NCBI GenBank assembly: GCA_947625015.1
Contig: CANQMR010000009.1
Location: forward strand, 1-64,000
Direction: 5' to 3'
Length of the DNA: 64,000 nt
Source of the DNA: an uncultured Lachnospiraceae bacterium
Lineage (GTDB): Bacteria; Bacillota; Clostridia; Lachnospirales; Lachnospiraceae
Shown here: positions 1 through 64,000 of the stretch, piece after piece
How the letters are laid out: each line of letters begins with the position of its first letter
Position numbering within the stretch: position 1 is the first letter of the stretch
Notes under the pieces: generated by a model
The model's database searches: none
What the model saw: the letters and a program-made list of their open reading frames with translations, nothing else
Told to the model about the DNA's origin: nothing
Position numbers and translations under genes: made by a program

Positions 1-111
1 TGTTTTTGCACTTATATTTTAACACAAGTTGGTATCCTCTTCTCTATTTTATTTTCCTACAAAAACTTTACGCTAGCCTGTGAAATATTTCCGGTTATTC
101 CGGGCATAGAC

Positions 112-151
112 CAAAAAATGGTTCCGGAATATGGATTCCGAAACCATTTTT
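112..151 (-). terminator. Rho-independent terminator downstream of the 198..641 gene
   Basis: Inverted repeat AAAAATGGTTCCGGAAT-atgg-ATTCCGAAACCATTTTT flanked by A/T runs. Confidence 0.75.
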
Positions 152-197
152 GAAAAGGTTAAGTTGCTTCAGAGAACTATTCTCCGTCCAATGTCAA

Positions 198-641
198 TTA
201 CCTTGCATAATTTCCCTTAGCGGTAATCTTGCTCCCTGACCGGTTCTGCACAATCACGCAGTACACGTTCTTCTTTTTAATCACAAAGACATGGGAAAGA
301 TCCGTTCCGTCTACATAGCGGATATTGCCGTCAAAATCCATAATGCCCGCATATCCGTACCCGGACAGACGGAAGCCGATGGCAACCTCTGTACCCACAT
401 CCTTGCTGAAGTAAGAGGTGGCTTTTAAACAGTTTTTCCGGATGGACCAGTCAATGGAATATGCTTTAGACATGGTGCTGAATGTATTTCCCACCATCTC
501 CTCCAGTACGCCGGCAAACTCCGGGTCGGTAATGTGGGCCGTATGCTCCTCTAACTCCTGGGCAGACGCCGTCACGCCGGGGACAGCCATACCTAACAGC
601 ATCACGCATAAACCTAAAAACAATAAACCTTTTTTCATCAC
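198..641 (-). CDS. Small secreted hypothetical protein with N-terminal signal peptide
   Basis: ORF track; MMKKGLLFLGLCVMLLGMAVPGVTASAQ is a typical signal peptide; GGAGG upstream. Confidence 0.6.
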   Translation of the reverse strand: MMKKGLLFLGLCVMLLGMAVPGVTASAQELEEHTAHITDPEFAGVLEEMVGNTFSTMSKAYSIDWSIRKNCLKATSYFSKDVGTEVAIGFRLSGYGYAGIMDFDGNIRYVDGTDLSHVFVIKKKNVYCVIVQNRSGSKITAKGNYAR

Positions 642-739
642 ATCTTCCTCCTAGGTACTAGATTTATAGTTAATAGTTACCATAAACTGCCCTGTTTTGC
701 AAGTCTTTCACCGGCTATGTTCACATTATATTTACATCA

Positions 740-2119
740 CTATTCCTGAGTTAACGCCATTATTTCAATCTTCATTGGGGTTCCGCCCCTGTACTCCACA
801 AAAATCTTCCGCAAGCTGCCGCTTTCCGCAGCGAGCCAGTCGGCACAGCTCTTATTGCTGTCCACTACCAATAACTGTCCCTTATCATCAACACAGCCGA
901 AGAAATATTCGCCGCCCTTACACTGGGTATATAACCATATCCGGTTTGCATCCCCATCCGAGATATCGAAAAGCCAGACTTCATTCGGCCGGATTACAAA
1001 ATCGAAACTTTCCTCCCGGTCTAATATCCGTTCTTCACAATATATAATACGCCGGTCGCCAAACAGCCTGTCCGAATCCGCTTCCGCCGAATATACATCC
1101 AGCGCTTCTTGATTATAATCCGCCATTTCAAGAATCCATTTCTGGTTTACTTTATGAAACAGCTCCATAGAGCCGAGGATTGCCATAACCGGAATTGCCG
1201 CTGTCAGCAGATACCCCGATACAGGCATACGCATCTCCTGCGCAGTCACTTTATGTACGGCGTCCACCCGGAAAGACACGATATTCTGGTTCTCCACCAG
1301 ACCGCACATATCCTCGATATATGAATTGCTCTGGCTTTGCACCTTCAGCCTCAACAGACAGTCGTAATATTCCTGTCTGGTAAATTCACCCGCTCCATAC
1401 TTGCAGACGGCAAAGTCGCAATCCACCTCCGACCAGCTCTCTATTTTCTCCCGCAGGCGCTTTATCGCAGGGTTAAAACCATGAAGTATATTGATGACCG
1501 CAACAATCTCCTTAGTAATCAAATCCCTGTGCTTTAAATGTACCAGCTCATGGAGCAAAGCCATATTAAAATCCTTGTCCTCGGTTATATAGTCCGGCAT
1601 GATAATCTGATAGCCCTTATAGTACAGGATTCCGGGTGAATCCATACGACTGTTCGTACTTAAATATACCTTTTGACGAATCTTAAGCCGCTTACGCCAC
1701 TTTTCCAGCAGGGCAAGCCGCTCCTTATCTTTTATAGGCACATTGTCGAGACAGGTATAATGCTTTTTGCGGTAATTCCAGTATTTTGCAAGCAGTATGC
1801 CAACCAGCGTAATCCCGCATATCGGCACCAATACCACAAGCATGACGACCATAGCCACCGATAGCGGAACAAAATCATACCCGCCTGCACTGGTGTCCAA
1901 AAAGCTGAATATAACAAAAGGGAAAATCGGCATCAAATAACAGGCCACTACCATCCGCAGAAAATGCATGGAAATCCTAATATGAAATTTGGCCGTCTCC
2001 TTTTCCAGAAACAGCCAAATGAGATAACTAAGTGTCCCCGCAATGGACGCTGCCAGTATACCTAATAACACATATGAAATTTTGCAGAATATAATATTAT
2101 GAACTATTTTATAAATCAT
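740..2119 (-). CDS. BlaR1/MecR1-like M56 family membrane metallopeptidase
   Basis: Several TM segments, HELVHLKHRD zinc-peptidase motif, paired with and overlapping a BlaI-like repressor. Confidence 0.85.
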   Translation of the reverse strand: MIYKIVHNIIFCKISYVLLGILAASIAGTLSYLIWLFLEKETAKFHIRISMHFLRMVVACYLMPIFPFVIFSFLDTSAGGYDFVPLSVAMVVMLVVLVPICGITLVGILLAKYWNYRKKHYTCLDNVPIKDKERLALLEKWRKRLKIRQKVYLSTNSRMDSPGILYYKGYQIIMPDYITEDKDFNMALLHELVHLKHRDLITKEIVAVINILHGFNPAIKRLREKIESWSEVDCDFAVCKYGAGEFTRQEYYDCLLRLKVQSQSNSYIEDMCGLVENQNIVSFRVDAVHKVTAQEMRMPVSGYLLTAAIPVMAILGSMELFHKVNQKWILEMADYNQEALDVYSAEADSDRLFGDRRIIYCEERILDREESFDFVIRPNEVWLFDISDGDANRIWLYTQCKGGEYFFGCVDDKGQLLVVDSNKSCADWLAAESGSLRKIFVEYRGGTPMKIEIMALTQE

Positions 2120-2486
2120 TAACCTTGTCTTGTAAATCCTTTATCTCATCCTGTGTTAAATCGCCGTTATCAAACATCTCTGTCACAAATTCCCCAATGT
2201 CATTGTGATTCCAAAAGCTGATATGATGCTTGTATAACTTCTGGCGGTAAGCGCTTTCCGGGATCAGCACCTTATATGTATAAATTTTGCCGTCCCGCTG
2301 CATCTTAAGGTAATTCTTCCGCACCAGCTTCGCCAGGAAGGTAGACACCGTCTGGGGCCGCCAGTCCTTGCCGTAAAATCCGTTCACCCGGTCAACCACA
2401 TCCGACAATACCGGTTCCTTTTTGCAGTCCCAGATTGCCTTCATTACCAGTTCTTCACTCTCTGTTAGCTTTTCAATAATCATCAT
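2109..2486 (-). CDS. BlaI/MecI/CopY-family transcriptional repressor
   Basis: LTESEELVMKAIWDCKKEPVLSDVVDRVN...WRPQTVSTFLAKLVRKNYL is the BlaI winged-helix signature. Confidence 0.88.
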   Translation of the reverse strand: MMIIEKLTESEELVMKAIWDCKKEPVLSDVVDRVNGFYGKDWRPQTVSTFLAKLVRKNYLKMQRDGKIYTYKVLIPESAYRQKLYKHHISFWNHNDIGEFVTEMFDNGDLTQDEIKDLQDKVNDL

Positions 2487-2509
2487 AAATAATCTGCCTC
2501 TTTCTTAAT

Positions 2510-2869
2510 CTAAAGTCCATAGTTACGCTTCATCTGCTCATAGAGCTGCTTTGCAAGACCGATTCCCTCCCCCTGATTAGCTGCCATCTTCGCATATTCC
2601 TGGGTACGCATATCCCCGAAATATTCCATATACTGGCTGGCGCTGCCGGAATCCTCGTCTTCTGCCTTCATAATCGTCTTCTCCATGCCCTTATAAATCT
2701 GTTCGATAAAATATGCCTCAAATTCCTTGCAGGCATTCATCAGCTCCGCCTCCGTAGCCTGTTCGCCCACCTTGCCTAAGGTGTTCTCCAACGCGTCTGC
2801 TGAAGCATTGCTGACATTTGCATAATAATCGCTGTAATAACTGCTTGGATCCACTCCTGTAATCGCCAT
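2510..2869 (-). CDS. FlgJ-like rod-binding protein
   Basis: KEFEAYFIEQIYKGMEKTI...YMEYFGDMRTQEYAKMAANQGEGIGLAKQLYEQM; start taken at MAITG after GGGAGG; next to flagellar rod genes. Confidence 0.8.
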   Translation of the reverse strand: MAITGVDPSSYYSDYYANVSNASADALENTLGKVGEQATEAELMNACKEFEAYFIEQIYKGMEKTIMKAEDEDSGSASQYMEYFGDMRTQEYAKMAANQGEGIGLAKQLYEQMKRNYGL

Positions 2870-2933
2870 ACTTACCTCCCACATTTACATAGTAAATGTT
2901 TAACATATCGTATTCTATCTGTCAACATGAATA

Positions 2934-3779
2934 TTATCCTCTCAGGTTATTGGCCTGCTGTAACATCTCGTCTGATGCCTGAATGGCCTTCGAGTTCATC
3001 TCATAGGCCCGCTGGGCAACAATCATATTCACCATCTCATCCGCCACCTGCACATTGGACATCTCGATATAACCCTGATGCACCAGACTTCTGGTAATTC
3101 CTTCCGTTGTGGACTCCTCTAACGCATCTCCGGAAGCAACAGTTGCCTGATACAGATTGCCGCCCACGCTGCTAAGTCCTGCCGGATTGTTAAACTGTAC
3201 CAGACCGATTACCTGATTGTAATTCTGTCCATCCTGGATTCCCACCAGAGGCACCTGCTGTCCGTTCTGTCCCGTCTTGGTAAAAATATTTCCCTGTTTA
3301 TCCACGACCACATCCTCTGCGCGGACAGGCTCCGGCACTACAATCGGGTTGTTATTCTGGTCAAGCACCGGATATCCCTGGGAGCTGCAAAGCATCATTC
3401 CGCCCTCCACCGGCTGGAAGCCGAAGCTGCCGTCTCTGGTATAACAGATATTGCCATCTGTATCCCGGACCTTGAAAAATCCGGTTCCCTCAATCGCCAT
3501 ATATGTAGTATTATCCGTATCCTGCAAATTGCCCTGGGTAAACACCGTTGTAATGGAGGCCACCCTTGTGCCCAATCCCACCTGTGCGGGTACCGGCTTA
3601 TTTTCTCCTGCATTATTTGTAGATGTGGACTGTAATGTCTGATATAACAACGACTTAAATTCTACCGTATCTTTCTTGTACCCGGCGGTATTCACATTGG
3701 CCAGATTGTTGGCCACATTATCTAAATTTGTCTGCTGTGCTATCATTCCTGATGCAGCAGACCACAATGAACGCATCAT
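2934..3779 (-). CDS. flgG: Flagellar hook-basal body protein (FlgG/FlhP type)
   Basis: MRSLWSAASGMIAQQTNLDNVANNLANVNTAGYKK and C-terminal EMVNMIVAQRAYEMNSKAIQASDEMLQQANNLR. Confidence 0.92.
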   Translation of the reverse strand: MMRSLWSAASGMIAQQTNLDNVANNLANVNTAGYKKDTVEFKSLLYQTLQSTSTNNAGENKPVPAQVGLGTRVASITTVFTQGNLQDTDNTTYMAIEGTGFFKVRDTDGNICYTRDGSFGFQPVEGGMMLCSSQGYPVLDQNNNPIVVPEPVRAEDVVVDKQGNIFTKTGQNGQQVPLVGIQDGQNYNQVIGLVQFNNPAGLSSVGGNLYQATVASGDALEESTTEGITRSLVHQGYIEMSNVQVADEMVNMIVAQRAYEMNSKAIQASDEMLQQANNLRG

Positions 3780-3796
3780 AATTTAACCCTCCTTTA

Positions 3797-4582
3797 TTAT
3801 ACCCTTCCAATCTCATTGACCGCCTTATCCAAGGTATTGTCAACGGTCTGTATCATTTTCTGTCCTGCCTCATAGGCTCTTGTGATGGTGATCATATCCA
3901 CCATTTCCTTAATCACATTGGTGTTGGACATCTCCAAATAGCCCTGATGCACCGTTGCCGTTCCCGCCTGTAATCCCGCTGCGTCTGTTGCGTCATACAT
4001 ATTCTCGCCGTATAAAAGCAACGCCTGCGGATTGGCAAATCCGGCAATGCCTAAGGTGGCTACCTGCTGTCCGTCCACTAACACATTTCCCCGTTCGTCA
4101 AACGCCACGTTCCGGGCCGTCTGCGCCCCCGGAATCTGAATCCTCTCACCATTGTTATCCAGTACAAAATCTCCGTCCCTGGTCACAAGATAACCATCCG
4201 TGGTAACAGTAAAGGAACCGTCCCTCGTATACTTGGTGCTGGTCACTCCCTGCTTGTTCGTTGTCTGAATGGTAAAGAATCCGTCTCCGCTTAATGCCAG
4301 ATCGTAGGTGTTCCCGGTCTCCCGCAAACTTCCCTGGGACATATCGTGATAGGTCTCCCCTATCTTCACGCCCAGATTCATATCACCGATGCGGTAATTT
4401 AAAGCGGAACGGGCATTGTTATTGTGGATACGGAGGGTAAGCTCATCATCAAAGGACTGTGAGGTTACGCCCTGTTTCTTGTATCCAATGGTGTCGGAAT
4501 TAGCCATGTTGTTCGCAATGACATCCAGACGTTTCTGCTCGTTCACCATACCGGTCCACGCTGTGTAAAGACCTCTTACCAT
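3797..4582 (-). CDS. Flagellar hook-basal body protein (FlgF/FlhO type)
   Basis: MVRGLYTAWTGMVNEQKRLDVIANNMANSDTIGYKK and C-terminal EMVDMITITRAYEAGQKMIQTVD. Confidence 0.9.
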   Translation of the reverse strand: MVRGLYTAWTGMVNEQKRLDVIANNMANSDTIGYKKQGVTSQSFDDELTLRIHNNNARSALNYRIGDMNLGVKIGETYHDMSQGSLRETGNTYDLALSGDGFFTIQTTNKQGVTSTKYTRDGSFTVTTDGYLVTRDGDFVLDNNGERIQIPGAQTARNVAFDERGNVLVDGQQVATLGIAGFANPQALLLYGENMYDATDAAGLQAGTATVHQGYLEMSNTNVIKEMVDMITITRAYEAGQKMIQTVDNTLDKAVNEIGRV

Positions 4583-4602
4583 ACTTCAACTCCCTTTCTT
4601 TC

Positions 4603-5601
4603 TTATTCCTGTTCCATAGCTCCACTTAAAAATTCTATATATTTACCGGTACCAATCGCCACACAGGTCATCGGATCCTCTGCGGTCATGGTAGTGATTC
4701 CGGTCTCTTCCTCAATTAATTCTTCCAGACCATGGAGCATAGCCCCACCGCCGGTAAGAACAATTCCCCGGTCTGCAATGTCAGCGGCAAGCTCCGGCGG
4801 CGTCTTTTCCAAAACGGAATGGACCGCCTCGATAATCTGCTCCGTAACCTCCTCTAAGGCTTCTACCGTCTCCTCGGAAGTCACTGTTACCGTCCTTGGA
4901 AGGCCGGTTACCAGATTCCGTCCCCTGATATCCAAAGTCAGATTCTCCGGACGGCGGTAGCAGGTGCCGATCTTTATCTTAATCTCCTCTGCGGTCCGCT
5001 CACCAATCAGCAGATTGTGCTTCTTACGCATATAGCGGACGATGGCCTCGTCAAAATCATCTCCCGCCGTCTTAATGGAAGTGCTGACAACCGTTCCGCC
5101 TAAGGAAATGACTGCAATATCCGCGGTACCGCCTCCGATGTCCACAATCATATTGCCGCAGGGACGGGCAATGTCGATTCCTGCGCCAATAGCCGCAGCC
5201 ACCGGCTCCTCAATAATGGACACATCTCTTGCGCCCGCCTGATAGGTTGCATCCTCGACGGCCTTTTTCTCCACCTCGGTCACTCCGCTCGGCACACATA
5301 CGGAAATCCTCGGCCTTCTTCCGAAAAAGCTCTTTCCCACTGCCTTCTGAATAAAATATTTGAGCATTTTTTCCGTAATCCGGTAATCGGAAATCACGCC
5401 CTGACGAAGGGGACGAACCGCAACAATGTTGCCCGGCGTCCTTCCAAGCATCAGCCTTGCCTCCTCGCCGATTGCCTTTATCCGGTTGGTATCCCGGTCA
5501 AAGGCGACAACGGAGGGTTCCTTCAGCACAACTCCCTTGCCCCTTACATACACCAGAATACTGGCTGTACCCAAATCAATTCCTATGTCTGAACTTGCCA
5601 T
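4603..5601 (-). CDS. mreB: Rod-shape determining protein MreB/Mbl
   Basis: DIGIDLGTASILVYVRGKGVVLKEPSVVA, VDIGGGTADIAVISLGG; start at MASSDIG with upstream AAAGGAG; Mbl-FlhO-FlhP order as in Bacillus. Confidence 0.93.
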   Translation of the reverse strand: MASSDIGIDLGTASILVYVRGKGVVLKEPSVVAFDRDTNRIKAIGEEARLMLGRTPGNIVAVRPLRQGVISDYRITEKMLKYFIQKAVGKSFFGRRPRISVCVPSGVTEVEKKAVEDATYQAGARDVSIIEEPVAAAIGAGIDIARPCGNMIVDIGGGTADIAVISLGGTVVSTSIKTAGDDFDEAIVRYMRKKHNLLIGERTAEEIKIKIGTCYRRPENLTLDIRGRNLVTGLPRTVTVTSEETVEALEEVTEQIIEAVHSVLEKTPPELAADIADRGIVLTGGGAMLHGLEELIEEETGITTMTAEDPMTCVAIGTGKYIEFLSGAMEQE

Positions 5602-5663
5602 GACAAACTCCTTTCCTATATCTATCGTCAAAAATAGAGTATTTCTTAATACCAACTGCCGGT

Positions 5664-8177
5664 TTATCCTTTTTTCTTATCTTTATTCTTGTTCTTTTTC
5701 AGGATAACCAAGCTGTAATCTGTACCATTTATTGTATCCAGATGAACCTCAACAATATTCATAATCTGGTCTAATTCCTTCAGGTAACTCTGCCATTTCG
5801 TCACTTTTTTATCTGCAATGAGCCGTTTGCGCACGCTCTGCATATTCCGGTACTGCTCCATCTGGTCTTTAATCACATCTCCGGCCTGCATCCCCACCAG
5901 ACTATAGCCAAACAGCTTGTCCATGGATTTGTTGGCAAAGACGATATCCCCGGTCCGGTTATTCTTGACAAAAACTGCGTCTCTTATATGGTCGTAGGCA
6001 GACAGAAATCCCTCATTCAGCATATTCACATTTAACTGGTTCCGGCCCTTCTGGATTACTGCGGCCACTAAAGTACACAGATAGTTGGCCAGCCGCACAT
6101 CCCGCTTGTCAAATTCCTGTCCCCGTTCCGTATGGCCGAAAACCATATAGCCCTCTAAATCCTGTACAAAAGGAAGTTTTATCAGCATAATGGCTTCCGC
6201 CTGGGAAATCCTGCCGGGACTCTTAAACAGGGGATCGTTCTGCCGGTCAATAACCTGAACCGGCTGCTGTTCAAACCGGCTGCATATTACCTCATACTCC
6301 GATTCGGTAAATATCATTTTATGGAAAAATTCTACCATATCCCCATTCTGATTCCATGCATAATAGTTTTCCACAGTATCTGTCTCTTTATTCTTCAAAT
6401 ACACGCCAATATTCGTAACGCCCAGATAGATACCGGCTTTCTGGCACATCTCGCCTAAGGCTGCGTCTCCTTCCTTCAGCATGGAAGCGCCTAAATCCTC
6501 CATGACATGGCGTTCCTGCTGCTTTTTGTGAATCCGCATCTCCGCTAATTTTCGGCGGTGCCGCTCTCTTTGTACCAGTTCCTCCGCATAGAAGCACTGG
6601 GCAATGCAGTTCGCCAACCTCCATTGCTGCTCTGCAACCGAGCCTAAAAGCTCCCTGCCGTTTTTTGCAAAGCTGGTTAAAGTCCAGTAGGCCGTTACAT
6701 TGGTCTCTAATGTAAGCGGCGCCAGCACCAGATGCACCTCCAGGGAACCGTCCTGAACGGTTGCGCTCTGGGGAATCTTCTGTTCCCGCGCCCGCTCTGA
6801 CAACTCCTGAAACTGCTCTTTAAAGGAGGGCCGCTCAAACAGGTCATAGAACTGCCCTAAATCCCCGGCCGGTCCTGCAGGCTGGGTTAACAGTTTTCCC
6901 GCCGTATCCAACACAACGCTGTAGTAATCCGCATTCCGGCTTAAGGTCTCCGCCATAAGCCGGAATTGGGCCAGCATTTCCGTATCATTTTCGTTAATTG
7001 TAACCAGCTCTAAGGAAGACTGCTGCTCTTTCTCCTCCTTCGGTCCCTCTAAGGCCTCAAGGGTAGCCGCCAGTTCCTTTTCCAAGTCCTTCTGCTCCGT
7101 TATGTCTGTCAACAGGAAGGAAATCTCCGCCTCTCCGTCGGAAACCCGGTTGACCGTAAATACATTCTCCACCCAGATCTGCTTGCCGTCGTCCCGAATC
7201 ATGCGGTAGGTCTGAACATAATCGGTAATGCCGTTAGCCACCGCCTGATAGATTCCGTCTATAACCACATCCCGGTCATCCGGATGAATATAATCCTCCG
7301 TCAGCTTGTATCCCTTGCGGAGAGCCTCTATATTCATACCCACCATTCCCGCATTGGGAGAGGCATATTTCAGGATACGCTTGCCTGCGTTATAGGATTT
7401 TACCAGCACCACGCTCTTCATCTTGTCAATGGCGGTTCTAAGGTAATTATTCTCATTGCTTCTTCTCAGTTCTTCCCGCAAATCGATAATCAAAATCTCA
7501 AAATCCGTCAGCCGGTTATTGTCGTCATATATATAATGCACCAGCAGGCGCACCGGTATCAGTTCCCGTTCCTCGGTAAACAGCCGGCACTCCAGCGTAT
7601 CTTCCTCCATATGCAGGTCAATCGCCCGCTTCATTGACGCATTAATGCTCTCCAAATCCTCCGGACACACCATCTCCGTAATATCCAAAAGCCGCTCATA
7701 AAACTGGGCTCTGGTATAGCCGTACTGGTTAATATTCTGGGACACATATTCCAGCTGGAAGCCCGACTCCCCTCTGGTCATATGCAGCGCCACAATCCCC
7801 GCATGGTTGATTATGCGTTCTAACGTAACGCTGCCGATATTCAAATCCGCCCGCCGCTCAAACAACAGGGTATAAATGGTCCGGTCCTCTATGGCCGCCT
7901 CATGGATCAAGCCGCTTACCAGATATTCCCTGTCGTCCGCCATCATCCGGATTCTGTGCCAGATCAGACTTTTGCGCCCATGCAATGTCTCCCAAAATTC
8001 ATTCTGATTTAACGCCTTTCCCGGCTCAATATGAATCTCTTTTACCTGCGTTCCGATTAATACCCCGGCTTCATAATTAATGTGAAGCACTTCTCCGCTG
8101 TCTGCATCAAATATGACCATGGGATATTCAATATGTTTTGCAAATTCTTTGTAGCTATCCATTTTCTGTGTATCCAT
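5664..8177 (-). CDS. Multi-PAS/GAF sensory protein without an obvious output domain
   Basis: Repeated PAS-like blocks (EYPMVIFDADSGEVLHINYEAGVLIGT; DGKQIWVENVFTVNRVSDG..LLTDITEQKDLEKEL; DAVFVKNNRTGDIVFANKSMDKLFGYSLVGM); no HATPase, GGDEF or EAL motif seen. Confidence 0.7.
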   Translation of the reverse strand: MDTQKMDSYKEFAKHIEYPMVIFDADSGEVLHINYEAGVLIGTQVKEIHIEPGKALNQNEFWETLHGRKSLIWHRIRMMADDREYLVSGLIHEAAIEDRTIYTLLFERRADLNIGSVTLERIINHAGIVALHMTRGESGFQLEYVSQNINQYGYTRAQFYERLLDITEMVCPEDLESINASMKRAIDLHMEEDTLECRLFTEERELIPVRLLVHYIYDDNNRLTDFEILIIDLREELRRSNENNYLRTAIDKMKSVVLVKSYNAGKRILKYASPNAGMVGMNIEALRKGYKLTEDYIHPDDRDVVIDGIYQAVANGITDYVQTYRMIRDDGKQIWVENVFTVNRVSDGEAEISFLLTDITEQKDLEKELAATLEALEGPKEEKEQQSSLELVTINENDTEMLAQFRLMAETLSRNADYYSVVLDTAGKLLTQPAGPAGDLGQFYDLFERPSFKEQFQELSERAREQKIPQSATVQDGSLEVHLVLAPLTLETNVTAYWTLTSFAKNGRELLGSVAEQQWRLANCIAQCFYAEELVQRERHRRKLAEMRIHKKQQERHVMEDLGASMLKEGDAALGEMCQKAGIYLGVTNIGVYLKNKETDTVENYYAWNQNGDMVEFFHKMIFTESEYEVICSRFEQQPVQVIDRQNDPLFKSPGRISQAEAIMLIKLPFVQDLEGYMVFGHTERGQEFDKRDVRLANYLCTLVAAVIQKGRNQLNVNMLNEGFLSAYDHIRDAVFVKNNRTGDIVFANKSMDKLFGYSLVGMQAGDVIKDQMEQYRNMQSVRKRLIADKKVTKWQSYLKELDQIMNIVEVHLDTINGTDYSLVILKKNKNKDKKKG

Positions 8178-8221
8178 AGGCGGCTCCTTTACCCTGATCT
8201 CCTCCGACGGAGGATTCCTGT

Positions 8222-9142
8222 CTACTGAAACTTAATCTGGGGAATCTCCTCCGCATCTTCATCCGGAAGCGCCGGTCTTTCCTTCGGCGCCTCGATTCCC
8301 TTAAAGGCTTTATCCGTAATGCTCTTGGTCTCGTTGCAGGCTCTCACCACGCCTTCCACCGACTCCATCAGGCTTGCCATATAATTGCTGACATTCTCGC
8401 ACTCCCGCTTCATGGAACCCCGTATAGAGGTTACCCGCTCCCTGGCCTCGGAAAGCATCTGTTCCTTTTCATTGACTGCGTCCTCAAGAAGCTTCTGACA
8501 CTCTGCGTTCCGCTGCGCTACAGCCTGCTTGTATTCCTCTTCCGCCCGGATGCGGAGAGCGTCTCTCTCCTCCTCCGCCCGGCGGAGCATATTGCTGCTC
8601 TGTGTCTCGGAATCCTCCAACAGATTCCGGCTCTTCTTCTCCGCCTCTGTCACCATGAAATTACTCTGGCTCTTGGCATTGTTAATCAGCTTATCGCTGT
8701 CTTCCTTTGCGCTGATTAACATCTTCTTGCTCTGCTCCTCCGCCTCGGAAAGCATCTTCTTACTCTTTTCCTCTGCGTCCTTTAACATAATGTCGCAGCG
8801 CTCGTTCGTCTCTACCAATGTCTTTGAAATAATCTCTAATTTATCGGCATACCCCTTATTATTCTCCTCCTGCTCCGCTAATTTGCGGTTGGCCTTTTCT
8901 AATTCCTTCTGTAAAGATTCATTGTATTTCTGCATATTCTCAATGGCCTGATTATTCTCCGAGGTCATGCTGTCCTTTACTAACTGTAAGCTCTTAACCG
9001 TCTCGCTTAACTTGCTAATCGTATTTTTCAAATCCGCAATATCCTGCTGATGGCCTTTTCTCATCTCCTCAAGATACTGGTCCACCGCAGTCTTATCATA
9101 TCCACCAAAGGATACTGTTTTGAATTGTTCCTCTCTTGCCAT
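8222..9142 (-). CDS. DivIVA-domain coiled-coil protein
   Basis: MAREEQFKTVSFGGYDKTAVDQYLEEMRK N-terminus followed by long coiled coil; start with GGAGATGTTATC upstream. Confidence 0.75.
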   Translation of the reverse strand: MAREEQFKTVSFGGYDKTAVDQYLEEMRKGHQQDIADLKNTISKLSETVKSLQLVKDSMTSENNQAIENMQKYNESLQKELEKANRKLAEQEENNKGYADKLEIISKTLVETNERCDIMLKDAEEKSKKMLSEAEEQSKKMLISAKEDSDKLINNAKSQSNFMVTEAEKKSRNLLEDSETQSSNMLRRAEEERDALRIRAEEEYKQAVAQRNAECQKLLEDAVNEKEQMLSEARERVTSIRGSMKRECENVSNYMASLMESVEGVVRACNETKSITDKAFKGIEAPKERPALPDEDAEEIPQIKFQ

Positions 9143-9325
9143 GATAACATCTCCTTCATCCATTTCCATCAATTTGCAACATAAGGACATTATTACTTAA
9201 TATTATAACAATTATTCTCAATAAATGCTACCTCAAACTTGAATATATGCTTTTATTTTTCATTACTAACGATTGTTTTGCCAATAATAAATCAGAATAG
9301 GCAGGAAATTTTCTCTTTTATACAT

Positions 9326-9795
9326 TCACTTTTTCTTATAACGCCTGTCTCGATTGCTGCCAACAATTTCCAGATAATCAGAAAGCCCTTTTAGAATTTC
9401 TTTTACACGACTTTCTTTCAAATTTAACAATTCACAAAAATCCCAAATATCATATTCCCTTCCGGGCTCCATAAATGCAAGAATTTCATTATACTGCTTT
9501 TGCGTCTTTTTCGTTACTTTTTTATCGCCGGTTTTCTTGTTATCTTTTTCTTTATTTCTCCAAACACCATCGGCGCCAACTTGTCCATACTGGCCATATC
9601 GCAATATTGACATATACTGCTCACATCCTGACGCACTAACAGAAACACCGCCGTTCTCCTTTTCATATACCCTTTCATCTGTAGGCACACGTTTTGACCA
9701 TGAACCCATATTAAATATAATAATCTTATCCTCATATACTGATACCTGAATCGAAACACCCGTTGCATAATCTTTATGATTAATTGTACATCAAC
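9326..9795 (-). pseudogene. Remnant of an AlbA_2/HATPase_c_4-type ATP-binding transcriptional regulator
   Basis: Frame extends upstream of the annotated Met as INHKDYATGVSIQVSVYEDKIIIFNMGSW..., resembling the (H+)RDY....I.I.vydDriei.NpG block of this family, after an in-frame TGA; downstream winged-helix-like tail. Confidence 0.45.
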
Positions 9796-9839
9796 TACTT
9801 ATATTTTAAAACGCAAAATTTGAAATTTTCAATAAAATT

Positions 9840-10412
9840 TTATTGAGGAACTGGACCTCCTAATACAAATGCAAAATATAACAGCAAGCCTAACAAAATC
9901 GGCAATAATAAAAATAATATTCCTGCAATCAAAGTTGCTGCATATGCCAGACGGCGTTTATATCTGTACCAACTCATAAGAATAAGCCATATCCCTATCA
10001 ATAAAAATATTACAGGGATACAAACAAAAATTACCCCTTCCGGACGCATGGAATCAACCAAAAATATTCCCATTATTATGGAAATGATTAAAATAACACA
10101 AATCAGGTTGTTTCTCTTTTCAATTTTCCTTTGATATGCTGCAACATCGATTACATTAATTAAAGCCTCAGAAACATTATCAGCAGATACCTGGCTTTCA
10201 TTTAACCGTTCTGACTTCATAATTTCAAGTATACTTACATTAAGCGCCTCGGCCAAAGGCTCTATTGTCTTAATGTCCGGAAATCCCAGTCCGCGTTCCC
10301 ATTTTGAAACTGCCTTGTTCGTTACATTTAATTTTTCTGCCAATTCTAACTGCGTCCACCCTTTTTCCTTTCTTACAGAAGCGATAAATGCTCCAAATTT
10401 TTGATTATCCAT
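9840..10412 (-). CDS. XRE-family HTH regulator with C-terminal membrane helices
   Basis: MDNQKFGAFIASVRKEKGWTQLELAEKLNVTNKAVSKWERGLGFPDIKTIEPLAEALNVSILEIM plus hydrophobic C-terminal segments. Confidence 0.88.
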   Translation of the reverse strand: MDNQKFGAFIASVRKEKGWTQLELAEKLNVTNKAVSKWERGLGFPDIKTIEPLAEALNVSILEIMKSERLNESQVSADNVSEALINVIDVAAYQRKIEKRNNLICVILIISIIMGIFLVDSMRPEGVIFVCIPVIFLLIGIWLILMSWYRYKRRLAYAATLIAGILFLLLPILLGLLLYFAFVLGGPVPQ

Positions 10413-10604
10413 TTTTACCCCTTTCCTGTTACCGTTATCTGTTACACTCCTATTTTATTTGCAGTCCTGAATTTTTCCAATCGACTAATCGTAGAATAAT
10501 GGTGAAAACAACGGAAAACCTGTTGTACTTTCCTTATCGCTTTGCTATACTACTCTTAACTAATTGCGAAACTTTTCATAATCTTTATTATTTTATTATA
10601 ATAT

Positions 10605-10738
10605 ATAGATTGAACCATTGCCATAAGCAGGTGTTTTTATGCCCGCCGGTACTTAGGTGGTGCTTTAGCGGCACCTTAGTACCGCTGCGTGGCATAACCA
10701 AGCGCAAGCGGCACCTGCGTTGGCAATGTTCAACCTAT
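10605..10738. repeat. 134-bp nested palindrome (element A) sharing its core with element B at 39155..39697
   Basis: ATAGATTGAACCATTGCCATAAGCAGGTG...ATGCCCGCCGGTACTTAGGTG / CACCTTAGTACCGCTGCGTGGCAT...CACCTGCGTTGGCAATGTTCAACCTAT, with unpaired CCAAGCGCAAGCGG only in the 3' arm. Confidence 0.88.
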
Positions 10739-10793
10739 GGGATAAATAAACCACATATACATTTCACGCAATAACCAAAAAGGGGTACAAAGG

Positions 10794-11450
10794 ATGGAGG
10801 AACAAAAACAGGGATTTTTGAATAACTTTACATTGAAAATGATTGCCATAATCACCATGGTCATTGACCATGTGGGGTATATTTTCTTCCCGGATCAGCC
10901 TGTATTCCGCTACATTGGCCGGATTGCCTTTCCCATATTCTGTTTTCTGATTGTTGAGGGATTTTTCCACACGAGAAATCATATGAATTATCTAATCCGG
11001 CTGATTATATTTGCCCTGATTTCGGAGATACCCTTTGATTTGGCGTTCCGCCAAACCCTTTTTGACTGGCAGCACCAGAATGTGTTTATTACCCTGGCGC
11101 TGGGATTAATCTGCATATTCTGTATGGAGGAAATGAACCGGTCAAGGCGGTATATCTTCCCGCTGCTGTTAACCTGGGTGGCGGCTTATGTGATTCACTG
11201 TGATTACAGCCTTGGCGGTGTGTTGTTAATCTGTATGTTCTATGTGACGCAAAATTCACCGGGTACCCGGTTTATCTTAACCGCCCTGATTCTATATGTA
11301 TTCTGGGGCGCTCCGGAGCTTTACGGGCTGATTGCCCTGATACCGATTGCCCTTTATAACGGAGAACGGGGCCCGTCGCCAAAAATGATTTTTTACTGGT
11401 TCTATCCCGCGCATCTGCTTATTTTATATGTTTTGTCCCTGTATATATAA
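10794..11450 (+). CDS. TraX family membrane protein
   Basis: LKMIAIITMVIDHVGYIFFPDQPVFRYIGRIAFPIFCFLIVEGFFHTRN is the TraX N-terminal signature; polytopic. Confidence 0.85.
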   Translation: MEEQKQGFLNNFTLKMIAIITMVIDHVGYIFFPDQPVFRYIGRIAFPIFCFLIVEGFFHTRNHMNYLIRLIIFALISEIPFDLAFRQTLFDWQHQNVFITLALGLICIFCMEEMNRSRRYIFPLLLTWVAAYVIHCDYSLGGVLLICMFYVTQNSPGTRFILTALILYVFWGAPELYGLIALIPIALYNGERGPSPKMIFYWFYPAHLLILYVLSLYI

Positions 11451-11466
11451 CGCAAACGGCAGCCGG

Positions 11467-12282
11467 TCACATAACCCCGGCTGCCATTTCTGTTATATTT
11501 TTCGTATAAAAGCTCTCGTACAATTCAAGCTGCCTGTCCTGGCGGAACGGAAACTGCTCCCGGACCTCTTTTACCTTTTTCCCGTCTACCTCCACCACCA
11601 TCAGCTCTGATTTGCTGTGGGCCTTCGTCAGACGCTCCCCTAGAGGGTCAAAAGCCATAGAGCTTTCCATATACTCAATTCCATTGCCCTTCCCGGTACG
11701 GTTGACCCCGATAATGTAACACTGGTTCTCAATCGCCCTCGCCCGGAGCAGGGTTTCCCAGTGAAGCACCCGCTCCTTAGGCCAGTTGGCAATGACCAGT
11801 ATCACCTGCACCGAATCCGCCACCGCCTGAAAGATTTCCGGAAACCGCAAATCATAGCAGACAAATCCGGACATCTCCATATCCTTCAGTATCACCGTCT
11901 TTACCTCATGGCCGCCGATATAATGCTGTCCCTCTTCGCCATAATTAAACGGGTGAATCTTATCGTAATCATAGAGAATCCGTCCCTCGGACACCACCAT
12001 GAACTTATTGTAAAATTCACCGCCAAAATCCTCAACATAGCCGAAGGCCATAGCTATTTTATACTGCTTTGAAAGGTCTTTAAAAAAACGCAAGGTAGGG
12101 GAAAACAACATCTCTTCGCCTGCAAGGGCGGTATTCATGGTAAAGCCGGTCAGCGTCATTTCCGGAAAAACCAAAAGCTCCACCTTCTGTTCCGCCGCCT
12201 GCTCCGCTAACTTCTTTACCTTTTCCATATTTTTCTGCTTGTCCTCCCAGGCAATATCCATCTGGGTCAATCCTACCTTCAT
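11467..12282 (-). CDS. Carbon-nitrogen hydrolase (nitrilase superfamily, omega-amidase-like)
   Basis: VFPEMTLTGFTM (Glu), YDKIHPFNYGEE (Lys), GFVCYDLRFPEIF (Cys) catalytic motifs. Confidence 0.88.
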   Translation of the reverse strand: MKVGLTQMDIAWEDKQKNMEKVKKLAEQAAEQKVELLVFPEMTLTGFTMNTALAGEEMLFSPTLRFFKDLSKQYKIAMAFGYVEDFGGEFYNKFMVVSEGRILYDYDKIHPFNYGEEGQHYIGGHEVKTVILKDMEMSGFVCYDLRFPEIFQAVADSVQVILVIANWPKERVLHWETLLRARAIENQCYIIGVNRTGKGNGIEYMESSMAFDPLGERLTKAHSKSELMVVEVDGKKVKEVREQFPFRQDRQLELYESFYTKNITEMAAGVM

Positions 12283-12362
12283 TCTTAAAACCTCCTGCCA
12301 TTTAAATTAAATATCTGTCCAAATTTAATTATATGCGCCGTTTATATATTCTATGTGTACTT

Positions 12363-15044
12363 TTAAGATATTTCCGTTTTTTCATACCGGGGAAATGAGA
12401 TAATAACCTTAAATAAATCTCCGTCCAGCCGGATTTCAAAGCTGCCCCCCTGAAGGCTGGTCAAATCTTTTGCAATGGAAAGGCCAAGACCGCTGCCCTC
12501 GGTCGTTCTCGAAGAATCCCCCCGGACAAACCGCTCCATTAACTCCTCCGGACTGATATTAAGCGGATCGGAGGAAATATTTCTAAGCATAAAGATTACC
12601 GCCTTCTCCTCACAATTTAAGTCCGCATACACTCTGGTTCCCGGCTGGGCATATTTATACACATTCTGAAGCACATTTTCTATAACCCGGTAAAGCCGCT
12701 TTCCATCTGCCAATACCAGTGCAGGCTGATCCGTATAATTGGCGATCAGCTTCAAGTCCCTGTCGGCAAACTTATCTTCGAACTCCCCTAAAGCCTGCTT
12801 CATCAGCTCATCAAAGGCTAAAGGCATCATTTCCAGCTCAACGTTCCCGGAAGTGGCCTTGGCTGCCTCAACTAAGTCCTCGGTCAACTGCTTTAACCGC
12901 TCTGCCTTCGTCTCTAACACCTCTATATAATGCTCGGCCTCCGGCGTCGGCATCTTCTCTGTCTTTAACAGGTTAATATAATTGATGATAGAGGTAAGGG
13001 GCGTTTTTAAATCGTGGGATACATTGGTAATCAGCTCCGTCTTCATCCGCTCGTCCTTTAAGGACATCTCCACCGCCGCCTTTAGTCCATTGCCAATATG
13101 GTTAATGCCGTCCGTAAGCTCTTTAAAGACTCCCGTAGCCTTATCCATCTCTATCTGATAATCCAGATTCCCCTTCGTAATCTCCTCAACCCCGGCAATC
13201 AGCTTCTTGGTATCCTTAATCATCCCTGCCACCTTGATTGCAAAAAACACCTGAATCATAATATATATCAGCAAGCCGAACAAGAACAGATCCTTCGACA
13301 CTGACAAATAGATCTGACAATAACCACAGCACAGGTTGATGATAAGATATACGGCAAACCACATGGCAAGCCTGGTGGTGCCCCGCATACGCTTAAACGC
13401 ATTGACTACTGCGAAAAGCCTTTTATTGTCCTTAGAAAACAGCCTGCCGATATACCAGCTATTCATAAAATTATGAGCCTTTACCCGCCGCACAAAGCTC
13501 AAAGTAAAAACCATAATGCACAACCCTATCGGCAGCGCCACGAACAGCGAACCGATTACCGTCCCCGCCAGACCGCTTACAAGAGGCATATTGTTGACGA
13601 CAAAACGGGAAAATGTCAGGCAGGCGGCTGCCAGCGCAAAGGCAGACAATAGCCACAGTTCCGTATGTATCCGGTCAAACCGGTACAACTGAAGCTCCTC
13701 GCTTTCCGGACTGCTTTTTCCGGTAGTTTTAATCAGCCATACAAACTGAACCACAAAAAGGAGCCATGCGAGAACCGCCACAATGCCAAAATTGCGGACA
13801 CTCTGGCTTAAAAAGAAGGATTCCTGATAATCCGCCACAACGGCGCAGACTTCTTTGCCTCGTTGTTCAACATCAAAACCTACATACAATCTGTCTCCGG
13901 TTAATTTTTCAAACGGGATATCCGTCAGGGAAATCTCCATAACCTCACCACCGTCCAGGCTGATAATTCCGTTTCCCAGACTATCCATTACCACCTCATA
14001 GCTCACCGGCATAGAGGTAACTTCTGAGAGGTTCTGCAAATTGGAATACGCTTCTTTACCGCCCACATAGTAATAATATAGCCCGGCACTGTATAACTTA
14101 TCCAGCGCCTTCTGTGCCTCCGCCGCCTCCTGACAGTCGGCGACCAGTTTGTAAATAAGTTCTTCCGTAGAATAATTATAACAGCCTAACAGGGGAATGA
14201 TAATGCTGTCATAATTCCGGCCGTACGGGTCTTCCGAATCCAGATAACTTTCAAGCTCCCTTAAATCATAAATGTAATAATCCACAGGCGCAAAATATTG
14301 ATCGGAAGGGGTATAAAATACATCCTCGTCCGGATCGTATACCGCAAAAAACATATCCCGCCCGCTCACATCTGTCAACTCTTCGCTGTCCGTATTAGAC
14401 TCCCCCCGTTCCTGGCGCTCCTTCTCTGTCAGATAAGCTCCGATATCCTCATTTAAAGGAAAAATGAAATATGCTTTTTCGGAGAAGTCGTCGGAAAATC
14501 TCTTTCCGCTGTTCCTCAACCCGTTTTCTATAAACAGATTCTTAAAGGCTGCCGCATTCAGCCGAAGATAATCATTATCCTTAGACAACGCTGCCAGCGT
14601 CTCCCTCACATTCCCGTAATCGGCGAGACGGCAGTTAATAAGCTCTCCTTTGCTCTTTGCATAGTTTCCAAAATCCAAGTCTCCTGCAGCCAGCCATTCA
14701 TTCTTATAATTGCTGATTTCTTTCAGATTGTACTTTAGGGATTCCCCGCTTTCCAAATCTGCAACGCCCACCACGCCGGGATTAAGGGTATTGCCATAAT
14801 ATAACTTCTGGATATTGCGTATCAGGCTGCCAATATCATTTTCCAAATCATTAACATATTTTGCATCGCTATTAAAATCTTCCATCCCTCCAACAAGAAT
14901 ATCCTCGCCATACACATCCATTGCGTATGCGACCACAATAAATGATGCCACAAAAACCGCAAAAGTAACAATTAAGAGCAGTCCCCGTATGCATTTTCCT
15001 GAGGTGGAATAAGACCATTTTCCGGTTCGTTTCTTCTTTTCCAT
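12363..15044 (-). CDS. Sensor histidine kinase with large extracytoplasmic domain
   Basis: NVSHDLKTPLTSIINYINLLKTE H-box and GSGLGLSIAKDL G-box; adjacent to response regulator. Confidence 0.92.
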   Translation of the reverse strand: MEKKKRTGKWSYSTSGKCIRGLLLIVTFAVFVASFIVVAYAMDVYGEDILVGGMEDFNSDAKYVNDLENDIGSLIRNIQKLYYGNTLNPGVVGVADLESGESLKYNLKEISNYKNEWLAAGDLDFGNYAKSKGELINCRLADYGNVRETLAALSKDNDYLRLNAAAFKNLFIENGLRNSGKRFSDDFSEKAYFIFPLNEDIGAYLTEKERQERGESNTDSEELTDVSGRDMFFAVYDPDEDVFYTPSDQYFAPVDYYIYDLRELESYLDSEDPYGRNYDSIIIPLLGCYNYSTEELIYKLVADCQEAAEAQKALDKLYSAGLYYYYVGGKEAYSNLQNLSEVTSMPVSYEVVMDSLGNGIISLDGGEVMEISLTDIPFEKLTGDRLYVGFDVEQRGKEVCAVVADYQESFFLSQSVRNFGIVAVLAWLLFVVQFVWLIKTTGKSSPESEELQLYRFDRIHTELWLLSAFALAAACLTFSRFVVNNMPLVSGLAGTVIGSLFVALPIGLCIMVFTLSFVRRVKAHNFMNSWYIGRLFSKDNKRLFAVVNAFKRMRGTTRLAMWFAVYLIINLCCGYCQIYLSVSKDLFLFGLLIYIMIQVFFAIKVAGMIKDTKKLIAGVEEITKGNLDYQIEMDKATGVFKELTDGINHIGNGLKAAVEMSLKDERMKTELITNVSHDLKTPLTSIINYINLLKTEKMPTPEAEHYIEVLETKAERLKQLTEDLVEAAKATSGNVELEMMPLAFDELMKQALGEFEDKFADRDLKLIANYTDQPALVLADGKRLYRVIENVLQNVYKYAQPGTRVYADLNCEEKAVIFMLRNISSDPLNISPEELMERFVRGDSSRTTEGSGLGLSIAKDLTSLQGGSFEIRLDGDLFKVIISFPRYEKTEIS

Positions 15045-15072
15045 ACTGCGACTCCTTTCTAAATCATCGGCC

Positions 15073-15765
15073 TTACTTCTTATCCATTCGATATCCCACG
15101 CCCCACATTACCTTCACATAATCCGGGTTCTTCGGATCAATCTCTATCTTTTCCCGGATACGGCGGATATGTACGGATACCACATTGTCGGCTGCAAAGG
15201 CGTCCTCCTGCCAGATCCGCTCATAAATCTGGGTGGAGGAAAATACCTTCCCCAGATTCTCCATGAAAAGCTGTAGAATCTTGAACTCCGTAGGCGTCAG
15301 TTTCACCGGCTCCCCGTCGACTGTAACCTGCTTTTTCTCTGTGTCCATGGTAATCGCGCCATTCACCAGAAGTCCCTCCCGGTCAGCCTGCTCGATTCCC
15401 CCTAAGGAAGTATAGCGCCGAAGCTGGGATTTTACCCGCGCCATCAGCTCTAAAGGATTAAAGGGCTTGGTCACATAGTCGTCTGCGCCCACATTTAATC
15501 CGAGAATCTTGTCCACATCCTCGGATTTGGCCGATAATAAAATGACAGGAATAGAGCTTTCCTCACGAAGCCGAAGCAGCGCATGGATTCCATCAAGCTC
15601 CGGCATCATAATGTCCAAAATCATCAGATGAATCTCCTGCTTTTTTGCCGCCGCTAAAGCCTCTCTGCCATTATAGGCGGCAACCACCTCGTAGCCCTCC
15701 TGCTTTAGATAGATAGAAATGGCTTCCACTATCTCTTTGTCATCATCGCAAACCAAAATCGTCAT
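15073..15765 (-). CDS. OmpR/PhoB-family response regulator
   Basis: ILVCDDDKEIVEAISIYLKQEGYEVV..LMILDIMMPELDGI..KPFNPLELMARVKSQLRR plus winged-helix DNA-binding domain. Confidence 0.95.
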   Translation of the reverse strand: MTILVCDDDKEIVEAISIYLKQEGYEVVAAYNGREALAAAKKQEIHLMILDIMMPELDGIHALLRLREESSIPVILLSAKSEDVDKILGLNVGADDYVTKPFNPLELMARVKSQLRRYTSLGGIEQADREGLLVNGAITMDTEKKQVTVDGEPVKLTPTEFKILQLFMENLGKVFSSTQIYERIWQEDAFAADNVVSVHIRRIREKIEIDPKNPDYVKVMWGVGYRMDKK

Positions 15766-15865
15766 TTTTTCACCTCGTCTCTACTATACGCCGGAGCAGG
15801 ATAATCTGCAAGCCGGCGGCATAATCTTTAGATTTTTTTAGAATTGTCTTCTTTGGTTATGAGGC

Positions 15866-15930
15866 TATTGTAACGGATAAAAATTAAGAAAAAGTCACAT
15901 AGAAAATGAAGAAAATCTTAATATTATAAA
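15866..15930. repeat. 65-bp direct repeat, copy 1, upstream of the response regulator gene
   Basis: tattgtaacggataaaaattaagaaaaagtcacatagaaaatgaagaaaatcttaatattataaa, nearly identical to 18823..18887. Confidence 0.9.
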
Positions 15931-16001
15931 ATATTACTCAAATTTCCGCTTTATGTATCGTAATCATTTTGATTAAAAAATTGAAAAAACGCCTGATCAA
16001 A

Positions 16002-16439
16002 TCAGATAAATCTTTTAAATATATTTTTAATATCGGTTGTTACCCTGTCCAGGTAATTTTGTTTTTCTATCCGGTAAGCTGCTACAAATACAAAAGAGAA
16101 AATAATTCCGAAAATTTGTTTTGCTATAATTCCCATCAGCAGGAGCCATATACATAAGGCATAAATAAAACCCGGATGTATTCTATTCATTACCTTAATA
16201 TGAATTTCTGTATTACTATTGCCCATATCTACAATCGTTCCTTTTGTCCTTTGCAATCCATTTCTATTTCTTACATTGTCCCATACAAATTCATTTCTTT
16301 CAATTTTCGCTCCCCAAAATAAATAATCGGTCTCCCCCCACTGATCTTTGAAATTAACCTTTGTTCTGACTACTGCATTTAATTTCTCTATCACTATATC
16401 CGCTGGCAGTTTCACTCGGATTACGCTTTCTTTTTCCAT
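16002..16439 (-). CDS. Hypothetical membrane-associated protein
   Basis: ORF track; hydrophobic helices in C-terminal half; no family recognised. Confidence 0.5.
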   Translation of the reverse strand: MEKESVIRVKLPADIVIEKLNAVVRTKVNFKDQWGETDYLFWGAKIERNEFVWDNVRNRNGLQRTKGTIVDMGNSNTEIHIKVMNRIHPGFIYALCIWLLLMGIIAKQIFGIIFSFVFVAAYRIEKQNYLDRVTTDIKNIFKRFI

Positions 16440-16499
16440 TATCTATACAGTTTCCTTTCTATTCATCTCAAATTGAGCAAAAGATTGAAAAATAACCGA

Positions 16500-17006
16500 C
16501 TAAATCAGATACATGCGATTAGCCAAAATTAACGCAAAACCAATTATACAAAATAATATCCCTCCGATGGAGAAGCTAAGCCCAAGCATCTTATACCCTT
16601 TTCCATTTGATAAGGAGGCTTTTTGGGGGTTATTCACATTATAATATACCGGTACTGTTTTCCCCAGTTTTTTTTGCGCAATTCCTTTGTTATAGGACAA
16701 TCCGCTGGCTCTGGAATAAGTCCTTCCATCTACAACATATTGAAAGACAGGCGCATACATATTACTATTACGACTGGTAGCGGAGCCGGTATTCGCATTC
16801 ATTTGAACCCGAAGTTTACGATCTCCCTGGGAAACGGTAACCTTTTCTTTTTGCCTATTATGCCAATATCCTGACCTCGTGATATCTATAATTACTCCTG
16901 TTGTCTCTCCTGAATATCGGTCAAGATGTCTCCAACAAATAACAAAAATGATACCTACTATGAATAAAATCAATCCTATTATTAAAAATATACTTCCCAC
17001 TATCAT
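16500..17006 (-). CDS. DUF3592-like membrane protein
   Basis: Two TM segments flanking TGVIIDI...YAPVFQYVVDGRTYSRASG...LGKTVPVYYNVNNPQKA, typical of DUF3592. Confidence 0.65.
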   Translation of the reverse strand: MIVGSIFLIIGLILFIVGIIFVICWRHLDRYSGETTGVIIDITRSGYWHNRQKEKVTVSQGDRKLRVQMNANTGSATSRNSNMYAPVFQYVVDGRTYSRASGLSYNKGIAQKKLGKTVPVYYNVNNPQKASLSNGKGYKMLGLSFSIGGILFCIIGFALILANRMYLI

Positions 17007-17073
17007 ATTCTACCTCTCTCTTTAATACACACACAATTACCGTATGGAAAATGTCTTACCATTTCCCCATCTT

Positions 17074-18701
17074 CTATTTCTTAATCTTCATGGTTTTCTT
17101 ATAACCGGTCTTACTCTTAAACAATTTCTTGTATTTTTCCAGCTTTTTCTTCGGACATTTAATGACTGCTTTTGCATGGATACCCTTAATTGCATTCTTG
17201 CCTACAGACTTCAAAACCGTACTCTTAATGGTAATCTTTTTTAACTTTTTACAGCCGGAAAATGCTTCTTTCTCAATCTTTTTCACATTTTTTCCTATTA
17301 TAACGGATTTCAGTTTTTTGTTGTTCTTGAATGCCTTGAATGCAATTTCCGTAACCTTATAGGTCTGCCCATCTATCTTGACCGCGGCAGGAATCGTAAG
17401 GGTTGTTTTCTTGCCGTTCTTTGGTTTTGTATAGGTCACCTCTTTATTTTGGGAAGAGGATTGGGTTACTTTATAAACTCCGTTTGATATCTTGTATTGT
17501 TCTCCAACTTTCGGCAGTGCAGTCTGCCCTTTATCGTTGGTATCCGGTACATCTGGATTTTCCGGGGTGACAGAAGGATCTGTTGCGTATTCACTCAGGC
17601 TTTTAACAATAAAGCCATGGTCTTTTGCCCATTTTTCTACACTGGAATCCTTTACTGTATATATAACCATCGTTTTAGGGCAGTTATAAAATGGATCGTA
17701 AGGAACTTCTCCGATACTCATTTCACCATTTACAATGGCAATATGCATTAATCTGGTACATTGTGCAAATGTCCCTGTCTTTATGCTGGTTACTCCAGAC
17801 GGGATCATAATACTCGTTAAGCCGGTACAGAGAGTAAATGCACTATCCCCTATACTGGTCACACTGGATGGAATTGTAATACTCGTCAAGCCGGTACATC
17901 CTTCAAATGTATAACGCTCTATGCTGGTCACGCCAAATGGAATTTTGATGCTTGTTAAGCCTTTACATTTCCAAAATGCATACTTGCCTATGCTCGTCAC
18001 TCCAGACAGAATTTCGATACTCGTTAAGCCGCTGCAACCACGAAATACCTCCTTCTCTATGCTGGTTACCTCAGATGGAATTTTGATACCTGTCAAGCTG
18101 CTACAACCGTAAAATGCTCCGCTCCCTATGCTCGTCACTCCAGACGGAATTTCGATACTCGTTAAGCCGTCACAGCCACGAAATATCTCCTTCTCTATGC
18201 TGCTTACCTTAGATGGAATTTTGATACTCGTCAAACCGGTACAATTCTCAAATGCATAACCGCCTATGCTCATTACACTGTCTGGTATTTCGATCCCTGT
18301 TAAACCGCTACAACCATAAAATGCTCCGCTCCCTATGCTCGTCACTCCAGACGAAATCGTAATACTCGTTAAGCCGTCACAGCCCCAAAATGCATTACGT
18401 TCTATGCTGGTCACGCTTGCCGGAATTGTGATGCTCGTCAAGCCAGTACAATACTCAAATGCTCCTTCACCTATCCTCGTCACCGTACTTCCTTCGATTT
18501 CACTTGGAATTATTATTGCCGTATTGCCCCCCCAGAATACCCGGTAATTTGCACAGCATCAACCTTACCCGGAAGAATCTCGTACTCATACCCATCAGCC
18601 GTTGTCGCAGCATGAGTCTTTATTCCGCTGACTCAAACACACCCCAGTATACACATCAGCCATATTGGTAATATGTAAATCCATTTCCTTGTTTTTTTCA
18701 T
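17074..18701 (-). pseudogene. BspA-like leucine-rich-repeat (LRR_5) surface protein, disrupted or possibly phase-off
   Basis: About a dozen 23-aa repeats (TSIEIPSGVTSIGSGAFYGCSGL). Signal peptide at 18701 (MKKTRKWIYILPIWLMCILGCV) is followed by in-frame TGA (18633..18635) and the frame changes at a 7-G tract (18527..18533). Confidence 0.7.
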
Positions 18702-18822
18702 ATCGCCTTGTATGCTCTTATACTCTCCTTGCAGCCGTTTCCTTTTTAATTGTTTCATACTATTCTCCTTCCGTATTGTTACTGCCATTTATAATTCCTT
18801 CTGAAAAAATGCCTGCTTTTTA

Positions 18823-18887
18823 TATTGTAACGGATAAAAATTAAGAAAAAGTCATATAAAAAATGAAGAAAATCTTAATATGATAAA
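18823..18887. repeat. 65-bp direct repeat, copy 2, upstream of the LRR gene
   Basis: tattgtaacggataaaaattaagaaaaagtcatataaaaaatgaagaaaatcttaatatgataaa; same relative position to its downstream gene as copy 1. Confidence 0.9.
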
Positions 18888-19032
18888 TTTTTCCTCAAAA
18901 TTCAGTGATGATATGTGCAAAAATCAGTATTTTGACTGTAAGTTGCAAATCAGAGGTTTAAATGATACAATCTAAGTCATATACAAATTACAAACCGGAA
19001 ATTTAATAGAACTCTGGAGAAGGAGAAATGAT

Positions 19033-19836
19033 ATGGCCTTTGTTTCATTAATATTTATATTTTTTGCGATAATTATTGTAATTGCCGCATGTGTTTCCCC
19101 CTTGATTGGGATTGCGCTATTCATTATTTCAGCCGTAATGAAAAAGAAACAGTTAACCAAAAAGAAAGAGGCTGAGCTGGCAGGAAACTATTCTTATCAG
19201 ATAAAGAAAACATACATCATTCCCAGAATATTCGGTTTTATATTTATGATTCCGTTGGTAATATGTATCATTTTGGTTGTGTATATTTCCATAAAGCCAC
19301 CGGCAGATAAACAGACATCGCAGAATTATATTGAAGAAAATAGTGATACCAGCGAACTGCCAAGGAAAATATATAATAGTAAATTTGTACTTTATGTGTT
19401 AGACTTAACAATGATAGAAGATTCTTCCCTACGGAAAGAATATGGTGAACTGTATGACTGGGCCGTATTATTTAAGGCCACAGATTGGAGGGATTTAAAA
19501 ATGTTAGCCGCAAAAAATCCATATATTGAAGATACCATTTTTACCCTGCACGAAATGACAGAAGACGAGAAAATCCGGGAACAATGTGAGGCAAGAGAAA
19601 AATATAACTGGGATATGGCTGCTGCTACTGCTAAAGGCAAAAAAGAAGGCCAGGATTTGAAGTTGATTTCCCAAATCTGCCGCAAACTTCAAAAGGGAAA
19701 AAATATAGATACCATCGCGGAAGAATTAGAGGAAAACCGGGAAATTATCGCTAAAATCTGTGAAACAGCAAAAGCCTTTGCCCCGGAATATAATGTACAG
19801 AAAATTTATGACACCTTGGACACCATAAATGAATAG
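19033..19836 (+). CDS. Membrane-anchored protein with a C-terminal domain resembling the tail of Rpn/PD-(D/E)XK transposase-type nucleases
   Basis: Two N-terminal hydrophobic blocks, then KFVLYVLDLTMI..DWAVLFKATDWRDLKMLAAKNPYIEDTIFTLHEMTEDEKIREQCEAREKYNWDMAAATAKGKKEGQDLKLISQICRKLQKGKNIDTIAEELEE. Confidence 0.6.
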   Translation: MAFVSLIFIFFAIIIVIAACVSPLIGIALFIISAVMKKKQLTKKKEAELAGNYSYQIKKTYIIPRIFGFIFMIPLVICIILVVYISIKPPADKQTSQNYIEENSDTSELPRKIYNSKFVLYVLDLTMIEDSSLRKEYGELYDWAVLFKATDWRDLKMLAAKNPYIEDTIFTLHEMTEDEKIREQCEAREKYNWDMAAATAKGKKEGQDLKLISQICRKLQKGKNIDTIAEELEENREIIAKICETAKAFAPEYNVQKIYDTLDTINE

Positions 19837-19849
19837 GACAACATTAATT

Positions 19850-19885
19850 AAAAACGGCCACAGGTTTCTCCTGTGACCGTTTTTA
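19850..19885. terminator. Bidirectional terminator between convergent 19033..19836 and metG
   Basis: AAAAACGGCCACAGG-tttct-CCTGTGACCGTTTTT. Confidence 0.85.
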
Positions 19886-19892
19886 TTATTCT

Positions 19893-21848
19893 TTACCGAA
19901 CCTCCGCGCCATGAGGCATCTCGGTTTCCGTTGTCACCAGCGAAAGTTTTCCTTCCGCATCCTCTGCGCAGAGAATCATACCCTGGGACTCCACACCCGC
20001 TAACTTTGCAGGCTTAAGGTTCGTAACCACTACAACCTTCTTGCCCACCATGTCAGCCGGTGAAAACCAGGCTTTGATTCCAGATACAATCTGCCGCACC
20101 TCGCTGCCGATTTTCACCTTGGAGCACAGCAGCTTATTGGACTTTGGCACTTCCTCGCAGGCGATAACCTCGCCCACCTGAAGCTGTAGTTTATCAAAAT
20201 CCTCAATGGTAATCTCCGGTTTTTTATTTTCCAAATCGATTCCCGAATTATCATCTACGGGCTCCGGTTCCGGCTCCGGCTGCATAGCCTCCACCTTTGC
20301 CATAACCTCATCCAAATCCAGTCTTGCAAATAGAATCTCCGGCTTGTCGGTAACCTTGGTTCCGGATTTATAGCTGCCAAATCTTACCAGGTCATTTACC
20401 TTCCGCTTCGGCGCATTTAACTGGGCCAATATTTTTTCAGCGGTATCCGGCATATAAGGCTCAAGCAAAGTAGCCCCAATCACAATGCTTTCTACCAGAT
20501 TGTATAATACCGTTGCCAGACGGTCCTTTTTATCCTCTTCCTTAGCCAGCGCCCATGGCATCGTCTCGTCAATATACTTATTGCACCGCTTAAAGAGATT
20601 GAAAATCTCCGTAATGGCGTCCGCCACCCGCAGCTTATCCATGGCATTGGACACCCGGATTCTAGTGTCTAAGGCATAGTCTATCAACTCTTTATCCACA
20701 TCCTCATTGACCTTCTTGTTTGTAACCTCTCTGTCAAAATATTTATTGGACATGGAAATGGTCCGGTTCACCAGATTACCCAGGGTATTGGCCAGATCAG
20801 AATTTAACCGTTCTACTAAAAGCTCCCAGGAAATCACGCCGTCATTATCAAAAGGCATCTCATGCAACACAAAATAACGGACGGCGTCCACGCCGAACAT
20901 CTCCACTAAATCGTCTGCATAGATTACATTTCCCTTAGATTTACTCATCTTTCCATCGCTCTGAATCAGCCACGGATGTCCGAATACCTGCTTTGGCAAC
21001 GGAAGTCCCAATGCCATAAGCATAATGGGCCAGTAAATGGTATGGAACCGAAGAATATCCTTGCCGATCAGATGAAGATCGCAGGGCCAGTATTTCTCAA
21101 ACATCTTATCGCTTCTGCCGTCTAAATCAAAGCCCAGTCCAGTAATGTAGTTCGTCAATGCGTCAATCCAGACATAAATTACATGCTTGTCGTCAAAGTC
21201 TACGGGTATGCCCCACTTAAAGGAAGTACGGGACACGCACAAATCCTGTAATCCCGGCAGCAGGAAGTTATTCATCATCTCATTTTTCCGGGATTCCGGC
21301 TGGATAAAATCCGGGTGATCGTTAATATAGTTAATCAGCCTGTGCTGGTATTTACTCATCTTAAAGAAGTATGCTTCCTCTTTGGCCGGCTGCACTTCTC
21401 TGCCGCAGTCCGGACACTTGCCGTCCACCAACTGCGCTTCGGTGAAAAAGGACTCGCAGGGAGTACAGTAAAGACCTTCGTATTCGCCCTTATAGATATC
21501 CCCTTTGTCATACAGCTTCTTAAAAATCTTCTGAACCTGTCTCTCATGGTCCTCATCCGTAGTGCGGATAAATTTATCATATGAGGTATTCATCAAATCC
21601 CATATCCGCTTGATCTCTCCGGCAGTCTGGTCCACAAACTCCTTTGGTGTAATACCGGCTTCCGCCGCCTTTTGCTCAATCTTTTGTCCATGCTCATCCG
21701 TTCCTGTCTGAAAACGGACATCATAGCCTACGAACCGCTTATACCTGGCAATACTGTCGGCAAGCACAATCTCATAGGTGTTACCAATATGCGGCTTGCC
21801 GGATGTGTAGGCAATCGCAGTGGTAATGTAATACGGTTTCTTTGCCAT
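19893..21848 (-). CDS. metG: Methionyl-tRNA synthetase
   Basis: PYYITTAIAYTSGKPHIGNTYE (HIGH-type), KMSKSKGNVI (KMSKS), C-terminal tRNA-binding domain. Confidence 0.97.
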   Translation of the reverse strand: MAKKPYYITTAIAYTSGKPHIGNTYEIVLADSIARYKRFVGYDVRFQTGTDEHGQKIEQKAAEAGITPKEFVDQTAGEIKRIWDLMNTSYDKFIRTTDEDHERQVQKIFKKLYDKGDIYKGEYEGLYCTPCESFFTEAQLVDGKCPDCGREVQPAKEEAYFFKMSKYQHRLINYINDHPDFIQPESRKNEMMNNFLLPGLQDLCVSRTSFKWGIPVDFDDKHVIYVWIDALTNYITGLGFDLDGRSDKMFEKYWPCDLHLIGKDILRFHTIYWPIMLMALGLPLPKQVFGHPWLIQSDGKMSKSKGNVIYADDLVEMFGVDAVRYFVLHEMPFDNDGVISWELLVERLNSDLANTLGNLVNRTISMSNKYFDREVTNKKVNEDVDKELIDYALDTRIRVSNAMDKLRVADAITEIFNLFKRCNKYIDETMPWALAKEEDKKDRLATVLYNLVESIVIGATLLEPYMPDTAEKILAQLNAPKRKVNDLVRFGSYKSGTKVTDKPEILFARLDLDEVMAKVEAMQPEPEPEPVDDNSGIDLENKKPEITIEDFDKLQLQVGEVIACEEVPKSNKLLCSKVKIGSEVRQIVSGIKAWFSPADMVGKKVVVVTNLKPAKLAGVESQGMILCAEDAEGKLSLVTTETEMPHGAEVR

Positions 21849-21916
21849 TTCATTTCCCTCCTTGTTATCCGAATGAAAGATTTTCAGAGTGTGATCCGTA
21901 CCGTAAGCATGATTTC

Positions 21917-22245
21917 TTAAGTAAAAAAAACCCGCCTTTAAAACTATTAAAGGCGAGTTTATCTCTCACGGTACCACTTTAATTCATCTGCATATTACTA
22001 TACTGACCTTACTAGCTGGCTTTCACCAGCCTACACTGTAACGGGTGCACCCGTCTTTCGCTAAAGCCTTCCCCGCCGGTTCTGCCGAATGTAAGTGTCC
22101 CCGCCGGAAATATGCTCTCACAAAAGAAGCTCCAAGACCATCTTCAACCTGTTCCGTCCTCTCCTGTTCTCAGCTTATCAGGTTCTCTGTCAGGACTTTC
22201 CAAATCTACTCTTCTCTTCATCGCTCATTCTATTTTTGGCTAATT
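21917..22245 (-). promoter_or_regulatory. T-box leader controlling metG
   Basis: On the minus strand: AAAGTGGTACCGTGAGAG (T-box motif), terminator stem CTCGCCTTTAATAGTTTTAAAGGCGGGTTTTTTTT, and a plausible ATG specifier in GAAGATGGTCTTGGAGCTTC. Confidence 0.88.
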
Positions 22246-22273
22246 TCTATTATAGTAAAATTACCCATTGTTG

Positions 22274-23221
22274 TCAAGAATATACAGCCTGTTGGACAGA
22301 AGAACATATAACCGTAAATTTGCCCTTTACCGGCTGTTCTCCATAGCCAAAGGGCAATATAAAATGATCCCCCATCTTTATTGGTTCTTGTCCGATATAG
22401 CCGCTTCCCTCTATAACGGAAACCAGCATAAATAATCTGTCCTGTGTCAATACGGTTTCTCCGTCTACCGTACCTTTCCAGACAATATAATGATCACAGT
22501 TTATCAATTCTTTAAACCAATGGTTGGGCGTTGCCAAAGGCGCGCCCGAACTCTTTTTTTCCTGATAAGGTACTTCAATAACATCAATACTTTTTTCTAT
22601 ATGGAGTTCCCTCTTCTTCCCGTTGCTCAACCGGTCATAATCATAAAGCCGATAGGTAATATCACTGTTCTGCTGGGTTTCTAAAATCAATGTTCCGCCT
22701 TTAATTGCATGAATACAACCGGGCGTAATCTGAAAAAAATCACCTTTTCTGACGGGAACTTCCCGAATTAAATCTTTCCATTTTTGTTTGTCAATCATGT
22801 TTTTTAATTCTTCTTTACTTTGCGCATGATGTCCGATAATTATCGTTGCGTTTTCATCACAATCCAAAACATACCAGCACTCTGTTTTTCCAAAAGAACC
22901 ATTCTCGTGTTGTTTTGCATAGGCATCATCAGGATGTACCTGTATACTTAAGTCCTCTTTGGCATCAATTATTTTTGTAAGCAGCGGAAAAACCGCTCCC
23001 TGCGCATTGCCAAAAAGTTCCCTGTGGTTTTCCCACAAAGCGCTTAACGTCATACCTGCATAACCGCCGCTTTTTATCAGGCAGTCGCCGTTAGGATGGG
23101 CGCTGATCGCCCAACATTCGCCTGTGTCATTACCGGGAATATCGTATCCAAAGACTGTCTTAAGTCTGCTGCCTCCCCATATCATCTGTTTAAAAACCGG
23201 TTCCAAAAAAATAATCCCCAT
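22274..23221 (-). CDS. manA: Class I mannose-6-phosphate isomerase
   Basis: EPVFKQMIWGGSRLK, LSIQVHPDDAYA, GKTECWYVLDC, GDFFQITPGCIHAI. Confidence 0.93.
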   Translation of the reverse strand: MGIIFLEPVFKQMIWGGSRLKTVFGYDIPGNDTGECWAISAHPNGDCLIKSGGYAGMTLSALWENHRELFGNAQGAVFPLLTKIIDAKEDLSIQVHPDDAYAKQHENGSFGKTECWYVLDCDENATIIIGHHAQSKEELKNMIDKQKWKDLIREVPVRKGDFFQITPGCIHAIKGGTLILETQQNSDITYRLYDYDRLSNGKKRELHIEKSIDVIEVPYQEKKSSGAPLATPNHWFKELINCDHYIVWKGTVDGETVLTQDRLFMLVSVIEGSGYIGQEPIKMGDHFILPFGYGEQPVKGKFTVICSSVQQAVYS

Positions 23222-23270
23222 ATGTGTATAACTCCCTTTTCTATCTATATTTTAATTATCCTTATCCGTC

Positions 23271-24515
23271 TTATTTCAAATGAAATATATCTTCCGCAGT
23301 GACAGCCTGTAGAACGCCGGCTGTTTCCTCCACAATTTCCTCTTCTTCCAAAGTCCCAGTCTCCTCTTCCACAGTTTCGTCTTCTTCCGCCGCCCTTTTC
23401 TCCTCCGCCCGCCGGGCCTGCCGCTCTGATATCCGGTCATAGGCGTTTAACAAAAGACCTTTCAACGTCCACTTCCTGCTGTTCCACAGATGGTATAACC
23501 ATAATACCAGACAAACCAGCGGGCAGATCAACAGTAAAAGCCGCAGGATTAAAATGTTCTGTTGCTGCTGTTCCTCTAATCTTGCCAGATTCTCCCAGAA
23601 GGGATAGCCGATAAAGGCCGGGTGCATCATCTGATACTTGCGGTTGGCAATGCCCTTCCACAGCGGAACGAAGTCAAAACGGACGCTGTTGTCCACCACT
23701 TCCACATCCCCAAAATTCAATGGATTATCCGGTTTTTTAACCGCTTCCTCCGCTTCTTCCTCTATGCCAAAAGCCTTGCGCAGAGTGCGGTATCCATAAT
23801 TGGAAATGGGATTGGGCATTATGGCCTCATAGCAGGTAATCTGAAGCTGCTCCTGCTGTTTTTGCAGCATGGTATAGGGGACATATATGCGGTTGCTCTC
23901 CCCATAGGCAATCTGATACAGGGAATCGTCGTCTACCGCTACTACCCCCGCTATGGTGTATATCACATTGCCCATCCAGACTTGCATTCCCACAATATCA
24001 TTAGAGCCAAACATGGCCCAGGCAAAATTTTCATCCACGACAATCCGGTCCTGATTCAAGTCTTCGTCTGAGATATAGCTGCCGGACAATAGCGGCAGCG
24101 GATGAAACTGAAAAAAATCTCCGCCCACGCCTACCGCCGTCACAGACAGCACATTATTCTCTCTGCGGACCTGCGCCTGACACTCCCCGCTGAAAGCGTC
24201 TAACCACACCCTTCCGCCTTCCGGATTCTCATTTAGGGAATCCGCAGACAGGGTTTCCATGACAGAGCTTCGGATTCCGGCGATTCCCTCCTGCTGCATC
24301 TTAAGGTTTGGGGAAATAAATGCGCTGACCTGGGCATAAGCGCCGGCCTTATCCTCCCACCTGGCAGCCGCCTGCTGGGAGTAAAGCGCCTCCCTTGCCG
24401 ACTTCGCCCGGCTCCCCATAATCAGGAAAACCGCAACCAGAAATACATTCAACGCCAGAAGATATATCTGTTTCCGGCTGATATGAAGTTCTCTTTGCTT
24501 TATCTTAATCACCAT
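23271..24515 (-). CDS. MacB periplasmic-core-like membrane protein lacking the usual permease TM bundle
   Basis: N-terminal TM, MacB_PCD-like VGGDFFQFHPLPLLSGSYISDEDLNQDRIVVDENFAWAMFGSNDIVGMQVWMGNVIYTIAGVV, one C-terminal TM and an acidic tail. Confidence 0.6.
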   Translation of the reverse strand: MVIKIKQRELHISRKQIYLLALNVFLVAVFLIMGSRAKSAREALYSQQAAARWEDKAGAYAQVSAFISPNLKMQQEGIAGIRSSVMETLSADSLNENPEGGRVWLDAFSGECQAQVRRENNVLSVTAVGVGGDFFQFHPLPLLSGSYISDEDLNQDRIVVDENFAWAMFGSNDIVGMQVWMGNVIYTIAGVVAVDDDSLYQIAYGESNRIYVPYTMLQKQQEQLQITCYEAIMPNPISNYGYRTLRKAFGIEEEAEEAVKKPDNPLNFGDVEVVDNSVRFDFVPLWKGIANRKYQMMHPAFIGYPFWENLARLEEQQQQNILILRLLLLICPLVCLVLWLYHLWNSRKWTLKGLLLNAYDRISERQARRAEEKRAAEEDETVEEETGTLEEEEIVEETAGVLQAVTAEDIFHLK

Positions 24516-24518
24516 GGC

Positions 24519-26201
24519 TTACTCCACTAATCTTACCTGCATACCCTCCTCTAACGGCTGGGAGGAATTGGTTACCACATTGTCCCCTTCATAGACTCCG
24601 CCCTGAAGACCGGTATAGCTGTCATCAGAGGCAAGAACCTCTACATCCGCCCGCTTTACCTTGTAACGGTTGCCAAGCGGCGTTCCTTTCACCGTAACCA
24701 CTAACACAAATTTTCCCTTGCTGTCTTCCCGCACCGCATTGTTGGGAACGACTGCGTCATAACGGTTGCTCTTTTCTCCGACAGACAAGGCCAGATTCTG
24801 CCCTATAGATACATTTCCCTTTACCTCAAAGGTAATCAACATGTTCTGGTTGGGATTCTCCGGGTCCGCCTTTATGCTTTTTACAGTGGCAGACACATCA
24901 TCATCCCATATGTTTTCTATGGTAGCTTCATTCCCTGTCCGGACCAGATTAGCCTGTGCCTTGGTCACCTGAACCGTTACAATATAACCGCTTTCCGCCA
25001 GCTGAATCTTTGCCAAAGGAACATCCGCCGTCACACTGTCCCCCGCCTTGAAATCAATCTGGGAAACAACACCTGCATCCTTGGATTTGACTTCTTTTAA
25101 ATCATTGCTGTTTGTTAATTTATCTACCAGTTCCCTCTGTTTTTCCAGCCGTTCCCCGGCGGCCTTCATATCCAGATCCTCCGATTGCTGTGCCAAAGAA
25201 TCCTGCTCTTTTTTCTGCTTTAACGCCAGTAACATCTGGGTCAACGCCTTCTGCTTTTCCTTTACTGCCGCTCTTGCATCTGCCAGCGTCGGCTGCGCGC
25301 TTAATCTCTCCACCTCCGCTGATTTATCCTGCAACGTACTCTGTGCCTTTTTTAAGTCTTTGTTGGCCGTATTTAACTGGCTTTTCAGGCTGTTATATGT
25401 GGCTGATGTATTCTGTATCGCGGCAGCCGTCTGCTTAGCCGCATTTAACTCGGAGGTCTTATTCGTAATCTCCAGTTCCTTATTCTGTATGTCCCTCCGC
25501 AGTTCAGAAACCTCTTCTCCCTTTGCCGATGCCAGTTCGTCATTTAAAGATTGCAGCTGGCTCTTTAATGTGGCGAGCTCATCCGAAAGCGCTGTTACCT
25601 GGGCGCTGGCCTCCTCGTAACTGCCCACAGTGCCATAGGTTTCGATCTGCTCCTGCAAGGCTTCTATCTTCTCTTCTAAAGCTGCCACATTCTTCTTTGC
25701 CGCCTCCTCTGCCGACTTTGCCGACTTTAAATTCTTTTCCGTCGTCTTCGCCTTATCCCTTGCCTTTACCGCAGCCTCTAAGTCCTCCTTTGCCGACTTA
25801 ATATCCATGTTGTCGCTCTCATAGTCCGGCATACTTTTTAACAGGGATTTGGCGTAGTCTAACTCCATCTGGTCTAAGGTGTCCTGCGCCTCCGTAAGCT
25901 CCGTATTTTCGCCCTCCTCAAAGGTAAACAATACCTGTCCCTTCTCTACAGAGTCGCCTACCTCTACCTTTACTTCTTTAATCACTCTGGCGCCGCTTAC
26001 CGTCACCTCATAATCCGAGTTGGCCTCCACCGCACCCTGTCCTCTCACCTTATTGGATACCGAACCGCTGTACACCGGCTCCGTTGCCACCTCCGGCAGA
26101 GAATAGTTCATAATGGTATTTGAAAAAAATGTCAGCACCAGCATTGCTGCCAAAAATATTACTGCTGCCTTTTTAATGATTTCCTTGCGGCTTTTTTCCA
26201 T
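24519..26201 (-). CDS. HlyD/RND-type membrane fusion (adaptor) protein
   Basis: GSVSNKVRGQGAVEANSDYEVTVSGARVIKEVKVEVGDSVEKGQVLF biotinyl-lipoyl-like motif and long coiled coil. Confidence 0.85.
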   Translation of the reverse strand: MEKSRKEIIKKAAVIFLAAMLVLTFFSNTIMNYSLPEVATEPVYSGSVSNKVRGQGAVEANSDYEVTVSGARVIKEVKVEVGDSVEKGQVLFTFEEGENTELTEAQDTLDQMELDYAKSLLKSMPDYESDNMDIKSAKEDLEAAVKARDKAKTTEKNLKSAKSAEEAAKKNVAALEEKIEALQEQIETYGTVGSYEEASAQVTALSDELATLKSQLQSLNDELASAKGEEVSELRRDIQNKELEITNKTSELNAAKQTAAAIQNTSATYNSLKSQLNTANKDLKKAQSTLQDKSAEVERLSAQPTLADARAAVKEKQKALTQMLLALKQKKEQDSLAQQSEDLDMKAAGERLEKQRELVDKLTNSNDLKEVKSKDAGVVSQIDFKAGDSVTADVPLAKIQLAESGYIVTVQVTKAQANLVRTGNEATIENIWDDDVSATVKSIKADPENPNQNMLITFEVKGNVSIGQNLALSVGEKSNRYDAVVPNNAVREDSKGKFVLVVTVKGTPLGNRYKVKRADVEVLASDDSYTGLQGGVYEGDNVVTNSSQPLEEGMQVRLVE

Positions 26202-26214
26202 TTTCCTTATCCTC

Positions 26215-27117
26215 CTATCCCTTCACGCTTCCTGAGTAGGAAATACCTTCTACCAGATATTCTTCCCCATATAAAAAGATTAAAATCGTCGGCACCATAT
26301 AAATCGTTGCCACCGCAAACGCCAGTCCTACCTCGCCGGAATTAATCTGGGACAAAAAGACCGACAGCGGATGCTTATCCGCATCCGAAAGCATAATAAG
26401 CGGCTGCTCCACCATATTCCAGTAATCAATAAACACCAGAATGGCTACGGAAGCAATGGCTCCCTTACAGAGCGGAATACATATCCGGGTAAAAATCTGC
26501 CATTCATTCGCCCCGTCTAACTGCGCCGCCTCAATCAGGGAGGTAGGAATCCTCCGCATAAACTTCGTCAGCAGATACACGCTAAAGGGAGCAAAGAATC
26601 CGGGCAGCAAAATAGACCACCTGGTATCTAAGATATGCAGCCAGTCCGCCACCAGATAATTAGGCACCAGCGTTACCTGAAAGGGCATCAGCATAAGCGC
26701 CACATACAAAAAGAAGATTAATTCCCTGATTCTCCCCCGAAACCGGGTAAAACTGTAGGCCGCCCCTAAAGCAATCAATATCTGGAATATGACAATCGGC
26801 ACTGTGAGAATAACCGAATTCCAGAATTTAAGCAGATATTCCGGGCTTTTTAACAGCACTGTGGAATACTGGGAAAAATCCACCATATCCGGAATGAATT
26901 TCAGATTGACTGTCTCCGACACATAATCCGTATTCCGTTCCCCGTATTCCGGTTCCTTAAACTGATTGAAAATCACGCCGTAATTCGTGTTAATCTCTCC
27001 CTCCGACATAAAGGAATTGGCTATCGTCAGTATGGTCGGCAGCAAAAAGGAAACTGCAAAGACTAAAGCCACAAAGGTCAGGAGTATTTTCTTAAGGCGT
27101 CGCTTCCATTTTTTCAT
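26215..27117 (-). CDS. Carbohydrate ABC transporter permease (MalG type)
   Basis: EAAQLDGANEWQIFTRICIPLCKGAIASVAILVFIDYWN is the EAA loop; start overlaps the preceding gene's stop (ATGA). Confidence 0.9.
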   Translation of the reverse strand: MKKWKRRLKKILLTFVALVFAVSFLLPTILTIANSFMSEGEINTNYGVIFNQFKEPEYGERNTDYVSETVNLKFIPDMVDFSQYSTVLLKSPEYLLKFWNSVILTVPIVIFQILIALGAAYSFTRFRGRIRELIFFLYVALMLMPFQVTLVPNYLVADWLHILDTRWSILLPGFFAPFSVYLLTKFMRRIPTSLIEAAQLDGANEWQIFTRICIPLCKGAIASVAILVFIDYWNMVEQPLIMLSDADKHPLSVFLSQINSGEVGLAFAVATIYMVPTILIFLYGEEYLVEGISYSGSVKG

Positions 27118-28028
27118 GCTTCCTCCACATCCTTTCCGAAATGATCCTCCACAAAGAACAATATGCCGATGACAATGCACATGACGATGGCCATCAGGAT
27201 TGCCGCCGCCGACAATTTCTGATAATCTAAGGAATGGAACGTATTGTTCATAAAATGCTGTAACATATAAAGGGATTTGTATGGATAATCCCCGGCTAAC
27301 AGATAAAGCTCTCTAAATACCTTAAAGGAATTAATCAGAGACAGAATTGCCACAAACAGTATGGTGGAGGACAGATACCGAAGCTTGATGTACCAGAATT
27401 TCTGAAATTCCGTAGCGCTCTCTAAGGTGGCCACCTCTAAGATATCTCTTGGAATCGCATTCAGGGCCGCCATAAAAAGAATCATGTTATACCCCAGATT
27501 CTTCCACAAAAATAACACCACCACCACAATCTGGCTGTAATCGGATTTAAACCAGTCAATCGGCGCCATATTTAACTTCTGGATAAACTCATTAATCACG
27601 CCATGATAGTCGAACAGCACCTGCCAGATTAGCACAATGGAGGCTACCGGAACCATCATGGGACTTAAGAAAAAGGTTCGGAACTGGCTGCGCATGGGGA
27701 TATTCTGCTCCAAAAGCATTGCCATGACCAGAGATAAAATAACTGCCAGCGGAACGGCAACCAGAGAAAATGTTATCGTGTTCTTCACTGCCTGCTGAAA
27801 GGAGGAATTTTGTATAATGCTGATAAAATTATCAAGGAATACAAATTCCCGGTTAACCGGATTATCCACCACTGCATAAAAAATAATCACAAAAAAGGGG
27901 ACAATGAAGAAAAACAGCAGGCCCAGCAAGCTGGGCGATAAATAAAGCGCTGCATTTCTTCTGTCCTTTTTGCTCTTCTTTGGCTTCTTATATGCAATTC
28001 CGTCTTCGGTCACTGGCTGCTTTGACAT
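27114..28028 (-). CDS. Carbohydrate ABC transporter permease (MalF/UgpA type)
   Basis: Polytopic; EVATLESATEFQKFWYIKLRYLSSTILFVAILSLINSF EAA-like loop. Confidence 0.9.
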   Translation of the reverse strand: MSKQPVTEDGIAYKKPKKSKKDRRNAALYLSPSLLGLLFFFIVPFFVIIFYAVVDNPVNREFVFLDNFISIIQNSSFQQAVKNTITFSLVAVPLAVILSLVMAMLLEQNIPMRSQFRTFFLSPMMVPVASIVLIWQVLFDYHGVINEFIQKLNMAPIDWFKSDYSQIVVVVLFLWKNLGYNMILFMAALNAIPRDILEVATLESATEFQKFWYIKLRYLSSTILFVAILSLINSFKVFRELYLLAGDYPYKSLYMLQHFMNNTFHSLDYQKLSAAAILMAIVMCIVIGILFFVEDHFGKDVEEA

Positions 28029-28052
28029 ATCCCGTCCCCTTCTTCTCTCATA

Positions 28053-30548
28053 TTACCGATTCTCATTAACATAGGTAGATACCCTGTTCTGGATAATATC
28101 AACCACCTCATCTACACTCTTGTCTCCGGCAAAATAAGCCTTGGCCTCCTCCTGAATAATCTCCATAATCTTATTATCATAACCGCCCACTCTGTGGGTA
28201 CTGTTAATCAAATCGGTGAAAAGCTCCACCTCTTCCTGCGTATTAGGACCAACCTCTACCTCCCAGTCGTCATAGCTATAACCGCTGTCCACAGGCGTAA
28301 TCTCCTGTCCAAATTCATCTGTATAGGTCTCGGTCGTGGTATGGGCCTTAATCATCATATCAAAACAATCCTGACGGGTAGGCGTATTCCACCGTTCATT
28401 TACCGCCTGATATTTCTTGGTCATAAAGGTACGGACAAACTCCCACGCCACATCCTTGTACTCGGACTTGGCAGAGATACCAACCGGCGTTGTCATGTTG
28501 AAATAAGAGCCTTCTTTGTCCTTGTTGGGATAACCGATAAAAGTTATATCGCCGCCAAACATCTTTTTGTGCATCTGCAATTCATCTAAACTCATCCAGC
28601 CGTCACTTAACAGCACTTTTCCCTCCTGCACCATAGTCGGCAGGGAAGGCTCATTTTCATAATCCATATCCTCCTCGTCCACACCGGTATTGCAGTACTC
28701 CAAAATGGCTTTTACCTCCGGGCTGTCCAGACTACATTCTCCTGTCTGCCAGTCAACATAACCGGAAAGACCGGTTCCCAATAAATCATAGATCAATCTC
28801 TCTTTCGTGCTATAAGCAAAAGCCTGTACGGAATCGTCCTGCTCCTCCATTAATGCCAGAAATTCATCAAAGGTCCAGCCCTTCTCCGTCCCCAGTACCT
28901 TTGGACTTCCCCAAATGGTACTGATACCAAAACTCGGGCTCACATAATAAAGCTTGCCGTCAATCTTCATCGCCTCAAAAACAGCAGGAATCATATCGCT
29001 GGTATTTAACTCCTCATCCTTGTCATAATAAGGAATCAAGTCCTCTAAAATCCCCTTTGCGGCATATCGCTCCAAATCGCCTGTATCTGCATATATAATA
29101 TCCGGTATATTACCGGCTACAATATCTGCGTTCATCTTCGTCGCCGGATCTTCATTATCAGAGTAATCGATAAACTCTATCCGGTATTCCTTGTTGGTCT
29201 TATTAAATTCGATAGCCGCTGTCTTAATATTATCATCGATATAAATGCCGCCAAAAGTTATGGTCGTCTTATCTACCACCTGGGAAGGATCTACCTTTAC
29301 ATATTTGACCACGCTGGTCTTTCCCTGCGAATCCCAGACCTGCCCAATCATCTCGTCCTTATTAACAGGCACAATATCATAGGTATTCTGGGAAGAAATA
29401 TCTGACGCAACAAAGTCCAACAGTTTCGTCTCCTTTTTATCTGCCAGACTGTAACCATAGATACCCTTGTCGTCTGAATAATAGAAATCATAATCTGCAT
29501 TGCCATTCATCATTGCTTCCGGACTGGGAAAATACTGTATGCCCAGCTTGTAGCTGTCTCCCCACTTTTCTCCGTCAATATCTAAGACCTGTGCTTTGGT
29601 ACCCTCCTCATCACTGACTCCGCATATAATCTGTCCGTCTTTTGTCAAAGCAGCAGCCTCAATATATTTATCATTCTTAATCTCCTTTAAGGATTTGTAA
29701 TCCTCACTTAATACCTTAACCGCCTGCTCTGTAGTAATAATCACTCTGCCCTGCTGGTCCAGAAAAATCTTATTTATATACTCCTCGGTGCCGAAATTCA
29801 GAACTTTTGTCACATCTTCCCTTTGGAGCTCCTTGCCATCCGCATCTAACTTCGCCAGACTATATGTCTGCTTCTCGGTTTTTTCATCATAGCTGTTTAT
29901 CAAAATGACGATTTCCCCTGCATCATTTACCATAGGCGTATTAATCCAATCCTGCTCCCCCATCTCCGGCAGCGGAATTTCTTTCACGCCGGTTCCGTCC
30001 ACATTAGCCGTATACATTCTGGTAATAGAGGTGCCCTCTATCGTCTCTTCCTTCTCTTCTGACTCCCCGCCTTCTTCTGCGGAAGTATCTTCCCCGTCGA
30101 TGCCTTCCTCCGATGCATCTTCTTCCGACGCATCTTCTTTGCCTGCGTCTTCCTCTGATGTATCCTCTTCCGATGTATTCTCTTTGTCTGCGTCTTCCTC
30201 TGATGTATCTTCTTCCGATGTATCCTCTTTGTCTGCGTCTTCTCCCGTTGTTTCCTCGTCAGCAGCATCTTTTTCGGAGGAATCTTCCGCCTTTGTACCG
30301 GCTGAATCGCCTTCAATCCATTCATAGCTGGTAAAATAGAGCTTGTCGCCCTTAACCACAATCGTACTTATGTCTCCTTCTACGCCCTCCAAAGCAAAAT
30401 CACTGACGGCAAATGTTACATTCTTTACATCTGTTGTTTTCTTCTTACTGCTGTCTTTGCTGCCGCCCTTACCGCAGCCGGCTAAAGACATCATCATTAT
30501 TCCCGCTAACACAAATGCTGCTAACCGCTTTGCTTTTCTCATCTTCAT
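28053..30548 (-). CDS. Lipoprotein: propeller-like N-terminal domain with acidic tandem-repeat insert fused to an ABC substrate-binding domain
   Basis: LAAFVLAGIMMMSLAGCGKGG lipobox; EEDTSEEDADKENTS repeats; C-terminal KMNADIVAGNIPDIIYADTGDLERYAAKGILEDLIPYYDKDEELN family-1 SBP features. Confidence 0.85.
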   Translation of the reverse strand: MKMRKAKRLAAFVLAGIMMMSLAGCGKGGSKDSSKKKTTDVKNVTFAVSDFALEGVEGDISTIVVKGDKLYFTSYEWIEGDSAGTKAEDSSEKDAADEETTGEDADKEDTSEEDTSEEDADKENTSEEDTSEEDAGKEDASEEDASEEGIDGEDTSAEEGGESEEKEETIEGTSITRMYTANVDGTGVKEIPLPEMGEQDWINTPMVNDAGEIVILINSYDEKTEKQTYSLAKLDADGKELQREDVTKVLNFGTEEYINKIFLDQQGRVIITTEQAVKVLSEDYKSLKEIKNDKYIEAAALTKDGQIICGVSDEEGTKAQVLDIDGEKWGDSYKLGIQYFPSPEAMMNGNADYDFYYSDDKGIYGYSLADKKETKLLDFVASDISSQNTYDIVPVNKDEMIGQVWDSQGKTSVVKYVKVDPSQVVDKTTITFGGIYIDDNIKTAAIEFNKTNKEYRIEFIDYSDNEDPATKMNADIVAGNIPDIIYADTGDLERYAAKGILEDLIPYYDKDEELNTSDMIPAVFEAMKIDGKLYYVSPSFGISTIWGSPKVLGTEKGWTFDEFLALMEEQDDSVQAFAYSTKERLIYDLLGTGLSGYVDWQTGECSLDSPEVKAILEYCNTGVDEEDMDYENEPSLPTMVQEGKVLLSDGWMSLDELQMHKKMFGGDITFIGYPNKDKEGSYFNMTTPVGISAKSEYKDVAWEFVRTFMTKKYQAVNERWNTPTRQDCFDMMIKAHTTTETYTDEFGQEITPVDSGYSYDDWEVEVGPNTQEEVELFTDLINSTHRVGGYDNKIMEIIQEEAKAYFAGDKSVDEVVDIIQNRVSTYVNENR
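30109..30250. repeat. In-frame tandem repeat (45-bp period) encoding a D/E/S/T-rich segment
   Basis: tgcgtcttcctctgatgtatcctcttccgatgtattctctttgtc repeated with few changes, plus degenerate flanking units. Confidence 0.85.
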
Positions 30549-30724
30549 CCTGTTTCCTCTCTTTCTTCCTGTTCGTTCAGCGCCCGAAAACCTTCCTTCC
30601 GTAAAGAGGCTTTCGCAAACACAATGCACATCCCCCTGTTTCCTCTTCAGTATACCACGTGAAAAAATAAGAATCTATAAAATAGCCGATTTTTAAGAAA
30701 ATCGTCAGAATTGCTTATAAAAGA

Positions 30725-30760
30725 AAAAAGCCCTGCCACACCTTATTTGCAGGACTTTTT
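30725..30760 (-). terminator. Rho-independent terminator upstream of the GH1 gene, downstream side of the minus-strand unit
   Basis: AAAGTCCTGCAAATAAGGTGTGGCAGGGCTTTTTTC on the minus strand; lies between the GH1 stop and the lipoprotein start. Confidence 0.7.
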
Positions 30761-30774
30761 CCCTTAATTTAAGT

Positions 30775-32130
30775 TTATATCGAAAGTAAATTTTCCCCGT
30801 TGCTGGCAATCACATCCCGATACCAGTATGCGGAATCTTTGATAATCCGCTGGTGCGTGCGATAGTCGATATACACCAGCCCAAACCGCTGGGTATACCC
30901 TTCCGCCCATTCATAGTTATCCATTAATGTCCAGTGGAGATATCCCATAAGCGGGATTCCCTCGTCAGCCGCCCGCATAAACTCTCTTAGATACCTGTGT
31001 GTGTAGTCAATGCGGTAGGTGTCATGCACCTTGCCGTCTAAGCATACCCAGTCATGCTCGGCCATGCCATTTTCACTAATCATAATCGGCTTGCCATATC
31101 TCTCGTACAAAAATCTGGCGGACCAGTACATTACCTCCGGCGCCATCGGCCAGCCGATATGCGTCTCCGGACTTCCCTGATAGCGGTTCTCCGGATATCC
31201 CTCTCCGGGCTTATCCCCCTGGGAATAATAAATGTTGGTGGCATAAAAATCCAAAGGCTCCGTTACCAGCTCCCATTCCTCTTTTGTAAATTCTGGAACC
31301 CTGTCCCCGAAATCGTCATAGAGCTCCTTCGGATAATGCCCCAAAAATACCGGATCGGACCAGTAGCTTAAGCTGAAGGAAAATCCCTCGCCCATGGTCG
31401 AAAAGGTCTTTTTCTTTGCCTCGGCAATAGCCGCTTCGCTGTTGCCCTTCGGGATATAAGAGGGACCAATCGGGGCAAAAGCAATCTTCGGCTCCTTTTT
31501 CGCATGCTGCCGGATATATCTTGCCGCCTTCCCATGGGATAAGAGCACATTTTTCCCCATTTCTAAAATGTCGCCGGACTGGGCGTGCTCAAAGGGGGCG
31601 TGGCCGCCGTTCCAATAGCCGCAGCCCAATATGCACTGGGGTTCGTTAATGGTAATCCAGTACTGCACCCGGTCAGACAGGGCGTCCACCACCAGCTTTG
31701 TATATTCCAAAAACCATTCGGAGGACTCACTGTTTAACCATGCCCCTTTTTTGTGCAGCGCATAAGGATAATCCCAGTGATACAGGGTGACAATGGGCTC
31801 GATTCCGTTCGCAATCAGCTTATCCACCAGCTCTGAATAAAACTGAATACCCTTTTCATTGACCTTACCGGTTCCCTCCGGCAAAATTCTGGTCCAGCTC
31901 ACCGAAAAACGGTACGCCTTAAGACCGATTTCCTTCATAATGGCTATGTCCTCGTCCACCCGGTGATAGTGGTCGCTGGCTGTCTTTCCCGTCTCGTTAT
32001 AGCGGGTAGTGCCATGAACGCCCCCATACACATCCCAGATGCTCAACCCTCTGCCGTCCTCATTATACGCCCCTTCTACCTGGTATGCCGCCGTAGCCGC
32101 GCCCCAGATAAAATCTTTGTCAAATCCCAT
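30775..32130 (-). CDS. Beta-glucosidase, glycoside hydrolase family 1
   Basis: FIWGAATAAYQVEGAYNEDGRGLSIWD, TINEPQ and ISENGM catalytic Glu motifs. Confidence 0.96.
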   Translation of the reverse strand: MGFDKDFIWGAATAAYQVEGAYNEDGRGLSIWDVYGGVHGTTRYNETGKTASDHYHRVDEDIAIMKEIGLKAYRFSVSWTRILPEGTGKVNEKGIQFYSELVDKLIANGIEPIVTLYHWDYPYALHKKGAWLNSESSEWFLEYTKLVVDALSDRVQYWITINEPQCILGCGYWNGGHAPFEHAQSGDILEMGKNVLLSHGKAARYIRQHAKKEPKIAFAPIGPSYIPKGNSEAAIAEAKKKTFSTMGEGFSFSLSYWSDPVFLGHYPKELYDDFGDRVPEFTKEEWELVTEPLDFYATNIYYSQGDKPGEGYPENRYQGSPETHIGWPMAPEVMYWSARFLYERYGKPIMISENGMAEHDWVCLDGKVHDTYRIDYTHRYLREFMRAADEGIPLMGYLHWTLMDNYEWAEGYTQRFGLVYIDYRTHQRIIKDSAYWYRDVIASNGENLLSI

Positions 32131-32299
32131 ATCTGCACCTCCTGATTCCAGCCGCCTTCAAAAATCTCCGGCTCCATTTTCTCCGAACCCTTTTTTGTGC
32201 GCTGTATTTTTATCTTCATCATATTAAAACTTCGGCAAAATGTAAATATATTTTTTTCCTATATCATATACTGTATGGAACTTTTTATTCGGAGTCCCT

Positions 32300-34276
32300 A
32301 TGAAAATTCTTTCTGTTTTACATAAACCTCTTTCCGAAAACCCGAAAAAATCTATTCTTTCCGGCTGTTTCTTCCTCCTGCTTTTCGCTGCGCTTATCGC
32401 GCCGGTCTTCGTCTGCCGGCAGGAAAACGGGCAAGGCGCTCCTTCCTCTGCGGTTGCCTATCATACCGCCCTTTTAGAAACCATGCAGAAGGCGGAAAGC
32501 TTTGACGAGCTGACAAATACCCTGTTTTGCTATGAGGCCTCCTCTGACTCCGTCACTACCGCCTATCTTTTGACAAAACCGGAGCAATACCGGATTCCCC
32601 GGTTAGAACCCCGCCTTACCTCCTTTTCCTACAATCAGTATATAAAATCTGCCGACAGCCGGACCAACCAGAAAACGCTTTCTCTCATGTCGGACTGTCT
32701 GCGCCGCTTTTCCCAAAAATCCCTGACCGATAATCAACAGATTACCTGTTCCCTCCTGCAAAAGCATTTAGAATTAAACGCCGCCCTTGCGGATTACCCC
32801 TTTTACGAGGAGCTTTTAGGCGGTTCCTCCGGTATTCAGGCAAATCTGCCGGTCACCTTAGGTGAGTACCCCCTGCGGACGGAACAGGATATCAAAACCT
32901 ATCTGCGCCTGTTAAAACAGGTTCCGGACTATTTCGAGGATGCAATCAAATACGAAGACAGGCGGGCCGCGCTGCTTACCCCCGCGCCGGACTTTCTCCG
33001 GATTTCCGCAACAGAAAAGCTAAAGACGCTGTTAGCGGGCTTCAAACAGGGGGACAACAGCTTTATCGATACCTTTAACGAGCGGATTTCGAGACTGGCA
33101 GGCCTTTCCAAAAGAAAACAGGCCCGGTATAAAAAACAAAATGAAACCTATGTAAATGAGTATGTGATTCCCGCCTATGAATCCCTTTATTCCTACTTAA
33201 AAGCGGCCTCCTCCGAAACAAGCAATGATGGTTCTGCAAAAAAGAACGCTTCTCGTTCTTCCGAACCCCGCGCAGAAAAAAATCCTCTCCGTTCTCTCAA
33301 ATCCTGCATGGAGGAGGATACGCCTTACGGCCTTGCCGCCCTGCCAAACGGGAAGGAATATTATTCTCTGCTGGTAAAGAGCGCTACCGGCTCCTACCGC
33401 CCGCTTACAGAACTAATTTCCATGGTGGACGGAGCCTATAAAGAAGCGGTAGGCAATGTGCTGAACATCGCCCTTACCGACCAGAAAGCCTATCTATATT
33501 ATTGTGAAAATTCCCCGGAAAGCCATTACCAGTCCCCGGAGGGAATCTTAGAGGCCCTGTCTTTGATGATTCGGGAGGATTATCCCCTGTTAAAAGAGGC
33601 TCCTTCCTATGAGACAAAGACCGTTTCGGAAAGCCTCGCCGCCTCCCAGAGTCCGGCCTTTTATATGATTCCCGCCTTCGACGACTGCCGGAACAATACC
33701 ATTTATATCAATCCGCTGTATACCAGTGAAGAAAACGGAAACCTTTTTACCACCCTTGCCCATGAAGGCTTTCCCGGACACCTGTACCAGACAGTATATT
33801 TTAACCAGATGGAACCGGACTGTATCAGACAGGTTTTGAACTATCCCGGCTATGTGGAGGGCTGGGCCACCTATGCAGAAATCAACGCCTATACATTTTT
33901 AGACTATCCCTTAGAGGGAATTTCCCTTTGCCGTCTTTATCAGGCTGACAGCATCATCAACTTAGCCTTAAGCGCCCGCATTGACTTAGGCGTAAACTAT
34001 GAGGGCTGGACTTTAACCGACACCCGGAAATTTTTTGAGGACAACGGGTTTAACAGCTACTACGCCGAAGACGTCTATTCCTATGTGGTGGAAGCCCCGG
34101 CGAATTATTTAAGCTATTTTATCGGTTATCTGGAAATCATGGATTTAAAAAACGCTTACCAAAACCAGGAAATGGAAAATTACTCAGAAAAGAAATTCCA
34201 CCAAAGGCTTTTGGAGATTGGCCCAGCAGACTTTGAAACCATACGAAAATGTATGCTGGTAAATCCCGGTGACTGA
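32300..34276 (+). CDS. DUF885 family (putative metallopeptidase-like) secreted protein
   Basis: TTLAHEGFPGHLYQTVYFNQM and GYVEGWATYAE motifs; N-terminal signal or anchor. Confidence 0.85.
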   Translation: MKILSVLHKPLSENPKKSILSGCFFLLLFAALIAPVFVCRQENGQGAPSSAVAYHTALLETMQKAESFDELTNTLFCYEASSDSVTTAYLLTKPEQYRIPRLEPRLTSFSYNQYIKSADSRTNQKTLSLMSDCLRRFSQKSLTDNQQITCSLLQKHLELNAALADYPFYEELLGGSSGIQANLPVTLGEYPLRTEQDIKTYLRLLKQVPDYFEDAIKYEDRRAALLTPAPDFLRISATEKLKTLLAGFKQGDNSFIDTFNERISRLAGLSKRKQARYKKQNETYVNEYVIPAYESLYSYLKAASSETSNDGSAKKNASRSSEPRAEKNPLRSLKSCMEEDTPYGLAALPNGKEYYSLLVKSATGSYRPLTELISMVDGAYKEAVGNVLNIALTDQKAYLYYCENSPESHYQSPEGILEALSLMIREDYPLLKEAPSYETKTVSESLAASQSPAFYMIPAFDDCRNNTIYINPLYTSEENGNLFTTLAHEGFPGHLYQTVYFNQMEPDCIRQVLNYPGYVEGWATYAEINAYTFLDYPLEGISLCRLYQADSIINLALSARIDLGVNYEGWTLTDTRKFFEDNGFNSYYAEDVYSYVVEAPANYLSYFIGYLEIMDLKNAYQNQEMENYSEKKFHQRLLEIGPADFETIRKCMLVNPGD

Positions 34277-34391
34277 CAATCATTTGTAAATTTGCGGCAT
34301 TTGTGATAATATAATTTACAGTTTCAACAAAACCGGCCTCTCCTGTATGTAACAGGAGGGGAATTTTTATCTTAAATACAGGAGTTTCCAA

Positions 34392-35495
34392 ATGAAAAAA
34401 TTACTTTCCTTTATAAAAAAAGAAACGGTGCTTACCATTGCTTTCCTTTTAGCAGTTATCTCTTCTTTTATCATAACCCCAGACCGGGAATATATCTCGT
34501 ACATTGACTGGGACACCCTTTTGCTGTTGTACAGCCTTATGGCGGTTATGGCCGGCTTACAGCACTTAGGCGCATTCCGGCTGATTGGCAGCCGCCTGCT
34601 TTCCAAAATCCATAACACAAGGCAGATGGTTTTCATTCTTGTTTTCCTGCCCTTTTTCTTTGGTATGCTCATAACAAATGACGTGGCGTTAATTACCTTT
34701 GTTCCCTTCGGCATCGTTGTCTTAAAAATGTCTGACCGGGAAAATCTTGTGGTTCCCTTAGTCGTCCTGCAAACCATTGCCGCTAATATGGGAAGTATGC
34801 TGACGCCTATGGGAAATCCGCAAAACCTGTATCTCTATGCTCAGTCCGGCATTTCGGTTTCGGCTTTTATCCTTCTTATGGCGCCCTATGTCCTTTTGGC
34901 CGGGCTTTGCTTACTGGCGGCTTCCTTCTTTATTAAAAAGGAATCCATGGAAGGCCTATCCCCGAATCAGCAATCCGATGAACCTTTCAACCACAAGCTT
35001 TGCATCTGCTATATTTTGGGATTTTTTATCTGCATATTATGTGTTGTCCGGGTACTCCCCCCTGTGGCGGCGGCAGTTATCATGACGATCTTCTTATTAA
35101 TAAAGGATAGAGCAATCCTTCAACGGATTGACTATTCCCTGCTTGGCACCTTTCTTTTTTTCTTTATCTTTATTGGAAATATGGGAAGAATGGAGCAATT
35201 CTGCGGTTTTCTGGAAAACATTCTGACCGGGCGGGAACAGCTTGTCACCATTCTCGCCAGCCAGATTATCAGCAATGTTCCCGCTGCCCTGCTGCTGTCC
35301 GGGTTCACCCACAACTGGAAGGCCTTAATTGTCGGCACCAACTTAGGCGGCCTCGGCACCTTAATCGCCTCCATGGCAAGCCTCATTTCCTATAAGCAGG
35401 TGGCGGCTAATTATCCGGAACAAAGAGGAAAATATCTCGCCCTGTTTACCCTTGCCAATTTTCTGATGTTAGGTATCCTTCTGCTGGTTTTGTAA
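34392..35495 (+). CDS. SLC13/ArsB-NhaD superfamily permease
   Basis: Polytopic; MLITNDVALITFVPF and NMGSMLTPMGNPQNLYLY motifs of the ion transporter superfamily. Confidence 0.85.
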   Translation: MKKLLSFIKKETVLTIAFLLAVISSFIITPDREYISYIDWDTLLLLYSLMAVMAGLQHLGAFRLIGSRLLSKIHNTRQMVFILVFLPFFFGMLITNDVALITFVPFGIVVLKMSDRENLVVPLVVLQTIAANMGSMLTPMGNPQNLYLYAQSGISVSAFILLMAPYVLLAGLCLLAASFFIKKESMEGLSPNQQSDEPFNHKLCICYILGFFICILCVVRVLPPVAAAVIMTIFLLIKDRAILQRIDYSLLGTFLFFFIFIGNMGRMEQFCGFLENILTGREQLVTILASQIISNVPAALLLSGFTHNWKALIVGTNLGGLGTLIASMASLISYKQVAANYPEQRGKYLALFTLANFLMLGILLLVL

Positions 35496-35583
35496 GTGCG
35501 TTCCCACATCTTGTGTATACAATTTTGCACTTCTGCCAAATGCTGATTTTTCCTTATCTTTTTACATTTTTCTCTTTTTTAAA

Positions 35584-35624
35584 TTGTCTGATTTTGTACT
35601 AAAAAAAGTACAAAAATCGGACAA
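35584..35624. promoter_or_regulatory. Inverted repeat directly upstream of the PFL promoter
   Basis: TTGTCTGATTTTGTAC-taaaaaaa-GTACAAAAATCGGACAA. Confidence 0.7.
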
Positions 35625-35631
35625 ATTTTCG

Positions 35632-35660
35632 TTGACGTGTATACAATATAAACTTATAAT
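35632..35660 (+). promoter_or_regulatory. Sigma-A-type promoter of the PFL locus
   Basis: TTGACG-17 bp-TATAAT; spacer contains GTGTATACAAT, also present at 35513..35523. Confidence 0.8.
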
Positions 35661-35736
35661 AAGGTTATGAGAATTTCACCGCTTGAAAATGAGGTGAATT
35701 TCACAAAATACTATATAATTAAGGAGGATTTTTTTA

Positions 35737-37776
35737 ATGAGATCAGAGTGGAATGGTTTCAAAGGTGGTAACTGGGAGAAGTTTGTAGATGTTCGTAACT
35801 TTATTCAGAAGAACTACACCCCGTATGAAGGTGATGATTCTTTCTTATGCGGACCTACCCAGAACACCAAAGACTTATGGGCACAGGTTATGGACTTAAC
35901 CAAGAAGGAGAGAGAGGCCGGCGGTGTATTGGATATGGACACCAAGGTTGTATCTACTTTAACTTCCCATGGTCCCGGATATCTTGACAAGGATAAGGAA
36001 ACTATCGTAGGTTTCCAGACCGACAAGCCTTTCAAGAGAGGTATGAATGTATACGGCGGTTTGCGTATGGCAATGAAGGCCTGCGAGGACAACGGTTACA
36101 AGGTTGATGATGAGATTGTAGAGTTCTTCTCTAAGCACAGAAAGACACACAACGAAGGTGTGTTTGATGTATACGACCAGGAGATCAGAACCTGCCGTTC
36201 TAATCATATTATTACCGGCCTTCCTGACGCATACGGACGTGGACGTATCATCGGCGACTACAGAAGGGTTGCTCTTTACGGTACCGATTTCTTAATTAAG
36301 GATAAGCAGGAGCAGAAGGAATCCTTCGGCCGGGTTTACACAGATGATGTTATCCGCGGCAAGGAAGAGATTGCTGAGCAGATTAAAGCTCTTAAGGAGC
36401 TGACTCAGATGGCTGCTTCTTATGGCTTCGATATTTCACAGCCTGCTAAGAATGTACAGGAAGCAATTCAGTGGACCTATTTCGGATATTTAGGAGCCGT
36501 TAAGGAACAGAACGGCGCTGCAATGTCCCTTGGCCGTACAGCTACTTTCTTAGATGTATATGCTGAGAGAGACTTGGCAAATGGAACCTTTACCGAGGAG
36601 CAGATTCAGGAGTTCGTTGACCACTTTATAATGAAGTTAAGATGTGTGAAGTTTGCCCGTACACCAGAGTATAACCAGATTTTCGCCGGCGACCCGGTTT
36701 GGGTAACTGAGTCCTTAGGCGGTATGGGTACAGACGGACGTACTCTTGTTTCCAAGATGAGCTTCCGTTATCTGAACACACTGAACAACTTAGGTACTGC
36801 ACCGGAGCCGAACTTAACCGTTCTTTGGTCAACCAACCTGCCGATTGGCTGGAAGCAGTTCTGTGCTAAGATGTCTATCAAGTCTTCTTCCATTCAGTAT
36901 GAGAATGATGACTTAATGAGAAATGACCATGGTGATGATTATGCTATCGCTTGCTGCGTATCTTCCATGGTTGTCGGCAAGGAGATGCAGTTCTTCGGAG
37001 CTCGTGCTAACCTTGCTAAATGCTTACTTTACGCAATCAACGGTGGTGTTGATGAGGTTACCGGCGTACAGGTTGGTCCTAAGTATCGTCCTGTAGAGGG
37101 TGACTACCTTGACTTTGATGACGTTATGTCTAAGTACAACGACATGATGGATTGGTTAGCTAAGGTATATGTAAGCTCACTGAACATTATCCACTATATG
37201 CATGACAAGTATGCTTATGAGAGAATCCAGATGGCATTGCATGACAGAGATGTTAAGAGATACTTCGCAACCGGTGTTGCAGGACTTTCCGTTGTGGCTG
37301 ACTCTTTATCTGCTATCAAGTATGCTAAGGTTAAATGTATTCGTGATGAGAGAGGTATTGTTGTAAGCTATGAGACAGAAGGCGACTTCCCGAAATACGG
37401 CAACAACGATGACCGCGTAGATGAGCTGGCAGCTAATCTGGTAACAACCTTTATGAACAAGGTTCGTCAGCAGCATGTATATCGTAACGGTCTTCCTACA
37501 ACCTCTATCCTTACCATTACTTCTAATGTAACCTACGGTAAGGCTACCGGTGATACACCTTGCGGAAGAAAGAAAGGCGAGCCATTTGCTCCGGGTGCTA
37601 ACCCACTCCATAAGAGAGATACTCATGGTGCAGTCGCTTCTTTGGCTTCCGTTGCTAAGATTCCATTCAGGGATGCACAGGATGGTATTTCTAATACCTT
37701 CTCTATCATTCCGGGAGCGCTTGGCAAAGAAGATCAGGTATTTGCCGGGGATATTGACATTGATTTAAGCAAATAA
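35737..37776 (+). CDS. pflB: Pyruvate formate-lyase catalytic subunit lacking the C-terminal glycyl-radical domain (split PFL)
   Basis: AIACCVSSM Cys-Cys motif; PFL similarity ends at [20 protein letters not shown]; stop after a short linker; no RVSGYA motif. Confidence 0.93.
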
Positions 37777-37794
37777 TAACCTTGGAGGCTGATT

Positions 37795-38028
37795 ATGGCA
37801 GACGGAAACCAGGTAGATGACATTGTAACAATGTTAGACAATATGATGGGTAACGGCCATGGACACGTCAATGTGTCTGTGGACGAATCCATAGAAGCCG
37901 GTCAGAAGACCACTGACACAATGGGCTGTACCGATTGTGCCAAAGGGGATTTGGCTTGCAGCGTACCAACCCTGATGGAAGGGATGGACGAAGAACTCGA
38001 ACAATTAACACAAAAAGAGAAACATTAA
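37795..38028 (+). CDS. Small Cys-containing protein of the split-PFL operon, partial paralogue of the glycyl-radical subunit
   Basis: RBS TTGGAGG; NQVDDIVTMLDNMMGNGHGHVNVSV aligns with [25 protein letters not shown] of the next ORF (12/25 identical by hand); then GCTDCAKGDLACS. Confidence 0.75.
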   Translation: MADGNQVDDIVTMLDNMMGNGHGHVNVSVDESIEAGQKTTDTMGCTDCAKGDLACSVPTLMEGMDEELEQLTQKEKH

Positions 38029-38066
38029 CAAGCAATATCATATAATATTATAAGGAGGGATTTATC

Positions 38067-38309
38067 ATGGCAACGAATTCACAACAGGTTGATAACTTAG
38101 TAAATATGTTAGATGGTTATGTATCAGAGGGTGGCTATCATCTGAATGTTAACGTATTGAATCGTGACACATTGTTAGACGCCCAGAAACATCCGGAGAA
38201 CTATCCGCAGTTGACAATCCGCGTTTCCGGTTATGCAGTTAACTTCATTAAACTGACACCGGAGCAGCAGCAGGATGTTATCTCAAGAACATTTCATGAG
38301 ACAATGTAA
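38067..38309 (+). CDS. Stand-alone glycyl-radical subunit of split PFL (GrcA/YfiD-like domain)
   Basis: [67 protein letters not shown] corresponds to the PFL C-terminus including the RVSGYA radical loop. Confidence 0.95.
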
Positions 38310-38339
38310 TCTCCGATAGCAACAACATAACTACTAAGA

Positions 38340-38370
38340 GGCAGGGGCTTCAATGCCCTTGCCTTTTTTA
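38340..38370 (+). terminator. Intra-operon terminator/attenuator between the glycyl-radical subunit and pflA
   Basis: GGCAGGGGC-ttcaat-GCCCTTGCC followed by TTTTTT. Confidence 0.75.
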
Positions 38371-38386
38371 AAAAAGGAGCAATATT

Positions 38387-39151
38387 ATGGTTGGACACAT
38401 TCATTCCATTGAAACCTGCGGCACTGTAGACGGGCCAGGCATGCGTTTTGTCGTATTTTTCAAGGGCTGCCCCATGCGCTGCCTTTACTGCCACAATCCG
38501 GACACATGGGACCCGGCTGGCGGGGAAGAACACACAGCAGAAGATTTGTTAGAACAATTTGAATCCCTGCGGGATTTTTACGCCAACGGCGGCATTACCG
38601 CTACCGGCGGGGAGCCTCTGATGCAAATAGACTTTCTCATTGAATTATTTGAAAAGGCCAAGGCGAAAGGAATCCATACCTGCCTTGACACCTCCGGCGT
38701 TACCTTTCATCGGGACAACCCTGAACTGCTGGCCAAGTTTGACCGGCTGATGAATTGCACAGATTTGGTTATGCTGGATATTAAGCACATCAATCCGGAG
38801 GAGCACTTAAAGCTTTGCAAGCAGCCCAACGACAACATTCTGGATTTTGCCAAATACATTGACGAGCATGAGGTAGACATCTGGATTCGCCATGTCATCG
38901 TCAAAGACATAACCTTAGTTGACAGCTATTTGGACGAGCTTGGCTACTTCATCGGGGGCCTTAAGCACCTAAAAGCATTGGACTGCCTGCCCTACCACAG
39001 CATGGGCGTAGTCAAATACAAAAACTTAGGCATTGATTACCCCTTAAAGGGCATGAAGCCGCTGGCTAAGGAAGATGCTATCCACGCAAGAGAAATTATT
39101 CTGGCAGCCGCCAAACGCCGCCGCCAGGACGATGCAGCCAAACAATCCTAA
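38387..39151 (+). CDS. pflA: PFL-activating enzyme (radical SAM)
   Basis: CPMRCLYCHNPDTWDP CxxxCxxC radical SAM motif; GGITATGGEPLMQ. Confidence 0.96.
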   Translation: MVGHIHSIETCGTVDGPGMRFVVFFKGCPMRCLYCHNPDTWDPAGGEEHTAEDLLEQFESLRDFYANGGITATGGEPLMQIDFLIELFEKAKAKGIHTCLDTSGVTFHRDNPELLAKFDRLMNCTDLVMLDIKHINPEEHLKLCKQPNDNILDFAKYIDEHEVDIWIRHVIVKDITLVDSYLDELGYFIGGLKHLKALDCLPYHSMGVVKYKNLGIDYPLKGMKPLAKEDAIHAREIILAAAKRRRQDDAAKQS

Positions 39152-39154
39152 CCG

Positions 39155-39697
39155 CCCATATTCCCTTCTCGCCCTTACACACCATGCCCCCGCCCGGATA
39201 ATTTTTATTCTCCGCCTTTTATTCATTTAGCATACCACCGCAGGTAATCCTATCCTATTTTCCTGCACTGGTTTCGGTTTTAAGAAATCCTGCCGCCGGG
39301 CTGTCCTGCATGTTTGATTGCATGTGCTCACGAAGAACTCGCACCGGGGCCGGGTGACTGGGAAACATCTACAGCCCCTTTAAGAACGCCGGTACTTGCG
39401 GAGGACGCCAAAGATTATCTTATTATATAACCTATATGTCCTCCGCTTAGTACCGCTGCGTTCTTAACAGAGCGCAAGCGTGGCTGTGAGATGTTTGCCC
39501 AGCACCCAGCTCCGGTGCTCAGACACTTCTCCGCACATGCATCATGCAGGACAGCCCGGCGGCGGATTTCTAAAAAACCGCGTGTCAGGAAAAGTAGGAT
39601 AGGATTATCCCGCGGCGGTATGCCACGAAGTTATAGGCGGAGGATAAAAATTATCCGGGCGGGGAATCGGGAGAAATTGCGGGGAAGGGAATATGGG
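39155..39697. repeat. 543-bp long nested palindrome (element B)
   Basis: 5' arm CCCATATTCCCTTC...GCCCGGATAATTTTTATTCTCCGCC...GCCGCCGGGCTGTCCTGCATG...TTTAAGAACGCCGGTACTT pairs with the reverse complement of ...TTAGTACCGCTGCGTTCTTAACAG(AGCGCAAGCG)...CATGCAGGACAGCCCGGCGGC...GGCGGAGGATAAAAATTATCCGGGC...GGGAATATGGG. Confidence 0.93.
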
Positions 39698-39805
39698 AAG
39701 AATTTGTGATAAAAAACTTGCTATCTGAGCTAAGATGTTTTAAAATAGGGTTATTGAGGTATTTTCAATAATAACAATGTATATTTCTTAAAGGAGGGTA
39801 ATGAT

Positions 39806-39976
39806 ATGGCATTTGTAATTGGCGACAACTGTGTATCCTGCGGCGCATGCGCTGGCGCTTGTCCGGTTGGTGCAATCGCAGAAGGCGACGGCAAATTTGA
39901 GATTGATGCAAACAACTGCATCTCTTGTGGTTCCTGTGCCGGAACTTGTCCTGCCGGAGCAATTTCTGAGGAATAA
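39806..39976 (+). CDS. 2[4Fe-4S] ferredoxin, 56 aa (missed by the 60-aa ORF cutoff)
   Basis: Translation MAFVIGDNCVSCGACAGACPVGAIAEGDGKFEIDANNCISCGSCAGTCPAGAISEE with two CxxCxxCxxxCP motifs; RBS AAAGGAGGG. Confidence 0.96.
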   Translation: MAFVIGDNCVSCGACAGACPVGAIAEGDGKFEIDANNCISCGSCAGTCPAGAISEE

Positions 39977-39995
39977 TTAAGTATATGAAGCAAAG

Positions 39996-40032
39996 ACAGC
40001 CCTGCTTACCATTTGTAAGCGGGGCTGTTTTT
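39996..40032 (+). terminator. Ferredoxin terminator
   Basis: CAGCCCTGCTTAC-catttGTAAGCGGGGCTGTTTTT. Confidence 0.85.
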
Positions 40033-40101
40033 ATGCGCATTTTCGTGTTATTAAGCTTGCGGAACCGCCGCAGGGGAAAGGCTTTGCAAAAAACTGCCGC
40101 C

Positions 40102-42648
40102 TTATCGCACATAGCTGATAAATACATTGCCGCTGTCTCTCACTTTTTGCTCAAATTCCTCTCTCGGCTCCACGATATCCGGCGTTTCTAAAGGATTGAT
40201 GTAACGGATTTTCTGGCCGTTATAGCTGGTCACCAGCACATAGGTTCCATCGGCAAACCGGGTGATAACCGGTGCATCCTTGCAGAGGTAATAGAGACCG
40301 TTTTCAAAATCGCAGCCGGTAATATCCGTTCCCTGTCTTCCTGTATATTTTAAGATAACCTGTTCCGGCGGAACCCCGTCTGCCAAATCCTTCTGCATGG
40401 CAGAAAATTCCGGATTTTTCTCCTCGTAGACTCCCATCATATAGATACAGGCCGCCAGCGTATCTTCCACATCGGAAACGGTATACAAATCTATCTTATC
40501 GGCCACCGTATGATAGTCCTTTACCGCAATCTTACGCCAGACGATTACGCCGTTCTCGTCTAACACCACTCCCGCATTTTCATAGGCTGCCCGGACAGCC
40601 TCATTCAGACTTAAGTAATCCGTCATATACCGTCCCTGTCCATAGGCATAATATTTCTTATTGGTATGGTCAAAGGTAATCTTAACTGTGGTATCTTCCT
40701 CATTTACTGCGGTTCTGGTTATCATCAGTTTGGGCCTTTCCACCACAAACATATAATTCGGGAAAGACATATACATCTGATTATAGGCATTATCCGAAAA
40801 CTTATAGGCGGTAGTGATCCGGTCTCCCTGTTCCTCCTCTTTATAAGTAATAAAGTCCTGCGTTGTCGGCTCAAACACGCCGTTAATCTTACGAACCCGG
40901 TCTAAATATACCACGCCGTCTTTCGCTGTAGCGTTCATGACATACACGCCTGTCGTTCCGTACTCCTTTACCACCTTATTATTCTCATCAATAATATCAA
41001 TGGAGGAAATGGGGCAGGTAACGGTTCCGTCTAAGGCCGTCTCAATATCTCCCTCTCTGATTTTTCCAAGAACTAAATCCTTGTCCACAAAACCGATTGT
41101 CTCTAACCGCTCCCCGGCGTCCGCCGTAATCTCCCGGCTCTCTTTCGTATCTAAATCAAGCACCGTAGCCTTGTCCGTATTTTCCGGAAGCATCTGATTA
41201 GGATAGCCGATTAAATGGTTATCCTCCGATACCGCCAGATGCTCATTTAACACATCTTCTATAAAAATCTCCGATTGTAAGGTCGTCGTATCCACCTTTA
41301 CAATACAGTCGTTGTCAAAGTAATAAAATTCCCCATCTTTATTTAGATAAAGCAGGGTTTCCATATCTTCTTTTAAAATATTATACGGCTTATTATTTTC
41401 AATAAAAAGCAATTCCTGCATACGGTCTTTTTCTGCATCAAACTGATAGACGGAAATACCCACCTTGCCCTCATGCTCTCCCCGGTTCATATATCCATAT
41501 ACCGCAAAGGTAAGATTTCCCTCATCGCTCATCCGCAGGATTTTAATATTATTTTCATCATAAGTAACCCGGCTGTCCGTATAGTTATCGTCCTGACAGA
41601 AGCCGTATACGTTGGTTATCGTGCCGCCCTTATAGTCGTAATACCAAAGCTGTCTGGCCTGGACAAAAGCGGCCTTCTCCTCCTCGTCGGCAGTAACCAG
41701 TTGAAAATCTTCTTCGTCAACCACGCCCATTTTAAAGCAGTTGGCAGTAATATCCACATTATCCGTAGTAAACAATGCCTCCTGATTCCGGTTATAATCC
41801 AACAGATACACCGTTTTTTCATCTACATACCGCACCCGGTAATTTTCCGTCACATAATAATTCTCTAACACCTTATTTTCCGTTGCGGATATCATATATT
41901 TTAACTGGATAATGGCATAGCTGTCGTCAATTTCCTTAATGCTGGGAATGGGTTTGGTCAGTCTTGCCGGCTTCAGATTGGCAAACGTTATGGTGTCAAA
42001 GCTGGAATGGATATTCACCTGCGACAGATATTCATTATTGCCGTCCTCGTTAGGTTCAATACTCTTTGTGATGATTTTTTCGGCCTGCTCCTTATCGAAC
42101 AGCGCGTCATTAAAGTTGCCTACAAATTTCAGCAGACTACCCGCATGAAAATCATTTTCCACGACTACCCTTGTATAATAACGTACCCTGGCTTCCTCTC
42201 CGGACATGGCTTTTAACACCAAAACATATTCCTGAAGTTCTTCTAATTGTGTTCTAAATGTAATTTTTATCTTATCATAACCCTCAGCATGTTCCTGTTC
42301 AGTAACTTCACCATTTTCTATCAAATCTCCCTGATACTGGCTGCGCAGCTCATACTCGTAGCCATCATAATTCTCACTGCCCTGATCCGCCCACAGTTCT
42401 ATCGTCTGGCCGTAATTCATCGGCGTAATGGTGTCACGAAAATACGTCGTATCTACTTTACCGGTATACCCATGCAAAATATTGATAAAATTCTCCTCAT
42501 ACCGAACATAAACGATTGGAAGAGTAGCCTGCTCCATTTCCACAGACACCTCTTCCACCCCTGCATTATGAATTTTATTGACAACAAATATGCTTACGAA
42601 AAATATACAGATCAATACCAGTATTCTTGTAACTACTCTTCCGTCCAT
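40102..42648 (-). CDS. Large membrane-anchored extracytoplasmic protein with a C39-peptidase-like (apparently degenerate) C-terminal domain
   Basis: N-terminal TM; C-terminal GTDITGCDFENGLYYLCKDAPVITRFADGTYVLVTSYNGQKIRYINP resembles C39-like peptidase second-half motifs. Confidence 0.55.
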   Translation of the reverse strand: MDGRVVTRILVLICIFFVSIFVVNKIHNAGVEEVSVEMEQATLPIVYVRYEENFINILHGYTGKVDTTYFRDTITPMNYGQTIELWADQGSENYDGYEYELRSQYQGDLIENGEVTEQEHAEGYDKIKITFRTQLEELQEYVLVLKAMSGEEARVRYYTRVVVENDFHAGSLLKFVGNFNDALFDKEQAEKIITKSIEPNEDGNNEYLSQVNIHSSFDTITFANLKPARLTKPIPSIKEIDDSYAIIQLKYMISATENKVLENYYVTENYRVRYVDEKTVYLLDYNRNQEALFTTDNVDITANCFKMGVVDEEDFQLVTADEEEKAAFVQARQLWYYDYKGGTITNVYGFCQDDNYTDSRVTYDENNIKILRMSDEGNLTFAVYGYMNRGEHEGKVGISVYQFDAEKDRMQELLFIENNKPYNILKEDMETLLYLNKDGEFYYFDNDCIVKVDTTTLQSEIFIEDVLNEHLAVSEDNHLIGYPNQMLPENTDKATVLDLDTKESREITADAGERLETIGFVDKDLVLGKIREGDIETALDGTVTCPISSIDIIDENNKVVKEYGTTGVYVMNATAKDGVVYLDRVRKINGVFEPTTQDFITYKEEEQGDRITTAYKFSDNAYNQMYMSFPNYMFVVERPKLMITRTAVNEEDTTVKITFDHTNKKYYAYGQGRYMTDYLSLNEAVRAAYENAGVVLDENGVIVWRKIAVKDYHTVADKIDLYTVSDVEDTLAACIYMMGVYEEKNPEFSAMQKDLADGVPPEQVILKYTGRQGTDITGCDFENGLYYLCKDAPVITRFADGTYVLVTSYNGQKIRYINPLETPDIVEPREEFEQKVRDSGNVFISYVR

Positions 42649-42682
42649 CCTTAACTCCTATCGGCTCGTGACGCCCAACCTC

Positions 42683-43069
42683 CTACCGCATCCGGCAGTT
42701 GTTAAATTTACGGCAGAATTTGTCATGCCGTCTTCTTCTAATATATATCTCATGGCAGACCATAACCTGTATCATGTCTTTGAGTTTGTTAAGCTCCTGT
42801 CTGCTTCCCTCAAAAGAAAACTGCTTATATATATCCCCTGCCATCCGGTAAATGGTCACCGCATCCGGGTACTGGGCATATATGGGACTGCCCTCATATT
42901 CATAACGGTCCAGATACTCCTCCAATATAGAAGCAATCAGGCGGATCTCTTTGGGATAAAGCCTTTTTAAATATTCATAATCCTTAAGGCAGAGTTCTTC
43001 CTCTTCCAAAAAATCCGGTTCGCTGGGAAACATAGAATCCAGATCGTAATGTATTCCTCTCATATCCAT
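42683..43069 (-). CDS. Hypothetical protein (about 128 aa) upstream of 40102..42648
   Basis: Start at MDMRGIHYDLD preceded by AAGGAG; same direction and closely spaced. Confidence 0.6.
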   Translation of the reverse strand: MDMRGIHYDLDSMFPSEPDFLEEEELCLKDYEYLKRLYPKEIRLIASILEEYLDRYEYEGSPIYAQYPDAVTIYRMAGDIYKQFSFEGSRQELNKLKDMIQVMVCHEIYIRRRRHDKFCRKFNNCRMR

Positions 43070-43148
43070 AGCCAAACTCCTTACAAACACATTCCATATA
43101 ATCAGAATATGCCCGTAAGGAGATATTGGTGACAAAATATTGCGATTT

Positions 43149-44225
43149 TTATTTATCTCCGAAGGAGATACCCAGCATTCTTGCATTCTGCACAATGCTG
43201 TCCTCAGGAGATACATATTTTAACTTGCCCGCAGAATCGGAAAGGGCAATATCGGTTACCTCATTATCCTTTAACACAACCAGACGCCCGTATTTTTCAT
43301 CCTTAATCAACTGCGCTGCATAAGCGCCAAACCGGGAAGACAAAACCCGGTCAAAAGCGTCCGGACTTCCGCCTCTCTGGGTATGACCCGGCACAGCGAT
43401 TCGTACCTCGCAGCCGCAGGTCTCTTTAATCTGCTCTGCAATTTCATAAGCAACAGAAGGGTACGGGCGGTTTGCCAGCTTTTCCTTTCTCTTTTTCTTA
43501 GGAAGGGCTGCATCCTCTTTGGAAATCGCGCCCTCCGCAACGGCGATAATGGAAAATCCCTTGCCCGCCTTGCTTCTCTTTTCAATCGCCTTGCAGACGC
43601 ACTTAATGTCATAAGGAATCTCCGGGAGCAGAATGACGTCGGCTCCTCCGGCAATACCGGCATGTAACGTAATATGTCCTACCTTGTGTCCCATAATCTC
43701 CACAATAAATACCCGGTTATGGGAAGCCGCTGTGGTGTGGATACAGTCAATGGCTGTCGTTGCAATATCTACGGCCGACTGGAAACCAAAGGTCATATCC
43801 GTTCCCCACAGGTCATTGTCAATCGTCTTTGGCAGTCCGATTACATTCAGTCCCTCCTCGCTTAAAAGGTTGGCTGTCTTCTGGGAACCGTTGCCTCCTA
43901 ATACCACCAGACAATCTAACTTTAACTTCTTGTAAGTCTCTTTCATGGCCTTAACCTTGTTAATCCCGTCTTCTGTGGGCTGGTCCATCAATTTAAACGG
44001 CTGGCGGGAACTGCCTAAGATCGTTCCGCCCTTTGTCAGGATGCCGGAAAAATCAGAAGCGCTAAGCTGCTTATAATTGTTGCGGATAAGCCCCTTATAC
44101 CCCTCTAAAAATCCGTAGATTTCCACATCCTTATACATATTGCAAAGTCCCTTAACCACGCCCCGCATGGTGGCGTTTAACGCCTGGCAGTCTCCGCCGC
44201 TTGTCAACATTCCTATTCTCTTCAT
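43149..44225 (-). CDS. pfkA: 6-phosphofructokinase
   Basis: RIGMLTSGGDCQALNATMRGVV, PKTIDNDLWGTDMTFGFQSA, EIMGHKVGHI, PGHTQRGGSPDAFDR. Confidence 0.95.
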   Translation of the reverse strand: MKRIGMLTSGGDCQALNATMRGVVKGLCNMYKDVEIYGFLEGYKGLIRNNYKQLSASDFSGILTKGGTILGSSRQPFKLMDQPTEDGINKVKAMKETYKKLKLDCLVVLGGNGSQKTANLLSEEGLNVIGLPKTIDNDLWGTDMTFGFQSAVDIATTAIDCIHTTAASHNRVFIVEIMGHKVGHITLHAGIAGGADVILLPEIPYDIKCVCKAIEKRSKAGKGFSIIAVAEGAISKEDAALPKKKRKEKLANRPYPSVAYEIAEQIKETCGCEVRIAVPGHTQRGGSPDAFDRVLSSRFGAYAAQLIKDEKYGRLVVLKDNEVTDIALSDSAGKLKYVSPEDSIVQNARMLGISFGDK

Positions 44226-44273
44226 ATCCTTTCCTTCCTTTCGTATATATACTATTTATTATTATACCGTTTC

Positions 44274-44870
44274 TTACAAACTGACTCTGCCTTCTAAGGC
44301 CCTAAGCAGAGTTACCTCGTCGATACACTCCAAATCGCCTCCCACCGGTATGCCGGAAGCAATCCTTGTCACCTTAATGCCTGTTGGCTTTACCAGTTTA
44401 CTGATATACATGGCGGTAATCTCCCCCTCCACACCGGAATTGGTGGCAATAATCAACTCCTCCACATCTCCCCGCAAGCGGACGATTAACTCCTTTAACT
44501 TAATATCATCCTGGCCGATTCCCAGCTTCGGGGATATGGCGCCATGCAGCACATGATATACTCCGTCATATTTTCCTGTGCGCTCATAAGCCGCTAAGTC
44601 TCTGGGCGTCTCCACAACCATAATGGTCTTCTTGTCGCGTTTATCCGAGGCGCAGATCGGGCAGAGTTCCTGATCCGTCAGGGTATAACATTCCTTACAG
44701 TATTTTACATTTTCTCTGGCTGATAAAATGGTACCAGACAGGGATTTTACCTGCTCTAAAGGCATATTGATAATGTGATATGCCAGCCGTTGCGCCGACT
44801 TGCTCCCAATGCCCGGCAGCCTGCCTAACTCCTCAACCAGTTGATTTACCTGTTTGCTATATAAATCCAT
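44274..44870 (-). CDS. recR: Recombination protein RecR
   Basis: LGRLPGIGSKSAQRLAYHI, CKECYTLTDQELCPIC zinc finger, Toprim. Confidence 0.97.
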   Translation of the reverse strand: MDLYSKQVNQLVEELGRLPGIGSKSAQRLAYHIINMPLEQVKSLSGTILSARENVKYCKECYTLTDQELCPICASDKRDKKTIMVVETPRDLAAYERTGKYDGVYHVLHGAISPKLGIGQDDIKLKELIVRLRGDVEELIIATNSGVEGEITAMYISKLVKPTGIKVTRIASGIPVGGDLECIDEVTLLRALEGRVSL

Positions 44871-45220
44871 TAGAATGGAAGTCCTCCCAATCCGCCCATA
44901 TTACCGGTAATCTTCGACATCTGCTGATTCTGGTCCTCCTCCTGCATACGGAGCGCCTCATTGACAGCGGCCATAATCAAATCTTCTAACATCTCAATAT
45001 CGTCCGGATCTACCACCTCCGGATCTAAATGTACCGATTCAATCTCCTTCTTACCGGAGACCACAACCTTGACTACTCCGCCGCCGGCAGACGCCTCATA
45101 GGTCTTTTCCTCCAACGCCTTTGCCTGCTCCTCCATCTGCTTCTGCATCTTCTGGGCCTGCTTCATCAGATTATTCATGTTGCCCGGCATGCCTCCGGGA
45201 AATCCTCCACGCTTTGCCAT
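44870..45220 (-). CDS. YbaB/EbfC nucleoid-associated protein
   Basis: [61 protein letters not shown]. Confidence 0.95.
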
Positions 45221-45256
45221 TTTCGTAAATCCTCCTTTTATTCTTTGATATGGATT

Positions 45257-46903
45257 CTATTCTTCAATCATTATATCAAAACTAACTTTGTTCAAATTAA
45301 TGTTGGATATATTGGTCTCTGCAAGATTATTCTTTATCTGGCAGCTGATTTTCACTTCCTTACCCGTCAGGTCGGCAATCAGATTTTTCAAATCCTGTAA
45401 ATGCGGCTTACCCGGGTCGGAAAACTGCTGATAGCCTAACGCCCCTTTTCCAGCGTCAGTAAAGGACAAAATAATGGATTGGCGGTCCTCCCCTATATTG
45501 ATACTGGCCTCCTGCAATAAGGAAGCTGTAGAAACGCCCAGCTTTTCTTTCAACGGCTGCTCCTTAGAAATGGATTGAACCGCTTTGACAATCGCCGCCA
45601 TATCCGCCTGTTGCGCCGGGGTTAATTCCCTTTTGACAATCTTCTCCCTGTCAATCTCCAGCGCCGGTTCCGCCATCTGCTGTGCGGCTCCGTCTTCCCG
45701 CTTTTGCATCATCGCCGCCAGCTTATCCACATCTAATGATTCCAGACTTTGCTCCACCTTTCTTTCTAACGTCCGAAGCCGGTCTAAAATAGCGTCCTTA
45801 TGGCTATCCATCTGCGGGGTGCAAAGTTTAATTACTGCCAGTTCCAAAACAACCCGCTTTTGGGTGGCGTAACGCATCTGTCCGGAAAGTTCGGAAAAAA
45901 TGCGGATATACCGCATCAAGTCCTCCTGCTGCAACCGGTTTGCCACCTGCTTCATCGTGTCTAAATTATCGGCAGAAATATCCAGTTGGTCATTGACATG
46001 GTCTGTTGCCTGAAGCAGTAATAAGTTCCTCATATACCATGTAAAATCCGTTACAAACTGATTCAACTCTCTGCCCTGCCAGACCAATTCGTCAATTGTC
46101 TCTAAGGCGGCCATTGTCTCCTTTTCTGCAATATGCCCCATGAGCCGGTTAAACACTTCCGTATCAATCGTGCCCAAAACCTCTAAAACCTTTTCGTAGG
46201 TAAGCCGTTGCCCCAGATAAAAGGCAATGCACTGATCCAAAAGACTTAAGGCGTCCCGCATGGAGCCGTCCGCCATCTTTGCAATGTAACGGAGAGCTTT
46301 TTCCTCTGCTTCTATGCCCTCCCGCTCTAAAAGGTCCTCCAGCCGCTCACAGATTGTATCCAGACTAATCCGCCGAAAATTATATTTCTGACACCGGGAC
46401 AAAATCGTAATGGGGATCTTGTGCATCTCCGTCGTGGCAAAAATAAAAATTACATAGGGCGGCGGTTCTTCTATGGTTTTTAATAGCGCATTAAATGCCG
46501 TCGCCGGAATCTGGTGGGCCTCGTCAATGATGTACACCTTATATCTTCCCTGGGTGGGAGAATACTGGACCTCCTCCTTAATCCGGCGCATATTATCAAT
46601 CCCGTTATTCGTGGCGGCGTCTATCTCAATTACATTCATCGAATTACCCGCATTAATCGCCTGACAGGACGGGCACTGATTGCAGGGACTTCCGTCCTCC
46701 AATCTATGTTCACAGTTCACCGTCTTGGCAAACAGTCTCGCCACCGTAGTCTTACCGGTACCTCTCGTCCCGCAAAAAGCGTAGGCATGACCTAACCGGT
46801 CATGTAGAACCTGATTCTTCAATGTGGTGATAATATGCTCCTGACCCTTTACCTCTTCAAATTCATTTGGCCGCCATTTCCGGTACAAGGCCATATATGA
46901 CAT
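45257..46903 (-). CDS. dnaX: DNA polymerase III subunit gamma/tau
   Basis: ALYRKWRPNEFEEVKGQEHIITTLKNQ, AYAFCGTRGTGKTTVARLFAK, VYIIDEAHQ. Confidence 0.97.
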   Translation of the reverse strand: MSYMALYRKWRPNEFEEVKGQEHIITTLKNQVLHDRLGHAYAFCGTRGTGKTTVARLFAKTVNCEHRLEDGSPCNQCPSCQAINAGNSMNVIEIDAATNNGIDNMRRIKEEVQYSPTQGRYKVYIIDEAHQIPATAFNALLKTIEEPPPYVIFIFATTEMHKIPITILSRCQKYNFRRISLDTICERLEDLLEREGIEAEEKALRYIAKMADGSMRDALSLLDQCIAFYLGQRLTYEKVLEVLGTIDTEVFNRLMGHIAEKETMAALETIDELVWQGRELNQFVTDFTWYMRNLLLLQATDHVNDQLDISADNLDTMKQVANRLQQEDLMRYIRIFSELSGQMRYATQKRVVLELAVIKLCTPQMDSHKDAILDRLRTLERKVEQSLESLDVDKLAAMMQKREDGAAQQMAEPALEIDREKIVKRELTPAQQADMAAIVKAVQSISKEQPLKEKLGVSTASLLQEASINIGEDRQSIILSFTDAGKGALGYQQFSDPGKPHLQDLKNLIADLTGKEVKISCQIKNNLAETNISNINLNKVSFDIMIEE

Positions 46904-46924
46904 AACGCTTCACTTCCTAACTAT

Positions 46925-47953
46925 TTATTGAAACTGAAAAATGGTATCTAACATTCTAAGGGTTTTGAAATTACCTTTCGCCGAAATCTCTCCGGCCATA
47001 AACCCTTTCTGGAAGGTATTCTTTCCGCTTAGAATATTAACCAGTACCTTTGAGGTGGTTCTAAGCCTTACATCCGCTTCCTCCGTTGCCGCATAAAATA
47101 CCTTAACATTCTCCGGCGTCGCCTCGATATGGAGGACTACATTCTTATCTGAGAGAATAATCGCATAGGAAGCCGTAAAGTCCGGTTCCGGCTTGTAATG
47201 GTTTGCAAAAAAAGAAAAAAGCGTTTCCATATTCTTATCCGCCTGGGACTGCCCCTGCTCCTCTTTTTTCTCTTCTTCATTTTCATTAAAATCTTTTTCC
47301 TGGGCCTCCTCATACCGTCCGCTAAGCATTTTCTTAAACATAGCAGATAACTCTTCTATATCTTCTTTCTGCTGTTTCACATAGGTCTCGTCACTCACGA
47401 ATTTGGAGAGCTGCTCCCTTTCCTGCGGCGTCAGTTCTATGGTTCTGGTCTTTAACAAATTCATTCTAACTGCATAATTACTGGTAGGTAATCCATGAAC
47501 TTTCTGGTGTACGGAACGATAAAGAGATTCTGCCTTTTTTTCTATCAGATTCCTATACTCTTCATTCTTTTCAAACTCTTCCAAATTTTCTACATATGCC
47601 ACCAGACCGGTAATTGGAATGCCGCCAAGGGTTTCCCATGCTTTTACCAGACTAAATTCCACATCACGTTCTCCATAAGTCGTCGCCATAACAACCGGCA
47701 GCATATACTTTCCGCTTAATTGCTGCTTGTCGGCATACAGCCAGCACATATCCAGAAATTGCTGCATATTGCCTCCCATGCCGAACCACTCCACCGTTGT
47801 GGCAAGAATTACGCCATCTGCCTCCTGTAAGGTTGCCGGCAAAGTTGCAATGGCATTCTTTACTTCAAATATATTATACCGTTCAACCACTACCCGGAGA
47901 TCCGTCAGCACTTCGGTAATCTGATTCAGAACATATACGGTTGGATCATCCAT
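46925..47953 (-). CDS. Flavodoxin/NADPH-dependent FMN reductase-like protein with C-terminal SCP2-like domain
   Basis: DGVILATTVEWFGMGGNMQQFLDMCW; C-terminal lipid-transfer-like region ending FMAGEISAKGNFKTLRMLDTIFQF. Confidence 0.7.
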   Translation of the reverse strand: MDDPTVYVLNQITEVLTDLRVVVERYNIFEVKNAIATLPATLQEADGVILATTVEWFGMGGNMQQFLDMCWLYADKQQLSGKYMLPVVMATTYGERDVEFSLVKAWETLGGIPITGLVAYVENLEEFEKNEEYRNLIEKKAESLYRSVHQKVHGLPTSNYAVRMNLLKTRTIELTPQEREQLSKFVSDETYVKQQKEDIEELSAMFKKMLSGRYEEAQEKDFNENEEEKKEEQGQSQADKNMETLFSFFANHYKPEPDFTASYAIILSDKNVVLHIEATPENVKVFYAATEEADVRLRTTSKVLVNILSGKNTFQKGFMAGEISAKGNFKTLRMLDTIFQFQ

Positions 47954-48042
47954 TGTTCCTCTTCCGCCATAATAAATATTAATCTTCGTGGGTCCTCACC
48001 TCATTTCATATACTTATCGGCATCTACGCTATTAAAAGAAGA

Positions 48043-48075
48043 CCGTCCTTGCATGAATGCAATGACGGTCTCTTT
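48043..48075 (-). terminator. Terminator downstream of the Tad/FHA operon
   Basis: Minus strand AGACCGTCATTGCATTCATGCAAGGACGGTCTTCTTTT. Confidence 0.75.
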
Positions 48076-48180
48076 CCTGTTCGTATATAAGTTTACGAAA
48101 ATCACCGGTTTTGCAAATGCCTGATACCTGTTATAAGTATAGCTGAAAACCGCAAATTTTACAACTTAAAATAAAACAAA

Positions 48181-49467
48181 TTATAGTTTGTCAATAATCA
48201 ACCCATAATGGGCAACACCAATAGATTTTCCCGGCGGGACTTCATATTCTTTTCCGCTTTCCAGCCTACAGCCATTCATTATGGTTCCATTAGTAGAATT
48301 TAAATCTTCTATAAAGAGAGACCCGTCTCTTTGCGTCACTTTTAAATGCATCCGGCTTACTCCCTCTAAATTAAATACATAATCACAACTTTCCATGCTG
48401 CCTAATATACCCACTTCTTTATCCACATATATAGGCGGCCCATATTCCTCCCGATTGGGAATAAAATAAAACCCTTCCGGATATCCATCGGCCAAAATAT
48501 AATTAGCCAGCAATTTTGTTTCTTTATATTCAGGCACAGTCTCTAAATATTCTTCCATTATGGTATCAATACTTTCCGTTTTATCCATAAAAATATAGTA
48601 TATTCCCGTCGCCAGCAAAATCCCCAGCGCCACCAGAAGAATCCAGGAATCCTTATCAAAAAGAAAACCGAACATGAACAGCAGTAAAATAATCGCAACG
48701 GCATATGCTTCAAATAACATGATAATCTTAACAATTCTGCTTCTGGTTATATTATCCTTTCTCTGCATATCGTACTGTTCGGAAACCGCTTCTTCATCCG
48801 GATTCTTACTTTTTTTCAGGTCGTCTATATCGATCAACGGCTGGCCCATGCGAAGGGAATACATTTTACTGGGAATCTCCTTTTGTCCCAGTACATCAAT
48901 TCGATACTGAATGATATCCTCTGATGTAACGTCCGGATTGGTAATCAATGTATAAAAATCCGACAGAATCCGGGAGACCTCCTCATTCTGTCCTCTTGTC
49001 ATCTGCATCATCTCTTCGATAACCTCTTTTAACTGGCCATTATCCTGTCTCTCCATTGGGTTATAACAAAATTCCAAATGTCCGGTATTTATTTCCATAA
49101 AAATCCTGTCCATGTTCCAAACGATTCTGTCCTGAAATAAGAGAAAATCGTCAATGGTCTGTATAGCAGAAATTATGGAAATCAATATATTTTTCGTTAT
49201 TTCCGGTGTAAGCGGAAAATGCGCTAATATGGATTTCATTGTTGTGCGATACCGGAGAACATAATATAGTATACGCTTACCATTGTATTCCCTGATTTCA
49301 TACATTAAAAAATAAGGAATCTTAATCTGCTGCAATACTTCTGACTGATATCTGTCGATAACCATGTCTTCACAGGGCACCAACATATACGATTTAATTC
49401 CTTCTTTAAGAAACCGTACCGACTGCAATCTGCCACCTCCTAATTTTATCCGCGGGATCCTCTTCAT
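48181..49467 (-). CDS. FHA-domain membrane protein of the Tad locus (DUF6382-like N-terminus)
   Basis: C-terminal GSMESCDYVFNLEGVSRMHLKVTQRDGSLFIEDLNSTNGTIMNG FHA motif; two TM helices. Confidence 0.88.
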   Translation of the reverse strand: MKRIPRIKLGGGRLQSVRFLKEGIKSYMLVPCEDMVIDRYQSEVLQQIKIPYFLMYEIREYNGKRILYYVLRYRTTMKSILAHFPLTPEITKNILISIISAIQTIDDFLLFQDRIVWNMDRIFMEINTGHLEFCYNPMERQDNGQLKEVIEEMMQMTRGQNEEVSRILSDFYTLITNPDVTSEDIIQYRIDVLGQKEIPSKMYSLRMGQPLIDIDDLKKSKNPDEEAVSEQYDMQRKDNITRSRIVKIIMLFEAYAVAIILLLFMFGFLFDKDSWILLVALGILLATGIYYIFMDKTESIDTIMEEYLETVPEYKETKLLANYILADGYPEGFYFIPNREEYGPPIYVDKEVGILGSMESCDYVFNLEGVSRMHLKVTQRDGSLFIEDLNSTNGTIMNGCRLESGKEYEVPPGKSIGVAHYGLIIDKL

Positions 49468-49777
49468 TTCCCATTAACTCTATATTTATTTCATAGAAAC
49501 GATCTGTTTTCATCCCTCTGATTATCGTTGTGCTGCCCTGCCGTACAGTAGAAACATCTGCCCGCTCCCGAAGAATTTGAGATTTCGTTTCTGGTTTATA
49601 CAAACATTCTAACATACCTTGCATAATAAATCCATATTCTATTGTATAAAGAAAGAAATTTATGTATAAAACAATTACTCCTATATAGACCGGAATTAGC
49701 ATCGTCATTTCCACAATCGCACTTCCTCTGTTTTTTGGGGTGTGTTTTATGGATTCTTTTTTCTGATTGCCTCTCAT
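49406..49777 (-). CDS. TadE-like pseudopilin
   Basis: NRGSAIVEMTMLIPVYIGVIVLYINFFLY. Confidence 0.8.
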   Translation of the reverse strand: MRGNQKKESIKHTPKNRGSAIVEMTMLIPVYIGVIVLYINFFLYTIEYGFIMQGMLECLYKPETKSQILRERADVSTVRQGSTTIIRGMKTDRFYEINIELMGNEEDPADKIRRWQIAVGTVS

Positions 49778-49827
49778 TAATTATCCGCCTCCAATCAACG
49801 CATTCTACATACAACCGAACTTTTTTG

Positions 49828-50607
49828 TCAACCGCCGCATCTCTGACAGGGGTTTAGCCCTGCGGCTTCAGTTAGCAAAATTCTGATTACCGTCCGTTTC
49901 AATCCACTACATTCTTTTCTGGTATGATAGACCGTTCCCGTTTTTGCAACGTAGACCTCCTCATTACCGGTCTTATTCCCGCCGCAAAAGCTACAGGGCC
50001 GGTATCCTTTTTTCTGTCCGCTCCCGATTTGACGTATCTGCAAAGATAAATAACTGCAATTTCTGCTGGTGTGGTAAACAGACTCATTGGGCGTAATATA
50101 CACATATGTCCCGCCTCCACCGGGGTTTTCCTCTGCATCATACCCGACAAACGCTTTTTTCTTTACGCCCACACGCATTTTTATATATTGTTTTCCCAAT
50201 AAGGGTACTTGAAATCCCACCCAGAAATCCGCCCGCGCGACAAAAATTTTTCTATTCTGTTTGTCCGGTATTATACTAATGATAATTCCTTTTTTCCCAT
50301 TTCTGACCGCGTTTTCTACATTTACATCCGCTCCCAGATATGTATTAAACTGCTTTGTTAATATCCCTGCGTCTACGACATATCCGGTCTGGTTTCCCAC
50401 TCCTGTTTTTTTCTTCAGATAGCCGTAAAGCGCCGTATCATCTGCCGCTGCCGCCAGACTCTGATGAATATGCGCTTCCGCTAATAACGCCATGGCCAAC
50501 CCGCCTACCGCCAGGAAAAAAAACAAAAACAAGGGTACCACCAGACACGCCTCCACTGTGGCGTATCCTCTGTTTTTCATACGGCATCGCCTCTTTTCCT
50601 TATTCAT
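49828..50607 (-). CDS. TadE-like protein with two C-terminal Cys/His repeat units
   Basis: NRGYATVEACLVVPLFLFFFLAVGGLAMALLAEA; repeats VYHTSRNCSYL...YRPCSFCGG and VYHTRKECSGL...LNPCQRCGG. Confidence 0.8.
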   Translation of the reverse strand: MNKEKRRCRMKNRGYATVEACLVVPLFLFFFLAVGGLAMALLAEAHIHQSLAAAADDTALYGYLKKKTGVGNQTGYVVDAGILTKQFNTYLGADVNVENAVRNGKKGIIISIIPDKQNRKIFVARADFWVGFQVPLLGKQYIKMRVGVKKKAFVGYDAEENPGGGGTYVYITPNESVYHTSRNCSYLSLQIRQIGSGQKKGYRPCSFCGGNKTGNEEVYVAKTGTVYHTRKECSGLKRTVIRILLTEAAGLNPCQRCGG

Positions 50608-50756
50608 TTGTTAATATTGTACTGTATGTATTTAAAAGTTCTTATATAAACTATCCTGTTCGCACCTGGAGAAATTTTTTAAATCATACTGAATTTATAA
50701 TGGGACTATTTTATATAAGAACTTATAAAAAAATACAGTATCTGCTTTCCGGCTTT

Positions 50757-52238
50757 TTAATATGCTAAATTTTCTTCAAAATAATAATGATAAACTTCCG
50801 CCGATCCTTCATTTACAAAAAACGGGTCAACCTGGATTTGTCCCTGTACGGTCATTTCGCCCACGCAGTTTGTTATACAAAAGGCCGGATCTTCTTTTCG
50901 GATATTAAGTTCCATTAAATCCAACATTCTGGCATAACATCCATCCAATGCCTTCCCCCTTTTTCCTGCCAGCAGAATTATCAGATATTCCTCATAAGAC
51001 AGTCCGGTTTTTACTTTCTTGGTTTGGTTTCCGGAAAGCAGGCTCTTTAATTGGGTATTCCAGTTCTCTTTTGTTTTGCAATAGGCAATTTCTTCCCCTG
51101 CCAGCAGGGCTTTCATCTCGCACAGAGTTTCTCCATACGCCCAACAGCCCAAAAGCAAATATTTAACCACTTCCATTAAAGCCGGCGTTCCCGTCGCCGT
51201 ACAGATACCCGCCGCTACCGTAAGCGCCTCGCTTTTTTTCTCGGTATCCGTTAAAAGATACGCATAATTTACCGGCATTCTTAACCAGATAATTTCGTCT
51301 ACTACCGCCTGTAAATTATCGTAATCACAGGATTTTCCTTTTAATATGTATTCCACTTCACACTGCATAACACAATCCGGTATCTGCTCTGTAGCATGGG
51401 AAAAATTACTGCCTGCATAATCTGCAAAAGCCGCCTGCTGTACTAAGGGATGAATATCATTATCCCCGGCGCTCTCCTTCAGAAAACTTTTTAGAAAAGA
51501 AATATCCTGAAAACAATTATCTTTTATTTTGTCCTGTTCCTTTTCATATGCCGCGGATGGGGACATACTAAAATCCTGTTCCTTTTTAGAAATGGCGTTA
51601 CCCGGCATTACAACGGACAGTATCCCAAATTTCAAAGCCTCTTTTAATGTCTCTCTTGGATCTTCTGTTTCCGGCTTTTCCTCCGGCCCCTGTTGTTCCT
51701 CAACATGGTTTTTTTGTGTATCTTCATCAGATACCGGAATCTCTACGCCGTTTCTCTCCGTTTCACCGGCCGCGCTTTCAATGTCGCTGGTATTTTCCTT
51801 TAATTTTTCTGCAACCTCTTTTATTCGATTCAACGCTCCCGCTGCCTTTTCATATTCTGCAACCTGCTCTTTTACCTGACTTAAATTTTTCCATAATATA
51901 TCCTTCTTATCAACAAGCGCTATTTCTTCAACCGTAAAAGTATACAGATTCGTATCTTTTTCTCCATTTAAGGAAACCTCAAGATAGTCCTGCATTTTTT
52001 CTTCGGCTAACGCCGCGCTCCCTGTTCCATAGGTGGGATCCATAAATAATAAATGGTATCTCTCAAATAACATATTGTGATAATCCGCCAAAATGCTGGA
52101 GCGCATACTATGAACACAGGACAGCATTTTTACTCTGCCCATATGAATTTTTACCGCCTCCAGTGCAGTGAAGGTAAATAACAGTAAAACACTGATTATC
52201 AAAGTAAAAAATACCGTTGTATATCCCTTGTTATTCAT
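50757..52238 (-). CDS. Tad-locus secreted/pseudopilin-like protein (DUF5702-like)
   Basis: Start at MNNKGYTTVFFTLIISVLLLFTFTALEAVK with GGAGGT RBS. Confidence 0.7.
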   Translation of the reverse strand: MNNKGYTTVFFTLIISVLLLFTFTALEAVKIHMGRVKMLSCVHSMRSSILADYHNMLFERYHLLFMDPTYGTGSAALAEEKMQDYLEVSLNGEKDTNLYTFTVEEIALVDKKDILWKNLSQVKEQVAEYEKAAGALNRIKEVAEKLKENTSDIESAAGETERNGVEIPVSDEDTQKNHVEEQQGPEEKPETEDPRETLKEALKFGILSVVMPGNAISKKEQDFSMSPSAAYEKEQDKIKDNCFQDISFLKSFLKESAGDNDIHPLVQQAAFADYAGSNFSHATEQIPDCVMQCEVEYILKGKSCDYDNLQAVVDEIIWLRMPVNYAYLLTDTEKKSEALTVAAGICTATGTPALMEVVKYLLLGCWAYGETLCEMKALLAGEEIAYCKTKENWNTQLKSLLSGNQTKKVKTGLSYEEYLIILLAGKRGKALDGCYARMLDLMELNIRKEDPAFCITNCVGEMTVQGQIQVDPFFVNEGSAEVYHYYFEENLAY

Positions 52239-52296
52239 AGTACACCTCCAAAAATTCTTGCTGGTTTTCCGGTCGCATCCGGTAATATTTCTTAGT

Positions 52297-52488
52297 TTAA
52301 TAAATTTTTTTGGCACTTTTGTTAATAGAGTCCCAGATGTTTTTTACCAATGCCGTAATCTGTTCCTTAAAAATTAGTACCATGGCAATTAACACCACAA
52401 TGATTAGTATAATTTCCACTACGCCCATTCCAGATTCGTCCCTCAGAAAATCTGTAATGGTTTTTTTCAGCCAGCCCATATGCATCAC
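52297..52488 (-). CDS. Flp-type type IVb pilin
   Basis: DFLRDESGMGVVEIILIIVVLIAMVLIFKEQI; 63 aa, prepilin-like GMGVVE. Confidence 0.85.
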   Translation of the reverse strand: MMHMGWLKKTITDFLRDESGMGVVEIILIIVVLIAMVLIFKEQITALVKNIWDSINKSAKKIY

Positions 52489-52497
52489 CTCCTTTCC

Positions 52498-53877
52498 CTA
52501 TGCAAAACTCATAAACGCAGGAAGTATAATCATTAACATAATTACCACCAAAAGCATAATCATTGGCCCCAGCAATTTTGTTCCTGCTTCTTCCCCGTAA
52601 CGTTTTGCCAGATTCCTTCTCTCCTGCAAAGCGTTTGCCTCTTCTTGTTCCAGCGCTAACGTTAATCCCTTTGACCCTTTTTTGACGTTTTGCTCTAAAA
52701 GCGTCATCATCTTGATATAACAGGGCAGTTTAAGCCTCCGGCCCAACTGATAATATACCTGTTCCTCCGACATTCCTAATTCCATGCTGTTGTATGCTTT
52801 TTTCAGTTCGTCAATCAACGCTTTTCTGTAGTCGTCCTGACCGTATTTTTTTAACGCCTCTCTTTCTTTGTATTCTTCAATCAGCTTGGCGATAATGCTT
52901 TTCATCTGCATTCCTGCGCCGAAGAGCAAAACCACTTCATTGACAAACCAGGGATAACTTTTCTGCAACAATTCCTGTCGTTTTTTTTCATTGATTTTCA
53001 GATTTTCCTGCTCCCGTAAAAGCAGAAGGCCCGCTACTAAAAAACCTGCCAATAATACATGCCCAGACGTTATCCCGCCGGCGTCTGTTCTTGATATCTG
53101 TACGCCGTCTATGGATGTGGGCAGAATCATCTGCTGATCATACAATGCTTCTCTTTCTTTTTTTTCTATCGTTTTTTTAACCTGGTCAAACTTTTTTTCC
53201 AATGCGCTTTTTGCTTTGGGATAAATAATCAGGTCGTAGGTTTTTTCCTGATGCGTATCGCTATAGCGAAGAATGATTTTTAATTTTACCGATATTCCTT
53301 TTATCTGCTGTTCATTTGTATATCCTAAAGCAGTCAGTTCTTCCTCCGAATTACAAACTTTTCCGTCCTGTCCAACCAGACTGTACGGTTCCGGTTCCAC
53401 TTCCAGATCAAAGGGATATTGCTCGTCATCCAACGAAAAATCCAGATCGCCGGTTATATGCGTCAGCGTATTGTTACCGCCCTTCATGTGTCCGTCCAGA
53501 TAGGAAAATGCTTTTTCCATCCGCTGCTTTGTCTGTTCCTTCGTCAATTCTCTTGCCCTTAGTTCCATGCTTACCGCTTCTGTCGTCTCGCCCGCTTTAA
53601 GCATAAAACCGATCTGCTCCCCGTCTCCTCCATATCCCTCCCGGTCAATTACTATTTCCCGCGGCTCTTTGACAAACGTAAGGCACAGGCTTAACGCAGT
53701 AACGCCTGATAAGAACAGCCAGATTCCCAAATGCTGTCTGGCAAACCAGAGGACTTTCCGGTTTTTCCTGTCTTTAACGGGAACCGCCAATCCCGCCCCT
53801 ATTAAAATGAATAACGTTATCAGGATTATGCCATTGATTATTCTCATACCTGTATCTCCATTATTTTTCCTGCCCAC
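52498..53877 (-). CDS. TadC-like type II secretion F-family inner membrane protein
   Basis: Position in the operon; C-terminal MELGMSEEQVYYQLGRRLKLPCYIKMMTLLEQNVKKGSKGLTLALEQEEANALQERRNLAKRYGEEAGTKLLGPMIMLL. Confidence 0.85.
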   Translation of the reverse strand: MGRKNNGDTGMRIINGIILITLFILIGAGLAVPVKDRKNRKVLWFARQHLGIWLFLSGVTALSLCLTFVKEPREIVIDREGYGGDGEQIGFMLKAGETTEAVSMELRARELTKEQTKQRMEKAFSYLDGHMKGGNNTLTHITGDLDFSLDDEQYPFDLEVEPEPYSLVGQDGKVCNSEEELTALGYTNEQQIKGISVKLKIILRYSDTHQEKTYDLIIYPKAKSALEKKFDQVKKTIEKKEREALYDQQMILPTSIDGVQISRTDAGGITSGHVLLAGFLVAGLLLLREQENLKINEKKRQELLQKSYPWFVNEVVLLFGAGMQMKSIIAKLIEEYKEREALKKYGQDDYRKALIDELKKAYNSMELGMSEEQVYYQLGRRLKLPCYIKMMTLLEQNVKKGSKGLTLALEQEEANALQERRNLAKRYGEEAGTKLLGPMIMLLVVIMLMIILPAFMSFA

Positions 53878-54650
53878 AACTCAGCGATATAGATTAAAAT
53901 CAAAAAAGCCGTCATCAGCATTGCGCCCAGCGCATTATGATAAAGTACCTGCAAAAATCCCCCGTTGCTTACCCGCAAATACAAAATAATTGCATACGGC
54001 ATAATCATCATAATCTGCTCCTCCAGTTTTTTGGCGGAAATCATGGTCTCAATTTCCTGTTCAACGGAAATTTTATCTCCAATACTGGCAACTGTTTTTT
54101 GAATAATCCGAATCAAATTGCCGCCGCTTTTCTTTGCCGCCATAACCACATTTGCAAAATTCTGAATATCGTCGATTCCGCTCCGCTCTCCGAAATCCTT
54201 AAGCAGGCGTTCTAACGGAATATTCATTTTTAGACCGGACACAATAATATTCAATTCTTCAAATATAAAACATTTTTTATCATAGACCAAAGACAGATCC
54301 CTGCCGGCGGCTTCAAATGAATGTTCCAGGGAATATCCTGCATTCAGAGACGTTACCAACGCCTCAATCATGGATTTGAATTGCAGCGTTAATTCCCGTT
54401 TTTGCTTTTCGTGCTTTTGTTTTTTCAGCCTTCGGTAATCCATTATGGCAAACGGGAACAAAATCATCACCGCTTTGGCGGAATCGTAAAACAAATAGCA
54501 GATAACCGCGCCTTTCACAAACAACCTGATTATGTATTCTAACCAGTCGCTGTATTTAAAGCGGTATATTCTGTAATCTCTGTGTCTGTTTTTTTCATTT
54601 ATTCTTTTTTTCCTAAATTTCTTATTTGATTGGGTCGTTTTTTTAATCAA
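53844..54650 (-). CDS. TadB-like type II secretion F-family protein, probable TTG start
   Basis: FKSMIEALVTSLNAGYSLEHSFEAAGRDL; TTG at 54650 preceded by TGGAGGGATAAAAAAA and overlapping the TadA stop. Confidence 0.85.
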   Translation of the reverse strand: MIKKTTQSNKKFRKKRINEKNRHRDYRIYRFKYSDWLEYIIRLFVKGAVICYLFYDSAKAVMILFPFAIMDYRRLKKQKHEKQKRELTLQFKSMIEALVTSLNAGYSLEHSFEAAGRDLSLVYDKKCFIFEELNIIVSGLKMNIPLERLLKDFGERSGIDDIQNFANVVMAAKKSGGNLIRIIQKTVASIGDKISVEQEIETMISAKKLEEQIMMIMPYAIILYLRVSNGGFLQVLYHNALGAMLMTAFLILIYIAELWAGKIMEIQV

Positions 54651-55878
54651 TTTTTTTATCCCTCCAGCTATTTTGTAACAATTTTTGTTTATGTAAAAGT
54701 TCTTCTTTCGGTAAAAGTTTTCCCTGCACAATACCCTTATCCTCTCCGGTCTCCTCAAATTGGAACAGTGAGTGCATTTCTATTTCTCCCTGTTTTACGC
54801 CCAATATCTCGCTGATTTCTAAAACGCGCCTGCTGTTATCCCTCAACCTGCCTAAATGGACTACGATATCGATAGCCGCAGCAATCTGTTGCCGGATTGC
54901 CAAAATCGGCATATCATATCCCATCAAAATCATTGTCTCTAATCTCAGCATCATATCTTTTGCACAATTTCCATGTCCTGTACTGATACTGCCATCATGG
55001 CCGGTCAACATACTGTTGGCCATGTCCATGGCTGCGGAGTCCCTTACCTCCCCTACAATAATTCTATCCGGCCGCATCCTGAGCGCCGCTTTAATTAACT
55101 GAGACATTGTAATCTCATTTTCCCCTTCCACATTCGCATTGCGGGTTTCGAGCCGCACCAAATTGGGAATCCCTTCTATCCGCAATTCTGCCGAATCTTC
55201 TATGGTAATCACCCGCTCTTCCGACGGAATATAATTGCTCAGAACATTTAAAAATGTGGTTTTCCCACTGCCGGTACCCCCGCTGATAAAAATGTTATAC
55301 TTTGCCTGTACCAGTTTCTGTAAAAATTCAGCCGCCTCCGCTGTAATGGAATTTATCTCTATTAATTTTTTCATTGTAAAAAATTCTCTGGGAAACTTAC
55401 GGATAGTCATCACAGCGCCGTTCAACGCTACCGGCGGCAGCACCACATTTACCCGCGAACCGTCCGAAAGTCTCGCATCCACAATAGGCACGCTTTCGTT
55501 TACTATCCGATTGCAGCTACCGACAATCTGCTGTATTACATTTCTTAACCGTTCCTCTGTGGCAAACGCTACCGGCACCTGCTTCAGCTTTCCGGCTTTT
55601 TCAATAAAAATATGGCTTTTTCCGTTAATCATAATCTCGGAAATATCTTCGTCTTCCAGCAATTCGGATAACACATCCAGTTTCCGCAGGGCATTAAACA
55701 ATTCTTTTTTTAACGTCCTTTTTTCTGCAATAGACAGACAAGTTTCCCTGCCTCTTTGTAACACTGCTGCTTCAATCAGATCTTGTATCTCCGCGTCTGT
55801 CAGGTCGTTACCGTAATCCAGTTCCTCCATCAGTTTTTCATGTAGTTTTTGTTTTTCCTGTTCCAGCCAATCCGTCAA
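54643..55878 (-). CDS. tadA: TadA/CpaF secretion ATPase
   Basis: NIFISGGTGSGKTTFLNVLSNYIPSEERVITIEDSAELRI; RPDRIIVGEVRDSAAMDMANSMLTGHDGSISTGHGN. Confidence 0.96.
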   Translation of the reverse strand: MTDWLEQEKQKLHEKLMEELDYGNDLTDAEIQDLIEAAVLQRGRETCLSIAEKRTLKKELFNALRKLDVLSELLEDEDISEIMINGKSHIFIEKAGKLKQVPVAFATEERLRNVIQQIVGSCNRIVNESVPIVDARLSDGSRVNVVLPPVALNGAVMTIRKFPREFFTMKKLIEINSITAEAAEFLQKLVQAKYNIFISGGTGSGKTTFLNVLSNYIPSEERVITIEDSAELRIEGIPNLVRLETRNANVEGENEITMSQLIKAALRMRPDRIIVGEVRDSAAMDMANSMLTGHDGSISTGHGNCAKDMMLRLETMILMGYDMPILAIRQQIAAAIDIVVHLGRLRDNSRRVLEISEILGVKQGEIEMHSLFQFEETGEDKGIVQGKLLPKEELLHKQKLLQNSWRDKKID

Positions 55879-55879
55879 C

Positions 55880-56803
55880 CTATTTTTCCTCCAGAAAATG
55901 TTTCATGATCCCTTCCACCTCGTTCCGGTTACTCATATTGATAAAGTCAATCTGCCGCGCTATGACGTCGTCGCAATACATGGCGAGCATTTCCTCAAAA
56001 TTCTTTTTCTTAATCATGGAAATCTCTCCCTTTAAATAGGGAACCAAGACATGGTCAAACAGGGATAAAATCCTAAAATCTGCCAATACGCCCGTCCCTA
56101 TATCAAAAACAGCGCCGGTATGCTCACACTTTGGCAGAACTTCCATAAGCCATTCCATGTCTGCATATTCCATCTGTCTTGTGTCAAAAAGAGACCTGCC
56201 GGAATCAATAACGCCATTACTGCTTTCTATAATCGATAACAACTTATCTTCCTGCCGCTCTTTAACATGGTAGAAAAAATCCCTGCTTTCTGTCCCGCCG
56301 CTTAATCCTTCCCCGGAAAACGAACTGTAATCCTCCATACCTATATAAATCCATCTTCCGTACTTTTCCTGTTGAACGATTTCTAACGCCAGCGTTGTTT
56401 TCCCGCATCTGCCCACCGGAGAATAAATGGCAATTACCGGTTTTCTAAATCCGTTGGTCTTTGCCATACCGGCTATCATTTCCTCTAACATTTTCCCAAT
56501 CGCTTTTGCACTCTGATACCGGTAAATTTCATAAAATCCTAATTCATGCTTCTCTGTCTCCTGCCGGCCGGACAACCACAAAAAAGATAACGGCTTATAT
56601 GTGCCCTGCAACTGTCTCAGCTCTTCCTGATTGGTGCCTGCTACAATATCTAACTGCCCTTTATCAAGATATGAACTCAACACCTGCCTGTCAGTAAACG
56701 CCGCCGTCAGCCAATTTCCTTTGCCATACCGCCCAAGATAAGCCGACAGCATCTGTACATATTCCTGTTCTTCATCGAGTATTCCGATTTTTACCATATG
56801 CAT
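55880..56803 (-). CDS. TadZ/CpaE-like AAA/ParA-family protein
   Basis: VIAIYSPVGRCGKTTLALEIVQ variant Walker A; location upstream of tadA. Confidence 0.85.
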   Translation of the reverse strand: MHMVKIGILDEEQEYVQMLSAYLGRYGKGNWLTAAFTDRQVLSSYLDKGQLDIVAGTNQEELRQLQGTYKPLSFLWLSGRQETEKHELGFYEIYRYQSAKAIGKMLEEMIAGMAKTNGFRKPVIAIYSPVGRCGKTTLALEIVQQEKYGRWIYIGMEDYSSFSGEGLSGGTESRDFFYHVKERQEDKLLSIIESSNGVIDSGRSLFDTRQMEYADMEWLMEVLPKCEHTGAVFDIGTGVLADFRILSLFDHVLVPYLKGEISMIKKKNFEEMLAMYCDDVIARQIDFINMSNRNEVEGIMKHFLEEK

Positions 56804-56827
56804 ATATTCGTACCTTTCCTTTTGTTT

Positions 56828-57277
56828 TTACCGCAGGAGTCTGCATAACTGCGCTATTGCGGCCGCCATTGCAATGGGAACGGAAAAATGTATAGTTTCT
56901 TTTTTTATATATACAGGCCGCTTCCTTAAAGCCCGCATCCCCATACGCAATAGCGAAATTGCCGCTCCGGCAAAAAACGACATGATTATAATGGATATAA
57001 TATTTTCCGGAAAAAATACCGCCAATACCGTTAGCAGTTTAATGTCTCCCGCACCCAGTCCCTTTATGACAAATAAAAAAAACAGACTGATTACGACGAC
57101 AACCGCTTTTTTAATACAATACAAAACATCTGATCTCCCTCCTTCTATCCCTGTACAGAACAATCCCAAAATAAATCCGGCGCCGGTTAACAGATTTGCT
57201 ATTTTTCCTTTTTTTATATCCATATAGACAGCCGAACCCAGCAACACAAACGCAATTCCTGATTTTATATAAATCAT
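56828..57277 (-). CDS. Prepilin peptidase (A24, TadV/CpaA)
   Basis: AVYMDIKKGKIANLLTGAGFILGL and FVIKGLGAGDIKLLTVLAVF catalytic Asp motifs. Confidence 0.92.
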   Translation of the reverse strand: MIYIKSGIAFVLLGSAVYMDIKKGKIANLLTGAGFILGLFCTGIEGGRSDVLYCIKKAVVVVISLFFLFVIKGLGAGDIKLLTVLAVFFPENIISIIIMSFFAGAAISLLRMGMRALRKRPVYIKKETIHFSVPIAMAAAIAQLCRLLR

Positions 57278-57612
57278 ATTTCACCTCCTCCGCTTTGCCG
57301 GAATGAATAAATCCTGACTTATTTTTTGCCATTATAATGTGCGGTTTTTTCCCTGTCTACGATTTTGAACGAAATATAAGAATAAAGTTTTCGCATTTCA
57401 AAATGAGCGATTTTTTTTGAACTCCCCGGTAAAATATTTGAAATGCGTGACATGATTTTCTGAAACAAACGACAAATTTATTAAACGAATGACATAATTT
57501 ATATTCTTCTGAAAAAATTTTTTTCATATGAATATATTTCCAATTCCTGTCCTATAATTAAATAGAGGAAAACCCGTTTACCTTTTCATACATAAAAAGA
57601 AAGGAGGCCGCT

Positions 57613-57864
57613 ATGCGCACGAATTCATCAGGCACCCACACCGGTCTGCGGCACAAAAAAAAGAACCGTCCCGCACAGGAAATTACGGTGACCGATCCTA
57701 CCCTGTTAGATGATTTGGGAAATGTTAAAAAAGATATCGACACGATTTTACTACATCTCAATTACCAGACGGATCCGGATTTAATCGACTCCTACGCATA
57801 CCAGTTAAAAAGCGCCTATATGCGGTACAAATTCCTGCTCCGTCAGATTCAAAAAGCGCAATAA
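57613..57864 (+). CDS. YaaL/DUF2508-like small protein
   Basis: LDDLGNVKKDIDTILLHLNYQTDPDLIDSYAYQLKSAYMRYKFLLRQIQKA; RBS AAAGGAGG. Confidence 0.75.
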   Translation: MRTNSSGTHTGLRHKKKNRPAQEITVTDPTLLDDLGNVKKDIDTILLHLNYQTDPDLIDSYAYQLKSAYMRYKFLLRQIQKAQ

Positions 57865-57899
57865 AAAACCGGTTCAACGAACAGATGTCGCTGAACCGG
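57865..57899 (-). terminator. Terminator of the hybrid histidine kinase transcript
   Basis: Minus strand CCGGTTCAGCGACATCTGTTCGTTGAACCGGTTTTTTATT. Confidence 0.75.
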
Positions 57900-57918
57900 C
57901 AAATTATTGCGGAACCGT

Positions 57919-59733
57919 TTAATCCTCTTTGTCTACATATTTGTTAAGCGTCTCTACCACGTCATTCAGATTATAAGGCTTTGCAATGTAGTCGTCTAAC
58001 TTGGCCTCTAAGATACGCTCCTTATCCCCAAACATCGCCCGGGCCGTAACGGCGATAATCGGAAGACGCTTTCTGTTCTCCTGCAATTCGATAGCCCGAA
58101 TCTCCTGGGTGGCTGCCAAGCCGTCCATAACCGGCATCTGCACATCGAAAAGCGCAGCCTGATATTCCTTCTGCCGGAACAGCTCTACCGCCTTCTCCCC
58201 GTTCTCTGCGATATCGTACGAATATCCCGCCATACCTAGCAGCTTGCCAATTACCTGCTGGTTTACCGGCTCATCTTCCGCTACCAAAATTCTTGCTCTG
58301 GAGTGGCCTGCTAAAGAGAATACTGCCGGATCTTCTGATTCTTCCGCATTGGTATCTTCCTCTGCCTCATCCGCCGGCTTAATCAGCTTAAGCGGTACCT
58401 CTACGATAAAGGTGGAACCCAGTCCCTCCTTACTCTGCACAGTAATCGTGCCGCCCATAAGCTCCACTATCTGCTTGGTAATTACCAGACCCAGACCGGA
58501 ACCGCCATATTTACGGGTATCTGAAGCGTCTACCTGGGAAAACCGGATAAACAGCTTGCTTCTGTCCTCATCCGCAATACCGATACCGGTATCTGCAACC
58601 GCAATCCGGAGCTTTACCTTATCCAGCATATCGTCAAGACAGGCCACCTTAACCCGGACGCCGCCCTCCGTCGTAAACTTAATGGCATTGGAAAGCAGAC
58701 AGTTTAACACCTGCTGGATTCTCTGGCCGTCGCCCCGTACCAGCGCGGGTATGTTGGCGCCAAAAGTACAATCCAGGGAAATGCCCTTGCTGGTAGCAAT
58801 CGGCACCTGCGCAGCCACCGTCTCTTCAATGGCAGCCTTTAAGTCAAAGTTCTCTTCCCTTAAGTTATATTTCCCGGCTTCCAGCTTGGAAATATCCAGA
58901 ATGTCATTAATCAGCCGTAGCAGATTATCGGCGCAGTTCTTGGCGGTCGTTAAGTTATCCCTGTGATCCGCCTGTAAATCCTCGGCCATAAGGGTAAGCT
59001 GTAACATACCCAAAATTCCGTTAATCGGCGTACGAATCTCATGCGACATATTCGCCAGAAATTCAGACTGGGTTTTATAGGCCGCATTTGCATTCTTGAT
59101 GGCTGCGGACAATTTATCCTCCGTCTCCTTCTGCTCGGTAATATCAATAACCACCATGTTGATATAATCACTTTCCGATTTGTACATAACCGTATTGAAT
59201 ACCTTATTCAGCTTTTCCATGGTAATCTCTACCGTCAAAAGCTCGCCCTGCTTGGTGCCGGAATTATTATAAGCCTCAAACCATGCGCTGATATCCTGTA
59301 ACACCTCTACCCGGCTGTCAGAGATGACCTTGCCGTAATAATCCGAAATATCCAGATCAAACAATTTTCCGAAAGTCTCGTTGGCGTCGGCAATCTTATA
59401 CCCCATATTTCTTCCGGTCTGCGCGTCCCGAAGAATCTGCGCCTGCGCAAAACCAACCGGCAGATTCAAAAACAGCCGTTTGTACTTGTCGCTCTTCACT
59501 GTGGATTCCTTTTCCTCATCAGCGATAAATTTGAACATGGCGGCGCCTATCACCACAGCTAATATAATGATTACTACCGATACGGCTATCATGGTCCCCT
59601 TTACCTGCGCGCCCTGGTCCAGCTTGCCGAAGATAATAAAATCACCCACGATTGTCACCGCCATCAGCAGCAAAATCAGTACGGCGTACACTATCTTCAG
59701 CGTTATCCCTCCATCATTTTTCTTCATCTGCAT
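57919..59733 (-). CDS. Hybrid sensor histidine kinase with C-terminal receiver domain
   Basis: FLANMSHEIRTPINGILGM; GGSGLGLVITKQIVELMGG; ILVAEDEPVNQQVIGKLL...ALFDVQMPVMDGLAATQEIR. Confidence 0.96.
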   Translation of the reverse strand: MQMKKNDGGITLKIVYAVLILLLMAVTIVGDFIIFGKLDQGAQVKGTMIAVSVVIIILAVVIGAAMFKFIADEEKESTVKSDKYKRLFLNLPVGFAQAQILRDAQTGRNMGYKIADANETFGKLFDLDISDYYGKVISDSRVEVLQDISAWFEAYNNSGTKQGELLTVEITMEKLNKVFNTVMYKSESDYINMVVIDITEQKETEDKLSAAIKNANAAYKTQSEFLANMSHEIRTPINGILGMLQLTLMAEDLQADHRDNLTTAKNCADNLLRLINDILDISKLEAGKYNLREENFDLKAAIEETVAAQVPIATSKGISLDCTFGANIPALVRGDGQRIQQVLNCLLSNAIKFTTEGGVRVKVACLDDMLDKVKLRIAVADTGIGIADEDRSKLFIRFSQVDASDTRKYGGSGLGLVITKQIVELMGGTITVQSKEGLGSTFIVEVPLKLIKPADEAEEDTNAEESEDPAVFSLAGHSRARILVAEDEPVNQQVIGKLLGMAGYSYDIAENGEKAVELFRQKEYQAALFDVQMPVMDGLAATQEIRAIELQENRKRLPIIAVTARAMFGDKERILEAKLDDYIAKPYNLNDVVETLNKYVDKED

Positions 59734-62329
59734 TAACCTCCCTTTTTTGTTCTGTATTTCCCTCAGTAACTCTTTTCCGGCGTTCTAATGTGCAGAACCC
59801 CCAGAATAATAATATTCCCAATAAAGTGGCTGCGGCGCCCGCTAAAAGCCCCGGGCACCGATATACCAGTTTTATGGTATAATCTCCCTTTTCCAATCTA
59901 ACGCCTAAAAAACCTCGCAATATTCTAAGGCTTTCCGCCTTCTTTCCATTGACATACACCGTCCACCCCTCGTCATAGGGAATGGAGGTCATCAAAACGC
60001 CGGCCTTCTGCGGGGAAACGGTTCCCTCAATTCTCGTATCGCTGTAATCCGTAAGCTCCATGCCCTGGCTGGACAATACCTGGTAAAAACTTAAAAACTG
60101 TTCCCTTTCAAATTCCATCGGATAGCAGTAAAGGGTACCGCTCAAATCCTCTCCGTCATTTAAGATAAACTGGATATCCACAAGCTGCCCCGCCTTTACC
60201 TGCCCCACATGGAATATCTGACCCTGATAGCGGTCAAAGGCGACTTCATTGCCGTCAATCAATAAGGCAATCTTATGCACATTGCTTCCCCGGCAGTTCA
60301 TATATAAATCCATGTCATGCGGCACCGTATACACCATATCGGCCCGCGCGCTGTCGTTAGCGTTGCTGTACTCGGCATTATTGGCGTCCTTAAGCGCCAC
60401 ATTCACATTCGTGCCATAGGCGTTTACCTGCAACGGCTCCGAAATGCTGGAAAACACCGGTTCAATCCCGCTTAAGGCCCCGCACAACTCATTCTGTACC
60501 GTAAAGGGGCCGTTATCCCCGGTATCAAAAGTCAATATATCTTCATTCACCATATACCCCAAAGGCAGGACGTACGGGTTCTTATATACGGAAATGTGCT
60601 CCTCGTCCGCAAAATGATCCATATCCACATTGACGAAATCCCCGTCCCTGGTATAGACAAACTTCACGCCAAACAGCGCATTGGTCACCGGCGTCGCCCC
60701 ATAGTAAAGATATTCGTTGGCCCCGGTATAAAATCCTAAATCCGCCATAATATCCACTAACTCACCCCGGACGGTAGAGCCGAAAATCCCCACGCTTTTC
60801 ATATTATACCAGGTAGCTTCATCCACAAACAAGGGCTCTAATATATCGGACCGGTAAAAGGTCTCGGCGCCTTCCTCCACCCGTTCCTTTAACGATAGCA
60901 GAGTATCCGTATCCCCGTAATAATATTCCGGCTCCGAAGTACCTACCTGCTGAAAGGCAAAGAGGCCGTTGGCCGCCATCTCAAACAGGGAAACCATGGT
61001 AAGCAGCGCCATAAAGAAGGGCCGTTTCCGCGGCAGTTCCATATGCAGAATAAACAGAACAAGGTATACGGTCAAAAGGCAGCCGGTTACCAGATACACC
61101 TTGCCGTCATAGGTAACCTCTGCATGGTAATAACAGTAAACCACAAACCACATACTGACGATATAGGCTAAGACCAGCATGGGCAGCCGTATCTGCCGCC
61201 GCTTCAAATACGCCTCATAGGCCATAATAATCAACAAAAAGATATATAAAAAGGCAAACCGGTTGGGAATACCATACTGGTTATGAAAGCCATGCCAGAT
61301 ATAGTTGAGCATCTGATTATTAAAACTAATCACAAACAGCACCAGTAACAGGCTGTATTTTATCTTTTTCCCCAGAGAAATATCCCGGATAAAAAAGAAC
61401 ATCATCGCCAGCATTATGGTAAAAATCCCGCAATACAGGTTGGTTCCCCCATCCCCTACCTGATTGGTCATCACCTCGGAACAGAGCAGGTGGGAACGCA
61501 GGGTGTCCGCAAAGGAGCCGTAAAACTCCCACTCCGGCAGATCAAATTCCGCTGAGGCCGTAGTCATGATTCCCTTATAAGCCGGGAGCAGCACGACCGC
61601 ACCCATAGCCGCGGCAATCAGGGAGGAGACCGCAAACCGCAGACCTTTACAGAAAAAATCTTTTATGCCCCGAAAAGAAAAAGTTAAAAACCACAGCGCC
61701 AAAAACAGGCAAATCATAAAGCTGATATAATAGTTACAAATAAAACTATATAATAACGCCAGAATATACATCCGGCTGTCCTTTTTGGCAAACATCTTCT
61801 CCATTCCCAGAATAATTATGGGAAAAATGAAAATGCAGTCCAGCCACATCAGGTTCCAGTAATATCCCACCACATAACTGCTGAATGCGTAGAACAGGGA
61901 AAATACGATTATCCCCGGATTCTTTACCGGCTTTTTCCCTGCATGCATCAAAAAATAAGCAAAACAAAGCGCCGCAAGAATTATCTTAATCGTAATAATC
62001 ACATTAAGCGCCATGGGCAGATGGGATTTGGCGCACAGCATAACCAACAGATTCAGCGGACTGGACAGATAGTAAGACCAAAGGGATAAAAAGTTATTGC
62101 CCAGACCCACATCAAAGGTGTATTGCACGCTTTCTAAACCCTTGAGCTTTTCCTGATACTCGGAAAAAAAAGGAAGATACTGGTGGACTCCGTCCACCAC
62201 GACAAGGCATTTATCCCCGAAAGGGCCTACCTCCCCAATGCACCATGCTCCAAGCATCATCAGCACCGCAATGAAAAACGTAGCGGTATATACATATTTA
62301 TCCTTTAGAAATTCTGTCAATCGGTTCAT
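59714..62329 (-). CDS. YfhO-family membrane protein
   Basis: GDKCLVVVDGVHQYLPFFSEYQEKL, polytopic N-terminus; C-terminal TSIPYDEGWTVYVNGKKAESLRILRGFLGVRLEKGDYTIKLVYRCPGL. Confidence 0.92.
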   Translation of the reverse strand: MNRLTEFLKDKYVYTATFFIAVLMMLGAWCIGEVGPFGDKCLVVVDGVHQYLPFFSEYQEKLKGLESVQYTFDVGLGNNFLSLWSYYLSSPLNLLVMLCAKSHLPMALNVIITIKIILAALCFAYFLMHAGKKPVKNPGIIVFSLFYAFSSYVVGYYWNLMWLDCIFIFPIIILGMEKMFAKKDSRMYILALLYSFICNYYISFMICLFLALWFLTFSFRGIKDFFCKGLRFAVSSLIAAAMGAVVLLPAYKGIMTTASAEFDLPEWEFYGSFADTLRSHLLCSEVMTNQVGDGGTNLYCGIFTIMLAMMFFFIRDISLGKKIKYSLLLVLFVISFNNQMLNYIWHGFHNQYGIPNRFAFLYIFLLIIMAYEAYLKRRQIRLPMLVLAYIVSMWFVVYCYYHAEVTYDGKVYLVTGCLLTVYLVLFILHMELPRKRPFFMALLTMVSLFEMAANGLFAFQQVGTSEPEYYYGDTDTLLSLKERVEEGAETFYRSDILEPLFVDEATWYNMKSVGIFGSTVRGELVDIMADLGFYTGANEYLYYGATPVTNALFGVKFVYTRDGDFVNVDMDHFADEEHISVYKNPYVLPLGYMVNEDILTFDTGDNGPFTVQNELCGALSGIEPVFSSISEPLQVNAYGTNVNVALKDANNAEYSNANDSARADMVYTVPHDMDLYMNCRGSNVHKIALLIDGNEVAFDRYQGQIFHVGQVKAGQLVDIQFILNDGEDLSGTLYCYPMEFEREQFLSFYQVLSSQGMELTDYSDTRIEGTVSPQKAGVLMTSIPYDEGWTVYVNGKKAESLRILRGFLGVRLEKGDYTIKLVYRCPGLLAGAAATLLGILLFWGFCTLERRKRVTEGNTEQKREVNADEEK

Positions 62330-62385
62330 GTTATCTGTATCTTCATCTACTTCCGCAAATATTTTCCTATATATATCTGACAGGA

Positions 62386-63174
62386 TTAAGCCTCTGCGGC
62401 TTCCCTCATCATGGAAACAACCCTGTCATATTCCAGCGTGCCGCCGAATAAATCCAGAGCGCTGCCAATCGTCACATTTACCCGCCCTTTTCCCAGACGG
62501 CGGATTATCTCAATGTCCTCATAGGCGCCTACCCCTCCGGCGTAGGTAACGGGAATACTGCCATATTCCCCTAACATACTGACTAACTCCTGTTCCACGC
62601 CCTCCGCTTGGCCTTCCACGTCTACCGCATGGATTAAAAATTCATCTGCATATTCCTGCAACCGCTCAAGAGTGGCCGGCGACACTTCTTCCCTTGTAAA
62701 CCGTTGCCAGCGGTCTGTCACAATATAATATCTGCCGTCACGCTTGCGGCAGCTTAAATCCAAAACCAAATGCTCCCGCCCTACGGCTTTTACCAAAGCC
62801 CGAAGCCGGTCATAGTCTACTATGCCGTCCCGGAACACATAGGAGGTGACAATCACATGGCTGGCCCCCATGTCCAGAAACCGGCCCGCATTCTCCGGGG
62901 TAATCCCGCCCCCAAGCTGCAACCCGCCCGGATATTCACTAAGGGCTTTCTCTGCCTGTCTGACGTCCGCGTCATAATAGGGCGTTCCTGCCTTATTCAA
63001 CAAAATGATATGTCCGCCCGAAAGACCTGCCTTTTTATATAATCCGGCAAAAAATGATGCATCCTGCCGGGCCACATAATTCTCTTTGGCCTGATTGCCG
63101 GCGTCTGATAAGGTGCCGCCCACAATCTGTTTGACTTTCCCGTTATGTATATCAATGCAAGGTCTGAACTGCAT
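62386..63174 (-). CDS. hisA: HisA, eukaryotic/HIS6-like form of phosphoribosylformimino-AICAR ribotide isomerase
   Basis: MQFRPCIDIHNGKVKQIVGGTL, LQLGGGI, LVLDLSCRKRDGRYYIVTDRWQ, EFLIHAVDVEG, VTIGSALDLFGG. Confidence 0.88.
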   Translation of the reverse strand: MQFRPCIDIHNGKVKQIVGGTLSDAGNQAKENYVARQDASFFAGLYKKAGLSGGHIILLNKAGTPYYDADVRQAEKALSEYPGGLQLGGGITPENAGRFLDMGASHVIVTSYVFRDGIVDYDRLRALVKAVGREHLVLDLSCRKRDGRYYIVTDRWQRFTREEVSPATLERLQEYADEFLIHAVDVEGQAEGVEQELVSMLGEYGSIPVTYAGGVGAYEDIEIIRRLGKGRVNVTIGSALDLFGGTLEYDRVVSMMREAAEA

Positions 63175-63449
63175 GGCATATGCTCCTGATGATTTCCTAA
63201 ATGTATAACCAGCTTTATAGTATCACATTTCCTGCATAAATACAACAAAAATGCACACCTGTCTACTTTTTGGGCTGGTCCTTGTTTAGTTCCTTTTTCA
63301 CAGCAGTAATCCCCTTTTCAAACTGGGCAAACGCCGGATATTGACGTCTTACTGCGTATAGTTTTCCTGACAGCACAGAATTCATCTTTTTCATAAACAG
63401 GCCATCCTGAATTTCTTGGTATATTCTATGCAGCGGGAAACATATTATT

Positions 63450-64000
63450 TCATGATTCCTGTGCGATTTCCATACGGCATATGGCATTGCCCTTTTCCAC
63501 AAACCGCTGCTCATATTCGGTCATCACATTGTCTTTTACAAACGCCGAATGATGCAGGTCAAAAGTATGGTTCAAAAGCTTCCAGCCCGGCGCCGCCTCT
63601 GCCTCCTCCAAAGAAAAATCAAAAAGCTCCCGGTTATCGGTCTTAAATATGATATGTCCTTCCCTTTTTAAAATCTTCGCATAACGCGCTAAAAACTGCC
63701 GGGAGGTAAGCCGCCGCTTGGCGTGGCGGTCTTTCGGCCAGGGGTCTGAAAAATTCAGATAAATCCGGGACACCTCCTCTTTGCCGAAAACCTCCGCAAT
63801 ATGCTCCGCCTCCATACGGATAAACAAGACATTGGGAAGCTCCGCCTCCTCCTGTTTTTCAATCGCGCGAATCAGCACAGAGGAATATTTCTCAATTCCC
63901 ACATAGTTCACCTCCGGGTGGGCAGCCGCCAATGTCATCAGGAACTGCCCCTTACCCATGCCGACCTCAATGTGTATCGGATTGTCATTTCCAAAAAGGG
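63450..64000 (-). CDS. trmB: tRNA (guanine-N7-)-methyltransferase, truncated at the window edge
   Basis: (LFGNDNPIHIEVGMGKGQFLMTLA) SAM motif, YLNFSDPWPKDRHAKRRLTSRQFL. Confidence 0.95.
   Translation of the reverse strand, partial: LFGNDNPIHIEVGMGKGQFLMTLAAAHPEVNYVGIEKYSSVLIRAIEKQEEAELPNVLFIRMEAEHIAEVFGKEEVSRIYLNFSDPWPKDRHAKRRLTSRQFLARYAKILKREGHIIFKTDNRELFDFSLEEAEAAPGWKLLNHTFDLHHSAFVKDNVMTEYEQRFVEKGNAICRMEIAQES

Follow-up and report, generated by a model that had tools for sequence, protein, structure and literature searches.

The long hairpin between pflA and its ferredoxin gene in this uncultured Lachnospiraceae bacterium is one old copy of a dispersed, gene-less palindrome family and not a one-off structure. 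The reading that we favour, with a probability of roughly 78%, is that the family represents a non-autonomous, palindromic, MITE-like element of the Lachnospiraceae, which carries no gene, is moved by resident DDE transposases and has arms templated on each other at the level of DNA. No previous description of the element was found in the open-access literature searched.

In the 64,000-nt stretch of DNA analysed here (the window), this 543-bp copy occupies positions 39155..39697 on the + strand, which corresponds to the consensus strand of the core. It begins 4 nt past the stop codon of pflA (pyruvate formate-lyase activating enzyme; 38387..39151, +) and ends ahead of the probable ferredoxin promoter (TTGCTA-N-TTAAAAT; 39718..39747, +), which is also kept in relatives without the element, the 2[4Fe-4S] ferredoxin gene itself following at 39806..39976 (+). 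The left (5'), pyrimidine-rich arm (39155..39363, +) pairs with the right (3'), purine-rich arm (39492..39697, +), and between them lies a conserved apical core (39364..39491, +) scoring 71.7 bits against our core covariance model R1. A sequence-only reading had placed a near-perfect hairpin here; its coordinates were right, and the arm pairs that it quoted were found at 82-100% complementarity, the repeat search recovering 39188-39217/39635-39664 (97%), 39275-39312/39543-39580 (82%), 39245-39261/39591-39607 (94%) and 39155-39168/39684-39697 (100%). Folding bore out the long stem, since the 571-nt stretch round the hairpin folds end to end as RNA with a minimum free energy of -336.3 kcal/mol, compared with a shuffle mean of -176.4 (z -25; 0/100 shuffles as good). 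Thus the size and the long self-complementary structure stand, whereas the perfection was overstated, the arms being 77% identical to each other over 276 alignment columns, a shortfall due to old mutations and to internal loops that are asymmetric and conserved. As the same reading held, the segment 39155-39697 contains no plausible gene and is not a terminator: there is no T run 3' of 39697, and among 49 copies we found no strand or convergent-gene bias. Rfam 15 gave no match at gathering score over the 64-kb window and none at E <= 1 over 39100-39760.

Other features of the window and of this locus may be recorded here. A second, short-armed member of the same palindrome family lies at 10621..10721 (+; 64 bits). 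The pyruvate formate-lyase at 35737-38309 is split within its glycyl-radical domain into a 679-aa PFL with PF01228 profile positions 1-50, a 77-aa protein with no Pfam match, and an 80-aa protein with PF01228 positions 50-106 including the RVSGYAVNF motif. In the congener G022 (locus L083) the pflA-ferredoxin gap holds different repeats and a 60-bp hairpin.

The most constant part of the structure is its apex. In the window copy the conserved 5' and 3' core strands, CGCCGGTACTT (39387..39397, +) and GTACCGCTGCG (39450..39460, +), both with invariant alignment columns, enclose a variable apical stem-loop, or tip (39398..39449, +), and are followed by the mini-hairpin GCGCAAGC (39472..39479, +; family form GCGMAAGC), which forms a bulge on the 3' side only (pairs 116-123 and 117-122). 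In an alignment of 59 cores, CGCCGG, GTACCG, TGCG and AGCGNNAGCG of the mini-hairpin are invariant, and the consensus fold contains 26 pairs, of which 16 covary by two-sided changes; conserved asymmetric loops and the GCGMAAGC mini-hairpin characterise the apex. Among those listed, most of the 119 measurable apex-pattern matches sit at a palindrome's apex, and the arms beyond the core measure about 20-120 nt. Such a conserved interior core counts against a simple MITE, where none is expected; arm templating may depend on its structure, it may serve as a site for a protein, or it may be a relic. Long palindromes without a recognised core made up 4/33 and 6/27 of those at the loci fetched, which had been chosen around cores, and about five of these coreless palindromes have, as judged by eye, another apex in common, with a small side hairpin. 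A second family of long palindromes, of the same architecture and another sequence, occurs in E. tayi and CE91-St56 (L249:50-360; L258:6281-6547; L262:7984-8245; L273:14265-14524; L275:2218-2476), with an apex made of a CTGACACACTTGAT stem plus a side hairpin (for example GCCCGAGGGC) and with ends resembling ACTCAAACTTCGCAGGAG.

A search of the genome and its relatives for the arms, which the sequence-only reading had proposed, revealed a family. The 543-bp query gave 50 matches in its own genome (G000), comprising the window copy, 28 other long copies and fragments, some of these rows being the palindrome matched to its own other strand. The 28 further copies are about 340-480 bp long and 78-88% identical (410-nt core), giving about 30 long copies in all, and the sister species G023 has about 25, most of them at the same sites. 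Other congeners have only about 40 bp of the query in common, within hairpins bearing other arms. A 19-base apex pattern occurs in at least 118 stretches of a database of genome contigs, nearly all from Lachnospiraceae among the matches listed; two matches outside the family (L179, Proteobacteria; L208, Arsukibacterium) lack a hairpin and were discounted as chance. With the core covariance model, all 26 congeners examined gave 1-122 scored matches per genome, only part of the candidates being scored, and a class-wide sample gave matches in 4/157 genomes, all Lachnospiraceae. The apex of about 100 nt is also present in Eisenbergiella, Blautia, Mediterraneibacter and Roseburia; no genome sampled outside the Lachnospiraceae has the core, and no relatives of the element were found in viral contigs, phages or plasmids. 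The copies sit mostly between genes. An autonomous version with a gene in the tip was considered for cores lacking a nearby 5' half and rejected, these cases being explained by masked sequence, contig ends, chance matches, variant 5' halves and longer, gene-less tips. Some flanking genes, for example rho, a malic enzyme and an ECF-type gene, are swapped between copies of the element in the two sister species (L012, L016, L061, L065), which makes the repeats look like points of rearrangement; another possible cause is chimeric binning.

The window copy is neither unique nor young. G023 has the same hairpin at the same pflA site with 97% identity, the differences at paired positions being one-sided, while in more distant congeners pflA is present, in several cases with ferredoxin close by, and the element is lacking there. 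The insertion is therefore older than the split between G000 and G023 and not genus-wide, so the suggestion of recent formation does not hold: the copy predates the divergence of the sister species and its arms have decayed. The same comparison of the orthologous gap, which had been advised from sequence, bears on whether the hairpin is real, given that an assembler turning at an inverted repeat can make a false second arm. Some G023 contigs do terminate at hairpins, and one (L045) is mirrored up to its end; the window copy, however, is internal to a 98-kb contig, occurs in both assemblies, which differ by substitutions in its arms, and has arms which differ from each other often enough for reads to place them. 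CE91-St56, titled a complete genome, moreover holds dozens of such hairpins. An artefact at this locus is accordingly barely conceivable, and fold-back was dropped as a cause except for copies at contig ends such as L045.

Evidence that whole hairpins move comes from their ends and flanks. In CE91-St56 the copies end in terminal inverted repeats GGGTGYAGATAAAA, and direct repeats, mostly of 9 bp, flank 10/21 of them, 0.1 being expected from shuffled partners; no transposase with ends GGGTGYAGATAAAA was found among the PF01609 hits. In Clostridia B91 the terminal inverted repeats are CAATGTCATTAAGTTAAG (156 exact sites) with duplications of 9-10 bp, and resident ISs (L288, L289, L293, L295), which are about 1.7 kb long and encode PF01609 transposases, have the same or nearly the same ends. 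The transposase of L295 exceeds the NCBIfam cut-off for the IS4 family, and L288 and L293 have on their flanks exact 10-bp direct repeats, such as are published for IS4 (PMC2266710). An apparent 1575-bp IS in B91 proved to be two hairpins around a dehydrogenase-like gene. Of the copies in genomes other than CE91-St56, 11/87 have target duplications, 0.3 being expected; in E. tayi, whose copies often end in GTTACTRTTCAYGG, the figure is 1/28. Movement by DDE transposases is thus well supported in the B91 lineage, by the ends common to elements and IS4-family ISs and by the duplications, and supported in CE91-St56 by the duplications; for the lineage of the window we infer it. There, a direct repeat of at least 8 nt was found at 0/26 copies in G000 (0.3 expected by chance), possibly because these copies are old and have lost their duplications by mutation, and the mobility of this group rests on its dispersal and on empty sites. 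The family as a whole is short, non-coding and dispersed in many copies, as MITEs are, with terminal inverted repeats (CE91-St56, B91), duplications of constant length (CE91-St56, B91) and ends common to an autonomous resident IS (B91); as the window copy and its 25 relatives have no such duplication, we call it MITE-like and not a proven MITE.

Two other accounts of the arms can be set against these data. The arms could be inverted copies of the local flanks, made in place around the core by template switching, with no transposition of arms. In E. tayi the arms are indeed locus-specific, and at L157 one arm extends 18 nt into the end of a folK-like gene. Against this, two E. tayi copies are absent at syntenic CE91-St56 loci and the empty sites do not contain the arm sequence; at L171 GC-rich arms lie within AT-rich flanks; and in CE91-St56 and B91 many copies have one common arm sequence with duplications just outside it, which already contradicts the account for arms of that kind. 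On the strength of the empty sites and the contrast at L171 we rejected arms copied from the target, and we consider this origin highly improbable for the family. Alternatively, the core could be a very small mobile element which inserts in the loops of existing palindromes (other MITEs or REP-like sequences), the arms belonging to the targets. Such insertion would accord with arms that are unrelated between lineages around a core common to all, and CE91-St56 has coreless palindromes of 60-91 bp with the same ends. These, however, retain inner parts of the arms and look like tip deletions, coreless long palindromes are rare (in loci that were, as noted, chosen around cores), and the target duplications flank the complete hairpin, outside its arms. 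This account, too, has only a slender chance of being correct.

If the hairpin moves as a whole, one question then is how its arms remain complementary while diverging. Within single copies in E. tayi, about 96% of the aligned arm positions (2392/2493) are paired, and yet the arms are only loosely alike between copies. In the young burst of CE91-St56, 71 substitutions from the consensus are found in both arms and 28 in one, cells common to related copies being counted more than once. Paralogs in the window's own genome show 328 compensated pairs and 416 one-sided changes, compared with 7 and 43 in ten ortholog pairs, which indicates that most of the doubling occurs in the making or active life of copies and little afterwards. 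That most substitutions in young copies hit both arms explains why the two arms match within copies though arms and ends differ by lineage. In addition, the element is inverted relative to its flanks in 6/16 orthologous pairs with both flanks matched (own/sister: L005/L047, L008/L053, L010/L059, L023/L062, L027/L063 and L028/L068), and these opposite orientations suggest frequent inversion of the palindrome interior. According to published work, template switching in place can both match the arms and invert the interior (PMC8794818, PMC8604942).

Paired changes are also the expected mark of selection on RNA, and the transcript could fold into a functional RNA or dsRNA acting as a regulator, mRNA stabiliser or terminator. 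The strong covariation of the core (16/26 pairs) and its conserved asymmetric loops speak for such a function. The arm mismatches do not: on the core strand they comprise 349 G-T and 503 A-C, counts which include sister genomes and so are not independent, and hence show no G-U excess; the modest excess of A-C could be accounted for by weak selection acting on the opposite strand or by biased mutation. Insertions in the two genomes examined have the core on the same strand as the gene in 11 cases and on the opposite strand in 12. With neither a G-U excess nor a strand preference, selection on RNA is not indicated; the lack of convergent-gene bias noted above also speaks against it. Furthermore, arm sequence is not kept between copies, Rfam offers no match, and target duplications and empty sites point elsewhere. 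The mismatch pattern and unbiased insertion strand led us to reject a terminator or other strand-specific role, the long dsRNA proposed from sequence gains no support from the mismatches or from the insertions in these two genomes, and a structured RNA in general we regard as improbable.

In the mechanism that we favour, then, the element would consist of a conserved apical core of about 100 nt (the junction with the GCGMAAGC mini-hairpin) and two complementary arms ending in terminal inverted repeats, which resident DDE transposases would recognise in order to move it. While a copy is active and near-perfect, DNA copying between the arms would enter each change in both, possibly through template switching, for which a hairpin or a cruciform could be the site, or as a step of movement itself; the doubled substitutions lead us to infer such templating, whether at movement or in place. 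Changes templated into both arms would let arms and terminal repeats diverge in step at the two ends around a core that remains conserved, and concerted change of the two ends presumably arises in this way. Old copies, such as that of the window, would decay, mostly by one-sided mutations.

MITE-like elements of this kind are already known; it is the apex-conserved design that is unusual. ERIC, YPAL, Correia and RUP elements are about 100-170 bp long and are recognised by conserved sequence, including the ends. Here the apex is conserved and the arms and terminal repeats vary between lineages and often between copies, and the hairpins reach 300-640 bp. Otherwise ERIC/IRU/RU-1, YPAL/RU-2, Correia and RUP are likewise gene-less, dispersed, mostly intergenic and self-complementary, and where their movement is known it occurs in trans by resident transposases (PMC2229807). 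The IS4Sa subgroup of the IS4 family has ends CA------T and duplications of 8-10 bp (PMC2266710). B91 elements resemble it in their CA------T ends, 9-10 bp duplications and ends common to resident IS4-family ISs. Unlike IS4Sa and the IS231-like MICs/MITEs, the family has CA------T ends in the B91 lineage only, CE91-St56 having GGGTGYAGATAAAA and E. tayi often GTTACTRTTCAYGG, and we know of no IS4 passenger with such a core. REP/REPIN sequences with their RAYTs are also intergenic palindromic repeats, many per genome, with a conserved hairpin motif, but REPs measure 20-40 bp and bear a GTAG or CGTC tag (PMC3733652), whereas the present element shows no such tag, has target duplications and is ten times larger; size and duplications argue against identity. 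Finally, doubled arm changes, as seen here, and interior inversion, as suggested here, are the published signatures of quasipalindrome template switching (PMC8794818, PMC8604942), a process described for short arms in yeast genes and RNA genes, whereas here it would concern a mobile family with arms of 80-240 nt.

These comparisons bear on several wider issues. Strong covariation is present here with no sign of RNA selection, which calls for caution in taking it as proof of a functional RNA, and the family provides natural replicates for studying what keeps the arms of a palindrome complementary at the level of DNA. Long palindromes are generally held to be unstable in bacteria, and SbcD is a subunit of a nuclease that cuts palindromic DNA. 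Nevertheless, common gut bacteria carry dozens to hundreds of palindromes of 140-640 bp. SbcD scores above its family cut-off in E. tayi, CE91-St56 and B91, G000 and G023 giving sub-threshold hits only, so that tolerance is not explained simply by loss of SbcD in the carriers, and how bacteria tolerate such palindromes is still of interest. A conserved apex combined with variable ends does not fit the way in which MITEs are usually described. A further reading, which we think rather unlikely but worth keeping in view, is that the apical core is the persistent unit, making one arm template the other whenever a new copy arises. Each change in the terminal repeats would then show at both ends simultaneously, which would allow the element to switch over time between unrelated host transposases. 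If that were true, it would amount to a class of genomic parasite defined by the apex of a hairpin, with interchangeable arms and ends.
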